A stretch of 64,000 bases of DNA from Galbibacter pacificus. Lineage in GTDB: Bacteria > Bacteroidota > Bacteroidia > Flavobacteriales > Flavobacteriaceae. Shown in pieces: positions 1 to 64,000 of this stretch. The notes under the pieces were generated by a model. That model saw nothing but the letters and a program-made list of their open reading frames with translations. It searched no databases and was not told where the DNA came from. The position numbers and the translations under genes were made by a program. The DNA is taken from contig NZ_JAQSVC010000003.1 of the NCBI RefSeq assembly GCF_029603165.1, forward strand, positions 310,001 through 374,000. Direction: 5' to 3'. The stretch's first letter is position 1. Every line of letters starts with the position of its first letter.

Positions 1-731
1 TACTGGTTTCCCAACCCGAGCCTAAAGTGGAAAATTCCCCATATTTAAGGCTGGTGGAAAAGCAAAAAATCAAGGTAGATTTTAGACCTTTTATTCATGT
101 TGAAGGAGTTAATGCAAGAGATGTAAGACAGCAAAAAATTGACTTAACGCAATTTACAGCAATCGTACTAACAAGTAGAAACTCTGTAGACCATTTTTTT
201 AGAATTGCCGAAGAAATGCGGTTCAAGGTGCCGGATTCTATGAAATATTTTTGCCAATCTGAAGCCGTAGCCTATTATTTACAAAAATATGTAGTTTACA
301 GAAAACGTAAAATTTATGTTGGTAAACGGACTTTTCAAGAACTTGCACCACTTATCAAGAAGTATAAAGATGAAAAGTTCCTGTTACCATCTTCCGATGT
401 GCTGAAACCTTCTGTTCCGGAAACATTGAACGAACTTAAAGTAGACTGGAAAAGGGCAATCTTATACAAAACCGTTATAAGCGACCTTTCTGACTTAAGA
501 GATGTTTATTATGACATTCTGGTATTCTTTAGCCCTTCTGGAATTGAATCTTTACTGAAGAATTTTCCCGACTTTAAACAAAACGATACCCGGATTGCCG
601 TATTTGGAAATACTACCGTTAAAGCGGCAACAGAAGCGGGACTGCGCATAGATATTGAAGCGCCCACTCCCGAAACCCCATCCATGACAATGGCCCTTGA
701 GAAATACATTGCTCAAGTGAACAAAAAATAA
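1..731 (+). CDS. hemD: Uroporphyrinogen-III synthase, 5' end outside window
   Basis: Uroporphyrinogen-III synthase (HemD) closes hydroxymethylbilane to uroporphyrinogen III in tetrapyrrole synthesis, in the cytoplasm. The frame is open to the window edge and begins with residues LVSQPEPKVENSPY, which matches the N-terminal pattern of flavobacterial HemD. A GTG at position 27 is therefore an internal codon and the true start lies upstream. Further support is the SRNSVDHFF segment (about residue 58 of the visible part), the FFSPSGIESLL segment and the final TPETPSMTMALEKYI segment, typical of the two-domain HemD fold. A strong terminator follows 26 bases after the stop. Identification rests on family pattern because HemD is poorly conserved. 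Confidence 0.85.
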   Translation, partial: LVSQPEPKVENSPYLRLVEKQKIKVDFRPFIHVEGVNARDVRQQKIDLTQFTAIVLTSRNSVDHFFRIAEEMRFKVPDSMKYFCQSEAVAYYLQKYVVYRKRKIYVGKRTFQELAPLIKKYKDEKFLLPSSDVLKPSVPETLNELKVDWKRAILYKTVISDLSDLRDVYYDILVFFSPSGIESLLKNFPDFKQNDTRIAVFGNTTVKAATEAGLRIDIEAPTPETPSMTMALEKYIAQVNKK

Positions 732-756
732 CATTTAGAATTGCATACCATATACA

Positions 757-784
757 AAAAGCCTCTGGGAATCCAGAGGCTTTT
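757..784. terminator. Bidirectional terminator between hemD and pckA
   Basis: A perfect 12-bp stem, AAAAGCCTCTGG and CCAGAGGCTTTT, has a 4-base GAAT loop. It sits between two convergent genes, and the A/T ends of the stem supply a U tract in both directions. Confidence 0.85.
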
Positions 785-834
785 CTACTAACTATTTGGC
801 AAGCTCGGGAGGCTTCACTCCCTATAAATTAATG

Positions 835-2445
835 TCAGACCAAAGGTCCGCCGACCTTTGTTTCTTCATTGGCATACGATGCAAACTTTTTAAAGTTTTC
901 CTTAAAGGCATCTGCCAATTGATGGGCTTTTTTGTAATAGCCTTCATCGTTATTCCATGTTTTTCTCGAACTCAATATTTCACTGGGCACATTGGGGCAA
1001 CTTCGTGGCTGCGCCAGCCCAAAAACTGAATGTATATGGTAGTTTTCATAGCAAATTTCTCCCAAATTCCCACTCATGGCGGCTTGAATCATGGCACGTG
1101 TATACTTTAAGGCCATTCTTTTTCCAACACCATACGGACCACCTGTCCATCCGGTGTTTACCAACCATACATTTACGCCAGACTCCTTCATCTTAGCGCT
1201 TAACATTTCGGCATATTTAGCAGGGTGCAATGGCATAAACGGCGCACCAAAACATGCCGAAAACGACGGCACGGGTTCATCTACACCATCTTCGGTTCCC
1301 GCTACTTTGGCGGTATAACCAGAAATAAAATGGTATGCTGCCTGGCCAGGCGTAAGTTTTGAAATTGGTGGCAGTACCCCAAAAGCATCTGCCGTTAAAA
1401 AGAATATGTTTTTGGGCGTATAGCCAATGGAAGGTTGCTGTATATTTTTAATATGATAAATAGGGTAACTTACGCGTGTGTTTGGTGTAATGGACGTATT
1501 GCCAAAATCTACTTCTCCATTCTCTTTTACAACGACATTTTCCAAAAGTGCGCCTTCTTTTATGGCGCCATATATATCGGGTTCGTTTTCTTCTGAAAGA
1601 TTGATTACTTTGGCATAACAGCCACCCTCGAAATTGAAAACTGAATTTTCGCTTGTCCACCCATGCTCGTCATCGCCAATAAGCTTTCTGGTAGGATCTG
1701 CCGAAAGGGTTGTTTTTCCCGTACCGGACAGCCCGAAAAAAATGGAGGTGTCTCCTTTTTTGCCAACATTTGCACTACAGTGCATTGGCAACGTATTTGC
1801 ATATACTGGAAGTAAAAAATTTAAAGCAGAAAAAATACCTTTTTTTATTTCACCGGTATAGCCTGTTCCGCCAATCAAGACAATTTTCCTCTTAAAATTA
1901 AGTATTGCAAAATTATGTTGGCGTGTTCCGTCGGTTTCGGGATTGGCCTTAAATCCAGGCGCATTGACAACCGTCCAATCGGCCGTAAAATTTTCCAAAG
2001 TCTCTTCCCCCGGGCGTAAGAACATGTTATACGCAAATAAATTGCTCCATGGGTATTCATTAATTACGCGAATATTCAATCGGTACTCTTTGTCTGCACA
2101 AGCATAGCAATCGCGTACATATAGTTCTTTTCCAGATAAATAATCGGTTACCTTATTGTATAAGGCATCAAATTTTTCAGTATCAAAAGGCAAGTTAATA
2201 TCTCCCCACCATACTTTATCGGCCGTTATTTCGTCCTTTACAAGGAACCTATCCTTGGGCGACCTTCCGGTAAATTCGCCCGTATTTATCACCAAGGCTC
2301 CAGAAGAAGCCTCTTGCCCCATTCCCTTTTCAATAGAAATCTGGTGTAATTTTTTCGGACTTAATTGATAATTAACCTTTGCATTATTAATTCCATATTC
2401 TTTTAACGAAATCGTTTTCGTAACAAGTGCTTTGTCCACCGTCAT
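835..2445 (-). CDS. pckA: Phosphoenolpyruvate carboxykinase (ATP)
   Basis: This enzyme converts oxaloacetate and ATP to phosphoenolpyruvate, CO2 and ADP, the entry step of gluconeogenesis in the cytoplasm. The 536-residue length is normal for the ATP-dependent family. Visible motifs are the substrate loop TGRSPKDRF (about residues 59-67), the kinase-1 P-loop GLSGTGKTT (238-246) and the metal-binding kinase-2 segment IGDDEHGW (256-263). The start is an ATG at 2445, with a -7 promoter box 30 bases upstream. It is a single-gene unit ended by the shared terminator with hemD. Confidence 0.97.
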   Translation of the reverse strand: MTVDKALVTKTISLKEYGINNAKVNYQLSPKKLHQISIEKGMGQEASSGALVINTGEFTGRSPKDRFLVKDEITADKVWWGDINLPFDTEKFDALYNKVTDYLSGKELYVRDCYACADKEYRLNIRVINEYPWSNLFAYNMFLRPGEETLENFTADWTVVNAPGFKANPETDGTRQHNFAILNFKRKIVLIGGTGYTGEIKKGIFSALNFLLPVYANTLPMHCSANVGKKGDTSIFFGLSGTGKTTLSADPTRKLIGDDEHGWTSENSVFNFEGGCYAKVINLSEENEPDIYGAIKEGALLENVVVKENGEVDFGNTSITPNTRVSYPIYHIKNIQQPSIGYTPKNIFFLTADAFGVLPPISKLTPGQAAYHFISGYTAKVAGTEDGVDEPVPSFSACFGAPFMPLHPAKYAEMLSAKMKESGVNVWLVNTGWTGGPYGVGKRMALKYTRAMIQAAMSGNLGEICYENYHIHSVFGLAQPRSCPNVPSEILSSRKTWNNDEGYYKKAHQLADAFKENFKKFASYANEETKVGGPLV

Positions 2446-2474
2446 TATAAATTAATTGTTGTTAGTAGCTACCG

Positions 2475-2482
2475 CAAATGTA
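2475..2482 (-). promoter_or_regulatory. -7 box of the pckA promoter
   Basis: Read on the minus strand this is TACATTTG, an exact match to the Bacteroidota -7 consensus TAnnTTTG. A TTG lies about 17 bases upstream, slightly shorter than the usual 19-21 spacing. It gives a leader of roughly 25-30 bases before the pckA ATG. Confidence 0.6.
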
Positions 2483-2524
2483 TAAAAAATATCTAACTAC
2501 AACGTTTGAGTTATCGATTTTTTG

Positions 2525-2911
2525 CTAAATTTTTAGACGAACGAACTTATAAATTAAGATTCCCCAAGAAACAATAAGCAATGTTCCGCCTATTGGGGTA
2601 ATAAAGCCTATTTTTTTAAAATCAAAAGGAGTAAGGCTGTTGGTGGCAAGTCCGTAAATGGAACCAGAAAACAATACAACCCCAAGAATTACCAAATACA
2701 TAATGGTATTTTTTGTCCCTTCACTCAAAAAAGTGGTGCTTCCAACAAAAAGAAGTAAAAGTGCATGATACATTTGATATTTAACGCCGGTTTCAAAAGT
2801 TTTTATAGCTTCTGCATCGATGGCATTTTTTAAAGCATGTGCCCCAAAGGCACCTAATATTACAGCCAAAAAGCCTAAAATAGCTCCGGCAATCAAAATT
2901 CCTTTAGTCAT
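2525..2911 (-). CDS. DUF423 family small membrane protein
   Basis: This is a 128-residue, four-helix inner-membrane protein of the DUF423 (YgdD-like) family, whose biochemical role is not established. The sequence shows four hydrophobic segments and the family hallmark LGAFGAHALK near residues 20-29, followed by a FETGVKYQMYHAL segment. It stands alone between pckA and a divergent saccharopine dehydrogenase-type gene, and the start codons of those two divergent genes are about 70 bases apart. Nothing in the context points to a specific role. Confidence 0.85.
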   Translation of the reverse strand: MTKGILIAGAILGFLAVILGAFGAHALKNAIDAEAIKTFETGVKYQMYHALLLLFVGSTTFLSEGTKNTIMYLVILGVVLFSGSIYGLATNSLTPFDFKKIGFITPIGGTLLIVSWGILIYKFVRLKI

Positions 2912-2982
2912 AATTCATTGTAATTTAATTGTTACGTATACAACATTTTTATACATTAGTGTTAAATTATAAATATTGTTGT

Positions 2983-4353
2983 ATGAGAAATATCTTATTG
3001 ATTGGTGCAGGAAAATCTACTTCACATTTATTAAAATACTTATTAGAAAAAGCAGAAAAAGAGCAACTTCACATTACCGTTGGCGACAAAGACCCGAGTA
3101 ATTGCGAGAAATTGCTTAAAAACCATCCTAAGAGCACCGCAGTAAAATTAGATATTTTTGATGAGGAAGACAGGCAAAATGCAATAAAAAAAGCCCATTT
3201 GGTAATCTCTATGTTGCCCGCAAGATACCATATTGACGTGGCCAAAGATTGCCTTAGGTTTGAAAAAAATTTGGTTACGGCATCATATGTAAGCCCAGAA
3301 ATGGAACAATTAAACAATGCTGTTAAGCAAAAGGGGCTTATATTTTTAAATGAAATTGGCGTAGATCCCGGAATTGACCATATGAGCGCCATGAAGGTTA
3401 TAGATAGCATAAGGGACAGAGGTGGCAAAATGATTCTTTTTGAATCTTTTACCGGTGGGTTGGTGGCCCCGGAAAGCGATACCAATTTATGGAACTATAA
3501 ATTTACATGGAACCCCAGAAATGTGGTGGTGGCAGGGCAGGGCGGCACGGCCAAATTTATTCAGGAAGGCAATTACAAATACATTCCGTACCATAAGCTT
3601 TTTAGACGGACAGAGTTTCTTGAAGTAGAGGGTTATGGAAAGTTTGAAGGCTATGCCAACCGCGATTCCCTAAAATACAGAAGTGCTTATGGCTTAGAGA
3701 ACGTCCTTACGCTCTACCGTGGCACCATTAGGAGGATTGGCTTTTCCAAGGCATGGAACATGTTTGTACAATTGGGAATGACAGACGATACGTTTGTGCT
3801 GGAAGATTCAGAAAATATGACGTACCGCGAGTTTGTAAATTCTTTCCTTCCCTATTCGCCAACCGATTCGGTAGAACTAAAGCTGAGGCACTATTTAAAA
3901 ATTGATCAAGACGATAATATGTGGGAGAAACTTGTTGAGCTCGATCTTTTTGATCCACATAAGAAAATAGCTATAAAAAATGCAACCCCGGCCCAGGCAC
4001 TGCAAAAAATTCTGGAAGACCATTGGTTGCTAAACAACGACGATAAGGATATGATTGTAATGTACCATAAATTTGGTTATGAGCTTAATGGCGAAAAAAA
4101 ACAAATAGATTCCAGCATGGTTGCCATTGGCGAAGATAAAACTTATACGGCCATGTCTAAAACCGTTGGGCTTCCGTTGGGCATTGCGGCACTTAAAATT
4201 TTAAATAAAGAAATTTCGGCAACGGGCGTGGTAATTCCCATTCTTAAAGATATTTACGCCCCTGTTCTGAATGAATTGGAAAATCATGGCATAAAATTTA
4301 CCGAAAAAAACATTCCATATATGGGTTACAACCCAAACAATGTTGCAGGTTGA
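2983..4353 (+). CDS. Saccharopine dehydrogenase family protein
   Basis: This NAD(P)-dependent oxidoreductase belongs to the saccharopine dehydrogenase family and has 456 residues from the chosen start. The N-terminus is a Rossmann nucleotide-binding fold (RNILLIGAGKSTSHLL). A central segment, NEIGVDPGIDHMSAM, matches the saccharopine reductase (glutamate-forming) branch. An in-frame ATG exists 54 bases upstream at 2929, but ATG 2983 places the beta-strand and glycine motif directly at the N-terminus, as is usual, so it was chosen. In this family the reaction usually concerns lysine catabolism (saccharopine to glutamate and aminoadipate semialdehyde). No lysine pathway partner is adjacent, so the substrate is inferred only. 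Confidence 0.85.
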   Translation: MRNILLIGAGKSTSHLLKYLLEKAEKEQLHITVGDKDPSNCEKLLKNHPKSTAVKLDIFDEEDRQNAIKKAHLVISMLPARYHIDVAKDCLRFEKNLVTASYVSPEMEQLNNAVKQKGLIFLNEIGVDPGIDHMSAMKVIDSIRDRGGKMILFESFTGGLVAPESDTNLWNYKFTWNPRNVVVAGQGGTAKFIQEGNYKYIPYHKLFRRTEFLEVEGYGKFEGYANRDSLKYRSAYGLENVLTLYRGTIRRIGFSKAWNMFVQLGMTDDTFVLEDSENMTYREFVNSFLPYSPTDSVELKLRHYLKIDQDDNMWEKLVELDLFDPHKKIAIKNATPAQALQKILEDHWLLNNDDKDMIVMYHKFGYELNGEKKQIDSSMVAIGEDKTYTAMSKTVGLPLGIAALKILNKEISATGVVIPILKDIYAPVLNELENHGIKFTEKNIPYMGYNPNNVAG

Positions 4354-4434
4354 TACTAAATACTTTTATTAATTTTGACTTTGTTATAATAATCAAATTC
4401 CTGTTTAAAGTAACTTGCAATAAATTTTACGAGC

Positions 4435-5532
4435 ATGATTAAAAAGTTTTGCCTCTATGCCACCATTGCCGTGTTTGCTGCCAATTGCACTTCGGTCAAA
4501 ACAGCTGCCAATAAAAGTACACACCTAAAATTCTTGGATGAATATATTTTCCCGAACAATGTTTTATTTAAAGGTGAAGAAATTGGTGGCCTTTCGGGCA
4601 TAGATGTCTATAAAGACTCATATTTTTTTGTTTGTGACGACTCTAAAAGCCCGCGGTTTTATACTGCTGATATTGTTATAAAAAATGAAAAAATAGATAC
4701 TGTAATATTTAAAAGCGTGTCTCATTTGAAGAAGAACAACACCTTTGTTGAAAATCATTTTTTCGATCTAGAATCCCTTCTTTACCATCCTGTCAACAAC
4801 AGTTTTATTCTTTCTAGTGAAGGAACTATAAAAAACAAGCAAGATCCCTCGGTTATTGAAGTTGACAAAGAAGGAAATTTCATCAAAAGCTATCAAATCC
4901 CCGAATACTTCAAGGCTAACAGCAAATACAAGCCGAGGCACAACGGACTTTTTGAAGGACTGGCTATTTCTTATGACAAAAAAGGATTTTGGGTCGGAAC
5001 AGAGCTTCCGTTGGAAAGTGATGGTTCGGAACCCGTTTTTTCAGAAAAATACAGCCCCGCCCGTATTACTTATTACAATTGGAACGACACGCTACCAAAA
5101 AAACAATTTATATATCAACTGGATAAAATAGACAAAAAGCCAAAAGGCACATTTTCTGTTAACGGTCTCACGGACATGCTCGCCCTTTCTACCGATAAAA
5201 TGCTTGTGTTGGAACGCTCTTATTCATCAGGTTGGGGAAAAGAGTCGAACGGATTGCGGATATACGAAATTGACCCCTTAAATAGTACAAATACATTAGA
5301 AACGCTTAATCTATCGGAAGAAAAAATAGCAACGGTACCTAAAAAATTAGTCTTTGACCTAGAAGACATTCGCCTGCAATTAAAACATCGATCTATAGAT
5401 AATATTGAAGGCATTTGCTATGGCCCCCCACTTTCAAACGGACATAAAACCATCCTTTTAATTTCTGATAATAATTTCAATACCCTCGATCCGCAGGTAA
5501 ATCAATTTTTATTATTTGAAATCATCAATTAA
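4435..5532 (+). CDS. Esterase-like/phytase-like beta-propeller lipoprotein
   Basis: This 365-residue secreted lipoprotein resembles the 'esterase-like activity of phytase' family (PF13449-type beta-propeller). The N-terminus is a signal peptide ending in a lipobox with Cys at residue 18 (VFAANC). Family-like segments are GGLSGIDVYKDSYFFVCDD, the HNGLFEGLAISYDKKGFWVGTE region near the middle, and NIEGICYGPP followed by LLISDNN close to the C-terminus. Together these suggest a calcium-binding propeller in the periplasm or outer membrane. The substrate is unknown, since members include proteins with no shown phosphatase activity. The gene ends 62 bases before the Lrp-type regulator. Confidence 0.75.
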   Translation: MIKKFCLYATIAVFAANCTSVKTAANKSTHLKFLDEYIFPNNVLFKGEEIGGLSGIDVYKDSYFFVCDDSKSPRFYTADIVIKNEKIDTVIFKSVSHLKKNNTFVENHFFDLESLLYHPVNNSFILSSEGTIKNKQDPSVIEVDKEGNFIKSYQIPEYFKANSKYKPRHNGLFEGLAISYDKKGFWVGTELPLESDGSEPVFSEKYSPARITYYNWNDTLPKKQFIYQLDKIDKKPKGTFSVNGLTDMLALSTDKMLVLERSYSSGWGKESNGLRIYEIDPLNSTNTLETLNLSEEKIATVPKKLVFDLEDIRLQLKHRSIDNIEGICYGPPLSNGHKTILLISDNNFNTLDPQVNQFLLFEIIN

Positions 5533-5564
5533 CCATTGGCTTACATATTTACAGTCAATATTGG

Positions 5565-5572
5565 TATCTTTG
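5565..5572 (+). promoter_or_regulatory. -7 box upstream of the Lrp/AsnC regulator
   Basis: TATCTTTG matches the TAnnTTTG consensus exactly and lies 22 bases before the ATG at 5595. No good TTTG is found at the expected 19-base distance, so only the -7 element is claimed. Confidence 0.5.
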
Positions 5573-5594
5573 CTTACAATCAATAAGGCTGAAA

Positions 5595-6065
5595 ATGAAG
5601 TTTTCTAATGAAAAAATAGAAATAGACGGAATAGACAAAGAGATTTTAAGAGCATTGATGGAAGATGCAAGGAAGCCTATTCTCGAAATAGCAAGAAAAA
5701 TCGGTATTTCGGGTGCGGCCATTCATCAACGTTTAAGAAAGCTGGAAAGTTCCGGGCTCATTTCGGGGTCAAAATTTGTAATCAACCCAAGAGTTTTAGG
5801 TTATCATACCATGGCGTTTATTGGCATCTATCTAGACAAAGCCATGAGAAACCCAGAGGCAGTGAAACAATTACGTGAAATACCAGAAGTGTTGGAATGT
5901 CATTATACCACCGGAAATTGGTCCATTCTCATTAAAATACTCTGTAAGGATAATGAGCATTTAATGAACGTACTTAACCATAAAATACAATCTATTGAAG
6001 GTGTTTCCAGAACGGAAACCTTTATTTCCTTAAATCAACAAATAGACCGGCAGATAAGTGTATAA
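5595..6065 (+). CDS. Lrp/AsnC family transcriptional regulator
   Basis: This 156-residue DNA-binding regulator belongs to the leucine-responsive/AsnC family, whose members sense amino acids. An N-terminal winged helix-turn-helix (about residues 10-60: IDKEILRALMEDARKPI, then EIARKIGISGAAIHQRLRKLE) is followed by the RAM ligand-binding and dimerisation domain (about 70-150). It has its own promoter and terminator. An alanine dehydrogenase gene lies about 850 bases away on the other strand. Lrp-type proteins control alanine dehydrogenase in some bacteria, but a link here is inference only. Confidence 0.93.
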   Translation: MKFSNEKIEIDGIDKEILRALMEDARKPILEIARKIGISGAAIHQRLRKLESSGLISGSKFVINPRVLGYHTMAFIGIYLDKAMRNPEAVKQLREIPEVLECHYTTGNWSILIKILCKDNEHLMNVLNHKIQSIEGVSRTETFISLNQQIDRQISV

Positions 6066-6066
6066 A

Positions 6067-6097
6067 AAAGCCTTCAAATCTATAAAATGAAGGCTTT
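6067..6097. terminator. Terminator after the Lrp gene, shared with the YugP-type gene
   Basis: A 10-bp perfect stem (AAAGCCTTCA and TGAAGGCTTT) with an 11-base loop lies between two convergent genes. Confidence 0.75.
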
Positions 6098-6120
6098 CCA
6101 TATATAATTTTCCTAATTTT

Positions 6121-6813
6121 CTAATCCCTGCTTCCAAAAACCTGCAAGGCAAAGTACAAGAGCGTTGCCAAAGAGCCAATTGCAGCTACCACATACGTTC
6201 TTGCGGCCCATTTTAAGGAATCTTCGGCCCCTTTGTATTCTTCAGGTGTAACCATGTTTTTATTTTTCAGCCAAGCCAAGGCGCGGTTACTGGCATCGTA
6301 TTCTACCGGAAGGGTAATAAAGCTAAATAGTGTCCCCAAGGCAAACATAATAAGGCCTATTACCGCAACGGTATATCCAAAAGCAGTTGTGGCACCAAGC
6401 ACCAAGCCGCCAAAAATAACCCAGACAGACATTCCCGAAGCTACACTTACAACGGGCACCAATTTAGAGCGCATTTGTAACCATTCGTACCCCTTTGCAT
6501 GTTGAACCGCATGCCCGCACTCGTGTGACGCCACTGCGGCTGCGGCCGCGTTTCTTTGATTGTAAACCCCTTCGCTTAAATTTACCGTTTTTTTTGCAGG
6601 ATTGTAATGGTCTGTTAACATCCCGGGCGTAGAAATTACCTCAACATCATAAATTCCATTGTCCTGAAGCATTTTTCTGGCAATTTCCGCTCCGCTCATC
6701 CCGTTTCTTAAATGTACTTTGGAATAATGCTTAAACTTACTTTTAAGCCGTGAACTTACCAGCATACTGATAAGCCCGATTCCCCCGATGATAATCCAAT
6801 ATCCTATTCCCAT
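6121..6813 (-). CDS. YugP-type zinc metallopeptidase (membrane)
   Basis: This 230-residue membrane protein belongs to the putative neutral zinc metallopeptidase family (PF04298, YugP-like). It begins with a transmembrane helix (IGYWIIIGGIGLISMLVS). The zinc-protease signature HECGH is at residues 97-101, preceded by an alanine-rich helix, and further hydrophobic segments follow the catalytic motif. A second metal ligand is probably the Glu in LPVEYDASNRAL, near residue 170. Its substrate is unknown. It appears to be transcribed alone. Confidence 0.9.
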   Translation of the reverse strand: MGIGYWIIIGGIGLISMLVSSRLKSKFKHYSKVHLRNGMSGAEIARKMLQDNGIYDVEVISTPGMLTDHYNPAKKTVNLSEGVYNQRNAAAAAVASHECGHAVQHAKGYEWLQMRSKLVPVVSVASGMSVWVIFGGLVLGATTAFGYTVAVIGLIMFALGTLFSFITLPVEYDASNRALAWLKNKNMVTPEEYKGAEDSLKWAARTYVVAAIGSLATLLYFALQVFGSRD

Positions 6814-6854
6814 ATCAATTATTTTTTATTCTTAAATTTACAACTAAAAATACA

Positions 6855-6882
6855 AAAACCCCGCCAAATTCAGCGAGGTTTT
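6855..6882 (-). terminator. Terminator of ald
   Basis: The arms AAAACCCCGC and GCGAGGTTTT form a 10-bp stem with one mismatch and an 8-base loop. It lies 30 bases beyond the ald stop on the minus strand and ends in a T run in that direction. Confidence 0.7.
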
Positions 6883-6912
6883 ATTCTTCTGCCGTAAAGG
6901 CAGTTCACTTGA

Positions 6913-8013
6913 TTATGAACAACTGACTTCCCACCCGAAAGCCTCTGCAATGCCTTCATAAACTATGGTTCCTTTAACTATATTGAGTCCTTTTTGTAAA
7001 GATTTATCGGTTTGACATGCTTTTTCCCAGCCCATATTGGCCAATTTTAATACATACGGGAGTGTAACATTGGTTAGCGCTACCGTAGAAGTATAAGGCA
7101 CGGCACCGGGCATATTGGCTACACAATAGTGCACCACATCATCGATAATGTAGGTCGGATTTTCGTGCGTAGTAGCTTTGGTGGTTTCTATACAGCCTCC
7201 TTGGTCTACCGCCACATCTACAATTACGGTTCCCGGATGCATTTCCTTGAGCATATCTCGGGTTATTAAACTTGGTGCCTTGGCCCCCGGAATTAATACG
7301 CCCCCAACAATAAGATCGTGGGTCTTTATATGTCTTCTGATGTTGTATTCATTAGAGAACTCGGTAACCACATGGCTTGGCATAATATCGTTGACATGGC
7401 GCAAACGTTTCATATTAATATCCAAAATGGTAACATGGGCGCCCAATCCGGCAGCCATTTTTGCCGCTTGAATTCCAACAGTACCAGCGCCCAAAATAAG
7501 AACACGGCCCGGTGGTACCCCAGGGACTCCGCCCAATAAAACACCGCGCCCTTTGATGGGTTTTTCCAAATATTTTGCCCCCTGTTGAATGGCCATCCTT
7601 CCGGCAACTTCAGACATAGGCGTTAGCAATGGCAAGGTACCATCTGCATCCTCTACCGTTTCATAGGCAATACATATAGCTTTACTTGTTATCATTGCCT
7701 TTGTTAAGGTTTCACTAGAAGCAAAATGAAAATAAGTAAAAACAAGTTGATTCTCCTGTATAAGATTGTATTCTTGATCAACGGGTTCTTTAACCTTTAC
7801 AATCATATCGCTTTTTAAATAAACACCTTCAATTGTATCAAGGATAATGGCACCCACTTGAAGATAATCATCATCAAAAAAACCACTTCCTTCTCCCGCT
7901 GTAGATTGCACATACACCGTATGCCCGTTTTTTACAAGTTCGAAAACCCCGGCAGGAGTCATTCCCACTCTATTTTCATTGTTTTTAATTTCTTTTGGAA
8001 CCCCAATTTTCAT
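6913..8013 (-). CDS. ald: Alanine dehydrogenase
   Basis: Alanine dehydrogenase interconverts L-alanine and pyruvate plus ammonia using NAD in the cytoplasm. The 366-residue length fits the bacterial hexameric enzyme. The N-terminal signature MKIGVPKEIKNNENRVGMTP carries the substrate-binding Arg and the conserved lysine. A Rossmann motif, LGAGTVGIQAAKMAAGLGA, lies in the middle (about residues 172-190), and the VDQGGCIETT segment and CVANMPGAVPYTST region near the C-terminus are typical. It is a single gene, with 261 bases of upstream DNA that contain a 9-bp inverted repeat. Confidence 0.96.
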   Translation of the reverse strand: MKIGVPKEIKNNENRVGMTPAGVFELVKNGHTVYVQSTAGEGSGFFDDDYLQVGAIILDTIEGVYLKSDMIVKVKEPVDQEYNLIQENQLVFTYFHFASSETLTKAMITSKAICIAYETVEDADGTLPLLTPMSEVAGRMAIQQGAKYLEKPIKGRGVLLGGVPGVPPGRVLILGAGTVGIQAAKMAAGLGAHVTILDINMKRLRHVNDIMPSHVVTEFSNEYNIRRHIKTHDLIVGGVLIPGAKAPSLITRDMLKEMHPGTVIVDVAVDQGGCIETTKATTHENPTYIIDDVVHYCVANMPGAVPYTSTVALTNVTLPYVLKLANMGWEKACQTDKSLQKGLNIVKGTIVYEGIAEAFGWEVSCS

Positions 8014-8122
8014 TGCTTCTATTTTTAAGATTTAATGCAATTTCAGGTTTCTAGTGATTAAATTCAAATAAAGTTGATAAAAAACAGGGGGATGTCGATA
8101 AAATGTGTGGTTCTTTAATTAA

Positions 8123-8147
8123 ATACCCCTATATATTGTAGGGGTAT
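8123..8147. repeat. Inverted repeat upstream of ald (candidate operator)
   Basis: ATACCCCTA and TAGGGGTAT form a perfect 9-bp inverted repeat with a 7-base spacer, TATATTG. It lies about 110 bases upstream of the ald start. There is no T run on either side, so it is not a typical terminator. It could bind a dimeric regulator. The rest of the 261-base ald-leuS gap holds only the leuS terminator. Confidence 0.4.
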
Positions 8148-8211
8148 GTTATAAAAATATGATATATTTTTTAGAAATTATATTTTTTTAAGGGTCATGA
8201 TATATAAAACA

Positions 8212-8240
8212 AAAAACCTTGACTTAGAATCAAGGTTTTT
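8212..8240 (-). terminator. Terminator of leuS
   Basis: An 11-bp perfect stem, AAAAACCTTGA and TCAAGGTTTTT, with a 7-base loop lies 35 bases after the leuS stop. It is followed by a T-rich stretch when read on the minus strand. Confidence 0.8.
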
Positions 8241-8274
8241 ATTGGTGGTATAAGTTGCGATAAAAGAATGGTAT

Positions 8275-11190
8275 TTATCCAACTATATTTACGATTTTTC
8301 CAGGAACAACAATAATTTTCTTAGGCGTTCTTCCTTCTAGCTGTGCCTGCGTTTTTTCGTGCGCCATTACTGTTTTTTCAATTTCGTCTTTGGTCATGTC
8401 CAATGGCAAATCGAGTGTAAAACGCATTTTCCCGTTGAAGGAAATCGGGTAGGTTTTATTGCTTTCTACTAAATATTTCTCATTAAACACAGGAAAAGAA
8501 GCAGTTGCAACCGATTCTTCGTTACCCAATTTATGCCACAGTTCTTCTGCAATGTGTGGTGCATAAGGCGAAATTAATACAGCCAACGGTTCTAAAATTT
8601 TTTTACTTGTACATTTTTGGGCCGTTAACTCATTCACACAAATCATAAATGTAGAAACCGATGTGTTGAACGAAAAATTCTCTATATCTTCTTCTACTTT
8701 TTTAATGGTCTTGTGCAAACTCTTTAAGTTCTCCTTTGTAGGTTCGTCATCGGTTACTTTTAGTCCGTTGTCATCAAAATAAAGTTTCCATAATTTTTTC
8801 AAGAATCCATGTACGCCGGTAATTCCCGCCGTACTCCATGGTTTTGCCTGCTCCAATGGGCCTAGGAACATTTCGTACATCCGCAAGGTATCGGCGCCGT
8901 AATTTTCGCAAATATCATCGGGGTTAACCACATTGTATTTGGATTTTGACATTTTTTCGACTTCGCGACCAACCAAATAAGCCCCTCCCGGCCTCCCCGA
9001 AGGGAAGGAGTTTGCGTTATATATTTCTCCATTATTCAAAACAAACTCGGCTTCTTTAAACTCGGGGCGCCAATTTTTAAATGCTTCAATATCTAATTCG
9101 TCGGATGTATTTACGAAAGAGACATCTGTGTGGATTGGAGTAACAGATTTACCCTCTTTCAAATTTTTAGAAATAAATGTATTTTCTCCTTCAATTCTAT
9201 ACACAAAAGCGCTCTCTCCAAGAATCATTCCTTGGTTGATGAGTTTTTTGGCAAATTCGTCTACCGGAAGCAATCCTTGGTCGAACAGAAACTTTTGCCA
9301 AAAACGGGCGTATAATAAATGCCCAGTGGCGTGTTCGCTTCCGCCAATATATAAATCTACATCCCGCCAATAATTTAAAGCATCTTGCGAGGCAAATTCT
9401 CCGATGTTTCCGGCATCCATATAGCGGTTAAAATACCATGAACTTCCAGCCCAGCCTGGCATGGTGTTGAGTTCCAAGGGATAAATGCCATTATGTGATG
9501 CTTCGACAGGCTCAGCATAACAAAGGTCGTTAGAAACAACTTTATTGTTGACTGTATCCCACGCCCAGTCGGTAGCATTTCCCAAAGGTGGTTCACCGGT
9601 TTCTGTGGGAAGGTATTTCTCCACTTCCGGCAATTCAATGGGTAAATGCTTTTTATCAATCATCTGTGGGAGTCCGTTTACGTAATAGACAGGAAACGGT
9701 TCCCCCCAATAACGCTGACGGGAAAAAACGGCATCACGTAGGCGGTAATTTACCTTTCCTTCGCCTTGTCCTATTTTCTCCAGTTCTGCAATGGTTATTT
9801 TGGCAGCTTCTTTATAACCCAAGCCGTTTAAAAAGTCACTGTTGGAAATTACGGTATTTTCTTTATCGGCAAAAGCTTCTTGGCTAATATCAACCCCTTC
9901 AAAAATATTGGGGATTTCTATCCCAAAGTGCTTTGCAAAATCGTAATCGCGCTGGTCACCACAGGGTACCGCCATTACGGCGCCAGTTCCGTAGCCCGCC
10001 AATACATAATCACCAATCCAAATAGGAACTGGCTTTTTGGTAAACGGATGCTCCGCATAAGCGCCGGTAAACACGCCACTTATGGTTTTTACATCGGCCA
10101 TGCGTTCGCGCTCGCTACGCTTGGCAGTTGCTTCAATGTATGCTTCAACTTCAGCCTTTTGTTCGGGCGTGGTAATTTTCTCAACCAGCTCGTGTTCGGG
10201 AGCCAACGTCATAAATGAAACCCCGAAAATAGTATCGGGACGGGTCGTGAAGACTTCAATGTCATTTTCTGCATTCAAAACTTCATGTTCAATGTTTGAG
10301 AACTTTAAACCTTGAACTTTAAATTTTACAACTGCTCCTACTGATTTCCCTATCCAATTACGTTGAATTTCTTTTAACGGCTCCGGCCAATCTACTTTTT
10401 CCAATCCTTGTAGCAAACGCTCGGCATAGGCAGAAATACGCATGCTCCATTGCTTCATTTTTTTTCGTACCACCGGATGACCGCCACGTTCTGAAACTCC
10501 GTTTACAATTTCATCGTTTGCCAAAACGGTTCCCAAGGCAGGGCACCAGTTCACCTCTGTTTCAGCTAAATACGTAAGCCTATACTGAAGCAGTATTTTT
10601 TGTTGCTCTTCGGAAGTGAAACCGTTCCACGCTTCAGCAGTAAAAACACGTACATTATCATCACACACTGCGTTTACGGAAGCATTCCCTTCGGCCTCAA
10701 ACTTTTTTATCAAGGTTGAAATATCTTCGGCCTTATCATTAACGTTATTGTACCAAGAATTAAAAAGCTGAATAAAAATCCACTGCGTCCATTTATAATA
10801 TTCAGGATTCGAGGTACGTACCTCGCGGCTCCAATCGAACGAAAACCCTATTTTATCCAACTGTTCACGGTAACGGGCAATATTGGTTTCGGTAGTTACC
10901 GCCGGATGCTGCCCAGTTTGTATGGCATATTGCTCGGCAGGCAACCCAAAACTATCGTACCCCATTGGGTGAAGTACATTAAAGCCTTTGTGGCGTTTGT
11001 ATCGGGCATAAATATCGCTGGCGATATACCCAAGCGGGTGACCCACGTGCAGTCCCGCACCCGATGGATACGGAAACATATCTAATACATAAAACTTGGG
11101 CTTAGCCGAATTGTTTTCAGCTTTAAACGTTTGGTTGTCCGCCCAATATTTTTGCCATTTGGCTTCAATTTCATTGAAATTGTACTTCAT
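8275..11190 (-). CDS. leuS: Leucyl-tRNA synthetase with an in-frame repeat insertion
   Basis: This class I synthetase charges tRNA-Leu in the cytoplasm. The HIGH-type motif HVGH lies at residues 48-51, the KMSKS motif (MSKSKYN) lies near residue 745, and the CP1 editing domain is present between ([19 protein letters not shown]). The ATG at 11190 was chosen over a GTG directly before it, because the ATG starts the usual [16 protein letters not shown]. The protein has 971 residues. Around residues 557-565 a short insert reading [11 protein letters not shown] is encoded by a palindromic repeat element (see the entry at 9498). The frame is intact on both sides, so the enzyme is expected to function. 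Confidence 0.97.
9498..9518. repeat. REP-like palindromic element inside leuS
   Basis: The 21 bases contain CTTCGACAGGCTCAG flanked by ATGCT and AGCAT arms that can pair. As established knowledge, the core GCTTCGACAGGCTCAGC, read as AEPVEAS or MLSLSKH in translation, is a dispersed repeat in many Bacteroidota and other genomes. Here it is translated in frame within LeuS. No second copy was noticed in this window. Confidence 0.6.
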
Positions 11191-11557
11191 CACTATCTTC
11201 TTTTTTCAAAAATGGTATAAGAGACCGCAAAAGTACGCTTATTGAATGAAATAAGAAAGTTAGAAACCAATGGTACAGGGAATAAGTTATCTCAAAAAAA
11301 TAAATCCCGAGCGGAAAAATTTGTTCTCTTATTCAACACGATTTGTACAATCCCATAAAGTATCATTTGGCGAAAATGAAAATTTTTGTGCCTTTCCAGC
11401 GCAACCAAAAAATGTGTATAAAAAAGGACAAATTGTATACAATTGGGTAAAATTTACACACTTCAAAAATCAGCTAAGCATTGTAAACGCTTGTTTTTCA
11501 AGGATATTCAAATTGGTATCAATGTTGACTTATCCTTGATGAATATAAGTAAACAAC
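11191..11557. other. Intergenic region between leuS and the glycosyltransferase
   Basis: This 367-base divergent gap holds a minus-strand -7 box for leuS at 11228-11235 (TACTTTTG on that strand, a match to TAnnTTTG). A possible plus-strand -7 box, TATCCTTG, lies just before the glycosyltransferase at about 11530. An 89-codon open frame crosses the gap, but it has no recognisable domain. No RNA gene or riboswitch was recognised. Confidence 0.5.
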
Positions 11558-12997
11558 ATGAAGCAAACAACGATAATATCAGAATCCCCAAAAACAACAA
11601 GTATCAACGAATACTTTAACCGCATAGAAAAATTTATTTCGAGCGCATCTCCATCTTTCATATTGGCAGGAACATTCATTCTGTTGGTGGGCGGTGCTTC
11701 CTTATTCTACTTTTTACAACCTTATTTTGAAGCCGTTCATTTAGAGAGAATGGCCACCGGATGGGGGATGGCATTAATTATAATGGGGATTTCCCTGCTT
11801 GCCATTAAAATTAGTTTCTTAATCTATATTTTAACGTTATATCTGCGCTATAGATCCATTAAATCTGTTTCTGATGCCGAATTACCCTTGTGTACAGTTA
11901 TTGTACCTGCATATAATGAAGGGCAATTGGTATATAAAACATTGATAAGTTTGGCAGAAAGCGATTATCCAGAACACAAATTGCAACTCATTTCTATTGA
12001 CGATGGAAGCCAGGACAATACTTGGGAATGGATGAAAAAAGCAAAAGATGAATTGGGCGACCGCGTTGCTATTTACCAGCAACCCAAAAACATGGGAAAA
12101 AGACATGCGCTGCACCGTGGATTTAAAATAGGTACTGGAGACATTTTTATTACCGTAGACAGTGATTCTATTGTTTTAAAAGACACCTTACGGATAATGG
12201 CCAGTCCATTTGTGGTAAACCAAGAATGTGGTGCTGTTGCCGGAAACGTACGCGTATTAAACAGGGATAAAGCCTTGATACCACGTATGCTTAATGTAAA
12301 CTTTGCCTTTAGTTTTGAGTTTATTCGTTCTGCACAAAGTAGATTGGGCTCAGTATTGTGTACGCCAGGTGCTTTGTCGGCCTACAGAAGAGAAGCTGTT
12401 TTTAATTGCCTGAATGACTGGATTAACCAGACTTTTATGGGCGAGGTTTCCAAGATTGGAGAAGACCGGGCCATGACCAACATGATTTTAAAACAAGGAT
12501 ATAAAGTATTATTTCAGCGTAAAGCATACGTATATACTAACATTCCCGAGAAATATAAGAACTTGTACAAAATGTTTATCAGATGGGAAAGAAGTAATGT
12601 ACGCGAGAATATTGCCATGAGCAGGTTTGCTTTTGGAAACTTTAGGGAAGGTGCAAAAAGCGGGACCAGGATATTGCTAATGAACCAGTGGTTGAAAATG
12701 ATTATGGCCTATCCTGCAATATTATTGATGATATTTTTTGTAAGCACACATCCGTTATTGTTCCTTAGCTCTACGTTGGTAGGTATCATGATATTTTCCA
12801 GTATGCACGCCTTCTTTTATGCCAAAAAGCATAGCATGTCCGAGTCTTTTTGGGCATATCCGTACAGTGTTTTCTATGCCTTTACCCTATTCTGGATTAC
12901 TCCTTATGCCATTGCTACTGCTGGAAAAAGTGGTTGGTTAACGAGAGATTTGACCAAAGGGCAACTAAAGAAACAACAATTGGTAGCCGCATCTTAG
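11558..12997 (+). CDS. Processive family 2 glycosyltransferase (membrane)
   Basis: This 479-residue membrane-bound GT2 enzyme is of the chitin/hyaluronan/cellulose-synthase type and polymerises sugar from a nucleotide-sugar donor at the inner membrane. Two N-terminal transmembrane helices (about 30-55 and 70-95) precede the catalytic domain. Motifs in order are VIVPAYNEG, DDGS (about 148), DSDS (about 200, the DxD motif), TPGALSAYRR, GEDR (about 300) and the IRWERSN segment (about 341), which replaces the usual QxxRW. C-terminal membrane helices follow. It is alone, without a polysaccharide export or deacetylase partner, so the product cannot be named. A long hairpin terminator follows. Confidence 0.88.
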   Translation: MKQTTIISESPKTTSINEYFNRIEKFISSASPSFILAGTFILLVGGASLFYFLQPYFEAVHLERMATGWGMALIIMGISLLAIKISFLIYILTLYLRYRSIKSVSDAELPLCTVIVPAYNEGQLVYKTLISLAESDYPEHKLQLISIDDGSQDNTWEWMKKAKDELGDRVAIYQQPKNMGKRHALHRGFKIGTGDIFITVDSDSIVLKDTLRIMASPFVVNQECGAVAGNVRVLNRDKALIPRMLNVNFAFSFEFIRSAQSRLGSVLCTPGALSAYRREAVFNCLNDWINQTFMGEVSKIGEDRAMTNMILKQGYKVLFQRKAYVYTNIPEKYKNLYKMFIRWERSNVRENIAMSRFAFGNFREGAKSGTRILLMNQWLKMIMAYPAILLMIFFVSTHPLLFLSSTLVGIMIFSSMHAFFYAKKHSMSESFWAYPYSVFYAFTLFWITPYAIATAGKSGWLTRDLTKGQLKKQQLVAAS

Positions 12998-13059
12998 CGA
13001 ACTGAAAATAAAAACGGTTCTAGCGGATAACATATCGGCATATCAACCTATATATATTC

Positions 13060-13094
13060 AAGGGATAAACTTTTTAATAAAAAGTCTATCCCTT
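13060..13094 (+). terminator. Terminator after the glycosyltransferase
   Basis: A two-part stem forms from AAGGGATA and TATCCCTT outside and ACTTTTT and AAAAAGT inside, separated by one mismatched pair. The loop is AAT. A T run follows. Confidence 0.75.
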
Positions 13095-13168
13095 TTTTAT
13101 GCTGATCATGGATTAACGCTTAAATATATAAGGAATAATATAATGCAAAAACATTATTTATTAAACAC

Positions 13169-13224
13169 AAAAACCTCTTCCTTTGTAAACGGGAACTAAT
13201 CCCGAGTTAAAAGAAGAGGTTTTT
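13169..13224 (-). terminator. Terminator of the GMC/subunit 3 unit
   Basis: A 12-bp outer stem (AAAAACCTCTTC and GAAGAGGTTTTT) encloses an inner hairpin, CGGGA and TCCCG. It lies 32 bases after the subunit 3 stop on the minus strand. Confidence 0.75.
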
Positions 13225-13255
13225 AAACGCAAAATTTAAGTAAACTTTTAGTCGT

Positions 13256-13903
13256 CTACAAAGACCAAGCCTTTCCTCCGGTTGCTTCTTCCAAAGGCAT
13301 GCACCCAGTGTAAACTCCCGGAATAGGATCGTAAGCCAATACTTCTTCTCCTATTTTCTGGCTATTTTTATAAGCATTGATAGTAGACCAACGTAAATCG
13401 TTAATCATACCAAAGGCCAATGCTTCGTTGTCTTCTACTTTATTTTCTGTGGTTCCAATTTCCACTTCGTTCCCTTCAATACTAATACGGTCGTTCAGGT
13501 CTTTCTTCTTGTCTTCGGATGCCTTTAGGTTTTCCGACACAATTTCTTCGTATTGCTCTGGAGTAATCTCGCTTAAGTCTTCGTTGTATTTAGCCTTTAA
13601 TTGATTTACCAACCCGGCCATTTTTTTACGATACCGTGCTTGATCTTCATCAAACTCTACTTCTTTAACGTACTTGTCTATAAATTGAGGTACGTTTACT
13701 TCTGATGCAGAGGGAGTGTCTGTTTTTGGAATAATTACATCTACTATATTGGTAAGGGCTATCCCTTCTTCGGCTGTAAAAAACTCCGGAACCCATGTGG
13801 CCTTATCGGCAGTACAGCTTTGCAACATGCTTAAAAGGGTAGGCGATGCTACAACAAATCCGGTAGTCAAACCAATATTTCTAAGTGCTTTTCTTCTGTT
13901 CAT
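13256..13903 (-). CDS. Gluconate 2-dehydrogenase subunit 3 family protein (Tat lipoprotein)
   Basis: This 215-residue small subunit partners GMC-type FAD dehydrogenases. The N-terminus has a twin-arginine signal (NRRKALRNIGL) and a lipobox ending at Cys 29 (SMLQSC), so it should be exported folded and anchored. The subunit-3 fold spans roughly residues 40-205 and includes the PKTDTPSASEVNVPQFID segment typical of this family. The GMC gene lies 12 bases upstream in the same unit. In known systems this subunit carries the signal-less FAD subunit through the Tat pathway. A conserved GCMPLEE segment lies near the C-terminus. Confidence 0.9.
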   Translation of the reverse strand: MNRRKALRNIGLTTGFVVASPTLLSMLQSCTADKATWVPEFFTAEEGIALTNIVDVIIPKTDTPSASEVNVPQFIDKYVKEVEFDEDQARYRKKMAGLVNQLKAKYNEDLSEITPEQYEEIVSENLKASEDKKKDLNDRISIEGNEVEIGTTENKVEDNEALAFGMINDLRWSTINAYKNSQKIGEEVLAYDPIPGVYTGCMPLEEATGGKAWSL

Positions 13904-13915
13904 AATGATTGGTTT

Positions 13916-15631
13916 TTACAGGTTCATTTTTTTAAGTTCTTCTACAGCGTGGTTTGCGGCCCTTGCCGTAAATGCCATATAGCCTAACGATGGGTTATGA
14001 CATGCAGACGATGCCATAAATGCTCCATCGGTAACATATACATTTGGCACAGCGTGCAATTGGTTATGCTTGTTCAACACCGATGTTTTAGGATCCCTCC
14101 CCATACGGGCTGTTCCCATTTCGTGTATTCCAAGCCCCATTCCACCGATACTGTCGTAGGTAGAAATATCTTTAAACCCTGCTGCTTCCAGCATTTCGGC
14201 AGCCTGTTGTTTCATGTCCTTGCGCATGGCCAGTTCGTTTTCGCCAAAATCGGCATCAAAAGTAACGGTTGGTAATCCCCATTCGTCCTTTTTATCATAA
14301 TCAAGGTACATACGGTTGCTATGGTCTGGCAAGGTTTCGCCAAAGGCAGTCATTCCCATGGTCCAGCCTCCCGGTTCCATTAGTGCTTCTTTTAATTCTT
14401 TACCATACGCCAATTCACGGATAGACTCGGACCAATCTCCTCGGCTGGCCCCACCTTGGTAACCATATCCTCTTATAAAGTCTTTTTGGTTGGTATCGCC
14501 ACCTAGGTTTCTAAAGCGTGGAATGTAAACCCCGTTTGGCCTTCTTCCTTTGTAATATTTATCATGGAAACCATCAAATTTACCGCTTGCACCAACCCTA
14601 AAGTGGTGATCCATTAAATTGTGGCCTAATTCGCCGCTATCGTTCCCCATTCCGTCAGGGAACCTTTCAGACTTAGATTGCAACAAAATAGAAGCCGATG
14701 CAATTGCCGATGCACAAAGGAAAATTACTTTTGCTTTAAACTCCATCGTTTCTTTGGTTTCGGCATCAATTACGCGAACTCCTGTTGCTCTTCCCGTTTC
14801 GGCATCGTACATTATTTCATGAACAATAGAGAAAGGTCTAAGCGTCATGTTTCCTGTAGCTTCGGCCGTAGGTAAAGTGGACGAGTTACTACTAAAGTAC
14901 GCCCCGAAAGGACATCCCCGGATACATCTGTTTCTGTATTGACAAGGCCCCCTGCCTTCTCCGGGCTTGGTTCCTTGTGTAATATGGGCTACACGACCTA
15001 TGGTAATGGTACGGTCGTTAAATTTACTCTCTATACTTTGTTTAAAATGATCTTCTACACAATTCAAGTCCATTGGAGGCAAGAAATTTCCATCTGGAAG
15101 TACAGGCAATCCCAGATTAACTCCGCTTACGCCAATAAAACTTTCCACTTTATCGTACCATGGCTTTATTTCGTCATAACGCAATGGCCAGTCTACAGCA
15201 ATCCCGTCTTTTAAATTTGCTTCAAAGTCCACGTCGCCCATGCGGTAACTTTGCCTGCCCCACATAAGGGAACGCCCACCAACATGATAACCGCGCATCC
15301 AATCGAAGCGCCTATCCTCGTTGTATGGGTGCTTAACATCATCTACAAAGAAATGTTGACTTGCCCCACTTACGGTATAGCCGGTACGTGCCTGTTTGTA
15401 TTTCCTTTCTTTGACCTCTCTGGAGGCAGCGCCTCCGTTAGGCATATCCCAGGGATCTAGGTTTGCCGTTGGATAATCTTCCACATGTTTCACCATGCGT
15501 CCTCTTTCCAATACAAGAGTTTTCAATCCATTTTCGCAAAGTTCTTTTGCGGCCCAGCCACCGGAAACACCGGTACCTACAACAATGGCATCGTATTCCT
15601 CTTGAGGGGAATTGTAATAAAATGTACTCAT
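13916..15631 (-). CDS. GMC oxidoreductase, probable glucoside 3-dehydrogenase catalytic subunit
   Basis: This 571-residue FAD-dependent dehydrogenase is of the glucose-methanol-choline family. The FAD motif GTGVSGG lies at residues 19-25. A cysteine cluster, GPCQYRNRCIRGCP (about 227-240), resembles the cluster that binds an iron-sulfur centre in FAD glucose dehydrogenases. The catalytic His (GIHEMGTARMG, about 503) and Asn (CHNPSLGYM, about 546) are 43 residues apart, as in bacterial FAD glucose dehydrogenase. There is no signal peptide, so export with the Tat subunit encoded next to it is expected. With DUF1080 and Gfo/Idh/MocA genes nearby, oxidation of glycosides at C3 is the likely reaction. 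That is inference, and glucose or another polyol is possible. No cytochrome c subunit gene is adjacent. Confidence 0.88.
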   Translation of the reverse strand: MSTFYYNSPQEEYDAIVVGTGVSGGWAAKELCENGLKTLVLERGRMVKHVEDYPTANLDPWDMPNGGAASREVKERKYKQARTGYTVSGASQHFFVDDVKHPYNEDRRFDWMRGYHVGGRSLMWGRQSYRMGDVDFEANLKDGIAVDWPLRYDEIKPWYDKVESFIGVSGVNLGLPVLPDGNFLPPMDLNCVEDHFKQSIESKFNDRTITIGRVAHITQGTKPGEGRGPCQYRNRCIRGCPFGAYFSSNSSTLPTAEATGNMTLRPFSIVHEIMYDAETGRATGVRVIDAETKETMEFKAKVIFLCASAIASASILLQSKSERFPDGMGNDSGELGHNLMDHHFRVGASGKFDGFHDKYYKGRRPNGVYIPRFRNLGGDTNQKDFIRGYGYQGGASRGDWSESIRELAYGKELKEALMEPGGWTMGMTAFGETLPDHSNRMYLDYDKKDEWGLPTVTFDADFGENELAMRKDMKQQAAEMLEAAGFKDISTYDSIGGMGLGIHEMGTARMGRDPKTSVLNKHNQLHAVPNVYVTDGAFMASSACHNPSLGYMAFTARAANHAVEELKKMNL

Positions 15632-15662
15632 TATTTATAGCTTGTTTATAATAGTAGTTTTT

Positions 15663-15670
15663 CAAATATA
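15663..15670 (-). promoter_or_regulatory. -7 box of the GMC operon
   Basis: Read on the minus strand this is TATATTTG, an exact TAnnTTTG match, 32 bases before the GMC ATG. The expected -33 TTTG is not obvious. Confidence 0.45.
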
Positions 15671-15774
15671 AAAATTAATTTTTTACATTAGACGAATATT
15701 TTAATTAAGAATAAATCATTTTAACAACATTAACATTATTGAATTGATAATTTTTACATATAAATACTACGAAT

Positions 15775-16788
15775 ATGAAGAGGCGTAAATTTATTCGGAA
15801 CACTAGCAGCACGGGCTTAGCTATCTCATTATTAGGAATGTACGCTTGTAAAAAAACGTCTACAAAAAAAGAAATTGTCACTAAAAAAGACGTGTTTGAA
15901 CCATTTTTTAAACTTTCGTTGGCACAATGGTCTATTCATAAAATGATATGGGAAGAAAATTTCGATCCGATGAATTTTGCAAAAAAGGCCAAGGAACTGG
16001 GTTTTTCCGGACTGGAATATGTAAATCAACTTTATAACAAAGAAATAGAAAAACGTGGCAACACTAACGAAGCAATTATTTCGTTGGCAAACGACCTGAA
16101 AAAAAGAAGCGAAGAACACCAAATGCACAACCAGATAATGATGGTTGATTTACAAGGTGAAGAAAACTTACTGGCTACCCCTGATGAAGCAATCCGGAAA
16201 CAAGCAGTAGAAAACCATAAAATATGGGTTGATGCCACTTCTATTTTAGGCTGCCATTCCATGCGGATTAATTTATTTGGCTCCCTTGACGAAGGCAAAT
16301 GGAAAGAAAGCTCTGTTGCATCATTGACCGAACTGTCTGAATATGCTTCTGCTAAAAATGTAAACATTATTGTAGAAAACCACGGCTACCTTTCTTCAAA
16401 CGGAGCGCTCATGGCCGAAGTCATGGCAACCGTAAACAAAAAAAATTGCGGTACTTTGCCCGATTTCGGTAATTTTTGCCTCCGAAGGGAAGGAAATGAA
16501 CTATGGGGTACGCCTTGCATAGAAGAATACGATAAATACAAAGGCGTTGAAGAATTGATGCCTTTTGCCAAAGGAGTTAGTGCAAAATCTTTTAACTTTG
16601 ACGAAAATGGCAACGAAACCACTATAGATTTCCTGAAAATGATGAAGATTGTAAAAGATGCCGGGTTTAACGGTTATGTAGGGGTGGAATATGAAGGCGA
16701 GGAACTCCCGGAAGAAAAAGGGATCCTGGCCACCAAAGCACTCCTTATTGAAGTTGCAAAAAAAATAAATACCGGTGCGGGTTCTTAA
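15775..16788 (+). CDS. Sugar phosphate isomerase/epimerase-type TIM-barrel protein, Tat lipoprotein
   Basis: This 337-residue xylose isomerase-like TIM barrel has an unusual export signal: twin arginines (KRRKFIRNTSS) followed by a hydrophobic stretch ending in a lipobox-like MYAC at Cys 25. Probable metal ligands are the Glu in IIVENHG, the Asp in GTLPDFGNF and the Glu in YVGVEYEGEE. It is divergent from the GMC dehydrogenase. An exported isomerase cannot act on cytoplasmic sugar phosphates, so a 3-keto or other free sugar in the periplasm is a more plausible substrate. That is inference from the neighbours. Confidence 0.83.
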   Translation: MKRRKFIRNTSSTGLAISLLGMYACKKTSTKKEIVTKKDVFEPFFKLSLAQWSIHKMIWEENFDPMNFAKKAKELGFSGLEYVNQLYNKEIEKRGNTNEAIISLANDLKKRSEEHQMHNQIMMVDLQGEENLLATPDEAIRKQAVENHKIWVDATSILGCHSMRINLFGSLDEGKWKESSVASLTELSEYASAKNVNIIVENHGYLSSNGALMAEVMATVNKKNCGTLPDFGNFCLRREGNELWGTPCIEEYDKYKGVEELMPFAKGVSAKSFNFDENGNETTIDFLKMMKIVKDAGFNGYVGVEYEGEELPEEKGILATKALLIEVAKKINTGAGS

Positions 16789-16876
16789 GGCATAAGAAAA
16801 GTTTATAAAATTGTAAACTCAAAAAACCGCACATAATTACTAACTATAACTATTTAATATTTAAACGCAAGCTAAC

Positions 16877-18106
16877 ATGAACAAAAAAATTCAATTTCAA
16901 CTTTCCTTTATGATGTTCTTAGAATTTTTCATTTGGGGAGGTTGGTTTGTTACGCTAGGCACATTCCTAGGGAACAACCTTGAAGCCACCGGCGGACAAA
17001 TGGCCATGGCATTTTCTACTCAATCTTGGGGAGCTATTATAGCCCCTTTTATTATTGGTTTAATAGCCGACCGCTATTTTAATGCTGAAAAAATCTTGGG
17101 GATTTTGCATATCATAGGGGCCATATTAATGTATCTAATGTACCAAAGCACCGATTTCAGTGTCTTTTACCCATATGTATTGGCTTATATGATTGCCTTT
17201 ATGCCAACGCTAGCCTTGGTAAACTCCATTTCTTTTAACCAGATGACAGACCCCGGAAAACAATTTTCTTTTGTAAGGGTTTTTGGAACCATCGGCTGGA
17301 TTGTTGCAGGAGCGGTTATTAGTTACCTTGCATGGGATTCTACCGAAAATATATCTCAGGGAATGCTTAAAAATACTTTTTTAATGACTTCCATTGTTTC
17401 AGTAATTTTAGCTTTGTTTAGCTTCACTTTACCTAAAACACCGCCAAAAGCCGACAAAAACGAAAAGGCCAGCATCTCTGAAATATTGGGCTTGGACGCT
17501 CTTAAACTTTTAAAAGACAGAAATTTCCTGCTATTCTTTATTTCATCGGTGCTTATTTGTATCCCTTTGGCATTTTATTATCAAAATGCGAGTCCGTTTT
17601 TAACAGAAATAGGCGTAGAAAACTCCACCTTTAAAATGTCTTTTGGGCAAATGTCTGAAGTGTTGTTTATGCTTTTATTACCGTTTTTCTTTAAAAAATT
17701 CGGTTTCAAAAAAACCATTTTGGCAGGTATGCTTGCATGGACCCTACGCTATCTCTTGTTTGCTTTTGGAGATGCAGGGGATTTAGTGTTTATGCTAATT
17801 ATCGGAATTGCTTTACACGGTCTTTGCTACGATTTTTTCTTTGTTTCGGGTCAAATTTATACCGATTCCAAAGCGGGTGCTAAGCACAAAAGTGCTGCGC
17901 AAGGACTTATCACTTTGGCAACCTATGGCGTTGGGATGCTCATTGGCTTTGAAGTAGCTGGAGCCATTTCTGATAAATTTTTAATTTCTGAAGGAACTCA
18001 CGATTGGTACAGCATCTGGATATACCCGGCAGGCTTTGCATTGGCTGTGGCCATCCTGTTTGCCATTTTCTTTAAAAATGAGAAAATAGAATATAAAGAG
18101 CAATAA
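16877..18106 (+). CDS. MFS permease, nucleoside:H+ symporter type
   Basis: This 409-residue inner-membrane transporter has about 12 hydrophobic helices. The N-terminus (FMMFLEFFIWGGWFVTLGTFL) and the SFVRVFGTIGWIVAG segment are typical of the nucleoside:proton symporter branch of the major facilitator superfamily (NupG/XapB-like). In Bacteroidota such proteins often sit beside sugar dehydrogenases and isomerases, as here. The likely cargo is the sugar or keto-sugar released in the periplasm rather than a nucleoside, which is an inference from context. Confidence 0.85.
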   Translation: MNKKIQFQLSFMMFLEFFIWGGWFVTLGTFLGNNLEATGGQMAMAFSTQSWGAIIAPFIIGLIADRYFNAEKILGILHIIGAILMYLMYQSTDFSVFYPYVLAYMIAFMPTLALVNSISFNQMTDPGKQFSFVRVFGTIGWIVAGAVISYLAWDSTENISQGMLKNTFLMTSIVSVILALFSFTLPKTPPKADKNEKASISEILGLDALKLLKDRNFLLFFISSVLICIPLAFYYQNASPFLTEIGVENSTFKMSFGQMSEVLFMLLLPFFFKKFGFKKTILAGMLAWTLRYLLFAFGDAGDLVFMLIIGIALHGLCYDFFFVSGQIYTDSKAGAKHKSAAQGLITLATYGVGMLIGFEVAGAISDKFLISEGTHDWYSIWIYPAGFALAVAILFAIFFKNEKIEYKEQ

Positions 18107-18214
18107 AAATATGGTCCCGGCCATGTTACACAAGGAAATTTAAAAAAACCTTAACTCAATTGCCTTTTTAACGTTATAACTTTACAATTATATATTTAAT
18201 TTTTTACTAACAAT

Positions 18215-19348
18215 ATGAGCAAGAAAATAAGACTCGGAATTTTAGGCGGCGGTGGCGACTCTCTCATTGGCGTGTTACACCGTATTGCTTCTTCCATGTA
18301 CGACAGCTACCAACTTGTTGGAGGCGTCTTTAACCCTAATCTAGATGAAAATATTGGTTTTGCAGAGCACATAGGCATTCCTACAAACCGCGTATATAAA
18401 GATTTTGATGCCCTGATAGAAGAAGAACTAAAACTCCCCGAAAACGAACGAATGCAAGTAGTTTCGGTGCTTACACCCAATTTTCTTCATTTCCCAATGG
18501 CAAGAAAGCTTTTGGAGTCGGGGTTTAATGTCATTTGCGAAAAACCAATGACAACCACCTTCGAGGAGGCTAAAATCCTTCAGGAAACATTAGAAAAAGC
18601 CAATACCATATTTGCCGTTACATATACTTATACCGGTTACCCAATGGTACGTCAAATGAAAGAAATGATAGCTTCTGGCGTTATTGGCGAAATACAAAAA
18701 ATAGATGTTCAGTATTACCAAGGCTGGATAAACCCCATAATTCACGACAAAGACAAAAGAGCCAATACTTGGCGCCTTGATCCTGAAAAATCGGGCATTA
18801 GCTGTTGTGTGGGCGATATTGGCACACATGGTTTCGACATGATGGAATATGTAACCGGAATGGAGGTAAACAGTATCCTCGCCGACCTTAATTATCTTTA
18901 TAGTGACAATAAAATGGATATCGACGGTACTATTTTGCTTCGTTTCTCGGAGAATGTAAAAGGGGTTTTAAGGACCAGCCAGATTGCCACAGGCGAAGAA
19001 AATAATTTTACTGTAAGTATCTACGGCAACAAAGGAGGCTTGAAATGGGAGCAGGAAAATCCAAACTATCTTTATCATTTAACTGAAGATGAGCCTTTAA
19101 AAGTATTAAAACCCGGCCATGCATATAATAGTGATTTCTCGTTGGACGGGACCAAACTTCCACCGGGACACCCCGAAGGAATTTTCGATTCCATGGGGAA
19201 CATCTATAAAGGTGTAGCCAAGGCCATCCGAAAGGAAAAATATCATCCAGGAGAATTTCCGGTCATGAACGATGGAGTCCGCGGAATGAATTTTATAGAA
19301 AAAGCAGTCGAATCTCATAAAAAAGGAAATGTTTGGGTAGAAATATAA
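18215..19348 (+). CDS. Gfo/Idh/MocA family oxidoreductase (first of tandem pair)
   Basis: This 377-residue NAD(P)-dependent sugar dehydrogenase lacks a signal peptide and so is cytoplasmic. The N-terminal Rossmann fold starts RLGILGGGGDSLIG. The catalytic-lysine motif CEKP is near residue 110, and the DIGTH motif near residue 205 supplies the catalytic Asp/His. The family oxidises or reduces sugar hydroxyls. With the DUF1080 proteins nearby, interconversion of a 3-keto sugar and the sugar is likely but not shown. It is related to the next gene over its whole length, which suggests an old tandem duplication. It has its own terminator. Confidence 0.93.
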   Translation: MSKKIRLGILGGGGDSLIGVLHRIASSMYDSYQLVGGVFNPNLDENIGFAEHIGIPTNRVYKDFDALIEEELKLPENERMQVVSVLTPNFLHFPMARKLLESGFNVICEKPMTTTFEEAKILQETLEKANTIFAVTYTYTGYPMVRQMKEMIASGVIGEIQKIDVQYYQGWINPIIHDKDKRANTWRLDPEKSGISCCVGDIGTHGFDMMEYVTGMEVNSILADLNYLYSDNKMDIDGTILLRFSENVKGVLRTSQIATGEENNFTVSIYGNKGGLKWEQENPNYLYHLTEDEPLKVLKPGHAYNSDFSLDGTKLPPGHPEGIFDSMGNIYKGVAKAIRKEKYHPGEFPVMNDGVRGMNFIEKAVESHKKGNVWVEI

Positions 19349-19377
19349 TTTCCCTCATTCCCTTTAAACATATTTAT

Positions 19378-19410
19378 ACAAGGCTGTGCATAATCTATAC
19401 ACAGCCTTGT
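19378..19410 (+). terminator. Terminator after the first Gfo/Idh/MocA gene
   Basis: An 11-bp perfect stem, ACAAGGCTGTG and CACAGCCTTGT, with an 11-base loop is followed by TTTATA. Confidence 0.8.
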
Positions 19411-19503
19411 TTTATAAAAATATAAGTAAAACAACCCTATGCCGGGGTTATGGACATAAATTGTAAAACAAAAATGCTTTATAAATATATTATATAAAAC
19501 ACA

Positions 19504-20646
19504 ATGAGAAAACTAAGAATGGGCATGGTTGGCGGCGGCCTGGACTCTTTTATGGGTGATGTGCACCGCAAAGCTTCTGCTTTGGACGGAATGATAGAAT
19601 TGGTATGTGGTGCTTTTAACAGCACCCTTGAAAAAACAAAGGCCACGGGAAAAGCATTCTTTTTACCCGAAAACAGGTGTTATGGCAGTTTTCAAGAAAT
19701 GATTTTAAAGGAAAAAGAGCTTCCAGAAGGCGAACGAATGGATTTTGTAACCATTGTAACCCCCAATTTTTTACATTTCCAACCAGCAAAAATGGCTTTG
19801 GAAAATGGGTTCCATGTGGTCTGCGACAAACCGGTTACACTCACCGTAAACGAAGCCCAAATACTTGAAAAACTGGTGAACGATACAAGCCTATTGTTTG
19901 CGCTTACTCATAATTATACCGGGAACGCCATGGTAAAACAGGCTAAGCAAATGGTTGAAAATGGAGAATTGGGAACCATTAGAAAAATACAGGTTCAATA
20001 CCTGCAAGGGTGGATGGCTGCCGAAGTAGACAAGGAAGCAAAAATAAAGCCTTGGCGGGCAGACCCCAAAAAATCTGGAGTTGGCGGCTCTTTAGCCGAT
20101 ATCGGGACACATGCCGAAAATTTAGTTTCTTATATAACGGGGCTTCAAATAACCGAAATTGCAGCCGATCTGGGTAGGATTGGAAAAGACCGTGTGCTCG
20201 ACAACGATGGAAATATCCTGCTTAGAATGGAAAACGGGGCTAAAGGGACCATGTCTATTTCGCAAATGGCCGTAGGCGAAGAAAACGCCCTCGGCATAAA
20301 AATATACGGTAGCAAAGGCAGCATAGAATGGAACCAGGAAGAAGCTACCAAACTAACGGCCAAATGGATCGACAAGCCCGAACAAACCTTCACCCCAGAT
20401 GGAAACGACATCTATAAAAATGTAAGGGAAATTTCAAGAATCCCCAAAGGGCACCCCGAAGGCTATTTGGAGGCCTTTGCCAATATTTATAAAGCGTTCG
20501 GCACACATTTAATGAGCGTTCTTGAAAACAATCCAATGGAAAAACCAGATTACCCATCGATAAACGACGGGGTAAAAGGGGTTGAGTTTATCTATGCTGC
20601 CGTTGAAAGCGATAAACAAAATGCGGCGTGGGTAAAATTAAAATAA
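19504..20646 (+). CDS. Gfo/Idh/MocA family oxidoreductase (second of tandem pair)
   Basis: This 380-residue cytoplasmic NAD(P)-dependent dehydrogenase is similar along its length to the preceding gene. The Rossmann start reads RMGMVGGGLDSFMG, the catalytic lysine motif is CDKP instead of CEKP, and ADIGTH supplies the second active-site motif. The retention of two copies with different motif details suggests different substrates or opposite directions of catalysis. It lies between two terminators, so it is probably transcribed as a single gene. Confidence 0.93.
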   Translation: MRKLRMGMVGGGLDSFMGDVHRKASALDGMIELVCGAFNSTLEKTKATGKAFFLPENRCYGSFQEMILKEKELPEGERMDFVTIVTPNFLHFQPAKMALENGFHVVCDKPVTLTVNEAQILEKLVNDTSLLFALTHNYTGNAMVKQAKQMVENGELGTIRKIQVQYLQGWMAAEVDKEAKIKPWRADPKKSGVGGSLADIGTHAENLVSYITGLQITEIAADLGRIGKDRVLDNDGNILLRMENGAKGTMSISQMAVGEENALGIKIYGSKGSIEWNQEEATKLTAKWIDKPEQTFTPDGNDIYKNVREISRIPKGHPEGYLEAFANIYKAFGTHLMSVLENNPMEKPDYPSINDGVKGVEFIYAAVESDKQNAAWVKLK

Positions 20647-20677
20647 AAAATGCCAAACGTTAGACATGGCATTTTTT
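20645..20677 (+). terminator. Terminator after the second Gfo/Idh/MocA gene
   Basis: An 11-bp perfect stem, AAAAAATGCCA and TGGCATTTTTT, with an 11-base loop starts within the stop codon region. Confidence 0.85.
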
Positions 20678-20816
20678 AATACTTTTATTTTTAAACACGT
20701 ATTTTTCTGGATAAATTGCTGAATATATATACCGAAGCATTTTTATCAACTAAAAAAATAAATTTCATGCATGTCCTCAACTGTATGAATATATATAAAT
20801 TAAAAATTTAAAATAG

Positions 20817-21869
20817 ATGAAAACCATAAAAGGCCCTGCCGTTTTCCTGGCCCAATTTGTAGATAATAAAGCTCCTTTCAATACCCTTGATGGGATGTGC
20901 AAATGGGCTGCCGATTTGGGTTACAAAGGAATACAAATACCTACTTGGGAAAACTTTTTAATCGATCTCGACAAAGCGGCCGAAAGTAAAACATATTGCG
21001 ACGAACTTAAAGGAAAAATCAATTCATACGGATTGGAGATTACCGAGCTTTCCACTCACCTGCAAGGGCAATTGGTAGCTGTCCATCCTGCTTATGACAT
21101 TATGTTTGACAATTTTGCCCCCGAAAAGGTAAAAAACAACCCAAAAGCAAGAACAGAATGGGCGGTAGACACTGTAAAAAAAGCGGCCAAGGCAAGCAAT
21201 CATTTAGGACTTAAAGCGCACGCTACTTTTTCTGGTGCTTTGCTGTGGCATACTTTTCACCCATGGCCACAACGACCGCCGGGACTGGTAGAAATGGGTT
21301 TTGACGAATTGGCCAAGCGCTGGTTGCCCATTTTAAATGTTTTTGACGAGCAAGGCGTGGACGTGTGTTATGAAGTACATCCCGGTGAAGATATCCACGA
21401 TGGGGACACCTTTGAACGTTTCCTCGAAGCTACCGGAAACCATAAGCGTGTAAATATTTTGTACGACCCTTCTCATTTTGTGCTCCAACAATTAGATTAT
21501 ATAGAATACATAGACCATTATCATGAGTTTATTAAATCTTTCCATGTAAAAGACTCCGAATTTAATCCAACAGGAAAAAAAGGTGCTTTTGGAGGCTATA
21601 ACAATTGGGGGGACCGAGCCGGAAGGTACCGTTCTTTGGGTGATGGACAAATTGACTTTAAAAAAATATTTTCAAAGCTCACGCAATACGGATGTGACTT
21701 ATGGGCGGTAATGGAATGGGAGTGTTGCATTAAAAGCCCGGAACAAGGAGCAAGAGAAGGAGCCCCATTTATTAAAAAACATATTATTGAAGCTACCGAA
21801 AAAGTATTTGACGATTTCGCCGGAGCAGATGTGGATGAAGCTAAACTGAAAAAAATTCTCGGACTATAA
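20817..21869 (+). CDS. Sugar phosphate isomerase/epimerase-type TIM-barrel protein (cytoplasmic)
   Basis: This 350-residue AP endonuclease 2/xylose isomerase-like TIM barrel has no export signal. Likely metal ligands are the Glu in VCYEVHPGED (about 187), the Asp in LYDPSHF (about 220), the His in SFHVKDSEF (about 246) and the Glu in AVMEWECC (about 302). It starts a three-gene unit with the two DUF1080 lipoproteins; the first of these begins 20 bases after it. It may process the keto-sugar released by those enzymes. The precise reaction cannot be read from the sequence. Confidence 0.9.
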   Translation: MKTIKGPAVFLAQFVDNKAPFNTLDGMCKWAADLGYKGIQIPTWENFLIDLDKAAESKTYCDELKGKINSYGLEITELSTHLQGQLVAVHPAYDIMFDNFAPEKVKNNPKARTEWAVDTVKKAAKASNHLGLKAHATFSGALLWHTFHPWPQRPPGLVEMGFDELAKRWLPILNVFDEQGVDVCYEVHPGEDIHDGDTFERFLEATGNHKRVNILYDPSHFVLQQLDYIEYIDHYHEFIKSFHVKDSEFNPTGKKGAFGGYNNWGDRAGRYRSLGDGQIDFKKIFSKLTQYGCDLWAVMEWECCIKSPEQGAREGAPFIKKHIIEATEKVFDDFAGADVDEAKLKKILGL

Positions 21870-21889
21870 AAACAATTAAATTTATACAA

Positions 21890-22645
21890 ATGAAAACTAT
21901 TAGCTATTTGTTTATGGCATCGATTGTATTGATGTCGTGCAAGCAAAAAAACAATTCTGAAACTGCTTCAGAAGAAACGACAACTTCTAAAAAAGAAGTA
22001 GCTCAAGCAACTTCAGCAGCAAAAGGCGAATGGAAAACGCTTTTTGATGGCACCGATTTTAGCAACTGGCATATGTACAACACCGGAAAAGAAGTATCCA
22101 GCGCTTGGTCTATAGAAGATGGTGCAATGGTGCTCACCCCCGGAGACCATGCAGGAAATATTGTTACCAATGAAGAATATACCAATTTCGTGCTTTCCTT
22201 GGAATGGAAGATTTCCGAAGGCGGTAACAGTGGTTTTTTCTGGGGAGTTCAAGAAGATGAAAAATACCATGAACCCTACCAAACCGGACCTGAAATTCAA
22301 ATCTTGGACAACGAAAAACATCCAGATGCCAAGGCAGGAAAATCGCACCAGGCTGGAGCCTTGTACGACATGATTGCCCCAAGTGAAGATGTAGCAAAAC
22401 CAGTAGGAGAGTGGAATACGTGCGTGTTGGAAATAAACCACAATACCAATAAAGGAACCGTAACCTTAAACGGGACAAAAGTGGTAGAATTTCCCGTTCA
22501 TGGAGCGAAGTGGGACGAATTAATCGCCAATTCCAAGTTTAAGGACTGGGATGGTTTTGGCGTATACGAAACTGGAAAAATCGGACTCCAATACCACGGC
22601 AACAAAGTTTCTTTCAGAAATATTAAAATAAAAGAACTGGACTAA
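21890..22645 (+). CDS. DUF1080 (3-keto-disaccharide hydrolase) lipoprotein 1
   Basis: This 251-residue lipoprotein has a signal peptide ending at Cys 17 (VLMSC). A Ser/Thr/Glu-rich linker precedes the DUF1080 domain (PF06439), a concanavalin-like beta-sandwich, from about residue 47 to the end. Family features are the start WKTLFDGTDFSNWH, the NSGFFWGVQEDE segment, PEIQILDNEKHPD and the final VSFRNIKIKELD. The family cleaves 3-keto glycosides by elimination and hydration in studied cases. The stop overlaps the next start in a TAATG, which shows translational coupling to its paralog. Confidence 0.92.
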   Translation: MKTISYLFMASIVLMSCKQKNNSETASEETTTSKKEVAQATSAAKGEWKTLFDGTDFSNWHMYNTGKEVSSAWSIEDGAMVLTPGDHAGNIVTNEEYTNFVLSLEWKISEGGNSGFFWGVQEDEKYHEPYQTGPEIQILDNEKHPDAKAGKSHQAGALYDMIAPSEDVAKPVGEWNTCVLEINHNTNKGTVTLNGTKVVEFPVHGAKWDELIANSKFKDWDGFGVYETGKIGLQYHGNKVSFRNIKIKELD

Positions 22646-23481
22646 TGATAAAAAAATTATTTTTTTGCGGTTTGCTTTTAAACGTTACAGTAGCATGCAA
22701 TACTCCACAAAAAGAAGAAGCAAAAACTGAGGCCATTACAACAAAAGCTGAAGAAAAACCAGCGGTAATAACCTATGAAGAATACTCGGGAAAAGAGCCC
22801 ACAAAACCTGAAGAAACTGAGTTTTATGAGCCTGTTCCCCCTACGGTAGACCCCAGTGGAAAAAATGGCGCCCCAAGTGATGCCATTGTTCTTTTTGATG
22901 GTAAAAACCTCGACAACTGGATCAGTGCTGCCGATAGTACTGCCGCAAAATGGACCATTAATAACGATGGGAGCATGACCGTTAAAAACAAAACCGGTGA
23001 TATCCAGACAAAACAAAATTTTGGCAGCATACAGCTTCATATAGAATGGCGTTCTCCAGCAGAGATACATGGCAAAGGACAAAGCAGGGGAAACAGCGGT
23101 GTGTTCCTTCAAGGGTTATATGAAGTACAGGTACTGGACAATAACGACAACAAAACCTATACAAATGGCCAAGTAGGTTCTATTTATAAGCAAGGCGCCC
23201 CGTTGGCAATGGCCTCTGTTCCAACCGGCGAATGGAACACTTACGATATTATTTACCATGCTCCCGAATTTAACAAAGAAGGTGGAAAAATAAAATCGGC
23301 TACCATTACCTTATTACAAAATGGCGTTTTGATACAAGACCATACCGAAATAAAAGGTACCACCCCATATATTGGGTGGCCTAAAAACGATCCGCACGGA
23401 AAAGGACCGCTTAAGCTCCAGGACCATGGCGATAACAGCCGTGTTAGTTACCGGAACATATGGGTAAGGGAACTGGAATAA
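22645..23481 (+). CDS. DUF1080 (3-keto-disaccharide hydrolase) lipoprotein 2
   Basis: This 278-residue lipoprotein has signal peptide Cys 18 (VTVAC) and a Glu/Lys/Thr-rich linker of about 60 residues. The DUF1080 domain starts at DAIVLFDGKNLDNW (about residue 79) and includes GNSGVFLQGLYEVQVLDN and the final SRVSYRNIWVRELE. It is paralogous to the preceding gene and translationally coupled to it, but has a longer linker and different loops, so it probably acts on a different linkage. The two proteins are expected on the periplasmic side of a membrane or on the outer membrane. Confidence 0.92.
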   Translation: MIKKLFFCGLLLNVTVACNTPQKEEAKTEAITTKAEEKPAVITYEEYSGKEPTKPEETEFYEPVPPTVDPSGKNGAPSDAIVLFDGKNLDNWISAADSTAAKWTINNDGSMTVKNKTGDIQTKQNFGSIQLHIEWRSPAEIHGKGQSRGNSGVFLQGLYEVQVLDNNDNKTYTNGQVGSIYKQGAPLAMASVPTGEWNTYDIIYHAPEFNKEGGKIKSATITLLQNGVLIQDHTEIKGTTPYIGWPKNDPHGKGPLKLQDHGDNSRVSYRNIWVRELE

Positions 23482-23501
23482 TTCTATTAAAATAGTAGTA
23501 T

Positions 23502-23538
23502 AAAAAAGGGTTGGCACCAATGATACCAACCCTTTTTT
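23502..23538. terminator. Bidirectional terminator between the DUF1080 pair and susD
   Basis: A 13-bp perfect stem, AAAAAAGGGTTGG and CCAACCCTTTTTT, has an 11-base loop. It lies between convergent units, with A and T runs at both ends. Confidence 0.88.
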
Positions 23539-23542
23539 GTTG

Positions 23543-25057
23543 TTACCAATCTGGATTTTGATCAATATTTGGATTTGTATTCATTTCGGATTGTGGAATG
23601 GGAAAATATGCATGCTTTGGCAACACCAAAAATTCTTTGCCAACTTTATCGCTATTGTTTATTTCCTGTTCTATTAAGCCCCATCGTTTTAAGTCGTAAA
23701 ACCTGAGTCCCTCCCGGAAAAATTCAATCATTCTTTGATGCCTTATTTCCTCCATCATTTCTGTTTGGCCTAAAGCAGCTAATGCCGACAGGCTTGCCCT
23801 TTCCCTGATCCTGTTTACCAACGGAACAGCTTCAGCAGATCTACCTTGCATTGTCAAAGCTTCAGCATACATCAATAAAACATCGGCAAAACGAAGTGCT
23901 TTTTCATTAATTTCAGAAATCCATATGCCTTCATTGTCATCATACCAGTTTTGGTATTTTTTAATTTTGGCACTGTAGCCAAAAGGCGAGGAAAATTCGG
24001 CATACGGAATGTTATAAAATGTGGCGCCTGGATAATCCCATATCAATGAAGCGTACATTCTAGGATCAAAATCGCCATCGGTAGTTTTTTCTTCTTGAAA
24101 TTCCTGAAATATCTTTTCTGTGGGATGCGCTTCAAACCAGCCTCCAACTTCTGTTGGGGCAAATTCCTGAGCGGTAGTTACTCCTTGCGATTCGTTTGCA
24201 TTTTCGCCTGCCCAAGGGTCGGTTCCTCCAACATTTTGGTTTTGTATTTCAAACAATGATTCTATATTATTGTCATTTCCCGGCAAGAAATTCTCCTGAA
24301 AATCTGCAAGCAGATCGTAATTATATGGAGCCTTTGGCATTCCTGTTGGAGTTGTTAGGGTTGAAAACTGCGTAACGGCATCTTCCCATTTCTGCTGATA
24401 TAAATACACTTTCCCCAAATAGCCAATTGCCGCGCCTTTGGTGGCCCTTCCAACCCATTGTGATGGGTATGTAACCGGTAAATTGGCTGCGGCCTCTTTA
24501 AAATCATTTTCAATTTGTACCCATACCTCGCTTTCGGGCGATTGTTGAATAAAATATTCTTCCCGTGTTTGCGGTACCGAAGTAAAAATAGGCACAGCAC
24601 CATAATTAATCACTAAATGAAAATAATTAAGCGCCCGTAAAAACTTAGCTTCGGCTACAAATTTTTCTTTGTCGGCATCAGAGACTTCTACGGTGCCTAT
24701 ATTGTCTATTATTTGGTTGGCCCTAAATATACCCGTGTAACACCCTGTAAATATTGAGGTCGGCGTACCGGTAGAAGGCGTGTTACTAAAGGTAGAAAGT
24801 TCGTATAGTGCTTTAACGTCGTTACGGATAAAAAAGTCGTCTCCCCGGCCATTGGTAAGTTCTACGCCCCTTACGCCCCAATAACCGTTGTCTATATGTC
24901 TAAACATTTTATAGGTTGCCGCAAGTCCCGACAAAACATCGTCTTCCGTTTTCCAAAAATTTTCTTGTGTAACCACATTTGGGTTGGTTTGTTCTAATTC
25001 ATCATCGCAACTTATAAAAGTTGAAATGATTAAAAGTATATATATGTATTTTTTCAT
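23543..25057 (-). CDS. RagB/SusD family glycan-binding lipoprotein
   Basis: SusD-like proteins sit on the cell surface over the SusC pore and deliver oligosaccharides. The ATG at 25057 was chosen because it gives a clean lipoprotein signal (MKKYIYILLIISTFISC, Cys 17). An upstream in-frame ATG at 25081 would overlap the end of susC and bury the signal. The protein has 504 residues. Typical segments are the TPR-rich N-terminal half (LRALNYFHLVINYGAVPIF) and the C-terminal signature IRHQRMIEFFREGLRFYDLKRWG, here split as IRHQRMIEFF and YDLKRWG. It pairs with the susC gene directly upstream. Confidence 0.95.
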   Translation of the reverse strand: MKKYIYILLIISTFISCDDELEQTNPNVVTQENFWKTEDDVLSGLAATYKMFRHIDNGYWGVRGVELTNGRGDDFFIRNDVKALYELSTFSNTPSTGTPTSIFTGCYTGIFRANQIIDNIGTVEVSDADKEKFVAEAKFLRALNYFHLVINYGAVPIFTSVPQTREEYFIQQSPESEVWVQIENDFKEAAANLPVTYPSQWVGRATKGAAIGYLGKVYLYQQKWEDAVTQFSTLTTPTGMPKAPYNYDLLADFQENFLPGNDNNIESLFEIQNQNVGGTDPWAGENANESQGVTTAQEFAPTEVGGWFEAHPTEKIFQEFQEEKTTDGDFDPRMYASLIWDYPGATFYNIPYAEFSSPFGYSAKIKKYQNWYDDNEGIWISEINEKALRFADVLLMYAEALTMQGRSAEAVPLVNRIRERASLSALAALGQTEMMEEIRHQRMIEFFREGLRFYDLKRWGLIEQEINNSDKVGKEFLVLPKHAYFPIPQSEMNTNPNIDQNPDW

Positions 25058-25082
25058 CTTTAATAAAGTTTTATCGTTCATC

Positions 25083-28000
25083 TTAAAAAGAAAATTCAAC
25101 ACCAGTCATAAAAGTTCGCGAAAGCGGATAGGCAACATGGCCAAAATCTACGCCACGGTCTAAAACAGAACCTGTTCTACCCAAATCGGGGTTATACCCT
25201 TTGTAATCGGTTATTGTAAAAATATTGTCCAAGCTTATGTATATCCTACATCGGTTGATTTTTGCCGTACTTAAAACATTCTCCGGTAATGTATACCCAA
25301 ACTGAAGTGTTTTAAACCTAAAATAAGATCCGTCTTCCAGAAAACGATCGGACGTTCTGGAGTTAAGGTTCGGGTCGTTTATTACTGCCCGGGGCATATT
25401 GGTATCCGTATTTGTTGAAGTCCATGCGCTTAAAGTAGTTTTGGCATAATTGTATTCCAAGTTCATCCCTTCCAAATCTTGACGTACCCCATTGTAGATT
25501 TTATTTCCTTGGGTACCTTGAAAAAACAAATTGAGGTCAAAATTTTTATAGGTAAAGCTTCCGCCAAGACCATAAGAAAAATCGGGTGTCGGGCTTCCTA
25601 AAAACTGTCTATCGTCTTCGTCAATTTGTCCATCGTTGTTGTAATCAACAAACCTTATGTCGCCCGGTTGCGCATTGGGTTGGATAAGTTGCCCGTCTTG
25701 TGTATGGGCATTAACTTCTTCTTCTGAATTAAATATTCCATCGGTTTTTATAAGATAGAACGACCCCACCGGAAACCCTGCTTGTGTTACCGTGGCAGAA
25801 GCGCCATGGTGGGTGGGTTGTCCGCCAAATATTTGCTGGGATCCCGTACCTAGAAAATCCACTTCATTATCTACTGAGGCCAGTGTTCCAGTAATTTCAT
25901 ATGAAAAATCGTTGCCAGAATTTCTGTAGGTAAGCGATGTTTCAAAGCCTTTGTTGGTTATCTGCCCGGCATTTATGTATGGGCTGTTTGAGCTCGCTCC
26001 TGTGGAAAGCGGAATGGGCACTTGCAACAGTACATCGGAATTTTCTTTTACAAAATAATCAAAAATGAAATTCAATTTTCTTTCGAAAAAGCTAAGGTCC
26101 GTCCCCACATTAAATGTTTTAGAGGTCTCCCATTTAATATCTGGCGTTGCAAAAGCAGTTTGAATAGCTCCGGGCCACAATGTTTGGCCTTGCCCTGTAA
26201 CATAATTGGCATTGAGGCTTATGGCCGGGCTGTATCGATAATCGTCGAATTCCTGATTTCCCAGCACCCCATAACTCAACCTTAATTTCGCCGTATTTAC
26301 CGTTTCTTTTATATTTTCAAAAAAAGGCTCGTTCGAAATGTTCCAGGCAAAGGCCAAGGAAGGAAAGTTACCATATTGATTATCCGACCCAAAGCGGGAC
26401 GAGCCATCACGCCTAATAATTCCCGTAAGGATATATCTATCTGCAAATGAATATGTTAATCGACCCAAATAAGATACCAAGGCGTTTTCCCAAGCGTTGC
26501 TTCCGGCAGCTGCATTTACGGTTCCTGCATCCAGTACTTTAACCCCGGGCGGCATTCCGCTTTTTGAACCCGTAAGCCCTCTATATGAAGTGTTTTGATA
26601 GGTATAGCCCACTAAGGCATCTATTTTATGTTCACCAAAAGTTTTTTTGTAGTTTAATGTGTTTTCGGTTAGTACATAATCATTTTCATACCTTGTCTCG
26701 GTTAAATCGGCATCCAAATTTGTAAACAGGGCACCCACTTCATACGGGTAGGTATATTGGTAATTATACCCTTCTGTACTGGTATAGCCCAAATTCAATT
26801 TATATTTAAGTCCTTCTATAATATCGACTTCAGCAAAAGCATTTATAATGGCTTTTTTAACATGGTCTTCGGGTATTCTAAGATTGAGCTGGGCCACTGG
26901 GTTTGCAATATCTACAACAGGCCCATAAGCCCCTCCGTAACCTCCTACCGCATCTGGGTTGTACACATCAAAAACGGGAATCATTTTTGGGGCAGACCCA
27001 ACGGCATTTCCACCTTGACCACCAAGTCCTTCGGGCCGTCGCCAATATTCTTTTGACAGAATTACAGATTCGCCTAATTTAAATCTTCCTTTGGTCAACG
27101 TAGACTTTAAACGTAGGTTCCATCGGTTATAACCTGTTTCTTTTACAATTCCTTCTTGGTCGATATAGCCCCCTGAAACGCTGTACGTATAGTTTTCGCC
27201 ACCACCGCTTGCAGACAAATTATAGTTTTGTATGGGGGCTGTTCTATAAATTTCGTCCTGCCAATTGGTACCTTCCCCCAAAGATTCTGGGTTATTGGCC
27301 AAATCCAACCTTGCCAAGCCTGCATTATCGTGCGCGGCGTTACTAACAGTTGCCCATTCTGAAGCATTTAACACTTCTTGTTTGTTTATGATATTTTGAA
27401 ATCCGTAGTAGGTACTAAAGTCAATTACATTTTCTCCACTCCTTCCAGATTTCGTAGTAATGATAACAACGCCATTTGCGGCCCTAGAACCATAAATTGC
27501 AGCAGCTGAAGCATCTTTAAGTATATCCATTGAAGATATATCGGTAGGGTTAAGGTTATTGATGTTGTCTACTTGAACCCCGTCTACAATATACAACGGG
27601 TTGTTATTACCCAACGAGCCCGTACCCCTTATTAATATTCTTACTCCAGAACCCGGATTTCCACCTGAAGATTCCACCTGAACCCCCGGCACACGCCCTT
27701 GAAGCGCTTTTTCTACAGTTGCGGAACCCTGCGTTACAATATCGTCTGATTTAACAGAAGACATTGCCCCAGTTACTTCTTCCCTGGTTTGTGTACCATA
27801 ACCAATAACCACCACTTCATCGAGCGCGGCCGCACTTTCTTGAATGGTTATTTTTAGGTTGGCCTGCCCATCAACCGGTACTTCTTTAGTAGTAAAACCA
27901 ATATACGAAACTACCAATGTGGCATTTTGACCGGATAGGGAAAGGGTAAAATTTCCATCAAAATCGGTTTGGGATCCATTAGAAGTCCCTTTTTCTAAAA

Positions 28001-28469
28001 TATTGGCACCGGGCAAGGGCGTCCCCATTTCATCAAGGACCTGTCCAGAAACTTGAAATTGCTGACTTTCTTTCAGGAAGGCTTCATGATCTATTTTATC
28101 CTCTTGTTTCGCTTTTTTTAGCAGTATTTTCCTGTCGAGTATCTCATAGTCTACCGAATAATCCTTAAAAACATTTTCCAGCACCTTGTTTATAGATGCT
28201 TTTTTAAGCGCTATTGAAATTTCCCTGTTAAGGTCTACTTCTTCTGTGTTGAATATAAACTTAAACTCGGTTGTGGTCTCAATTTGATCAATAACGGCCC
28301 CAACTGTACTATTTTGAAGGTTGAGCGTTATTTTGGTCTTTTGAGAATACGATGTGTTGGCCTGCAATGTAAAGATCATTGCAAAAACAAACAAAATGGA
28401 TAATTTCATTTTTAAGTCGAGGTTATAACTCCATGGATCGAAAACCCATAGCTTTAATCGTTTTTTCAT
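25083..28469 (-). CDS. SusC/RagA TonB-dependent outer-membrane transporter with STN domain
   Basis: This 1128-residue outer-membrane importer is probably for oligosaccharides or glycosides. In order it has: an N-terminal extension, a signal peptide (about 21-43), an STN signalling domain (about 50-120), a carboxypeptidase-like beta-sandwich (about 138-210), the plug (about 220-345, with VVVIGYGTQTREEVTGAMSS and NNPLYIVDGVQV) and a 22-strand barrel ending in an aromatic residue (GVEFSF). The STN domain is the part that contacts FecR-type anti-sigma factors, and fecR lies directly upstream. This gene and susD are co-directional and close, as usual for the pair. Confidence 0.96.
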   Translation of the reverse strand: MKKRLKLWVFDPWSYNLDLKMKLSILFVFAMIFTLQANTSYSQKTKITLNLQNSTVGAVIDQIETTTEFKFIFNTEEVDLNREISIALKKASINKVLENVFKDYSVDYEILDRKILLKKAKQEDKIDHEAFLKESQQFQVSGQVLDEMGTPLPGANILEKGTSNGSQTDFDGNFTLSLSGQNATLVVSYIGFTTKEVPVDGQANLKITIQESAAALDEVVVIGYGTQTREEVTGAMSSVKSDDIVTQGSATVEKALQGRVPGVQVESSGGNPGSGVRILIRGTGSLGNNNPLYIVDGVQVDNINNLNPTDISSMDILKDASAAAIYGSRAANGVVIITTKSGRSGENVIDFSTYYGFQNIINKQEVLNASEWATVSNAAHDNAGLARLDLANNPESLGEGTNWQDEIYRTAPIQNYNLSASGGGENYTYSVSGGYIDQEGIVKETGYNRWNLRLKSTLTKGRFKLGESVILSKEYWRRPEGLGGQGGNAVGSAPKMIPVFDVYNPDAVGGYGGAYGPVVDIANPVAQLNLRIPEDHVKKAIINAFAEVDIIEGLKYKLNLGYTSTEGYNYQYTYPYEVGALFTNLDADLTETRYENDYVLTENTLNYKKTFGEHKIDALVGYTYQNTSYRGLTGSKSGMPPGVKVLDAGTVNAAAGSNAWENALVSYLGRLTYSFADRYILTGIIRRDGSSRFGSDNQYGNFPSLAFAWNISNEPFFENIKETVNTAKLRLSYGVLGNQEFDDYRYSPAISLNANYVTGQGQTLWPGAIQTAFATPDIKWETSKTFNVGTDLSFFERKLNFIFDYFVKENSDVLLQVPIPLSTGASSNSPYINAGQITNKGFETSLTYRNSGNDFSYEITGTLASVDNEVDFLGTGSQQIFGGQPTHHGASATVTQAGFPVGSFYLIKTDGIFNSEEEVNAHTQDGQLIQPNAQPGDIRFVDYNNDGQIDEDDRQFLGSPTPDFSYGLGGSFTYKNFDLNLFFQGTQGNKIYNGVRQDLEGMNLEYNYAKTTLSAWTSTNTDTNMPRAVINDPNLNSRTSDRFLEDGSYFRFKTLQFGYTLPENVLSTAKINRCRIYISLDNIFTITDYKGYNPDLGRTGSVLDRGVDFGHVAYPLSRTFMTGVEFSF

Positions 28470-28519
28470 AATTTTGAATTGTTAGAGTTGATTAATAATT
28501 TAATCGCTTAAACTGATCG

Positions 28520-28539
28520 GGAAATGTGGCAGCATTTCC
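28520..28539. other. Hairpin in the susC leader
   Basis: GGAAATG and CATTTCC form a 7-bp stem with a 6-base loop, extendable by weaker pairs. It lies about 50-70 bases before the susC ATG in a 144-base gap after fecR, and could be an mRNA leader structure. The T run lies on the plus-strand side, so it is not a terminator for the minus-strand genes. Confidence 0.3.
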
Positions 28540-28613
28540 TGGTCTTTTTTATTTAAGTGATTCTTTTTTAGCTTTGTTAGTTGAAAAATGTGTTTCTTCT
28601 TATACTTTCTATT

Positions 28614-29780
28614 TTAATTGATTACGATTTTGTTTTCTACCACCTGATAATTTATTTCATAGATTTTACTGAAGTAATTGAGCACCTGTTCAATGCTTTC
28701 ATGGCGGGTTTCTATAATTGCGTTAAAATGCTCGGCCGCCAATTCTTTGTTATTGTTAATGATCACCACATTGTAACTACGCTCTAGGTCCTTTATAATA
28801 TTATCAAAAGATTCGTCCCTAAAAACAATATTCCCGTTTAACCATGACGTATAAATAGAGGTATCTACTTTTGACTTTGAGATACTTTTATCGGTTTTAT
28901 TATATGCCCCCATATCTCCGGGTTCCAATATACTCTCCTTCTTTATTTTTTTGCCATTTTCTGTTAACAAGCTCACGGAACCATTTACCAATACTACTTC
29001 GGTATGAATGTCTTCGCTATAGTTTTTTATGTTAAACTCGGTTCCATAAACTTTTACGTCCATTCCTTGAGCCCCCACAAAAAACGGCCTATCTTTTTCG
29101 TGTACCACATTAAAAAAAGCCTCGCCTTGCAAATACACCCTTCGCTGGTCTTTTTTTACAAAGCCTACAGGGTACATTAAAGAACTGCCCGAATTTAACC
29201 GCACATGGGTGCCATCGGCCAAAAAAAGATCGAACTTCTTTCCATAAGGCACCATTAATTTATTATACACCAATGCGCTGTTTTTTTCGGTCGATTTGTT
29301 GTAGTGCAATTTTTCTCCATCGCTTTGGGCTATGGTATTCCCCTTTTTGTCTTGAATATTGCTTTTTTTAGAAATAGTTTGTACCGATCCATTCCCCAAT
29401 TGAAGGGTCACTTGTTCTTCCCTCGGAACGATTTTAGTATTATTCGGGACTTCATGTATTGTTTCAACGTAGTACCGATAAGTAAAAAAAGTCCCGAACA
29501 AAATCAATAAAATGGCCGCATATTTTACTCCAGATTGCAATATCTTAAGCCTATCTTTTCTCTTTTCCTTTTTTATATTTAACAGGAATTGCTTTTTTGC
29601 TTTTTCGGTATTAGGTTTGTTCATAGTTATCGAAATTGCAAAATGAGTTTCCACATATTCCTTGAAAAGCCTATAATTTTCAGCTGCACCTATCCAATTA
29701 TTGAGCATGTCCAGTTCTGCCGAGGTTGCGGAATTGGTTAGGAATTTAACTATAAGCTGTTCTATTTCCGGAGAAATCAT
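28614..29780 (-). CDS. FecR family anti-sigma factor
   Basis: This 388-residue inner-membrane protein passes a substrate signal from the SusC STN domain to an ECF sigma factor. A cytoplasmic N-terminal region (about 1-85) is followed by one transmembrane helix (VKYAAILLILFGTFFTYRYY, about 86-105). The periplasmic FecR domain then begins around 165 (LFLADGTHVRLNSGSSLMYP), and a C-terminal domain of the DUF4974 type follows (IVFRDESFDNIIKDLERSYNV). It is divergent from its probable partner sigma gene and upstream of susC. Confidence 0.94.
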   Translation of the reverse strand: MISPEIEQLIVKFLTNSATSAELDMLNNWIGAAENYRLFKEYVETHFAISITMNKPNTEKAKKQFLLNIKKEKRKDRLKILQSGVKYAAILLILFGTFFTYRYYVETIHEVPNNTKIVPREEQVTLQLGNGSVQTISKKSNIQDKKGNTIAQSDGEKLHYNKSTEKNSALVYNKLMVPYGKKFDLFLADGTHVRLNSGSSLMYPVGFVKKDQRRVYLQGEAFFNVVHEKDRPFFVGAQGMDVKVYGTEFNIKNYSEDIHTEVVLVNGSVSLLTENGKKIKKESILEPGDMGAYNKTDKSISKSKVDTSIYTSWLNGNIVFRDESFDNIIKDLERSYNVVIINNNKELAAEHFNAIIETRHESIEQVLNYFSKIYEINYQVVENKIVIN

Positions 29781-29866
29781 TTTACATATTTATTAGTATT
29801 ACAAGACCAAATTATAATACCCTTACTTTTTTCGTGTTTTTTTTAACGATTTCGCTTTTATTAACA

Positions 29867-29874
29867 TAAATTTG
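29867..29874 (+). promoter_or_regulatory. -7 box of the ECF sigma gene
   Basis: TAAATTTG is an exact TAnnTTTG match. It ends one base before the first possible ATG (29876). That ATG would lie at or before the expected transcription start, so the next in-frame ATG at 29897 is favoured as the sigma start. Confidence 0.5.
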
Positions 29875-29896
29875 AATGCAATCAAATAATAAGTGT

Positions 29897-30505
29897 ATGT
29901 TTCACAATAATTATGATGTGTTTATAAACGGACTAAAAAAAGGAGATGAAAAAGCATATGAATATTTGGTAGATATTTATTATCAAAAATTATATGCTTA
30001 TGCAATTAGTTTGATTAATGACAAAGATATAGCCGAAGACATTGTTCAGAACGTATTGATTAAAACATGGCAGTTTAGAAAAAACCTCAATGCCAAATAC
30101 TCCATTCAGGGGTTTCTCTATAAATCGGTTTACAATGAATTTATAAACACCTATCAAAAGAGCAAGGCAACCACTTTGTTGCATTACAAATATTTAGAAA
30201 GTCTGGAAGAAATAACCACACAGGCCGATGAAAATAAAATCGAGTATTTTTTTAGTATTGTTTCCAAAGAAATTGAAAAACTCCCTCCAAAGTGCCAACG
30301 CATTTTTATGTTGAGCAAAAAAGAAGGACTTACCAATAACGAAATAGCCGAACATTTAAGTATTTCCACAAAAACAGTTGAAGCCCAGATAAGCAAGGCC
30401 TATAATTTGCTTAGGGAAAAATTGGCCAAACAGTATGAGGCTATTCTCCTTTTTTGTCTTTTAAACAATAGAGCAACAATAAAAAAGCCGTTTCTAAATA
30501 AATAG
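29897..30505 (+). CDS. RNA polymerase ECF sigma factor (FecI-like)
   Basis: This sigma-70 family ECF factor of about 202 residues directs RNA polymerase to target promoters, here probably susC/susD and neighbours. Region 2 is visible as EDIVQNVLIKTWQFR (about residues 50-64) and region 4 as GLTNNEIAEHLSISTKTVEA near residue 150. The start at 29897 (MFHNNYDVF) is preferred over 29876 because of the -7 box position. The last codons form part of the terminator stem. The gene is divergent from fecR instead of in the more common sigma-fecR order on one strand. Confidence 0.92.
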   Translation: MFHNNYDVFINGLKKGDEKAYEYLVDIYYQKLYAYAISLINDKDIAEDIVQNVLIKTWQFRKNLNAKYSIQGFLYKSVYNEFINTYQKSKATTLLHYKYLESLEEITTQADENKIEYFFSIVSKEIEKLPPKCQRIFMLSKKEGLTNNEIAEHLSISTKTVEAQISKAYNLLREKLAKQYEAILLFCLLNNRATIKKPFLNK

Positions 30506-30518
30506 AAACGGCTTTTTT
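30481..30518. terminator. Bidirectional terminator overlapping the sigma gene end
   Basis: A 16-bp perfect stem, AAAAAAGCCGTTTCTA and TAGAAACGGCTTTTTT, has a 6-base loop. It includes the last eight codons and the stop of the sigma gene and lies between convergent sigma and pyk genes. Confidence 0.9.
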
Positions 30519-30539
30519 GGCTTGTTTAAAGCTGTTATT

Positions 30540-31967
30540 TTATATTTCCGTAACACGCAAAGTGTTCACCATACCTTTGTCTTGTATTGGCATGGCAGCA
30601 AGGCTTATCATCATATCACCTTTATCCAAGAACCCCTTGTTTGTTGCTATTTTGTTTACGTCCTCAATGGTTTGATCTGTACTTACAAACTTATCATAAT
30701 AAAAAGCTTTTACACCCCATAGCAAACTTAACTGAGTTAAAATTCTTTTATTGGATGTAAATACCAAAATATGTGCCTTTGGACGCCAAGCAGAAATTTG
30801 AAATGCTGTATAGCCACTATTGGTCAATGTTGAAATAACCTTTGCGTTAATCTCGTTTGCCATGGAAGCAGCATGAAAACATACCGACTTGGTAATATAT
30901 CTTTTGGTTTTTATATGAGGTGGTTCCTGAGGAACTTTAATAAGATGAGAATGTTCCACACTTTCAATGATGCTTGCCATTTTTTCGATTACCTGAACCG
31001 GATAGGCCCCAACCGAAGTTTCTCCAGAAAGCATTACGGCATCTGCCCCGTCCATCACCGAGTTTGCCACATCATTTACCTCAGCACGTGTTGGCGTTAA
31101 GCTCGATATCATGGTTTCCATCATTTGCGTGGCAATAATTACTGGAATACGTGCTTTTTTAGCGCGTAATACAAGTTGTTTTTGCACCAATGGAACTTCC
31201 TGTGCCGGGATTTCAACACCCAAATCGCCACGGGCAACCATTAAACCATCGCAATGGGCCACGATTTTATCTATGTTTTCCACCGCTTCTGGCTTTTCTA
31301 TTTTGGCTACAATTGGAATTTTCTGGTCTGTATGCTCGCTTATTAATTTTTGCAAATCCATTAAGTCCTCGCTATGGCGAACAAACGAAAGTGCAATCCA
31401 ATCTACATCTTGCTTAATGGCAAAAATGGCATCTTTTATATCTTTTTTGGTAAGTGCGGGAAGCGAAATATCCGTATTGGGCAGATTTACCCCTTTTTTA
31501 GATTTCAATGGCCCTCCTTGCACTACTTTTGCTTTTACCGCTTCTTTTTTATCGGTTGAAACAACTTCAAACATCAACTTACCGTCATCCAGCAAAATGT
31601 GTTCTCCGGGTTTTACATCTCTTGGAAACTCTTTATAATTCATGTAAACCCTTTCGGCATTTCCCTCAAAAGCTTCTCCGGTCACAAAAGTAATTTCATC
31701 GCCTTTGCTTACAATAACATCTTCTTTCATTACCCCAACACGAAGTTTGGGCCCTTGTAGATCGGCCAGGATGGCTGTGTTGTAATTATATTCTTTGTTT
31801 AAAGATCGTATCATATCGATTCGTTCTTTTACATCGTCGTAATTGGCATGCGAAAAATTAATTCTGAACACATTTACCCCTGCCTCTATCATGTCTTTTA
31901 AAACCTCCTTAGTGCTTGTGGCAGGACCAAGCGTTGCTACAATTTTTGTCTTTTTTCTATTAGGCAT
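30540..31967 (-). CDS. pyk: Pyruvate kinase
   Basis: Pyruvate kinase transfers phosphate from phosphoenolpyruvate to ADP in the last step of glycolysis. The protein has 475 residues. Motifs include the N-terminal TKIVATLGPATS, the active-site Lys/Glu segment IPIVAKIEKPEAVENID, MVARGDLGVEIP and the MDGADAVMLSGETSVGAYP region. The start overlaps the end of the upstream IPExxxVDY gene by 8 bases, so the two are translated from one message. It ends at the shared terminator with the sigma gene. Confidence 0.97.
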   Translation of the reverse strand: MPNRKKTKIVATLGPATSTKEVLKDMIEAGVNVFRINFSHANYDDVKERIDMIRSLNKEYNYNTAILADLQGPKLRVGVMKEDVIVSKGDEITFVTGEAFEGNAERVYMNYKEFPRDVKPGEHILLDDGKLMFEVVSTDKKEAVKAKVVQGGPLKSKKGVNLPNTDISLPALTKKDIKDAIFAIKQDVDWIALSFVRHSEDLMDLQKLISEHTDQKIPIVAKIEKPEAVENIDKIVAHCDGLMVARGDLGVEIPAQEVPLVQKQLVLRAKKARIPVIIATQMMETMISSLTPTRAEVNDVANSVMDGADAVMLSGETSVGAYPVQVIEKMASIIESVEHSHLIKVPQEPPHIKTKRYITKSVCFHAASMANEINAKVISTLTNSGYTAFQISAWRPKAHILVFTSNKRILTQLSLLWGVKAFYYDKFVSTDQTIEDVNKIATNKGFLDKGDMMISLAAMPIQDKGMVNTLRVTEI

Positions 31968-32436
31968 TCGTTAGAAAAATTAAGTTATTTTTAGATTTTA
32001 GTTGTTGTGCTTCTATTTTATATGCGGTTATTACACCGGGTATTTTTTTTAGCTTTAACAGTACCTGTATTTCGTTTTTATACCTTCCTTCTTCATCTAT
32101 TTTTAAAAAATAGTCTACTTTACTGTATTCGGGTATTAAAAAGGCTCTTTGCATTTCGTTCTTTTCGGCAAACAGGCTTAATCCGGGCTTTTCCAATTGT
32201 ACGGCTGTTTTGTTTTTTACCAAACTCCACTGCACGTCGTTTTCTTCGTCGTACCATTTAAATGCTGGCACTTTTGCATTCTTTGTTATGGTTACATCTT
32301 CATCCAACCTTGTTAATTTTATATTCAATCCTGAATTTAAAAAGTATGCTAACCTGTAATCATCTAAAGAGCCGTGAATAGCGATTAAGGTATACGAGTG
32401 TTCATAAACGTCATCTAATAATTTATAGATTGCCAT
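31960..32436 (-). CDS. IPExxxVDY family protein
   Basis: This 158-residue cytoplasmic protein belongs to a family found in Bacteroidota and named for its motif, seen here as IPEYSKVDYF near residues 101-110. The function is unknown. Its 8-base overlap with the pyk start and the conserved arrangement of these genes in flavobacteria suggest coupled expression with pyruvate kinase. The protein is rich in charged residues and has no signal peptide or membrane segment. Confidence 0.92.
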   Translation of the reverse strand: MAIYKLLDDVYEHSYTLIAIHGSLDDYRLAYFLNSGLNIKLTRLDEDVTITKNAKVPAFKWYDEENDVQWSLVKNKTAVQLEKPGLSLFAEKNEMQRAFLIPEYSKVDYFLKIDEEGRYKNEIQVLLKLKKIPGVITAYKIEAQQLKSKNNLIFLTNA

Positions 32437-32540
32437 ACATAAGTTTACACGGAAATGTAAATATATAATTATAAGCGTGACTTAGCAACTTTTAAGTCTT
32501 TGATTGCAATGATTTTAATACGAAAACGATGTAGTTTTGC

Positions 32541-33281
32541 TTATAGAAACTCATCTATTTTATCCTGCAGGGCATAATAAGCCCTTTTGGACGCGCTTTC
32601 TTCGGCTTTTTTCTTGGAAGTGGCGCGGGCTTTGGAAATTAACTTTTTATTAATGTACAGTTTTACTGCAAAATGCTTTAGATCGTCGTTTCCATCATCT
32701 TCATAGGTATCAAATAAAAATTCCTTCTTTTCTTTTTGGCACCATTCAATTATTAAGCTTTTATAGCTAATAATCTTCCCTTCAAGGCTTTCTATGTCCA
32801 CATAAGGTTTGATTACCCGTTTATGGATAAAGCGTTCGCAATAATGAAAGCCCCTGTCCAAAAAAATGGCACCCACCAGTGCTTCGAACACATTTCCGTG
32901 GATATTATCGCCAAAATGTTCGCTGGGTATCTTGCTTTTTACAAATTTTATGAGGTTAAGGTCTTTTCCCAGTTCGTTTAGATGCTCCCGGCTTACAATT
33001 TTAGAGCGCATTTTGGTAAGGTACCCTTCGTCTCCGGTAGGTACTTCGTTAAAAAGGTAATGCGAGATAATGGAGCCCAACATGGTATCTCCCAAAAATT
33101 CCAAGCGTTCGTAGTTTACGGGAATGCCTTTTTGGTCTTTAATATTAACAGACCTATGGGTGAAAGCCTTTCTATAGAGCTCGATATTTTTAGGTTTAAA
33201 GCCTAGTATTTTATAGATTTCTAAAAAAAAATCCCCGTCATCTTGTGACCGGGAATTTAATATTTTTCGAATGATCTTCAT
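32541..33281 (-). CDS. rnc: Ribonuclease III
   Basis: Ribonuclease III cleaves double-stranded RNA during rRNA and mRNA processing. The protein has 246 residues. The nuclease signature ERLEFLGD is at residues 58-65, the second catalytic segment is VFEALVGAIFLDRG, and the C-terminal double-stranded RNA-binding domain spans about 170-240 (SKARATSKKKAEESASKRAY at its end). It follows fabF by 16 bases in the same unit. Confidence 0.96.
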   Translation of the reverse strand: MKIIRKILNSRSQDDGDFFLEIYKILGFKPKNIELYRKAFTHRSVNIKDQKGIPVNYERLEFLGDTMLGSIISHYLFNEVPTGDEGYLTKMRSKIVSREHLNELGKDLNLIKFVKSKIPSEHFGDNIHGNVFEALVGAIFLDRGFHYCERFIHKRVIKPYVDIESLEGKIISYKSLIIEWCQKEKKEFLFDTYEDDGNDDLKHFAVKLYINKKLISKARATSKKKAEESASKRAYYALQDKIDEFL

Positions 33282-33297
33282 TCAATAGGTTTGATAT

Positions 33298-34548
33298 CTA
33301 ATCTAGCTTTTTAAATACTACACAAGCATTATGTCCTCCAAAACCAAAGGTATTACTCATTGCCACTTTAACATCTCGCTTTTGAGCTTTGTTTAGTGTT
33401 AAGTTAAGCTTAGGGTCTATATTTTCATCAACTGTAGAGTGGTTGATGGTCGGTGGTACAACACCCTTTTCTATGGCCAATATCGATGCAATAGCTTCTA
33501 TTGCCCCAGCAGCACCCAATAAGTGCCCCGTCATCGACTTGGTAGAGTTAATGTTTATATTGTACGCGTTCTCCCCAAACACTTTACCGATGGCTTTAAG
33601 TTCGGCAACATCCCCTAAGGGAGTTGATGTTCCATGTGTATTAATTGCATCTACATCCGCTGATTTTAATCCGGCGTTTTCCAGGCAATTTTCCATTACT
33701 GCCACAACACCAATACCTTCCGGATGAGGCGCAGTCATGTGGTATGCGTCGGATGATAACCCGCCGCCCACGATTTCTGCATAAATTTTGGCTCCCCGTG
33801 CAATGGCGTGCTCATATTCTTCGAGCACCAATGCACCAGAGCCTTCCCCAAGTACAAAACCGTCCCTGTTGGCATCAAATGGCCTAGACGCTGTTTTGGG
33901 GTCGTCGTTTCTTGTGCTCATGGCATGCATTGCATTAAACCCTCCCATTCCGGCCGCTGTAACAGCAGCTTCAGAACCACCGGTAACAACCACGTCGGTT
34001 GCGCCCAGTCGAATTGAGTTTAGTGCATCAAAAATGGCATTTGCCGATGAAGCACAGGCTGATACCGTTGTATAGTTTGGCCCCATAAATCCATTTTTAA
34101 TGGAAATAAGGCCAGGGGCTATATCGGCTATCATTTTAGGGATAAAGAAAGGGTTGAACCTTGGGCTTCCGTCTCCAAGGGCAAAGTTGGTTACTTCTTC
34201 TTGAAAAGTTTCCAGACCGCCAATTCCGGCCCCCCAAATAACCCCTACCCGGTATTTGTTTACTTTATCGATGTCGATCCCGGAATCTTTTAATGCCTCA
34301 TCGGCCGTAACCATGGCATATTGGGCAAAACGGTCCATCCGGCGCGCTTCTTTCCTGTCGATAAAGTCTGTAGGATCAAAGTTTTTAACTTCACAGGCGA
34401 ATTGCGTTTTAAATTTGGACGCATCAAAATGGGTTACCGGAGCAGCTCCACTAACACCATTCACAAGACCGTTCCAATATTCGTCTACAGTATTCCCTAT
34501 GGGTGTTAATGCTCCTAATCCTGTTACTACAACTCGCTTTAATTTCAT
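33298..34548 (-). CDS. fabF: Beta-ketoacyl-ACP synthase II
   Basis: FabF (KAS II) condenses malonyl-ACP with acyl-ACP in fatty acid elongation. The protein has 416 residues. The active-site Cys is in TVSACASSANA (about residue 164). The two catalytic His residues lie in NTHGTSTPLGD (about 304) and KSMTGHLLGAAG (about 341), and the FGFGGHNAC segment is at the C-terminus. It lies between acpP and rnc. A hairpin lies in the acpP-fabF gap and may reduce fabF transcription relative to acpP. Confidence 0.97.
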   Translation of the reverse strand: MKLKRVVVTGLGALTPIGNTVDEYWNGLVNGVSGAAPVTHFDASKFKTQFACEVKNFDPTDFIDRKEARRMDRFAQYAMVTADEALKDSGIDIDKVNKYRVGVIWGAGIGGLETFQEEVTNFALGDGSPRFNPFFIPKMIADIAPGLISIKNGFMGPNYTTVSACASSANAIFDALNSIRLGATDVVVTGGSEAAVTAAGMGGFNAMHAMSTRNDDPKTASRPFDANRDGFVLGEGSGALVLEEYEHAIARGAKIYAEIVGGGLSSDAYHMTAPHPEGIGVVAVMENCLENAGLKSADVDAINTHGTSTPLGDVAELKAIGKVFGENAYNININSTKSMTGHLLGAAGAIEAIASILAIEKGVVPPTINHSTVDENIDPKLNLTLNKAQKRDVKVAMSNTFGFGGHNACVVFKKLD

Positions 34549-34581
34549 CTGAATATTTTTTATTCTGATAAATAATAATCT

Positions 34582-34628
34582 ACCAAAAAAATTTATTCAC
34601 GCAATATAGCATGAATAAATTTTTTGGT
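34582..34628 (-). terminator. Hairpin between acpP and fabF (possible partial terminator)
   Basis: The arms (34582-34599 and 34612-34628) pair over 17 bases with one bulged A/T, around a 12-base loop. On the minus strand it is followed by an AT-rich stretch. Because fabF lies just downstream, it may act as an attenuator or a stabilising 3' end for acpP mRNA. Confidence 0.55.
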
Positions 34629-34648
34629 CTATTTTTTTATAAAAACGT

Positions 34649-34882
34649 TTACTTTGCTTCTTCGATATACTTAACTGCTTGACCAACAGTAGCAATGTTT
34701 TCAGCTTGATCATCTGGAATTTGAATATCGAATTCTTTTTCGAATTCCATAATTAATTCCACAGTGTCTAATGAGTCTGCGCCTAAATCGTTAGTGAAGC
34801 TTGCTTCTGGCACTACCTCGTTTTCATCTACACCTAATTTATCTACGATAATCGCTTTTACTCTTGATGCAATGTCTGACAT
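34649..34882 (-). CDS. acpP: Acyl carrier protein
   Basis: This 77-residue cytoplasmic acyl carrier protein shuttles fatty acyl chains. The phosphopantetheine attachment site is Ser 37 in [15 protein letters not shown]. The protein is acidic and four-helical in composition. It is the first gene of acpP-fabF-rnc, and the upstream -7 box is at 34913-34920. Confidence 0.98.
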
Positions 34883-34912
34883 AATTTTTTTGTTTTAAAA
34901 TTTAATTGTTGG

Positions 34913-34920
34913 CAAAAATA
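34913..34920 (-). promoter_or_regulatory. -7 box of the acpP operon
   Basis: Read on the minus strand this is TATTTTTG, an exact TAnnTTTG match, 30 bases before the acpP ATG. A clear -33 element is not seen. Confidence 0.5.
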
Positions 34921-35061
34921 AAAAACTTTACTTTAAAAAAACGTTTTGAGGCTAAAATGTGCTTTTAAAGTTAATAATTTTTAATTCAACTATTTAATTT
35001 TTGCCTTCACTTTCTTGATTATTATTCTTTTTTTTGCCTAGAAATTAATTAATTACACCTC

Positions 35062-35625
35062 ATGAAGCATATCATTATATTGGCCTCAGGCTCAGGAACC
35101 AATGCAGAAAATATAATAAAATATTTTGAAAATTCTCAAACCGCATCGGTTAGAATGGTGCTTTCCAATAAAAAAGAGGCAAAAGTTTTGGACCGTGCCA
35201 ATAGTTACGGAAAAAGTGCAATTTCTTTTAACAAAACCGCTTTTACGAACGGAGATGTGCTTGATCTTTTAAAAAATTTAAATCCGGACCTTATTGTTTT
35301 GGCCGGGTTTTTATGGAAGGTCCCTTCTGAAATAATTACCGCATTTCCAGATAAAATCATTAATATACATCCTGCCCTGTTGCCAAATTATGGAGGCAAA
35401 GGAATGTACGGGCTAAAGGTCCACCAAGCTATTATTACCAATAAAGAAGTAGAAACGGGGATTACCATACATTATGTAAACGAGAATTATGACGAAGGAA
35501 ACATTATTTTTCAGGCGAAAACCAAGGTAACGGCTCAAGACACTGCCGAGTCGGTGGCACAAAAGGTACATCAACTGGAATACAAACATTTTCCCGAAAT
35601 CATAGAAAAACTTTTGAATGGATAA
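35062..35625 (+). CDS. purN: Phosphoribosylglycinamide formyltransferase
   Basis: PurN transfers a formyl group from 10-formyl-tetrahydrofolate to glycinamide ribonucleotide in purine synthesis. The protein has 187 residues. Visible motifs are the N-terminal LASGSGTNAENIIKYF, the catalytic region NIHPALLPNYGGKGMYG (Asn and His), and GITIHYVNENYDEGNII with the catalytic Asp. It overlaps rnhA by 8 bases. Another purine gene, a purF-like gene, lies 2.1 kb downstream on the same strand. Confidence 0.96.
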   Translation: MKHIIILASGSGTNAENIIKYFENSQTASVRMVLSNKKEAKVLDRANSYGKSAISFNKTAFTNGDVLDLLKNLNPDLIVLAGFLWKVPSEIITAFPDKIINIHPALLPNYGGKGMYGLKVHQAIITNKEVETGITIHYVNENYDEGNIIFQAKTKVTAQDTAESVAQKVHQLEYKHFPEIIEKLLNG

Positions 35626-36091
35626 ATACGACGTACATATATATACAGACGGGGCCTCTAAAGGAAATCCCGGCCCGGGAGGTTATGGCATTGTTATGGA
35701 ATGGGTAGGGAAACCTTATAAAAAAGAGTTTGCCAAAGGCTTTAGAAAAACCACTAACAACCGTATGGAACTTATGGCCGTGATTGAAGCACTTAAAAAA
35801 CTTAAAAAAACGCAACTTCTGGTAAAGGTTTTTTCCGACTCTAAATATGTGGTGGACGCCGTTGAAAAGGGCTGGGTTTTTGGATGGGAAAAAAAAGGGT
35901 TTAAAGACAAGAAAAACCCGGACCTGTGGAAAGGCTTTTTAAAGCAATACCGAAAACAAAGAGTCTCCTTTCAATGGATAAAAGGGCATAATAACCACCC
36001 GCAAAATGAACGCTGCGATTTTTTGGCCGTACAGGCCGCCCAAGAAAAAAGACTGGCCATCGATACAGAATTTGAAAATAATTCGTTATAA
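35618..36091 (+). CDS. rnhA: Ribonuclease HI
   Basis: Ribonuclease HI cuts the RNA strand of RNA-DNA hybrids. The protein has 157 residues. The active-site acids are Asp 10 in IYTDGASKGNPGPGG, Glu in NNRMELMAVIEAL and Asp in VFSDSKYVVDAV; a fourth Asp lies in NERCDFLA. It overlaps the end of purN by 8 bases, which implies co-translation. Confidence 0.96.
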   Translation: MDKYDVHIYTDGASKGNPGPGGYGIVMEWVGKPYKKEFAKGFRKTTNNRMELMAVIEALKKLKKTQLLVKVFSDSKYVVDAVEKGWVFGWEKKGFKDKKNPDLWKGFLKQYRKQRVSFQWIKGHNNHPQNERCDFLAVQAAQEKRLAIDTEFENNSL

Positions 36092-36128
36092 ATTACTATT
36101 TTCACAATATATCAAAAAATCACCCCCC

Positions 36129-36728
36129 ATGAAATTCTTGATTTTATTTTGTGTTTATTTAACCACTACCGCTCCATCGCACTCTCAAGAATGGAACCTA
36201 AAACGCAATACCAACAACATTAAGGTGTACACCCGGGAACTGGACTCTACCAAGTTTAATGAATACAAGGCTGTGCTTATTGCAAGAACATCCATAAAAA
36301 AGGCCCTGGAAACAATTGTGGATGCCGATAATTTAAAAAAATGGAACTATAAGACCCCGCAAAGCAAACTTGTAAAAAAGATTTCTGATAGCGAATTTGT
36401 TTTTTGGATGGAAAACGACCTTCCCTGGCCCATAAGCAACCGGGACCATGTTTCATCCATAAATGTTTCCCAACCAGAGGCCAATACATATAAAATAGTC
36501 ATTAAACCAGCCGATAGCAATTATGTGGAAAAAGAAAAGAACATTATAAGAATGGATAATTTTGAAGGTTATTGGCTCATTAAAGAAATAGGGAAAGATT
36601 CTGTGGAGATTACACAGCAAATGTACGGAGACCCAAAAGGAACCATTCCGTCATGGCTTGTAAATTCAATTCTTGTTACATTTCCTTACCATTCTTTTGA
36701 AAATCTGAAAGAAATACTGGAAAACTAA
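36129..36728 (+). CDS. START domain-containing exported protein
   Basis: This protein of about 199 residues has a signal peptide (MKFLILFCVYLTTTAPSHSQ) followed by a START/Bet v1-like lipid-binding fold. Support is the start EWNLKRNTNNIKVYTREL and the DADNLKKWNYKTPQSKLVK and WPISNRDHVSSINVS segments, which match the START pattern. ATG 36129 was chosen because the longer open frame from 36006 overlaps rnhA and hides the signal peptide. A lipid ligand is expected but unknown. Confidence 0.85.
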   Translation: MKFLILFCVYLTTTAPSHSQEWNLKRNTNNIKVYTRELDSTKFNEYKAVLIARTSIKKALETIVDADNLKKWNYKTPQSKLVKKISDSEFVFWMENDLPWPISNRDHVSSINVSQPEANTYKIVIKPADSNYVEKEKNIIRMDNFEGYWLIKEIGKDSVEITQQMYGDPKGTIPSWLVNSILVTFPYHSFENLKEILEN

Positions 36729-36754
36729 GCTTATATTTGCACAAAAATTATTGC

Positions 36755-37681
36755 ATGGGGAAATTACTAATTGTAGGAAGCGTTGCTTTTGATGCTATTG
36801 AAACTCCTTTTGGTAAAACTGATAAAATTTTAGGGGGCGCCGCTCCTTTTATAGGGTTAGCTGCTTCTCAGTTTAATGTAGAGAGCGCCATTGTTTCTGT
36901 AGTAGGCGACGATTTTCCTAAAGAATACCTCGACCTTTTTTCGAAAAAAGGCATCGACATTAATGCCATAGAGGTTGTTAAAGGCGGAAAAACCTTCTTC
37001 TGGAAGGGAAAATACCATAACGACCTAAATTCCAGAGATACCTTAGAAACGCAACTTAATGTCCTGGCAAACTTCAACCCAATAGTTCCGGACAATTATA
37101 AAGATGCCGAAGTATTAATGTTAGGAAACCTAAATCCGTCCGTCCAACTAAGTGTTATTGAACAAATGGAAACAAAGCCAAAGCTCATTGTTTTGGACAC
37201 CATGAATTTTTGGATGGACAATACCCTGGACGAGCTAATGCAGGTAATCGCCAAAGTAGATGTAATCACCATAAACGATGAAGAAGCAAGGCAATTATCC
37301 GGCGAATATTCTTTGGTAAAAGCCGCCGAAAAAATACAAGCAATGGGACCAAAGTACATTGTTATTAAAAAAGGGGAGCACGGCGCTCTATTGTTCCACA
37401 AAGGGAGTATATTTTTTGCCCCTGCACTTCCCCTGGAAGAAGTATTCGATCCGACCGGTGCCGGTGATACCTTTGCAGGCGGTTTTTCTGGATACATCGC
37501 CAAAACAGAAGACTATTCGTTTGCCAATATGAAAACAGCCGTTATCCATGGATCGAACCTTGCATCATTTTGTGTGGAAAAATTTGGAACCAAAAGGCTA
37601 CAGGAATTACAGCACGATGCTGTTTACAAAAGGTTGGAACAGTTTAAGAGTTTAACGCAATTTGATATAAAACTTACGTAA
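36755..37681 (+). CDS. PfkB family carbohydrate/nucleoside kinase
   Basis: This ribokinase-family ATP-dependent kinase has 308 residues from ATG 36755. The upstream ATG at 36737 would add only six residues that do not belong to the fold, which starts MGKLLIVGSVAFDAIET. The PfkB signature 2, DPTGAGDTFAGGF, lies near residue 236 with the catalytic Asp. The substrate is uncertain; neighbouring purine genes suggest a nucleoside such as adenosine or inosine, but that is inference. It is separated from the purF-like gene by a hairpin terminator. Confidence 0.9.
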   Translation: MGKLLIVGSVAFDAIETPFGKTDKILGGAAPFIGLAASQFNVESAIVSVVGDDFPKEYLDLFSKKGIDINAIEVVKGGKTFFWKGKYHNDLNSRDTLETQLNVLANFNPIVPDNYKDAEVLMLGNLNPSVQLSVIEQMETKPKLIVLDTMNFWMDNTLDELMQVIAKVDVITINDEEARQLSGEYSLVKAAEKIQAMGPKYIVIKKGEHGALLFHKGSIFFAPALPLEEVFDPTGAGDTFAGGFSGYIAKTEDYSFANMKTAVIHGSNLASFCVEKFGTKRLQELQHDAVYKRLEQFKSLTQFDIKLT

Positions 37682-37691
37682 ATAACCACTG

Positions 37692-37715
37692 CCCTGAATA
37701 ATTTCGGGGTTTTTT
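37692..37715 (+). terminator. Hairpin and T run between pfkB and the purF-like gene
   Basis: CCCTGAA pairs with TTCGGGG (7 bp, including one G-T pair) around a 4-base loop, and six T follow. It ends 12 bases before the purF-like ATG. Confidence 0.6.
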
Positions 37716-37727
37716 ATTAGAATAATA

Positions 37728-39629
37728 ATGAGTGACGCTATTAAACACGAATGTGGAATTGCCCTAGTAAGGCTATTAAAACCATTGGAATACTACAAAG
37801 AAAAATACGGGAGTGCATTTTATGGCATCAATAAAATGTACCTCATGATGGAAAAGCAGCACAACAGGGGGCAAGACGGTGCAGGTTTTGCCAGCATAAA
37901 GTTAAATATGCAAGCCGGGGAACGCTACATGAGCAGGGTACGCTCCAATCAAGCCCAGCCCATTCAAGACATCTTTAACCAAATAAATGGGCGTATTAAC
38001 GAAGAATTAAAAGAGTACCCCGAATACAACGACAGCATCGAATTGCAAAAACGGAATATTCCGTATATCGGGGAGCTTATGCTGGGGCATGTGCGCTATG
38101 GTACTTTTGGCAAAAATAGTATTGAAAGCGTCCATCCGTTTTTAAGGCAAAACAATTGGATGCACAGAAACTTAATTGTTGCCGGAAATTTCAACATGAC
38201 CAATGTAAACGAGCTTTTCTCCAATCTTATCCGTTTGGGCCAGCATCCAAAAGAAAAAGCCGATACCATTACCGTAATGGAAAAAATAGGACATTTTTTA
38301 GATGATGCCGTTTCCAAGCTATACAAGCAAATAAAAAAGGAAGGATATACCAAAATGGAGGCTTCTCCAATTATTGCAGAAAGGCTTAACGTTGCCAAAA
38401 TATTAAGGAAGGCCGCAAAAAATTTCGATGGTGGTTACGCTATGGCCGGACTTTTAGGACATGGGGATGCTTTTGTGCTTCGGGATCCAGCGGGAATACG
38501 CCCTACTTACTATTACCAAGATGATGAAGTGGTTGTGGTTGCTTCAGAAAGACCTGTAATTCAAACCGTTTTTAATGTCGATATTGAAAACGTACATGAA
38601 CTGGACCCCGGAAAGGCCCTTATCATAAAAAAAGACGGTTCCGTAAAAGCAAAAAAAATATTAGAGCCTCTTGAGCGTAAAGCCTGTTCTTTTGAGCGTA
38701 TTTATTTTTCCCGCGGAAGCGATGCAGAAATATATCAGGAAAGAAAGAACTTGGGAAGACTATTATTGCCTAAAATACTCAAGACCATTGATGATGATAT
38801 AGAGAATACTGTTTTCTCATACATCCCAAATACGGCCGAAACTTCCTTTTACGGAATGGTAAAACAGGCCCAGGACTTTTTAAACGATAAAAAAGAGCAG
38901 GAAATATTGCAGGAAGGGGCATCGCTTACAAGTGAACGCCTTCATGAAATCCTGTCCAAAAGGCCACGAATCGAAAAAGTGGCCATAAAAGACGCCAAGC
39001 TCCGCACGTTTATTACCGAAGACAGTAGCCGTGACGATTTGGTAACACATGTTTACGACATTACATACGGATCGGTAAAACCAACAGACAACCTTGTTAT
39101 TATTGATGACAGTATTGTAAGGGGGACCACTTTAAAGAAAAGCATTCTCCGCATTCTCGACAGGTTGCACCCAAAAACAATTATTGTAGTTTCATCTGCT
39201 CCGCAAATACGTTACCCCGATTGCTATGGAATTGATATGGCCCGCATGGAAGACCTTATTGCTTTTAAAGCGGCACTGGCCCTACATGAAGACAGGGGGA
39301 CAAAAGAAGAAATAGTAGAGGCTATTTACAAAAATTGCAAGGATCAAGCTGATTTACCCGATGCTGAAGTAAAAAATGCAGTTCAAGAATTCTATGAACC
39401 ATTTAGCGACGAAGAAATCTCTGAGAAAATTTCCGAACTTTTATGCCCCGAAGGTATTAATGCAAAAGTAAAAATAATATATCAAACGGTTGACAATTTA
39501 CACAAGGCATGCCCCAAAAACCTTGGCGATTGGTATTTTACGGGCAATTACCCAACAGCTGGAGGCAACCGGGTAGTGAACAGAGCCTTTATGAATTTTT
39601 ACGAAGGGGTTACTGGAAGAGCTTATTAA
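37728..39629 (+). CDS. Amidophosphoribosyltransferase, long form
   Basis: This 633-residue glutamine-PRPP amidotransferase catalyses the first step of purine synthesis. The N-terminal nucleophile is Cys 9 in KHECGIALVR, so an eight-residue propeptide must be removed. The glutaminase domain spans about 9-290 (HNRGQDGAGFAS, GHVRYGTFG). The phosphoribosyltransferase domain follows, with the PRPP motif VIIDDSIVRGTT (about 459-470). It is much longer than E. coli PurF (about 505) owing to insertions in both halves. Bacteroidota often carry a second, shorter purF, so the symbol was left blank. Confidence 0.9.
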   Translation: MSDAIKHECGIALVRLLKPLEYYKEKYGSAFYGINKMYLMMEKQHNRGQDGAGFASIKLNMQAGERYMSRVRSNQAQPIQDIFNQINGRINEELKEYPEYNDSIELQKRNIPYIGELMLGHVRYGTFGKNSIESVHPFLRQNNWMHRNLIVAGNFNMTNVNELFSNLIRLGQHPKEKADTITVMEKIGHFLDDAVSKLYKQIKKEGYTKMEASPIIAERLNVAKILRKAAKNFDGGYAMAGLLGHGDAFVLRDPAGIRPTYYYQDDEVVVVASERPVIQTVFNVDIENVHELDPGKALIIKKDGSVKAKKILEPLERKACSFERIYFSRGSDAEIYQERKNLGRLLLPKILKTIDDDIENTVFSYIPNTAETSFYGMVKQAQDFLNDKKEQEILQEGASLTSERLHEILSKRPRIEKVAIKDAKLRTFITEDSSRDDLVTHVYDITYGSVKPTDNLVIIDDSIVRGTTLKKSILRILDRLHPKTIIVVSSAPQIRYPDCYGIDMARMEDLIAFKAALALHEDRGTKEEIVEAIYKNCKDQADLPDAEVKNAVQEFYEPFSDEEISEKISELLCPEGINAKVKIIYQTVDNLHKACPKNLGDWYFTGNYPTAGGNRVVNRAFMNFYEGVTGRAY

Positions 39630-39702
39630 AAAGCGAATATACGTTTTATCGGTAAAATATGCATTTTAACTGATTATTAACTTATAAATAACTTTCAAAT
39701 AT

Positions 39703-39710
39703 TATCTTTG
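39703..39710 (+). promoter_or_regulatory. -7 box of small RNA copy 1
   Basis: TATCTTTG is an exact TAnnTTTG match that ends 5 bases before the repeated segment starts. No good TTTG is seen 19-21 bases upstream. Confidence 0.5.
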
Positions 39711-39715
39711 ACAAT

Positions 39716-39787
39716 ACCATAGCATAAGTAGGTTAAGTTCATGGTAAGATTTGGGGCAAAAAAGGTGGATTTATTTCCACCTTTTTT
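39716..39787 (+). ncRNA. Candidate small RNA, copy 1
   Basis: This 72-base unit has a 47-base segment identical to copy 2, starting 5 bases after a -7 box. It ends in a 12-bp perfect terminator stem (39758-39769 with 39776-39787) and a T run. At the 5' end ACCAT can pair with ATGGT (39741-39745) around a 20-base loop. There is no open frame with coding character. It starts 86 bases after the purF-like stop. Its identity with any Rfam family is unknown to me. Confidence 0.65.
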
Positions 39788-39889
39788 ATTTTATACCAAT
39801 CCTCAATTAGAATCAAAATTTCCTTCGATTTAAAATTTAAAACAGCATCTTTCACTTTAACTAAAAAACGTGCATTACAACCAATTGAT

Positions 39890-39920
39890 TTTGTCGTAAA
39901 TGCACCTCAACATATATTCG
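39890..39920 (+). promoter_or_regulatory. Promoter of small RNA copy 2
   Basis: TTTG (39890-39893), 19 bases, then TATATTCG (39913-39920) match the TTTG-N19-TAnnTTTG pattern with one mismatch. The box ends 4 bases before the repeated segment. Confidence 0.65.
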
Positions 39921-39924
39921 CATC

Positions 39925-39995
39925 ACCATAGCATAAGTAGGTTAAGTTCATGGTAAGATTTGGGGCAAAAAGGGCGGATTAATTCCGCCCTTTTT
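39925..39995 (+). ncRNA. Candidate small RNA, copy 2
   Basis: This 71-base unit shares a 47-base identical 5' segment with copy 1, 209 bases upstream. Its terminator stem is also 12 bp (39967-39978 with 39984-39995). Two base pairs differ from copy 1, and both changes keep pairing (A-U to G-C and U-A to C-G). This points to a transcript with selected secondary structure. It has a better promoter than copy 1. Confidence 0.68.
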
Positions 39996-40034
39996 ATTTT
40001 TAAGCTTTTTTTCTTCAATTGTACCCAAACAAAA

Positions 40035-40055
40035 ACGGCTGCAATTACAGCCGCT
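40035..40055 (-). terminator. Terminator of the exported Gfo/Idh/MocA gene
   Basis: CGGCTG and CAGCCG pair around CAATTA, extended by an A run and a T run. It lies about 30 bases past the stop of the minus-strand gene. Confidence 0.65.
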
Positions 40056-40083
40056 TTTTCAAACATTATTTTACAATATGTCC

Positions 40084-41514
40084 CTATGAACTCAATTCCC
40101 AACCTTTTCTGTATGAGCCATTGATCCATTCGTTCGCTTTTTCGTAATTGGTAACCCGCATGTTTTTTCCGTCCCACATAATTTTCTTTCTTCCGGGATA
40201 ATCATATGGATCCCAGTCTCCTATTTTCTTGCCTGGCTTCAATACTTTGTACTGAAAAGCTTTTATTGCCAAATTGCCCATAAGTACCGTTTCGGTTAAA
40301 GGTCCGGCATAGGAGAATGGAGAAGAGGTTTCAATACCTTTTAAGCATCCGTCAACAAAATTATTGTAGTGCCCCGAAATGGCTCCGTCAATCCTTTTCA
40401 ATCTTTTTTCGGTAGGGAAATCGCCTACTTTATCTTTATAAGCATTTAAAATTCTAGGGTTTTCAGAGTATGCATCGGTAATTAAAATTCCTTTTTCACC
40501 ATAAAAAATGGAGCCTCCCCCGGGATCTCCAATGGTTTCTCCTTCTTGTAGCCCATCTGGAATGTCGGGCATTATGCCGCCATCGTACCAGCTAAGGGCA
40601 ATATCTCCATGATTTTCTGTATTGAATTTTAAACGGACAATTGAAGAAGGCGGACAGGCTTCGCTATAGTCGGCTTCTACAAAATCTCCAGACCATACTG
40701 TTGTACAGCTTGCTTCTGCTTCGGTAGGATAATTTAATTTTAATACCCTAAAAGGTGTCTCCATGATATGACATCCCATATCTCCAAGTGCTCCTGTTCC
40801 GAAATCCCACCATCCCCTCCATTTAAATGGCAGATAAGCGGGGTTGTATGGCCTAAATGCGGCAGGGCCCAACCATTGGTCCCAGTCTAACGTACCGGGC
40901 ACTGGCACTCCCTCTGGCCTTCCTTTGGTTCCCTGTGGCCAAACCGGTCTATTTGTCCAGCAATCTACTTTTATTACTTTCCCTATGACACCGGCTTCAA
41001 TCCATTCTTGAGTAGTCCGGGCACCATCCGAAGAGCTTCCTTGGTTCCCCATCTGGGTAACAATACTGTTCTCTTGGGCAACTTTGGCCATTAATCGTGC
41101 TTCAGCAATATTGTGCGTTAGCGGTTTTTCAACATAAGCATGTTTTTTGGCTTTCATAAACGGGAGTGCAATGGTAGCATGGTTATGATCGGGTGTCGCC
41201 ACCATAAAAGCATCTATTTCGTTTAAGTGCTTATCATAAACTTCTCTAAAATCCTTGTATTTTTTTGCTTTTGGATGTGCTTTAAAGGTGTCTTTTGCAC
41301 GCACTTCGTCCACATCGCACAGGGTAACAAATTTAACTTTTTTAGTGTTTCCCAATTCCTTGATCACTTGGCCACCTCTTCCTCCAACTCCAAATCCGGC
41401 CATATATAAAGTGTCGCTTGGAGGGACATGAACACCGCCCATAACATGCGAAGGCACAATATAAAGTGCACTTCCCGCAGCGGCTGCGTTCTTAATAAAG
41501 TTTCTACGTTTCAT
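40084..41514 (-). CDS. Tat-exported Gfo/Idh/MocA family oxidoreductase
   Basis: This 476-residue dehydrogenase-fold protein has a twin-arginine signal (MKRRNFIKNAAAAGSALY), so it is exported folded, probably with bound NAD(P). The Rossmann motif AGFGVGGRGGQV lies around residues 39-50, the catalytic lysine is in YVEKPLTH (about 134), and the GDMGCHIMET segment (about 245) supplies the second active-site motif. Secreted members include glucose-fructose oxidoreductase-like enzymes and NAD-dependent glycosidases (GH109). This sequence was not clearly assigned to either. It stands alone, 10 kb from the carbohydrate locus. Confidence 0.88.
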   Translation of the reverse strand: MKRRNFIKNAAAAGSALYIVPSHVMGGVHVPPSDTLYMAGFGVGGRGGQVIKELGNTKKVKFVTLCDVDEVRAKDTFKAHPKAKKYKDFREVYDKHLNEIDAFMVATPDHNHATIALPFMKAKKHAYVEKPLTHNIAEARLMAKVAQENSIVTQMGNQGSSSDGARTTQEWIEAGVIGKVIKVDCWTNRPVWPQGTKGRPEGVPVPGTLDWDQWLGPAAFRPYNPAYLPFKWRGWWDFGTGALGDMGCHIMETPFRVLKLNYPTEAEASCTTVWSGDFVEADYSEACPPSSIVRLKFNTENHGDIALSWYDGGIMPDIPDGLQEGETIGDPGGGSIFYGEKGILITDAYSENPRILNAYKDKVGDFPTEKRLKRIDGAISGHYNNFVDGCLKGIETSSPFSYAGPLTETVLMGNLAIKAFQYKVLKPGKKIGDWDPYDYPGRKKIMWDGKNMRVTNYEKANEWINGSYRKGWELSS

Positions 41515-41628
41515 TTTGACAAATCGTTAATATTTTTAAAAGGTTAATGTTTATTTCGCAAAAAAGTTACGCATTTTTTTTGAAGAAATTCTTTTTGATG
41601 AAATGGAATTATTCCATAATTTTGGATT

Positions 41629-42729
41629 ATGTCCGATAATCTAAAAAATAGCAAAGGAAGGGGCGCACAAATAAATGTCCGTAATAAATTTCTGGAACTC
41701 TCCCATGAAATGAGGGAAGACTTTCTTGAATATTGCCGGCTCGAAGGAGAAATTGCCGACAAAAACAAAACCAGTTACCTAGAAGTCTTTCCCAAAACTA
41801 TTGTGAACAAAGTAACCAGCCCCGATGTTGGCATGGGGTATTCCATGAATCCTTATCAAGGGTGCGAACATGGTTGCATTTATTGTTATGCGCGAAATTC
41901 TCATGAATATTGGGGCTATAGTGCCGGATTGGACTTTGAAAGAAAAATACTTGTTAAAAAAAATGCCCCCCAATTATTGGAAAAGAAACTTTTAAGCAGA
42001 AATTGGCAGGCAAAAACTATTGTAATGGCAGGAAACACCGATTGTTACCAACCGGCAGAACAAAAATTCAGGATTACCAGAAAATGCCTTGAGGTATTTT
42101 TAAAATACAAGCATCCTGTTGCCATTATTACAAAAAACGCCTTTATTTTGCGCGACCTGGACATTATAAAAGAACTTACTTCTCAAGGATTAATTGCCGT
42201 AAACGTTTCTATTACTTCCTTAAGCGAAGACACACGCCGGGTGTTGGAGCCACGTACGGCAAGCATAAAAAAACGCTTGGAAACCGTAAAGACATTATCT
42301 GATAATATGGTGCCTGTAAATGTGATGATGGCCCCCATAATCCCTTCAATTAATAGTCATGAAATCCTTCCGTTAGCAAAAACCGTTAGGAAACACGGAG
42401 CCATATCCATTGGGTTTACCGTGGTAAGGCTCAATGGTGCCATTGGTGAAATTTTTACCGATTGGATACACAAAACATTGCCCGATAAAGCCGAAAAGGT
42501 ACTACACCAAATTGCCGAATGTCATGGCGGCACATTAAACGACAGTAGGTACGGCGTAAGAAAAACAGGTGAAGGAAAGATAGCAGAGCAAATCCATGCA
42601 CTTATAAAAATAGCACGACAGCAATATTTTAGCGATATCCAAATGCCACAATTAAACAAAAGCCTATTTAATATGCAACGGGAGCTCTTTAAAAATTCCC
42701 CTCCAGGGCAAATGAATCTATTTGAGTGA
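41629..42729 (+). CDS. PA0069 family radical SAM protein
   Basis: This 366-residue radical S-adenosylmethionine protein is of the SplB-like PA0069 type. The iron-sulfur motif is CEHGCIYCYAR (CxxxCxxC, about residues 79-89), preceded by GMGYSMNPYQG. The AdoMet-binding barrel continues through MAGNTDCYQPAEQ and VSITSLSEDTRRVLEPR. The family's substrate is not established. The gene is not next to DNA repair genes, and an RND efflux operon lies convergently behind a shared terminator. Confidence 0.93.
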   Translation: MSDNLKNSKGRGAQINVRNKFLELSHEMREDFLEYCRLEGEIADKNKTSYLEVFPKTIVNKVTSPDVGMGYSMNPYQGCEHGCIYCYARNSHEYWGYSAGLDFERKILVKKNAPQLLEKKLLSRNWQAKTIVMAGNTDCYQPAEQKFRITRKCLEVFLKYKHPVAIITKNAFILRDLDIIKELTSQGLIAVNVSITSLSEDTRRVLEPRTASIKKRLETVKTLSDNMVPVNVMMAPIIPSINSHEILPLAKTVRKHGAISIGFTVVRLNGAIGEIFTDWIHKTLPDKAEKVLHQIAECHGGTLNDSRYGVRKTGEGKIAEQIHALIKIARQQYFSDIQMPQLNKSLFNMQRELFKNSPPGQMNLFE

Positions 42730-42769
42730 TGAAACACTTTAAACTAGGTTGAAAGATTCAACGAACGAA

Positions 42770-42805
42770 AAAAACGGTTATGCGAACGTCCGCATAACCG
42801 TTTTT
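42770..42805. terminator. Bidirectional terminator between the radical SAM gene and the RND operon
   Basis: A 15-bp perfect stem (AAAAACGGTTATGCG and CGCATAACCGTTTTT) with a 6-base loop lies between convergent genes. Confidence 0.9.
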
Positions 42806-42832
42806 AGCAATTAACCAAATTTAAGCATTATT

Positions 42833-45800
42833 TTATATTGGAGCTATGTCGTCTAGTTTTTCCACAACCTCCTCTTTTTTATTTCTGAATTTTAATTTTG
42901 CCCAATATACTATGTAAAATAGCAACGGAACAATAATAAGTGTAAGGAAAGTAGCTATAAAGAGGCCAAAAATAACCGTCCAAGCCAAAGGTCCCCAGAA
43001 AATAACGTTATCTCCTCCCATATATATCTGTGCATCAAATTGCGAGAACAGGGAAAAGAAGTCGATATTTAAACCTATTGCCAAAGGAATTAACCCAAGA
43101 ATGGTTGTTATGGCCGTTAGCAATACAGGACGTAACCTAGCCCTGCCAGACATTACCAATACTTCTTTCATATCGGCTTTTGGCAACAAATCGCTGTCTT
43201 CCGTAAGCCCTAACTTAATCTTTCTCCTATCTATTAATATTTGTGCATAATCCAATAATACAACACCATTGTTTACCACGATCCCCGCAAGTGAGATAAT
43301 CCCCATCATGGTCATCATGATAACAAAAGACCATCCCGTAATCATCAAACCACCAAATACCCCAATAAAACTCAGGAATATCGCCAACATGATAATAGTA
43401 GGCTTGGACACAGAACTAAACTGAAAAATTAAAATAAGCATAATGAGCCCCAATCCTGCAAAAAACGCACTCATTAAAAAGGCCATTTGTTTGTTTTGTT
43501 CTTCAATTTGACCTGTATAATCTATATGAATGCTATTGGGAACATCGAAGTTGCCCATTTCCTTTTGAATTTTCCCTACTGCGGCCCCAGCATCGGTATA
43601 TCCAGGAGCCAAACCAGAATACACGGTAACTACCCGTTTGAGGTCTCTGTGCTTGATGGCACTAAAGGAAGACGTATTTTTATGTTTGGCAACAGCAGAA
43701 ACGGGGATTTCTTTAATCTGGCCTGAAGCCTGATCCCTAAATATTATATTCTGATCGAATAAAGCACTTGTATTATATCTCAAGTCTTTGTTAAATCGCA
43801 CATAAATATCGTAATCATCGCCACCTTCTTTGTAAATCCCGGCTTTTTCACCAAATATGGAACGTCTTAACTGGTTTCCAACCTGGCCTACGGCTACGCC
43901 CAATTCTCCTGCCTTTTCCCTATCCACTTCAACTACCATTGCCGGCTTTCCTTTGTTCACATCGATCTTGAGCTCTTCAACTTCAGCTATATTTTTGGTG
44001 TTGATGTAATCGCGCATTTTTTCGGCCGTAACAATAAGCTCGTCGTAATCTTCACCACTTAACTCGATATTGATTGGGTATCCAGCAGGTGGACCAACGG
44101 CATCTTTCTCAACAGAAATGGCAACCCCGGGGTAAATTCCCTTTAAAGCTTCTTGTACTTTTTTACGAAGCACTTCGCTGTCTTTTCCCCGACGGTATTT
44201 GTATTCCCGCATGGTAGCGGTAATTTTTCCTTTGTGTGGCATTTCGGCACTGGAACCCCCATCTGTTTGTGGGTTTCCGGCACCTTCCCCCACTTGCGAA
44301 ACAGCCGATTCTACCATATAGTTATAACCATTGTCCATGTATTCGCCATCGTTCAGGATAGCATATACCCGCTTTTCAATATCTTTGGTAATGGCATTGG
44401 TCTTGTCTATATCGGTTCCTTGTGGATATTCAATATAAACAATAATCTGGTTTGGTTTATTGTCGGGAAAGAACTCCACTTTAGTCCGCCCACTTCCCAA
44501 TGATTGGCCAAACAGCATAAAAACTATAATAAGCAGGGCAAAGGTCCCGCCAACAAACAGCAAGGGTTTCCATCCGCCAAGGGCCATTTTAAGGAAGCTT
44601 TGGTATTTTTTTTCCAGCCATGTAAGCGTGTGTGCTTGAAAATAGTCGGCGGCCCCTTTTAACCAATAACGGTATATCCAGAACATAATGGCGGTAACAA
44701 TCATTAAAGTTCCAAGCCCTCTGACAGCGCCACCAAAAATTAGTATAAAAATACCGGGAACCCCCAAAATAATGCTTAAACGTATTAATTGTTTTCTGGT
44801 AAGTTTTTTCTCTCCGGTGTCCATAAACTGGGAAACAAGCATGGAGTTCATAAAAATGGCCACAAAAAGTGAGGAGCCCAGCACTACCGACAAGGTAATT
44901 GGGAAAAATTTCATGAATTCGCCCATCACGCCCGGCCACATCCCTAATGGGATAAATGCCGCAACCGTTGTGGCTGTAGAAATAATTATAGGAAATGCAA
45001 TCTCACCAATACCCTTTTTGGCGGCTTCTATACGGGACATGCCTTCTTCGTCCATTAAGCGGTATACATTTTCCACAACAACAATCCCGTTATCTACCAA
45101 CATACCAAGACCCATAATGAGTCCGAAAAGAATCATGGTGTTTAGTGTATATCCAAGCCCTTGAAGAATCATGAACGACATAAACATTGACATTGGAATT
45201 GCAAAACCTACAAACAATGCATTCCGGAAGCCCAAAAAGAACATTAACACACCTACAACCAAAATAATACCGAAGATTATGTTGTTTACCAAGTCGCTTA
45301 CTTGATTTAAGGTCTGCGAAGACTGGTCGTTGGCAACGGTTATTGATAAATCGGGCGGATAATATTCTTTTTCAGCCTTTTTTATAATTTCTTCAATTTG
45401 CTCTGAAGCTTCAATCATGTTTTTTCCGGCACGCTTTTTCACATCGAGCATCACAACACTTTCTCCAAATTCGCGTGCAAAAGTGGTTTTATCTTCTTCT
45501 TTAAAGGAAATTGAAGCAATGTCTCTTAAGTACACTACTCCGTCTTGAGATTTTACCACAAAATTTTGAAGTTCCTGTGGGTCTTCTATTTCTCCAAGAA
45601 TCCTGATTGTTCGTCTTTGTCCGCTTACAATCATATTTCCGGCCGACATTGTTACGTTCCCGTTCCTTATGGTATTAAGCACATCGTCGAAACTAATCTG
45701 GGCGGCCATCATTTTATAGACATCCACGGCAACTTCTACCTCTTTTTCTTGCGCTCCGCGGATATCAACTTGTTTTATCTGCGGAAGGTCTTCAATTCTA

Positions 45801-46333
45801 TCTTCTAAATATTCACCGTATTCTTTTAATTTTTCAACCGGGTAATCCCCTTTTATGTTGATATTTAGGATGGGCATTTCTTCCGATAGGTTTAGATCGA
45901 ACACATTGGGCTCTACCTTAGCCCCGTTGAACACCGGCCAATCCTCGCCGGCCTTTTCGGCATCTACTTCATCTTTCACCTTTTGTTTGGCAGCCTCTAC
46001 GGTAATGTCTTCATCAAACTCCACGGTTATAATTGCATAATCTTCTTGAGAGGTTGATGTAATTTCCACTACGTTGCTCACGTTTTTAAGTTCGTCTTCA
46101 AGCGGATCGGTAATCAACCTTTCTATATCTTCAGCGGTATTCCCCGGGTAAGGTGTACTTATGTATATCTTGGTTTCTTTTACCTCGGGAAAAGATTCCC
46201 GGGGCATTCCAAAATAAGCCGATACCCCCAATATGAGGACTATTGCAATCATGACATAGATTGTTGTCTTGTTTTCTATAGCCCAAGACGACAGTCTAAA
46301 TTCTTTATCAGCGTTTTTATTAATTTTACTCAT
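42833..46333 (-). CDS. RND efflux transporter permease subunit
   Basis: This 1166-residue inner-membrane proton-driven pump of the RND superfamily has AcrB/MexF-like architecture: two repeats of six membrane helices and two large periplasmic loops. The GLIMGLGMLVDNGIVVVENV segment in the first half carries the proton-relay Asp, and a second repeat reads GIISLAGIVVNNGVVLLDYA. An N-terminal charged extension of about 17 residues precedes the first helix. The substrate range (drugs, metals or lipids) cannot be told. It is the last gene of a TetR-TolC-adaptor-pump unit, 3 bases after the adaptor. Confidence 0.95.
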   Translation of the reverse strand: MSKINKNADKEFRLSSWAIENKTTIYVMIAIVLILGVSAYFGMPRESFPEVKETKIYISTPYPGNTAEDIERLITDPLEDELKNVSNVVEITSTSQEDYAIITVEFDEDITVEAAKQKVKDEVDAEKAGEDWPVFNGAKVEPNVFDLNLSEEMPILNINIKGDYPVEKLKEYGEYLEDRIEDLPQIKQVDIRGAQEKEVEVAVDVYKMMAAQISFDDVLNTIRNGNVTMSAGNMIVSGQRRTIRILGEIEDPQELQNFVVKSQDGVVYLRDIASISFKEEDKTTFAREFGESVVMLDVKKRAGKNMIEASEQIEEIIKKAEKEYYPPDLSITVANDQSSQTLNQVSDLVNNIIFGIILVVGVLMFFLGFRNALFVGFAIPMSMFMSFMILQGLGYTLNTMILFGLIMGLGMLVDNGIVVVENVYRLMDEEGMSRIEAAKKGIGEIAFPIIISTATTVAAFIPLGMWPGVMGEFMKFFPITLSVVLGSSLFVAIFMNSMLVSQFMDTGEKKLTRKQLIRLSIILGVPGIFILIFGGAVRGLGTLMIVTAIMFWIYRYWLKGAADYFQAHTLTWLEKKYQSFLKMALGGWKPLLFVGGTFALLIIVFMLFGQSLGSGRTKVEFFPDNKPNQIIVYIEYPQGTDIDKTNAITKDIEKRVYAILNDGEYMDNGYNYMVESAVSQVGEGAGNPQTDGGSSAEMPHKGKITATMREYKYRRGKDSEVLRKKVQEALKGIYPGVAISVEKDAVGPPAGYPINIELSGEDYDELIVTAEKMRDYINTKNIAEVEELKIDVNKGKPAMVVEVDREKAGELGVAVGQVGNQLRRSIFGEKAGIYKEGGDDYDIYVRFNKDLRYNTSALFDQNIIFRDQASGQIKEIPVSAVAKHKNTSSFSAIKHRDLKRVVTVYSGLAPGYTDAGAAVGKIQKEMGNFDVPNSIHIDYTGQIEEQNKQMAFLMSAFFAGLGLIMLILIFQFSSVSKPTIIMLAIFLSFIGVFGGLMITGWSFVIMMTMMGIISLAGIVVNNGVVLLDYAQILIDRRKIKLGLTEDSDLLPKADMKEVLVMSGRARLRPVLLTAITTILGLIPLAIGLNIDFFSLFSQFDAQIYMGGDNVIFWGPLAWTVIFGLFIATFLTLIIVPLLFYIVYWAKLKFRNKKEEVVEKLDDIAPI

Positions 46334-46336
46334 GGA

Positions 46337-47503
46337 CTATTTCTTTAGTATTTTTACTTTTTGTCCTTCCTGAACACTGCGCGCTCCTTCTTTTATAACA
46401 TAATCTCCAGCATTTATACCCTTTACAACTTCCACGAGGTTTCCTTGGGTTTTCCCTGTTTGGATAACGGCCTGATGTACTTCTGCCTCTCCATTATCGG
46501 AAATATTGGAAGCGATGTAAACATATTGGTTTCCTTCGGCGTTTTCTGAAATAACGCTTTGAGGTATTAAAAAGGCTTTTTCGCTGGTGTAATCGTTAAT
46601 TATAACTTTGGCCGTAAGGTTTGGTTTTATCATCCCATTTTTGTTTGGCACGCCCACTTCTATTTTAAATGAACGGTTGGAAGGATTGATGTAATTACTT
46701 ACCTGACGGACGTCTGTTTCTACTTTTTCGCCAATTACAGGAAACTCGGCAATAACATTGGTCCCTTTTTTGATGCTAGGCAAATATTTTTCGGGCACTT
46801 CGGTCTCTATGTACATATTGTTTAGGCTCACAATACGCATAATAGGGGTTCCCATGGCCACATTGGTACCTTGCTCTGAAATAATTTCTTCGATAGTACC
46901 TGAAAAAGGCGCTACTACAGTAGCTTTTGACAATTGGCTTTCTAGTTGCGAAACTGCACTTTTATTGGACTCGTATTGCGTTTGCGCCTGTAAATATTGC
47001 ATTTCGGAGCCAATATTTTGTTCCCAAAGTCTTTTTTGACGCTCATAAGTTGTCTTGGCCAAGGTTTCCTGTGCCTTAAGCTGTGCCAACTGAGCACCTA
47101 AGCCCCCTTCGTCTATACGTGCCAGTACTTGTCCTTTGTGTACGCTCTGGCCTTCTTTTACCACCACTTGCTGAAGGGCTCCGGAATATTCGGCATTAAT
47201 TACAATGTTTTCCTTGGTACTTACATTTCCTTGAAGTTCAATATAATGGTTAAACAGTGTATCTTTTGCCGTAAATGCAGTTACCAACACATAATTTTTG
47301 GTGGTATCCAGTTTCTTAACTGCATCGTTCAATTTTTTTATATCGGCACCCAAGGCATCGTGCTGAAGGGATAATTCTTCACGTTTTTGTTTTATCGCCT
47401 CCAAATTACCATTTTCTATAACCTCATCTACAGACTGCTTTCCCCCGCCCCCACATGAAGCTAGGACCAATGCTGAAATTATGATTAAATATGTCTTTTT
47501 CAT
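46337..47503 (-). CDS. RND efflux periplasmic adaptor lipoprotein
   Basis: This 388-residue membrane fusion protein links the inner pump to the outer-membrane channel. A signal peptide with lipobox (ALVLASC, Cys 17) is followed by a coiled-coil region (about 30-65), a barrel-sandwich hybrid (EYSGALQQVVVKEGQSVHKG) with the helical hairpin (about 140-195), and C-terminal beta-barrel and membrane-proximal domains. It lies 3 bases from the pump gene and 25 bases from the TolC gene, all on one strand. Confidence 0.95.
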   Translation of the reverse strand: MKKTYLIIISALVLASCGGGGKQSVDEVIENGNLEAIKQKREELSLQHDALGADIKKLNDAVKKLDTTKNYVLVTAFTAKDTLFNHYIELQGNVSTKENIVINAEYSGALQQVVVKEGQSVHKGQVLARIDEGGLGAQLAQLKAQETLAKTTYERQKRLWEQNIGSEMQYLQAQTQYESNKSAVSQLESQLSKATVVAPFSGTIEEIISEQGTNVAMGTPIMRIVSLNNMYIETEVPEKYLPSIKKGTNVIAEFPVIGEKVETDVRQVSNYINPSNRSFKIEVGVPNKNGMIKPNLTAKVIINDYTSEKAFLIPQSVISENAEGNQYVYIASNISDNGEAEVHQAVIQTGKTQGNLVEVVKGINAGDYVIKEGARSVQEGQKVKILKK

Positions 47504-47528
47504 TGTTTGTTGATTTAGTTTATGCCAA

Positions 47529-48881
47529 TTAATTTTTATTTAAAACATCAGGGGTATTCAATATTGTCTCAAGCTCAGCTTTTGCTTCAATTACTTCCAA
47601 CATAGATTCTATGTATTCTTGTTGTGCGGTGTAAAGCTGTGTTTGTGCCTGTCTAAAGTCGAAACTTGTTGAAATCCCTTCTCTATATTTAATTTGATTT
47701 TTGTTCTCAATACGCTCTGCCAATTTCAGGTTTTGTTCAGATGTATGGTAGTTTTCAATAGCAAACCTGTAATTACTTTTAGCCCTGTCCAGGTCCAAAT
47801 TAATTTGTTGTGTTGTCTGAATAAAGTCTGTTTTTGCCTGGTCCAGTGCTATTTTTGCCTGTTGGGTCCGGGCGCTACGTTGTAAGGAGCTAAAAATAGG
47901 GATATTCATACTCACTCCCAATATAGACGATTGAAACCAAGAAGTTTCACTATCAAAAAACACAAATTCGTTATCAAAGGCTGAGGTGCCGTAATTAATA
48001 AACCCGTTTATGGTTGGCAGCGCTTTACTTTTTTCCAGTTTTAATTCCAAATCGCGCTGTTTAGTCAAGTTTTGTGCGATTCTATAATCTACGTTATTTT
48101 CGAAGTTAAAGGCTGTTTCGGTAAGGGCCAGGCTTACGCTCTCCTCTGTTAAGGTCTGTAAATTATCTTCTAGGTTCACCTCGGCATCAATAGGAACACC
48201 CAATGCCAAATTGAGCATTTGAACAGCAATGCCTTCCATTCTTTTGGAATTACTTAACTGATTTTTAATTTGCAGGGTTGTAATCTGTAACTGTTCTACA
48301 TCTTCTTCTTCGGCAAACCCGTTTTCGTACATGGCCTGGGTTTCTTTTAAATTATCTTCCAGGGCTGCAAGGTTTTTTTCTAAAATTGCAACGCTCTCTT
48401 GGGTAAGCAAAACCCCACCATATGCATTAATTACGCCTTCCCTAACTTCCAGAAGCGTTTTTTCGTTGGTGTTTTCGTTATAATCAACAAACACTTTTGC
48501 GGCTTTTAACCCTACCAAATACGATCCGTCAAAAATTAGCTGCGTCAAGGTTCCCGTAAGCGACATTTGTTGCTTGGTTCCAAATTTAACCGGTACAAAT
48601 GTGCCGGGCTCGCCACCAGCTATTTCGCCCGGAATTAACGTTACTGGTTGCTTTAACATGTTTTGGTAGTCTACAACACCATCTATTTGTGGCAAACCTG
48701 CTGCGGTTGTTTCCCATTTTTTCTTTAAAGATTTTGCTATTTCACGCCTGGAGTTTATAGCGGCATAACTACTATCTAATGCAAAATTGATAGCCTCTTC
48801 CATGGAAAAACTATAACTTTTTTCTTGAGAAAATCCAGATATACTTGTTAAAAAAGCAGCGATGATTAATAAGTTCCTCAT
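47529..48881 (-). CDS. TolC family outer-membrane efflux protein
   Basis: This 450-residue outer-membrane channel partners the RND pump. It has a signal peptide (MRNLLIIAAFLTSISGFSQ) and two repeats of long alpha-helical hairpins with membrane beta strands. The YSFSMEEAINFALDSS start and the heptad-rich stretches near 160-220 and 350-420 support the family. The TetR gene is 3 bases upstream. Confidence 0.94.
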   Translation of the reverse strand: MRNLLIIAAFLTSISGFSQEKSYSFSMEEAINFALDSSYAAINSRREIAKSLKKKWETTAAGLPQIDGVVDYQNMLKQPVTLIPGEIAGGEPGTFVPVKFGTKQQMSLTGTLTQLIFDGSYLVGLKAAKVFVDYNENTNEKTLLEVREGVINAYGGVLLTQESVAILEKNLAALEDNLKETQAMYENGFAEEEDVEQLQITTLQIKNQLSNSKRMEGIAVQMLNLALGVPIDAEVNLEDNLQTLTEESVSLALTETAFNFENNVDYRIAQNLTKQRDLELKLEKSKALPTINGFINYGTSAFDNEFVFFDSETSWFQSSILGVSMNIPIFSSLQRSARTQQAKIALDQAKTDFIQTTQQINLDLDRAKSNYRFAIENYHTSEQNLKLAERIENKNQIKYREGISTSFDFRQAQTQLYTAQQEYIESMLEVIEAKAELETILNTPDVLNKN

Positions 48882-48884
48882 CGT

Positions 48885-49490
48885 TTAATCGTTGTTTTGG
48901 TTAATAAATTCATTTAAAATTTTAAGTCCGTTTTCTGTGGCAATTGCCCGAATATGATATTCCAGGAACTTTGTTGCCAAATCTGACGGTTTGAAATCTG
49001 TAGCAGGGAAAATATCGGGATCTTTAATGTTTAACATTCCGCTAAAATAAATTCTGGCTATAAAATCTATATCAATTCCTTTTCTGAACAATTTGCTGTC
49101 AACGCCTTTTTTTATATTCTCCATAACGCATTCGTTCATTACCTCAAACTGTTTCCAGAACAAACGGTTGTATATTTTTGGATAATACTTTTTAAGTTGA
49201 AATTGCGGGGAAGATTTTTCGTCCTTAAGGTAATCGCTTACAAATTTTTTAATATGAAAAAGCTCTTCTATAGGATTATGCGATGCTTCGCAAATAAAAT
49301 CAATTCCACTGCTAATCGACTCAAAAAGGTAAAAAACAGCCGCTTCCACCAATTCTGTCTTTGTTTTAAAATGTTGATATATCGTTTTTTTAGAAATCCC
49401 AAGTTCTGTTGCTATGTCGTCCATTGTGACACTTTTAAAACCTAGATTCAAAAACATTTCAGTAGCCTTATCTAATATTTTTTCCTTCAT
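48885..49490 (-). CDS. TetR/AcrR family transcriptional repressor
   Basis: This regulator of about 201 residues has an N-terminal helix-turn-helix (MDDIATELGISKKTIYQHF, about residues 24-42) and a variable ligand-binding C-terminal domain. ATG 49490 was chosen. The longer frame to 49529 adds FLKFPCVYLPPI, which is not part of the fold and lies in the likely promoter. It is the first gene of the efflux unit and so probably represses its own operon. Confidence 0.93.
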   Translation of the reverse strand: MKEKILDKATEMFLNLGFKSVTMDDIATELGISKKTIYQHFKTKTELVEAAVFYLFESISSGIDFICEASHNPIEELFHIKKFVSDYLKDEKSSPQFQLKKYYPKIYNRLFWKQFEVMNECVMENIKKGVDSKLFRKGIDIDFIARIYFSGMLNIKDPDIFPATDFKPSDLATKFLEYHIRAIATENGLKILNEFINQNND

Positions 49491-49574
49491 AATTGGGGGC
49501 AAATATACGCAAGGAAACTTTAAAAACAATAAAAGTTTCCTAAGTATTTACAATTATTTAACATAAAAAACCCG

Positions 49575-49604
49575 TTGGCAACTTTCTTAAATATGGTATT
49601 TTAG
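49575..49604 (+). promoter_or_regulatory. Promoter of the polyprenyl synthase gene
   Basis: TTG (49575-49577), 19 bases, then TATTTTAG (49597-49604) match the Bacteroidota promoter pattern with small deviations, 16 bases before the ATG. Confidence 0.5.
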
Positions 49605-49620
49605 CCGAAAATTTAACCCT

Positions 49621-50595
49621 ATGTTATCCATTCATGCTTATAGAGACGCATTTGTTAGTCATTTAGAACAGCATATTGTTACACGGGAGCCTGTTAATCT
49701 TTATAACCCAATGAATTATATTTTAGGATTGGGAGGCAAAAGGTTACGCCCTGTTTTAACTTTGATGACTGCCGATATCTTTGGAAACGACTATAAAAAG
49801 GCAATGAATGCAGCAATGGCAATAGAGATATTCCATAATTTTTCGTTGATCCACGACGATATCATGGACGATGCGCCGCTGAGAAGAGGAAAAGAAACCG
49901 TGCACGAGAAGTGGGATTTAAACACCGGTATTCTTTCTGGTGATGTTATGCTTATTGTTGCCTATCAGTTTTTTGAACGTTACGACCCTGAAGTTTTTCA
50001 TAAACTGGCAAAACTATTTAGCAAAACCGCTATTGAAGTATGCGAAGGACAACAATATGATATTGATTTTGAAACCCGTGACGATGTTACCATTGATGAG
50101 TACCTAAAAATGATTACCTATAAAACTGCCGTTTTGGTGGGAGCTGCCATGGAAATGGGCGCCATTGTTACGCATGCTGATGAAAATGATGCAAAAGCTA
50201 TTTACGATTTTGGCATGAATTTAGGGATTGCCTTTCAAATAAAAGATGATTATCTGGATGCCTTTGGAGACCCAAAAAGCTTTGGGAAACAAATTGGCGG
50301 GGATATTATTGAAAATAAAAAGACCTTTCTTTACCTTAAGACCATTGAAGAATTAGGCAACGATGAAGCCGAGCAACTCCTTCATTTATATGCTATCGCC
50401 CCAGCCGACCCTTCGGCAAAAATTCAAACCGTAAAAGAATTAATGGCGTCCAGCGGGGCTGTTGATGCTACCTTGAAAGCAATAGAAAATTATACAAAAA
50501 AAGCACTGGATATCCTGAACGGGCTAAACATTAGCGCCGAAAAGAAGGAAACATTGGTTTCTTTTGCCAATATACTAATGGGAAGGGAAGTATAA
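49621..50595 (+). CDS. Polyprenyl synthetase family protein
   Basis: This 324-residue trans-isoprenyl diphosphate synthase extends allylic diphosphates with isopentenyl diphosphate to make quinone or carotenoid side-chain precursors. The first aspartate-rich motif is HDDIMDDAPLRRG (about 79-91) and the second is FQIKDDYLDAFGD (about 208-220). A GGKRLRPVL segment (about 39-47) binds the diphosphate. The exact chain length cannot be stated from the sequence. It is transcribed alone, convergent with an unknown exported protein. Confidence 0.94.
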   Translation: MLSIHAYRDAFVSHLEQHIVTREPVNLYNPMNYILGLGGKRLRPVLTLMTADIFGNDYKKAMNAAMAIEIFHNFSLIHDDIMDDAPLRRGKETVHEKWDLNTGILSGDVMLIVAYQFFERYDPEVFHKLAKLFSKTAIEVCEGQQYDIDFETRDDVTIDEYLKMITYKTAVLVGAAMEMGAIVTHADENDAKAIYDFGMNLGIAFQIKDDYLDAFGDPKSFGKQIGGDIIENKKTFLYLKTIEELGNDEAEQLLHLYAIAPADPSAKIQTVKELMASSGAVDATLKAIENYTKKALDILNGLNISAEKKETLVSFANILMGREV

Positions 50596-50600
50596 AAAAC

Positions 50601-51596
50601 TCATTCTGATACATACGGAACCTGTTTTGCGGTTATTGTTGGACTACGAACTAATTTAGGAACTTTTTTTTCTTCTTTTACAATGGCCACAACCTCAATA
50701 CCAACATGAATTCCATATAAATTGTCCGGGTTTTTCACCCCGATAAAATAGGCTTTGGATTGTGTGCCCTTTACCCCAACAATTCCCGATTTATAATTTT
50801 CTCTCGAACCTTCAATATCAAACCCATAATCTTCGCCTGCCCTAAATTTTGTAGCTTCTGTTTTATTCATTAAATAGATATCGCAAATATTAGCCCCAGG
50901 AGGTGCATTTAAATTTGTTACTGCCGTTGACAGTGAATTTTTTTCCGTCTCGATATATTTAGACAGCTCACTGGCTAGGCTAAATGTTTTTGCAGTGGCC
51001 TTTATGGCTTCTTCATCTCTATTAGCGGTTAAAACATAAAACCATTCGGCTGTGTTTTTAGGCAAGTACACCGGAAAAACAGCTCGGTCTTTCCCGCCCT
51101 TTACCAAGGCATTGGATTTACTGTTTAGATAAAACTTTTCTTTTTGCAGTGTTTTGGTTTCCAGTTTTTCAACAGTTTCCATGATGGTTTTTTCTTCGCC
51201 ATAAACGGTATCATAAACTGTTCGGTATGCCATTACAGCAGGCTGATTATTATAAGAATTAATATCTACATCCAAATCAAAAGCAACAGGATCTTGAGTG
51301 TTGTTTTTAAAAAGTAATCGATACACGCTTTTTTCAAATGAAGTAATACCACTTTTAAATTTTCTAAAACGCCTTTCGGTAAAAACAGTATTGTTACTTT
51401 GAAGTGCCGTTAATGAAAAATGAGATATTTTTTTGCCGTCGGTCCTCTTAACTTCAAACTGGATAAGGTCGTCCATGTTGGCCGCGACAAAAAATTCTTT
51501 TTCTTTATTGGGGCCAAGCATTACCTCTTCATGAATATTGGTTTGGCTATACATTACACCGGTGAAAAACAAAAAGCAGTATGTTATAATGCGCAT
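50601..51596 (-). CDS. Exported protein of unknown function
   Basis: This 331-residue protein has a signal peptide (MRIITYCFLFFTGVMYSQ). It was not recognised as a known family. The body is mixed beta strand and helix, with FEVKRTDGKKISHFSLTALQ near residue 47 and FYVLTANRDEEAIKATAKTF near 185. No transmembrane helix follows the signal. A short gap (56 bases) separates it from the TonB-dependent receptor gene, which is co-directional but downstream of it, so the two could share a transcript. A link to metal uptake is only suggested by that. Confidence 0.7.
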   Translation of the reverse strand: MRIITYCFLFFTGVMYSQTNIHEEVMLGPNKEKEFFVAANMDDLIQFEVKRTDGKKISHFSLTALQSNNTVFTERRFRKFKSGITSFEKSVYRLLFKNNTQDPVAFDLDVDINSYNNQPAVMAYRTVYDTVYGEEKTIMETVEKLETKTLQKEKFYLNSKSNALVKGGKDRAVFPVYLPKNTAEWFYVLTANRDEEAIKATAKTFSLASELSKYIETEKNSLSTAVTNLNAPPGANICDIYLMNKTEATKFRAGEDYGFDIEGSRENYKSGIVGVKGTQSKAYFIGVKNPDNLYGIHVGIEVVAIVKEEKKVPKLVRSPTITAKQVPYVSE

Positions 51597-51652
51597 GGCT
51601 TAAGATTTTTGTTAAATGTAAAAATTTTAACGCAAAAACATACTGCCCTTTT

Positions 51653-53911
51653 TTAATCTAGTTGAAACCGCACTCCCAAAAACCCTCGTATTCCTTGATT
51701 TGGCCCATATACATAAGATGGATCAAAAGTTAGCGCATATGGATTATCGGGCGTTGCCATTACATTTCCCTGAGCATCAAATTGTACGCTTTTATCAAAA
51801 GGGTCGTTGGCCCTGGCAATGATAAACGGGTTGCCTTTATTGGGGGTCCAATTCAATAAATTTTTAATGCCCCCAAACAATTCAAACTTTTTAAATCCAT
51901 TAAACGTAAACTGAATGTTTTGAATGCTCCACCAAGGTGAATTTGGCTTACGGGGGTCCAAATCGCCCAAAAGCGGTAAACGCATGGGTCCGTATACATT
52001 TCCCGTATAATCAATATTCAAATGCCATGGCATTATTTTGTATGAAACACCCCAAGTTCCCGAAAATTGCTCGGTTAACATTTGCCTGGTAGTTTCGCCA
52101 TTTTCCGTTTGCGAAACATCCATCAAGGTTGCACCAAGCATCAATTTCAATCCGTTGTAAAAAGCAATATCTGCATTGGCACTTATTCCTTTGCTAACGG
52201 CATATCCATCCAAATTATCATAAATAATTTCATTGGGGTCGGTATCATAATCGGGCACAATCATATTGGTAAAATAGGTATACCAAGCAGAAAGATCGAG
52301 CCCGATAAAATTATTATTTCCTGTATAGATTTTCTTTAGATAGTTAATGTTAACATTATACGAGCGCTCGGGGTCTAATTCTTCTGCAATAACCACTTCC
52401 CTTGCCCCGGTAAGCGCGGCATGGTCTTCGGTAAACAAATTTACCACCCGAAAACCGGTGCCTGCATTGATCCTAAAAATATCGTTTGGCGAGAAGCTCC
52501 ATTTATAGGCAAGGCGTGGCGTGAAAATATTTCCGTGACGGTTGTCGTAATCGTAACGCATCCCCAGCAACAAGGTATGTTGTTTATTGAATTTTATTTC
52601 GTCCTGGACAAAAACGCCGGGAATGGTTGTTGCGTCAGGAATGTTTTTCAATCCATTTTCTGTCGCCGGGGTATTGTCGTCATAATAATTATACCGCAAT
52701 GCTGTTCCAAACAGCAAATCGTGATTTCCCCATTTTTTATCCCAAGTAAGTTGCCCAAAAGCAATACGCTGTTGCGCCAAATACGGAACATCGCCGTATA
52801 CAGAATTCTGGTCATGATCGGTATACGAAAATGTAAACAACATTTTCTCCTTAAAAGGAAGTTGATATTTCCCTAAAAATTCCCAACGGGACGTATAAAT
52901 GCTTTCGCCATAAACTTCATCCCCGCCCCGATATTTGGGCGCCCATTGCATTTCGCCACCCCAGCGGTCTTCGTAAAAATAACGCGTAGCAAGTGAGAAA
53001 AGTCGGTTTTCCTTTCGTTTAAAATCCCATTTTTGAAACAGTGAAATGCGGTCTTGCAAAGTTAGATCGGTAAAATTATCATTGTTATTATCTATGGGGT
53101 TGCTATAATTAAAGTAATTCGCACCAAATAAAAAGGAAATCTTTTCTCCCAACAATGCCCTGTAGCCCATGTCCAGATTAAATTCTCCCCAAGTGGTCCC
53201 AAAAGCATCGATGGTAAATTTTGGCGCATATGCTGGGGTTTTGGTAATAATATTTATCAATCCGCCCACGGCTTCGCTTCCATACAAAGACGATGCCGGC
53301 CCTTTTACCACTTCCATACGTTCTATCAACGAATTTGGAATTCCCGAAAGCCCGTAAACCGTAGACAGGCCACTTACAATTGGCATCCCATCAATTAAAA
53401 CCATGGTATAGGGACCTTCAAGACCGTTTATATGGATATCGCCCGTATTGCAAATGTTACAATTTAATTGCGGACGTACACCATTAACGTTCTGCAAGGC
53501 TTCAAAAACATTGGCAGTAGGGTTCTTTTTAAAAAAAGCAGGTTTATAAACTTCTACCGGAACGGGAGTTTCCATCCTGCTTACTGGCTTTAACGTTCCG
53601 GTAATTACCACTTGGTCAAGCTTGCTTTCTTCCCTTAAATTAAATTCAACAAAAATAGTATTATCATCAACTCGTATTTTTTTGGTTACTGAAGAAAACC
53701 CGGTATAAGAAACCAATAAAGTATAATTACCTTCTTCTAAAAACAATTTAAAATATCCATTTTCATCAGTGGCGATTCCCTTGTTTGTTCCAAATACAGA
53801 GACGTTTGCATACGGCAATGCTTCATTTTTATGCATAACACGTCCTTCCACATATTGTCCAAGCACCGAGAAACATATCAGGTAAAAGAGAAAAAACAGC
53901 TTTATTTTCAT
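51653..53911 (-). CDS. TonB-dependent receptor, probable divalent metal importer
   Basis: This 752-residue outer-membrane receptor has a signal peptide (about 1-18) and a carboxypeptidase-like beta-sandwich (about 20-95). The plug begins at QVVITGTLKPVSR (about 100-112), and the barrel ends GVRFQLD. The plug carries a CxxC pair (Cys 151 and 154, in NCNICNTGD) just before the conserved IHINGLEGPYTMVLIDG. It is divergent from an MntR-type regulator and NRAMP and ZIP transporter genes, so it probably imports a metal or metal complex. The metal is not determined; manganese, iron or zinc are possible. Confidence 0.92.
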   Translation of the reverse strand: MKIKLFFLFYLICFSVLGQYVEGRVMHKNEALPYANVSVFGTNKGIATDENGYFKLFLEEGNYTLLVSYTGFSSVTKKIRVDDNTIFVEFNLREESKLDQVVITGTLKPVSRMETPVPVEVYKPAFFKKNPTANVFEALQNVNGVRPQLNCNICNTGDIHINGLEGPYTMVLIDGMPIVSGLSTVYGLSGIPNSLIERMEVVKGPASSLYGSEAVGGLINIITKTPAYAPKFTIDAFGTTWGEFNLDMGYRALLGEKISFLFGANYFNYSNPIDNNNDNFTDLTLQDRISLFQKWDFKRKENRLFSLATRYFYEDRWGGEMQWAPKYRGGDEVYGESIYTSRWEFLGKYQLPFKEKMLFTFSYTDHDQNSVYGDVPYLAQQRIAFGQLTWDKKWGNHDLLFGTALRYNYYDDNTPATENGLKNIPDATTIPGVFVQDEIKFNKQHTLLLGMRYDYDNRHGNIFTPRLAYKWSFSPNDIFRINAGTGFRVVNLFTEDHAALTGAREVVIAEELDPERSYNVNINYLKKIYTGNNNFIGLDLSAWYTYFTNMIVPDYDTDPNEIIYDNLDGYAVSKGISANADIAFYNGLKLMLGATLMDVSQTENGETTRQMLTEQFSGTWGVSYKIMPWHLNIDYTGNVYGPMRLPLLGDLDPRKPNSPWWSIQNIQFTFNGFKKFELFGGIKNLLNWTPNKGNPFIIARANDPFDKSVQFDAQGNVMATPDNPYALTFDPSYVYGPNQGIRGFLGVRFQLD

Positions 53912-53931
53912 TATTAGCTTTATTTAAATTT

Positions 53932-53953
53932 ATTTTTAGACAAAACTAAAAAT
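53932..53953. promoter_or_regulatory. Candidate MntR operator
   Basis: ATTTTTAG and CTAAAAAT form a perfect 8-bp inverted repeat with a 6-base spacer, ACAAAA. It lies in the 85-base region between the receptor and the divergent regulator gene, where a DtxR-type protein would control both. Confidence 0.5.
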
Positions 53954-53967
53954 TTGTTTTTACAAAT
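53952..53967. promoter_or_regulatory. Second candidate operator over the -33 element
   Basis: ATTTGT and ACAAAT form a perfect 6-bp inverted repeat with spacer TTTT. It overlaps the TTTG of the mntR promoter and abuts the first palindrome. Confidence 0.45.
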
Positions 53968-53982
53968 AAAAATGTATTTTTG
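53953..53982 (+). promoter_or_regulatory. Promoter of the mntR-mntH-zip unit
   Basis: TTTG (53953-53956), 18 bases, then TATTTTTG (53975-53982) match the Bacteroidota promoter. The -7 box ends 14 bases before the ATG at 53997. Confidence 0.6.
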
Positions 53983-53996
53983 TATAAATAAAAAAC

Positions 53997-54650
53997 ATGA
54001 CGCTTTCTGAAGAAGATTACATAAAGGCCATTTACCATCTTTCGAAGGATGACCAAAAAGGAGTTTCTACCAATGCAATTGCTATGCAGATGGACACCAA
54101 AGCGTCGTCTGTAACCGACATGATTAAGAAACTAGCCGAAAAAGACGTGGTTCATTATAAAAAATACCAAGGCGCCCGGTTGACCGACAAGGGAAAAACA
54201 TATGCCGCCAAAATTATACGAAAACACCGTTTATGGGAATTTTTTTTAGTGGAAAAACTTAATTTTTCATGGGATGAAGTTCACGACATTGCCGAAGAAC
54301 TAGAGCACATAAAAAGCGAAAAACTTGTTGAAAAACTAGATGCCTTTCTGGATTACCCGAGAATTGACCCGCATGGCGACCCGATTCCTGACAAAGACGG
54401 AAATATTACAAAAGTTGAAAAAGTATTGCTTTCTTCCGCAAAAAAAGGAGACAAGGGCATTGTGGTGGGTGTAAAAGATTCCTCGTCTGACTTTTTAAGG
54501 TATTTAGACAAACTCAATATTGCCTTAGGCGAAAAAATTATTATCCTCAACAAAGAGCCTTTCGATAATTCTGTTTTAATCCAACTCAATCATAAGGAAA
54601 TAAACATCTCGTCTATGACTGCCAACAATATTTTTCTAAAAATCAGCTAA
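53997..54650 (+). CDS. DtxR/MntR family metal-dependent transcriptional regulator
   Basis: This 217-residue repressor has an N-terminal winged helix (STNAIAMQMDTKASSVTDMI, about 25-44), a metal-binding dimerisation domain (about 75-140, with HRLWEFFLVEKL, VHDIAEELEHI and DYPRIDPHGDPIP) and a C-terminal FeoA-like SH3 domain (about 150-217). It starts a plus-strand unit with the NRAMP and ZIP transporters, separated by only 2 bases from the NRAMP gene. Control of these and of the divergent receptor through the two palindromes is likely. Manganese or iron as corepressor is inferred. Confidence 0.93.
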   Translation: MTLSEEDYIKAIYHLSKDDQKGVSTNAIAMQMDTKASSVTDMIKKLAEKDVVHYKKYQGARLTDKGKTYAAKIIRKHRLWEFFLVEKLNFSWDEVHDIAEELEHIKSEKLVEKLDAFLDYPRIDPHGDPIPDKDGNITKVEKVLLSSAKKGDKGIVVGVKDSSSDFLRYLDKLNIALGEKIIILNKEPFDNSVLIQLNHKEINISSMTANNIFLKIS

Positions 54651-54652
54651 TC

Positions 54653-56536
54653 ATGCCTAAACCCGGCCATCATTCATTGGAAGAAGTTCATGAAAGTATA
54701 AACACTACTACCAAAAAATCCTTTTGGAAGCGGATTCTCTCTTTCTTTGGCCCTGCCTATTTAATTAGCGTGGGATACATGGACCCTGGAAATTGGGCCA
54801 CCGATATTGCAGGCGGGAGCCAATTTGGCTATAGCTTACTCTGGGTCCTGTTAATGTCCAATATCATGGCCTTATTGCTTCAAAGTTTAAGTGCACGACT
54901 GGGCATAGTAAGGGGCAAGGACCTTGCACAAGCTTCTAAGGAAACCTATTCGCGACCTGTTAATTTTATATTGTACCTATTGGCCGAAGTAGCCATTGCC
55001 GCAACAGACCTTGCCGAAGTTTTAGGCATGGCCATTGGTTTACAGCTCCTATTGGACATTCCGTTAATTTGGGGCGTTTGCTTTACGGTTTTGGATACTT
55101 TTCTATTGCTTTTTCTTATAAATAAGGGGATACGGAAAATGGAGGCTTTTATTATTGCCCTCATTAGCATTATTGGACTTTCTTTTTTATTTGAAATGTT
55201 TTTTGCCAAGCCGGACATGCATGAAGTAGCCAGTGGCCTCATCCCTTCTATCCCCAATAGTGATGCTCTTTATATTGCAATTGGCATCATAGGGGCTACC
55301 GTAATGCCGCACAACCTTTATTTGCATTCGTCTTTGGTGCAAACAAGAAAATTCAACAAAAATTTCAAGGGCATAAAGCAGGCGCTTAAATATAATTTTG
55401 TCGACTCTGCCATTGCCCTTAACTTGGCTTTTTTTGTAAATGCTGCTATCTTAATTCTGGCCGCTGCCACTTTTTATAAAAATGGTATGTTTGGCATTGC
55501 AGAAATACAGGATGCACACCAATTATTATCGCCCTTATTAGGTTCTAAATGGGCATCCATACTTTTTGCATTGGCACTTATTGCTGCCGGACAAAGCTCT
55601 ACCGTTACCGGAACGCTTGCCGGACAAATTGTAATGGAGGGTTACTTAAACTTAAGAATCGAGCCTTGGGTAAGAAGGGTAATTACACGCATTATTGCAA
55701 TTATCCCTGCTATTCTCACCATTGTAATTCTAGGTGAAGGAGCCACGGGAAAGCTCCTTGTCCTCAGTCAAGTAGTATTAAGCCTTCAACTTGGATTTGC
55801 CATTATTCCATTAATTCATTTTGTAAGCAATAAAAAATTAATGGGCGATTTTTCTATTAAATTCCCATTAAAAATTTGTTCATGGATTATTGCCTTAATT
55901 ATTGTGTCACTTAATATAAAACTTGTTTTTGAAGAAGTTTCCGGCTGGCTAGCATCGGCCGAACACCCTTTTTATATTTGGGCCGTGGTGCTTCCCCTTG
56001 CCATTGCTGCTTTATTATTGTTGGTTTATATAATTTTTAGTCCCAATATTCATAAAAAAACAAGAAAGGAGAAACATGTGCCTCACATAGACGAAGTATT
56101 GTTCAACAAGCTACCCAGTACCTTGTCCTACAACAAAATTGCCATCGCTATTGACTTTTCACAGGCGGACAAAGTTGGTATTGACACTGCCTTAAAAATT
56201 GGTCAAAAAAACACAAAATATACGCTTATCCACGTGGTTGAGACTGCCGGGGCATTGATTTATGGGCAACAGATTAACGACCATGAAGCCTCTAGCGATA
56301 AAAAGTATTTGGAATCGTACCAAAAAATACTAACCGACATGGGCTATAACGTAACTATTAAATTAGGTTTTGGAAGGCCCAAAAAAGTAATTCCGAAGTT
56401 TGTAAACGAAGAAACATACGACCTCTTGATTATGGGAGCCCATGGCCATGATTTTTTTAAAGACATCCTCTTCGGTACTACCGTAAATACAGTAAGACAC
56501 CGCGTAAAAACCCCTGTATTAATTGTAAAACAATAA
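54653..56536 (+). CDS. NRAMP metal transporter fused to a universal stress protein domain
   Basis: This 627-residue protein joins two domains. The NRAMP transporter domain (about 1-455, 11 helices) has the metal-site motifs MDPGNWAT (Asp 44, Asn 47) and VMPHNLYLHS (Met 218, His 220). A C-terminal UspA domain (about 490-627) follows a charged linker. The USP part shows MGAHGHDFFKDILFGTT, which fits the ATP-binding form G-2x-G-9x-G(S/T). Such a domain would face the cytoplasm and may sense nucleotide or stress to adjust uptake. Plain MntH is about 410-450 residues, so the extension is clear. It lies between mntR and the ZIP gene. Confidence 0.94.
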   Translation: MPKPGHHSLEEVHESINTTTKKSFWKRILSFFGPAYLISVGYMDPGNWATDIAGGSQFGYSLLWVLLMSNIMALLLQSLSARLGIVRGKDLAQASKETYSRPVNFILYLLAEVAIAATDLAEVLGMAIGLQLLLDIPLIWGVCFTVLDTFLLLFLINKGIRKMEAFIIALISIIGLSFLFEMFFAKPDMHEVASGLIPSIPNSDALYIAIGIIGATVMPHNLYLHSSLVQTRKFNKNFKGIKQALKYNFVDSAIALNLAFFVNAAILILAAATFYKNGMFGIAEIQDAHQLLSPLLGSKWASILFALALIAAGQSSTVTGTLAGQIVMEGYLNLRIEPWVRRVITRIIAIIPAILTIVILGEGATGKLLVLSQVVLSLQLGFAIIPLIHFVSNKKLMGDFSIKFPLKICSWIIALIIVSLNIKLVFEEVSGWLASAEHPFYIWAVVLPLAIAALLLLVYIIFSPNIHKKTRKEKHVPHIDEVLFNKLPSTLSYNKIAIAIDFSQADKVGIDTALKIGQKNTKYTLIHVVETAGALIYGQQINDHEASSDKKYLESYQKILTDMGYNVTIKLGFGRPKKVIPKFVNEETYDLLIMGAHGHDFFKDILFGTTVNTVRHRVKTPVLIVKQ

Positions 56537-56550
56537 TTTAACTAACCATT

Positions 56551-57375
56551 ATGTTTGAAACGATTATAAATTTTTTTGAAGAAATAGATCCTGTTATCGG
56601 TGCGTTGCTGGCCACCACTTTTACATGGCTGATAACGGCTTTGGGGGCATCGTTTGTATTCTTTTTTAAAGAGATGAAACGAAGCGTGCTCGACGGAATG
56701 CTTGGCTTTACCGGAGGCGTCATGGTGGCCGCTAGTTTTTGGAGCTTATTGGCCCCCGCTATAGAAATGAGCACAGGCGATGGATTTGCCAAAGTACTTC
56801 CATCAGCAATCGGTTTTGGCCTTGGCGCTTTATTCCTTTTTGGTTTGGACAAATTTTTACCGCACCTGCATATTAACTTTAAGCCCAGTGAAAGCGAAGG
56901 TGTGCAAACCAACTTGCACCGTACCATTTTACTAGTCCTGGCAATTACCTTGCACAATATTCCTGAAGGATTGGCGGTTGGCGTATTATTTGGCGGAGTA
57001 GCGGCCGGGATTCCCGAAGCTTCCATTGCCGGAGCCGTTGTTTTGGCCATAGGGATAGGAATCCAAAATTTCCCCGAGGGAATTGCCGTTTCCATGCCGT
57101 TGCGCCGACAAGGGTTAAGCCGAAAAAAAAGTTTTTATTACGGGCAACTTTCTGCCATTGTCGAGCCCATTGCCGGAGTTGTAGGTGCCTTGGCGGTAAG
57201 CTTTTTTACACCGGTTTTGCCATATGCACTTGCTTTTGCGGCCGGCGCCATGATTTTTGTAGTGGTCGAAGAAGTTATTCCCGAAACCCAACAAGATAAA
57301 TATACCGATATTGCCACCCTGGGTTTTATGGGCGGATTTATTGTCATGATGACATTGGATGTGGCTTTGGGGTAA
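56551..57375 (+). CDS. ZIP family metal transporter
   Basis: This 274-residue inner-membrane protein of the ZIP/ZupT family has eight hydrophobic segments. The metal-site helices show LHNIPEGLAVGVLFGG (about 134-149, His-Asn-x-x-Glu) and NFPEGIAVSMPL (about 172-183), the second with Asn/Glu but Phe in place of a His. The family transports zinc, iron or manganese into the cytoplasm. It is the last gene of the mntR unit, 14 bases after the NRAMP-USP gene. Confidence 0.93.
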   Translation: MFETIINFFEEIDPVIGALLATTFTWLITALGASFVFFFKEMKRSVLDGMLGFTGGVMVAASFWSLLAPAIEMSTGDGFAKVLPSAIGFGLGALFLFGLDKFLPHLHINFKPSESEGVQTNLHRTILLVLAITLHNIPEGLAVGVLFGGVAAGIPEASIAGAVVLAIGIGIQNFPEGIAVSMPLRRQGLSRKKSFYYGQLSAIVEPIAGVVGALAVSFFTPVLPYALAFAAGAMIFVVVEEVIPETQQDKYTDIATLGFMGGFIVMMTLDVALG

Positions 57376-57388
57376 AAAATTTGTTAGC

Positions 57389-57835
57389 TTAATTCGCCGA
57401 CGAGGTATGGTCGCTTATAATTAACCACTCATTGTCGAACTTATGCCAAACAAGGGTAAAATAACCGTGAAGGTCGCCAATGCTTCTTTTTAAATGGAAA
57501 GAACCTATCATTTGGGCAACGCCTTCTTTTACCTGCTGAAGTTTAATGACTTTAAAGGTTAATTTTCCCATAGCAGTTGTGTCTGGATAACTTTTTAAAT
57601 AACGCGCTTTGGTAGCCTCCCAACCAAAAACAGCACCTGAAGAACCTACAAAAGCCAAGTTTTTGGACTTCCAATAGCCTTCCATAAAAGCAGGGATATC
57701 GCCACGGTTCCATGCACCCTCTTGATTGTAAAAGACTTTTAATATCTCCGATTCATTTATGGCAGAAAGTTTTTCCTGAGCAGAAGAAATCCCCAGGTTT
57801 ACAATTAGAAAAAGCAAGGTTATGCATTTTGTCAT
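57389..57835 (-). CDS. Exported NTF2-like (DUF4440/SnoaL-type) protein
   Basis: This 148-residue protein has a signal peptide (MTKCITLLFLIVNLGISSAQ) and a single NTF2-like fold of about 120 residues. Typical patterns are AWNRGDIPAFMEGYWKS and the final GYFTLVWHKFDNEWLIISDH. Members of this family are small ligand-binding or enzyme-like cones of unknown role in periplasmic form. It is convergent with the ZIP gene, and the gap is only 13 bases. Confidence 0.85.
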   Translation of the reverse strand: MTKCITLLFLIVNLGISSAQEKLSAINESEILKVFYNQEGAWNRGDIPAFMEGYWKSKNLAFVGSSGAVFGWEATKARYLKSYPDTTAMGKLTFKVIKLQQVKEGVAQMIGSFHLKRSIGDLHGYFTLVWHKFDNEWLIISDHTSSAN

Positions 57836-57878
57836 TTTATGTTTTTTATGGTAGCTGCCTTAAAAATAATACTTTTTA

Positions 57879-58016
57879 TTACTTGTTCAATATATCCATA
57901 ATCTCATCTCTTTCCACAGTCTTGTTTCTATTTGCCTGTTGCATTAAAAGGAACAGTCCATGGTCTTCTTTTTCTTCATAAGTAAATTCAGGAAATCTTT
58001 TTTTTTCATAATGCAT
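57879..58016 (-). CDS. Small conserved-type protein, 45 residues
   Basis: This is a short open frame of 45 codons plus stop. The peptide starts MHYEKKRFPEFTYEEKED and ends DEIMDILNK. It is highly charged, with no signal or membrane helix. It lies 27 bases after the DUF6155 gene on the same strand, and its frame stays open through a run of nine A. Together these suggest a real gene at the end of the feo unit. The function is unknown. Confidence 0.6.
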   Translation of the reverse strand: MHYEKKRFPEFTYEEKEDHGLFLLMQQANRNKTVERDEIMDILNK

Positions 58017-58045
58017 TCAAATTTAGGAAAGTTACTTTTATTATA

Positions 58046-58558
58046 TCAATCTACCATATCCAAAGAGCGTTCCATCGTGTACAAAAATGGCCATTCTTGT
58101 ATTTGCGCTTCTTGATATACAGCCAATAAACGCTGCTTGAATTCGTCTATCAATCCATGCACCAAGGTAAATTTAACAGCCTCGTCAAAAGATTTGGCCA
58201 TGCTTTTGTAAAATGCATCTTGTTTTACTGCCTTTTCTTTGTTAAATGTTTGGGCTATTTCTAAATTGAACCACATCACATCGGCTATCATTACGGGGTT
58301 CACCCCCAAATCCATAAAATGTTTAATATACTTTTGTGCTACAGACCGCCTTGCTTTGGGTCTTTTTCTTTTTATAGGGAAGTATTCATTGGCAATTTTT
58401 GCCTTACATTCGTCTATTAATTTATCTTCTTTCGGGTTAAAAACAAAATCGTAGTAAACCTTTACTTCTTTAAACCGATTGTACAATTCTATTATTTGCG
58501 TCTCTAATTCCTTTTTCTTTAATGTTTCCAGGTATTTCTTTAGGTCGCGTTTGGACAT
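58046..58558 (-). CDS. DUF6155 family protein
   Basis: This cytoplasmic protein of about 170 residues resembles the DUF6155 family of Bacteroidota. ATG 58558 (MSKRDLKKYLETLKKKELE) was chosen. The longer frame to 58594 overlaps the upstream Cys-rich gene. The sequence is helical, with YDFVFNPKEDKLIDECKAKI near residue 38, and ends in MERSLDMVD. The function is unknown. It starts one base after the FeoB-associated gene ends, so it is probably part of the iron-uptake transcript. Confidence 0.8.
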   Translation of the reverse strand: MSKRDLKKYLETLKKKELETQIIELYNRFKEVKVYYDFVFNPKEDKLIDECKAKIANEYFPIKRKRPKARRSVAQKYIKHFMDLGVNPVMIADVMWFNLEIAQTFNKEKAVKQDAFYKSMAKSFDEAVKFTLVHGLIDEFKQRLLAVYQEAQIQEWPFLYTMERSLDMVD

Positions 58559-58559
58559 A

Positions 58560-58709
58560 TCAATGACATTTACAATCGTCGTCGCCACAGGCATTTCCGC
58601 CCTTTTTTCCTCCTAAAAAGGACAATGTTTTTGGGAAAACAAATTTTAAAACCAAATAAGCAACTGCCATAAAAACAACCAGATACACCAAGATAGTCTG
58701 CAACTCCAT
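58560..58709 (-). CDS. FeoB-associated Cys-rich membrane protein
   Basis: This 49-residue protein consists of one N-terminal membrane helix (TILVYLVVFMAVAYLVLKF, about 4-23) and a Gly/Lys linker ending in a cysteine cluster, NACGDDDCKCH. This arrangement is typical of the FeoB-associated Cys-rich family (PF12669-type), which may help move iron at FeoB. It begins 7 bases after the feoB stop. It is too short for usual gene finding thresholds but is well supported by position and pattern. Confidence 0.88.
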   Translation of the reverse strand: MELQTILVYLVVFMAVAYLVLKFVFPKTLSFLGGKKGGNACGDDDCKCH

Positions 58710-58716
58710 TCTTTTG

Positions 58717-60816
58717 TTATTTAATTAATTGATATGCTATTAAAGCTGTAATATAAGCAAAACACGTCATAAATACCAATTGTCCCATGGGCCATTTCCA
58801 GCCGTTGGTCTCCCTTTTTACAATAGCTACCGTACTCATGCACTGCATGGCAAAAGCATAAAATAACAACAAAGAAATTCCTGAAGCCAAGTTAAACAAT
58901 GGTCCGCCGGTAATCGGGTTCCGCTCGTCTGCCATTCTGTTTTTAATGGTTTCTTCTTCGTCGCTCCCCACACTATAAATAGTGGCCAGTGTTCCAACAA
59001 AAACTTCTCTTGCGGCAAACGAACTTATAAGCGCAATGCCTATTTTCCAATCGTAACCCAAAGGCCTTATGGCGGGTTCAATGGCATGACCTGCAATACC
59101 AATATATGAATTTTCAAGCTTGTAAGCTGCTATTTTTGTTGAAAGCTCCTCTTCGGTAAGCTTTTGGCTATCGGGTTGCGAAGTTATTACAGCTTCGGCA
59201 TTATCGAATTTTTCTGAAGGTCCATTGGATGCCAAAAACCATAAAATGATAGAAATTGCCAAGATGATTTTTCCTGCCCCAAAAACAAAACTTTTGGTTT
59301 TTTCTACCACCGTTATCAATACGTTTTTTACCAATGGCAATTTATAATTGGGCATTTCTACTACAAAAAAGGTCCTGCTTTTTACTTTTAAAACTTTATT
59401 CAATGCCCAAGCCGAAAATACCGCGGTTAAAAAGCCAAGCAAGTACAAGGCCATAAGTGTAATGCCTTGTAGGTTCATGCCCAGAAAGCGTTTATCTGGA
59501 ATTACCAAAGCAATAATGATAAGATATACCGGGAGACGTGCCGAGCAGGTAACAAAAGGGGTTACCAAAATGGTGATAAGCCGTTCTTTCCAGCTTTCTA
59601 TATTTCGGGTGGCCATAACTGCCGGAATTGCACAGGCCGTTCCGGAGATTAAGGGCACAACACTTTTTCCGCTCAAGCCAAAACGCCTCATTATGCGGTC
59701 CATTAAAAAAACAACCCGGCTCATGTAGCCCGATTCTTCTAAAATGGAAATGAAAAGGAACAAAAAGGCTATTTGTGGTATAAATATAACAATCCCGCCA
59801 AGTCCGGGAATAATCCCTTCTGCTATTAAATCGGTTAGTGCGCCTGCCGGAAGCGTTTCTTTGGCCCATTCGCTAAAAGAAGCAAACAGCCCATCTATAA
59901 AATCCATGGGATAGCTGCTCCAATCGTATATGGCTTGAAAAATGGTAAGTAAAATTAAAAAGAAGACAACATAGCCCCATATTTTGTGGGTTAAAATGCG
60001 GTCTATGGTAGCACGGAAGCCTTTCGCTGCATTAATGTCCACTTCATAGCCTTCTTTTAAAACGCCATTGATGAACTGATAACGCAGCACGGTTTCTTTA
60101 TGCTGCATTTTTTTGAGTTCGGACTGGGATTTTGTGGAGAATGCCGATGTATCCTTAATCAAATTACGGTCTAAATTGGCAAAATTGGCATCCTGGGTTA
60201 TTACCAGCCACAGTTTGTATATATCCTGATTTGGAAAGGCAGCTCTTAATCCGTTAAAATAATCGGTATCTACCAAAGTGGTGTCCACACATGGTGTTGT
60301 TGAAAGGTTTTTATAATTGGCAATAAGTTCTTTTAACTGGTTTATTCCCGTTTTTTTACGCGTGCTTACCAACGCAATCTTAGTATGCAAGCGTTCTTCC
60401 AGTGTATCTATATCAAGGGATATGCCCTTACGTTCCATGCGGTCGGCCATATTGACAACAAGAATGGCCGGGATTTTTAAATCTTTTATTTGTGTAAAGA
60501 GCAGCAAGTTTCTCTTTAGGTTTTCCACATCGGTAATAACCACAGCAACATCTGGAAAATCTTTGTCTTTTTTGTTGAGCAATAATTCAATTACCACATT
60601 TTCGTCCAACGAAGTGGCATTTAAGCTATAGGTCCCGGGCAAATCTATAATATGTGCTTTTACGCCTCGCGGAAGTTTGCAAACGCCTTCTTTTTTTTCT
60701 ACGGTAATGCCGGGATAGTTACCAACTTTTTGGTTGAGCCCGGTCAATTGGTTGAAGATGGATGTTTTTCCGGTATTGGGGTTCCCGATGAGGGCTACAT
60801 TGATCTGCTTACTCAT
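58717..60816 (-). CDS. feoB: Ferrous iron transporter FeoB
   Basis: This 699-residue inner-membrane Fe(II) importer has an N-terminal G-protein domain. Its P-loop is GNPNTGKTS (residues 11-19), followed by DLPGTYSLN (about 58-66) and VNMADRME (about 121-128). A helical GDI-like region follows, and then the membrane part with two Gate motifs (IPQIAFLFLFISILEESGYM and FGAGKIILAISIILW). It overlaps feoA by 4 bases at its start, so the two are translationally coupled. The Cys-rich partner follows directly. Confidence 0.97.
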   Translation of the reverse strand: MSKQINVALIGNPNTGKTSIFNQLTGLNQKVGNYPGITVEKKEGVCKLPRGVKAHIIDLPGTYSLNATSLDENVVIELLLNKKDKDFPDVAVVITDVENLKRNLLLFTQIKDLKIPAILVVNMADRMERKGISLDIDTLEERLHTKIALVSTRKKTGINQLKELIANYKNLSTTPCVDTTLVDTDYFNGLRAAFPNQDIYKLWLVITQDANFANLDRNLIKDTSAFSTKSQSELKKMQHKETVLRYQFINGVLKEGYEVDINAAKGFRATIDRILTHKIWGYVVFFLILLTIFQAIYDWSSYPMDFIDGLFASFSEWAKETLPAGALTDLIAEGIIPGLGGIVIFIPQIAFLFLFISILEESGYMSRVVFLMDRIMRRFGLSGKSVVPLISGTACAIPAVMATRNIESWKERLITILVTPFVTCSARLPVYLIIIALVIPDKRFLGMNLQGITLMALYLLGFLTAVFSAWALNKVLKVKSRTFFVVEMPNYKLPLVKNVLITVVEKTKSFVFGAGKIILAISIILWFLASNGPSEKFDNAEAVITSQPDSQKLTEEELSTKIAAYKLENSYIGIAGHAIEPAIRPLGYDWKIGIALISSFAAREVFVGTLATIYSVGSDEEETIKNRMADERNPITGGPLFNLASGISLLLFYAFAMQCMSTVAIVKRETNGWKWPMGQLVFMTCFAYITALIAYQLIK

Positions 60817-61058
60817 ACGGATTGACTTTCTGGAATTACATCGATTTCTATTTGAAGGGCCGTTTCACGGCGGATTGCCAAAAATGACCCGTTTATGTTT
60901 AAATATAAGGGGTCTTTGAACGGTGCAATTTGCAATAATTCTACCTCATTGCCCGGCAGGCATCCCATTTCTAACAGTTTAATAGGAATAATATCTGTGG
61001 AAAACTCTTTGATAATGGCCCGCTGGCCCCTCTTTAAATTTGCAATCGTCAACTTCAA
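60813..61058 (-). CDS. feoA: Ferrous iron transport protein FeoA
   Basis: This 81-residue SH3-fold cytoplasmic protein assists FeoB. It has the family pattern KRGQRAIIKEF followed by LLEMGCLPGNEVELLQIAPFKDP, here shown in two parts: LLEMGCLPGNEVELL and APFKDPLYLNI. It is the first gene of the unit and overlaps feoB by 4 bases. A minus-strand -7 box, TACTTTTG, lies at 61087-61094. Confidence 0.95.
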   Translation of the reverse strand: MKLTIANLKRGQRAIIKEFSTDIIPIKLLEMGCLPGNEVELLQIAPFKDPLYLNINGSFLAIRRETALQIEIDVIPESQSV

Positions 61059-61086
61059 AACCTTATTTAGATTGATTTTAAGTAAG

Positions 61087-61094
61087 CAAAAGTA
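61087..61094 (-). promoter_or_regulatory. -7 box of the feo operon
   Basis: Read on the minus strand this is TACTTTTG, an exact TAnnTTTG match, 28 bases before the feoA start. A short palindrome, TAAATT-A-AATTTA, lies at 61119-61131. It could bind an iron regulator but is weak in AT-rich DNA. Confidence 0.45.
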
Positions 61095-61263
61095 AGATAA
61101 AATTTAGGTTTGAGGAAATAAATTAAATTTAGTTTGCTGGTTTTAAAAGTTAAATGTTTGCCAAGACGTACAAACAGTAGCTGCCAGCCCTGAATCGAAC
61201 AGATTCCACCGCCCTATTTGCAAAAGCAGGAAAAAGCTGGCGTTTTTCTGATATGCCCTTGTA

Positions 61264-61938
61264 CTACTTGGCATATTCGTTTTTTAAAACCTGAATGTCG
61301 TGTAGCAGTTTATCTATTTCTTCTTGTTTTGTACCATCGTAAAACCCGCGGATCTGCTTTTTTTTATCTACCAGGACAAAATTTTCGGTATGTATCATGT
61401 CGAAAGGTCCGCCATCGCCAACGGTCTTAACCGCTAGGTAGCTTTTTCGGGCAAGCTCGTAAATTTGTTTCTTATCACCTGTAAGCATATTCCACTTACT
61501 GTCTATTACCCCTTTTTCTTTGGCATAGGCCTTAAGGCGCGGCACCGAATCTATTTTTGGCGTTACCGAGTAGGACAAGAGCTTAACATCGGGATCATTT
61601 ATAATTTTATGCTGAATTTTAACCATGTTGTCGGTCATGATCGGGCAAATTGACAGACATGTGGTAAAAAAGAAATCGGCCACGTAAATTTTGTCTTCAT
61701 AATCGGCCTCGGTAATGGTGTCTCCATTTTGATTGATTAACTTGAAGGGAGCTATTTTGTGGTATTTCCTTATGTATTGAATACTGGTATCTACCAGTGA
61801 TGCATTTACCATGGATGGCTCATAAACCGGCAGGCGCTCCTTTGGCTTTAGTGCTTGGTATATTAAACTTACAATGATGGCCGAAAGCACTAGAAGTGTA
61901 ATGAAGAGATATTTGAACTTGCTAAAAAACTGAAGCAT
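61264..61938 (-). CDS. SCO1/SenC family copper-binding protein
   Basis: This 224-residue membrane-anchored thioredoxin-fold protein helps insert copper into cytochrome oxidase (CuA). One N-terminal helix (about 9-28) is followed by the thioredoxin domain. The copper-binding CxxxC is TTCLSICP (Cys 94 and 98), and the third ligand His is in DMIHTENFVLVD (about 183). It faces the periplasm. It is a single gene, about 200 bases downstream of feoA's start side, and no oxidase genes are near. Confidence 0.93.
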   Translation of the reverse strand: MLQFFSKFKYLFITLLVLSAIIVSLIYQALKPKERLPVYEPSMVNASLVDTSIQYIRKYHKIAPFKLINQNGDTITEADYEDKIYVADFFFTTCLSICPIMTDNMVKIQHKIINDPDVKLLSYSVTPKIDSVPRLKAYAKEKGVIDSKWNMLTGDKKQIYELARKSYLAVKTVGDGGPFDMIHTENFVLVDKKKQIRGFYDGTKQEEIDKLLHDIQVLKNEYAK

Positions 61939-62037
61939 TTATGTTTTTTTCTGAGTTGCAAAAGTACAACAATAGCATTTAAAAAAGGCAATTTTATCAT
62001 AAAAGCGTCATAAAAATCAACTGCTTATCTATTTTCA

Positions 62038-62069
62038 TTGTGCCAAATAGATTGAAAACATTACTTTTG
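62038..62069 (+). promoter_or_regulatory. Promoter of rseP
   Basis: TTG (62038-62040), 21 bases, then TACTTTTG (62062-62069) match the Bacteroidota promoter. The possible GTG start at 62069 overlaps the -7 box, which excludes it and supports ATG 62096. Confidence 0.65.
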
Positions 62070-62095
62070 TGCGATTTCAAATTGAAACCATTTTT

Positions 62096-63421
62096 ATGAG
62101 TCCGATTTTAGTTAAGGCATTACAACTTTTTTTAAGTTTATCCATATTAATTATTCTGCATGAATTAGGGCATTTTATCCCTGCAAAATTATTTAAGACC
62201 CGCGTTGAAAAATTCTTTTTATTCTTCGATGTAAAGTTTGCTTTGTTTAAAAAGAAAATAGGCGAGACCGTTTATGGTATTGGCTGGCTACCACTGGGGG
62301 GCTATGTGAAAATATCTGGGATGATAGACGAAAGCATGGACAAAGAGCAAATGGCACAACCGCCACAGCCTTGGGAGTTTCGCTCTAAACCGGCATGGCA
62401 ACGGCTTATAATTATGTTGGGGGGCGTAACGGTAAACCTTATTTTAGGATTCTTTATTTATGCCATGGTCTTATACGTATGGGGAAGCAATGAATTTCCA
62501 CAGGATATTTATCCCAATGGATTTAAGGTAGCCGAACAGTTAAAGCAATACGGTTTTAGGGACGGTGACAAAATTCTAAAGATAGACGGCAAAAAACCTG
62601 AAGACATTATGGATGTCGGGAGGATTATTGTAGTACGCGATATCGAAAATGTAGAAGTGGCCCATGCCAATGGCAAGACCGAAATTTTAAGTGTACCGGA
62701 CAGTCTGGGCACCTATTTGTACAAGGAAGGGGCTATAAGACCTTTTACCCCGAGAATAGCACCGGTTCTGGACAGCATTGTACCAGATAGCCCCGCAGCC
62801 AAGGCAGGGCTAGAAGCAAACGACGAAATTGTTTCAGTGAACGGAACTGCCATTACTTTTTGGGACGAGTTTACAGACGTTGTAAAGCAAAATGAAAACA
62901 CACCGATTCATCTGGTAATAAAGAAGAACAAAATAACAGATACTATTTCGGTTACCCCCGGCGAAAATAAAACAATAGGCGTTTACCCAAAGGCCTCTTT
63001 TACCATTAAAGACATTACCAAGAAAAAATATTCTTTCACAGAAGCAATTCCGGCAGGTATCGAATACGGGTATTGGACCTTAAGGGACTATATAAGTTCC
63101 ATGAAATTTATATTTACCAAAAAAGGAGCTACCGAAGTAGGTGGTTTTGGCACCATTGCCAAACTATTTCCCGACACATGGAATTGGCAAGGGTTTTGGC
63201 TTTCAACGGCCTTTATTTCTATTATTTTGGCATTTATGAACATCTTACCCATTCCGGCACTGGACGGGGGCCATGTGATGTTCTTGTTATATGAAATGAT
63301 CACCGGCAGAAAACCAAGTGAAAAATTCTTGGAATATGCACAAATGGTTGGGTTCTTTTTATTAATTGCCTTACTTTTGTACGCCAACGGAAACGATATA
63401 TACAAGGCGATTTTTAAATAA
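62096..63421 (+). CDS. rseP: RIP metalloprotease (site-2 protease family)
   Basis: This 441-residue intramembrane zinc protease cleaves membrane-bound anti-sigma or signal proteins. The zinc motif HELGH is at residues 22-26 within the first membrane helix. A PDZ region (about 220-275, LDSIVPDSPAAKAGLEANDEI shown in part as IVPDSPAAKAGLEA) and the second motif MNILPIPALDGGHV near the C-terminus complete the family. The start ATG 62096 was fixed by promoter position. No anti-sigma target is encoded next to it. Confidence 0.95.
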   Translation: MSPILVKALQLFLSLSILIILHELGHFIPAKLFKTRVEKFFLFFDVKFALFKKKIGETVYGIGWLPLGGYVKISGMIDESMDKEQMAQPPQPWEFRSKPAWQRLIIMLGGVTVNLILGFFIYAMVLYVWGSNEFPQDIYPNGFKVAEQLKQYGFRDGDKILKIDGKKPEDIMDVGRIIVVRDIENVEVAHANGKTEILSVPDSLGTYLYKEGAIRPFTPRIAPVLDSIVPDSPAAKAGLEANDEIVSVNGTAITFWDEFTDVVKQNENTPIHLVIKKNKITDTISVTPGENKTIGVYPKASFTIKDITKKKYSFTEAIPAGIEYGYWTLRDYISSMKFIFTKKGATEVGGFGTIAKLFPDTWNWQGFWLSTAFISIILAFMNILPIPALDGGHVMFLLYEMITGRKPSEKFLEYAQMVGFFLLIALLLYANGNDIYKAIFK

Positions 63422-63442
63422 AATAAAAAAAGATATTTTTTG

Positions 63443-63473
63443 TTTGCCTTACCGAAAAAAACATATATATTTG
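63443..63473 (+). promoter_or_regulatory. Promoter of tRNA-Asn
   Basis: TTTG (63443-63446), exactly 19 bases, then TATATTTG (63466-63473) is a perfect match to TTTG-N19-TAnnTTTG. It gives a leader of about 65-70 bases before the tRNA. Confidence 0.8.
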
Positions 63474-63544
63474 CATCCGCAAAAAAGGAATAAAATCTTT
63501 CTCAACAGCCCGATTAAAGCTCGTTGAGCAAATTAAAATAAAAT

Positions 63545-63618
63545 TCCTCCTTAGCTCAGTTGGTTAGAGCATCTGACTGTTAATCAGAGGGTCCTTGGTT
63601 CGAGCCCAAGAGGGGGAG
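63545..63618 (+). tRNA. tRNA-Asn (anticodon GTT)
   Basis: This is a full cloverleaf of 74 bases. The acceptor stem TCCTCCT pairs with AGGGGGA, the D arm is TAGCTCAGTTGGTTAGAGC, the anticodon stem TCTGA pairs with TCAGA around CTGTTAA (GTT at 63579-63581), and the T arm is CTTGG-TTCGAGC-CCAAG. CCA is not encoded; GCA follows the stem. Confidence 0.97.
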
Positions 63619-63627
63619 CAAAATTAG

Positions 63628-63656
63628 AAATCCAGTCTACAAAATAGACTGGATTT
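63628..63656 (+). terminator. Terminator of tRNA-Asn
   Basis: A 12-bp perfect stem, AAATCCAGTCTA and TAGACTGGATTT, with a CAAAA loop is followed by T. Confidence 0.85.
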
Positions 63657-63751
63657 TTTGATTTATAAGTATATACAATGCATGTTTAGCTACAATTACT
63701 GCACCTATATGCATTTCCATTGAAAAGTCAACTTGTCAAGTTTTTGGGAGA

Positions 63752-63774
63752 AATTAGGTTCCTAATTAGGTTCC
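63752..63774. repeat. Tandem AATTAGGTTCC repeat
   Basis: Two copies of AATTAGGTTCC (63752-63762 and 63764-63774) repeat with a 12-base period. They lie between the tRNA terminator and the end of the last gene. Confidence 0.4.
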
Positions 63775-63810
63775 CATTTTCAAAACTGAATTGTATGCCA
63801 ATTGTTCAAC

Positions 63811-64000
63811 TTAGTTTTTCAAAATCACTGTTCTGGTCACTTTATTGAAAGGGCCCGGAATCAAATTGCCATTACTATCAACAAGCTCTAAACTAATAAT
63901 GACTTCTCCTTTTGGCAACCCCTTGATAACATAAGGAGCCCATTGAGTTATTAAAAACTCATCTCCATTGATAGTAGCCCTCACTTTGTTTCCATCTTCG
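63811..64000 (-). CDS. 3' end of an unidentified gene
   Basis: An open minus-strand frame of 62 codons ends at a stop at 63811-63813 and continues past the window edge. The peptide shows FLITQWAPYVIKGLPKGEV, then ISLELVDSNGNLIPGPFNK, and ends VTRTVILKN. This looks like the C-terminal beta-sandwich of an exported protein. The segment resembles the end of flavobacterial proteins annotated as phosphopeptide-binding, but the fragment is too short to name it. Confidence 0.65.
   Translation of the reverse strand, partial: EDGNKVRATINGDEFLITQWAPYVIKGLPKGEVIISLELVDSNGNLIPGPFNKVTRTVILKN

Follow-up and report, generated by a model that had tools for sequence, protein, structure and literature searches.

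Tandem candidate small RNAs downstream of purF belong to a conserved predicted RNA family of Flavobacteriaceae

Tandem sibling small RNAs, such as Qrr, LhrC, PrrF and OmrA/B, are known from other groups of bacteria. In Bacteroides, the RNA FopS is encoded in multiple copies with sigma-A-type promoters, and it base-pairs through its seed close to the start codons of susC (PMC11697453). The 85 independent transcripts newly named in a transcriptome study of Flavobacterium psychrophilum include the conserved Rfp11, Rfp13, Rfp15 and Rfp18, of which Rfp18 is described as a small RNA with at least three stem-loops (PMC9723704). Flavobacteria are major polysaccharide degraders in sea and soil, and their small-RNA regulation is almost unexplored.

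We analysed a 64,000-nt stretch of the Galbibacter pacificus genome (contig NZ_JAQSVC010000003.1, positions 310,001 to 374,000), here called the window, in which an initial annotation had pointed out two candidate small-RNA units 209 bases apart sharing an identical 47-base segment. The window sequence bears out both the spacing and the segment. The direct repeats at 39716–39793 and 39925–40002 are 90% identical across 78 nt and agree in their first 47 nt (ACCATAG...GGGGCAAAAA), the difference lying in the terminator stem. The units and the gene before them are as follows.

37728–39629, + strand: purF-like amidophosphoribosyltransferase gene, an open reading frame with glutamine amidotransferase domains; constant upstream neighbour of the array
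39716–39790, + strand: small RNA copy 1, a predicted transcript of about 75 nt (repeat, relatives, alignment, family search)
39925–39998, + strand: small RNA copy 2, a predicted transcript of about 74 nt (repeat, relatives, alignment, family search)

A search of the same genome found no copies other than these two, and of 99 relatives searched at the DNA level 50 gave matches, with E values down to 2e-33, which together exclude chance. When the whole units were folded, comparison with dinucleotide shuffles gave z-scores of −4.1 and −4.4, chiefly from the terminator.

The family is far larger than the pair in the window alone could reveal. A covariance model built from 86 copies detected the family in 312 of the 397 Flavobacteriaceae genomes sampled, representing 193 of 237 genera, answering the proposal in the initial annotation that copies be sought across flavobacterial genomes. 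All 50 positive genomes of an order-level sample are Flavobacteriaceae, as are the carriers named from their purF loci: Galbibacter, Maribacter, Zobellia, Allomuricauda, Arenibacter, Salegentibacter, Winogradskyella, Kordia and others. The family, its conservation, promoters, terminators and synteny can be read directly from sequence comparison.

Promoter elements precede both units in the window.

39703–39710, + strand: −7 box of copy 1, TATCTTTG, with 5 nt between it and the conserved start; position conserved across copies
39890–39893, + strand: TTTG of copy 2 as its −33 element, with a spacing of exactly 19 nt to the −7 box that follows
39913–39920, + strand: −7 box of copy 2, TATATTCG, 4 nt before the conserved start; position conserved across copies

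The −7 boxes were thus found where they had been claimed, 4–5 bases ahead of the conserved segment, as was the TTTG at the 19-base spacing in copy 2. When 5 or more of the 6 scored positions must agree, a TAnnTT[TA]G-like box is found in 237 of 244 copies, at a distance of 4 nt (207 copies), 5 nt (29) or 8 nt (1) from the conserved start, while a control scan shifted 15 nt upstream finds a box anywhere in only 17 of the 244. In F. psychrophilum the sigma-A box has been published as TAnnTTTG at −12 to −5 (PMC9723704); by that spacing, transcription would begin with the first conserved base or one adjacent to it. The arrangement described in the initial annotation, with the box 4–5 nt ahead of the conserved part, recurs in 236 of the 244 copies.

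The 244 copies fall into three classes by the end of the linker and the upstream DNA. GGGGC copies are mostly first in the array, and their upstream DNA is barely conserved apart from the box. GGGGA copies are mostly middle copies and carry AAAAC-TTTT around −42 to −33. GGGAYG copies are the last ones in 52 of 52 cases, and have a conserved spacer, TTATTTCnCACAATACCAG. In many genera this spacer has a TTT-rich −33 region on one side and the −7 box on the other; it was noted 45 nt before the last copy in loci L039, L040, L058, L085, L097, L103 and others. The spacer may be a regulator site, and the three promoter classes make it a fair inference that the copies are regulated differently.

Each unit ends in a predicted intrinsic terminator.

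39758–39787, + strand: intrinsic terminator of copy 1 (repeat comparison, folding); first terminator-like site after purF
39967–39995, + strand: intrinsic terminator of copy 2 (repeat comparison, folding)

The 12-bp stems described at the outset are fully paired at all 12 positions (39758–39769 with 39776–39787, and 39967–39978 with 39984–39995), and the two pairs at which they differ are compensatory, A-U to G-C and U-A to C-G. The covariation extends to relatives. Among 24 last-position copies, picked irrespective of pairing and with one omitted for its shorter loop, 7 of 13 pairs are changed on both sides and 100% of cells are paired; none of 500 shuffles scored as high, and no slid version of the alignment came near. 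Weak opposite-strand model matches at the terminators of L199 and L202 are not separate copies, because the terminator is symmetric. In the window, an extra terminator-like hairpin (ACGGCTGcaattaCAGCCGCTTTTT) was observed at about 40035–40060, in the gap separating copy 2 from the convergent oxidoreductase gene.

In all 79 loci a terminator-like site lies inside copy 1, and just 2 of the 79 have an earlier one after purF, so that the small RNA and the purF mRNA appear to share this terminator; the first predicted terminator after purF is also the one in copy 1. The same counts would suit units that are only tandem terminators or a purF 3′ UTR, with a 5′ part that has no function in trans. We consider this highly improbable, as the stem is the variable part whereas the preceding 31–32 nt are fixed, every copy is preceded by a promoter of its own at a constant distance, and the downstream copies are unneeded for ending purF. 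By far the best reading of the purF-linked units is that they encode RNAs of about 75 nt that are transcribed independently; each copy would have a sigma-A-type promoter and a terminator of its own, with transcription starting at the A/G of RCCATA.

The array lies downstream of purF on the same strand in 79 of 80 purF loci, the exception being a contig that ends at purF. Arrays of the family usually start about 80–130 nt beyond purF. In the 79 named loci the first copy begins 75–161 nt past the purF stop codon, mostly 100–106 nt, and each purF locus holds 1–8 copies at a median spacing of 209 nt. When loci were reached via the RNA itself, purF was in the flank in 93 of 106; a few genomes have additional copies elsewhere. 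The gene beyond the array belongs in 60 of 74 loci to one family, mostly convergent, which from its sequence we take to be Fe/Mn superoxide dismutase. In the Galbibacter lineage and Robertkochia this gene is a GFO/IDH oxidoreductase, as in the window. The gene upstream of purF is conserved in 59 of 74 loci. Because the neighbouring gene order is itself conserved, the linkage to purF need not be functional.

Repetition by itself could also come from a mobile repeat or a short coding gene. The initial annotation had weighed a mobile repeat at random sites lacking conserved promoters, but the copies are fixed beside purF and their promoters are conserved. No copy was found in viral contigs, and matches in phage and plasmid records are partial and mostly to the terminator. 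As for coding, lineages differ by one base in length (GGUAAGAU/GGUAGAU) within the conserved stretch, a difference that would disrupt any conserved reading frame. The chance that either holds is close to negligible.

The part of this RNA before the terminator is predicted to form a hairpin followed by a linker.

39716–39745, + strand: 5′ hairpin of copy 1, ACCAT/ATGGT with weak inner pairs and apical loop GUAGG (folding)
39746–39757, + strand: unpaired conserved linker of copy 1, AAGATTTGGGGC (alignment, folding)
39925–39954, + strand: 5′ hairpin of copy 2 (folding)
39955–39966, + strand: unpaired conserved linker of copy 2, AAGATTTGGGGC (alignment, folding)

A core of 31–32 nt is unchanged in 240 of 244 copies from the 79 named purF loci, a conservation somewhat favoured by the gathering of copies by similarity to the pair in the window. 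The unpaired linker, AAGAUUUGGGG, is conserved about as well as the loop region. In diverged copies UAGGUU...AUGGUA(A)GAUUUGGGG persists longest, apart from a few exceptions. Strongly diverged copies include L265, L271 and L273: one has its loop replaced, one is a second copy beside a better-conserved copy, and the third is a G+C-rich paralogue (GTAGGTGGCCAGTGGCTAGATTGGGG) near purF.

Regarding the 5′ hairpin, the ACCAT/ATGGT stem named in the initial annotation is predicted by folding, but its 20-base loop is not, since inner pairs leave GUAGG as the apical loop. The alignment contains one-sided changes only and gives the hairpin no covariation support, and the 5′ part folded alone is not better than shuffles (z −0.7). 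In diverged copies the 5′ arm is altered and the 3′ arm constant, with a hairpin still possible in most by folding. Our interpretation is that the 3′ arm, loop and linker are constrained and that the 5′ arm just pairs with them.

By the anatomy of the RNA, regulation in trans is its most likely role; its transcription, base pairing and targets are what we infer. The RNAs would act as redundant sibling regulators, pairing with mRNAs via the near-invariant UAGGUUAAGUUYAUGGUA(A)GAUUUGGGG, that is, the apical loop, the 3′ arm of the hairpin and the linker. How much RNA is made, and under which conditions, would depend on copy number and on the three promoter types tied to position in the array.

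Start regions were considered as targets, as in FopS, because AAAUCUUACC-AUG-AACUUAACC complements the conserved stretch. Target prediction covered roughly a tenth of the genome plus the SusC genes; the genome has 47 SusC-type genes above the curated cut-off, and one for an outer membrane transporter of this type lies in the window at 25086–28055 on the − strand. In this one genome, 41 SusC start regions were not predicted to be better targets than 367 other genes (p 0.97 on energy, 0.08 on z-score), and 33 of 150 shuffles were as good. A cruder SusC test with a small background had given p 0.016, which was not upheld against the 367 genes. For the start-codon-register pattern, the same genome has no near-match at a gene start, and 299 genomes gave 22 matches versus 10 for a reversed-pattern control, with no recurring gene start. 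Another candidate, sdhB, was raised by a helix scan and rejected, since the start regions of 30 orthologues vary freely from genus to genus and several carriers match poorly. The core favours start regions slightly over the interiors of genes (2 of 150 shuffles as low by the mean, 70 of 150 by the best 5%), which is partly expected from its CAU motifs. The initial annotation had suggested that the loop could bind targets; SusC genes, sdhB and start-codon-register matches gave no target class.

The lack of a target class in the SusC, start-register and sdhB tests would also agree with an RNA that mainly binds a protein or the ribosome, as a decoy like CsrB/RsmZ or 6S RNA, with copy number titrating the factor. 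The many tandem copies fit such a role, as does invariance that spans the loop, 3′ arm and linker together. Still, the core has no CsrA-type GGA motif, its apical loop being GUAGG(U), no candidate protein was identified, and in F. psychrophilum the 6S RNA is already known as a distinct RNA (PMC9723704). A decoy is unlikely in our judgement, though the most probable of the rivals.

Searching both units against Rfam, as had been suggested, gave no family at gathering score; the only match in the window was a tRNA elsewhere. At a relaxed threshold nothing was significant, the best sub-threshold hit being sraA with 34.7 of 56 bits. Membership in FopS (RF04319) was rejected, as copy 2 scored 18.4 bits and copy 1 scored 17.4 against a gathering score of 56. 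The RNA could nevertheless be a homologue of Bacteroides FopS/GibS, blocking the translation starts of surface transporters, since both are multicopy with sigma-A-type promoters and share a UUCAUGGUA--AGAUUU stretch. However, the FopS likeness is weak; with p about 0.025 in a shuffle test of the window copy, it is not significant in two diverged copies tested against the same FopS (p 0.36–0.45). In the predictions for one genome SusC starts are not enriched, and a class-wide search found no FopS match in any Flavobacteriaceae genome that it covered. Nor was an RRM-1 partner of the RbpB type found, as a PF00076 search of the Galbibacter genome was empty and a control Bacteroides positive. We therefore hold homology with FopS/GibS to be quite improbable. 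Sub-threshold FopS-like RNAs with 37–44 bits were seen outside the families with strong matches, at L192 (G076:C1:2970447) and L193–L195 (G762, G958). One of them is from another family of the order to which the window belongs, and those in G958 begin ATTTTTTTCATAGATTTGG and GATTTCTTCATAG.

Taking these rivals into account, we think it likely that the purF-linked units represent an unannotated family of noncoding RNAs of about 75 nt, made as separate transcription units and acting in trans as sibling regulators. No Hfq was found in the Galbibacter genome either, so that together with the empty RRM-1 search no known RNA chaperone was identified. A broader proposal, which we offer tentatively, is that the RNA is an ancient, near-invariant and undescribed hub present in most genera of Flavobacteriaceae. 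A conserved partner, either a protein or the ribosome, or else many mRNAs might keep its core of about 30 nt constant, with no detectable Hfq or RRM-1, and dose and condition might come from array length and the three promoter types.

About four fifths of the sampled genera have this nearly unchanged RNA at a single locus, which offers one deletable gene set and one probe for many laboratory strains. The RNA could reveal how base-pairing or protein-binding RNAs work in flavobacteria, no usual chaperone having been found in the genome, and the alignment of copies could found a new Rfam family.

Our literature search found no paper naming the purF-linked flavobacterial RNA. A much-sampled genus that carries it (g151) is presumably Flavobacterium, and hence one of the F. 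psychrophilum Rfp transcripts of Guerin et al. 2021 may be its homologue. The copy of one species may thus have been detected earlier without the family being recognised. Rfp18, compared by description only, comes from the same bacterial family and has at least three stem-loops, versus two in the purF-linked unit.

FopS/GibS of Bacteroides are likewise multicopy Bacteroidota RNAs of about 65–75 nt with sigma-A-type promoters, and the FopS consensus UUCAUGGUAUUAGAUUU has a short stretch in common with UUCAUGGUA--AGAUUU of the flavobacterial RNA. In the latter, this stretch lies partly within a hairpin, and the copies are clustered at purF, whereas those of FopS/GibS are dispersed. Qrr, LhrC, PrrF and OmrA/B differ in sequence and belong to another phylum, and Hfq was not detected in the Galbibacter genome. 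On the other hand, judged by sequence, the flavobacterial locus has the arrangement of tandem siblings, with several near-identical copies each having its own promoter and intrinsic terminator. Like those RNAs, its members are short and combine a conserved 5′ part with a variable terminator stem.
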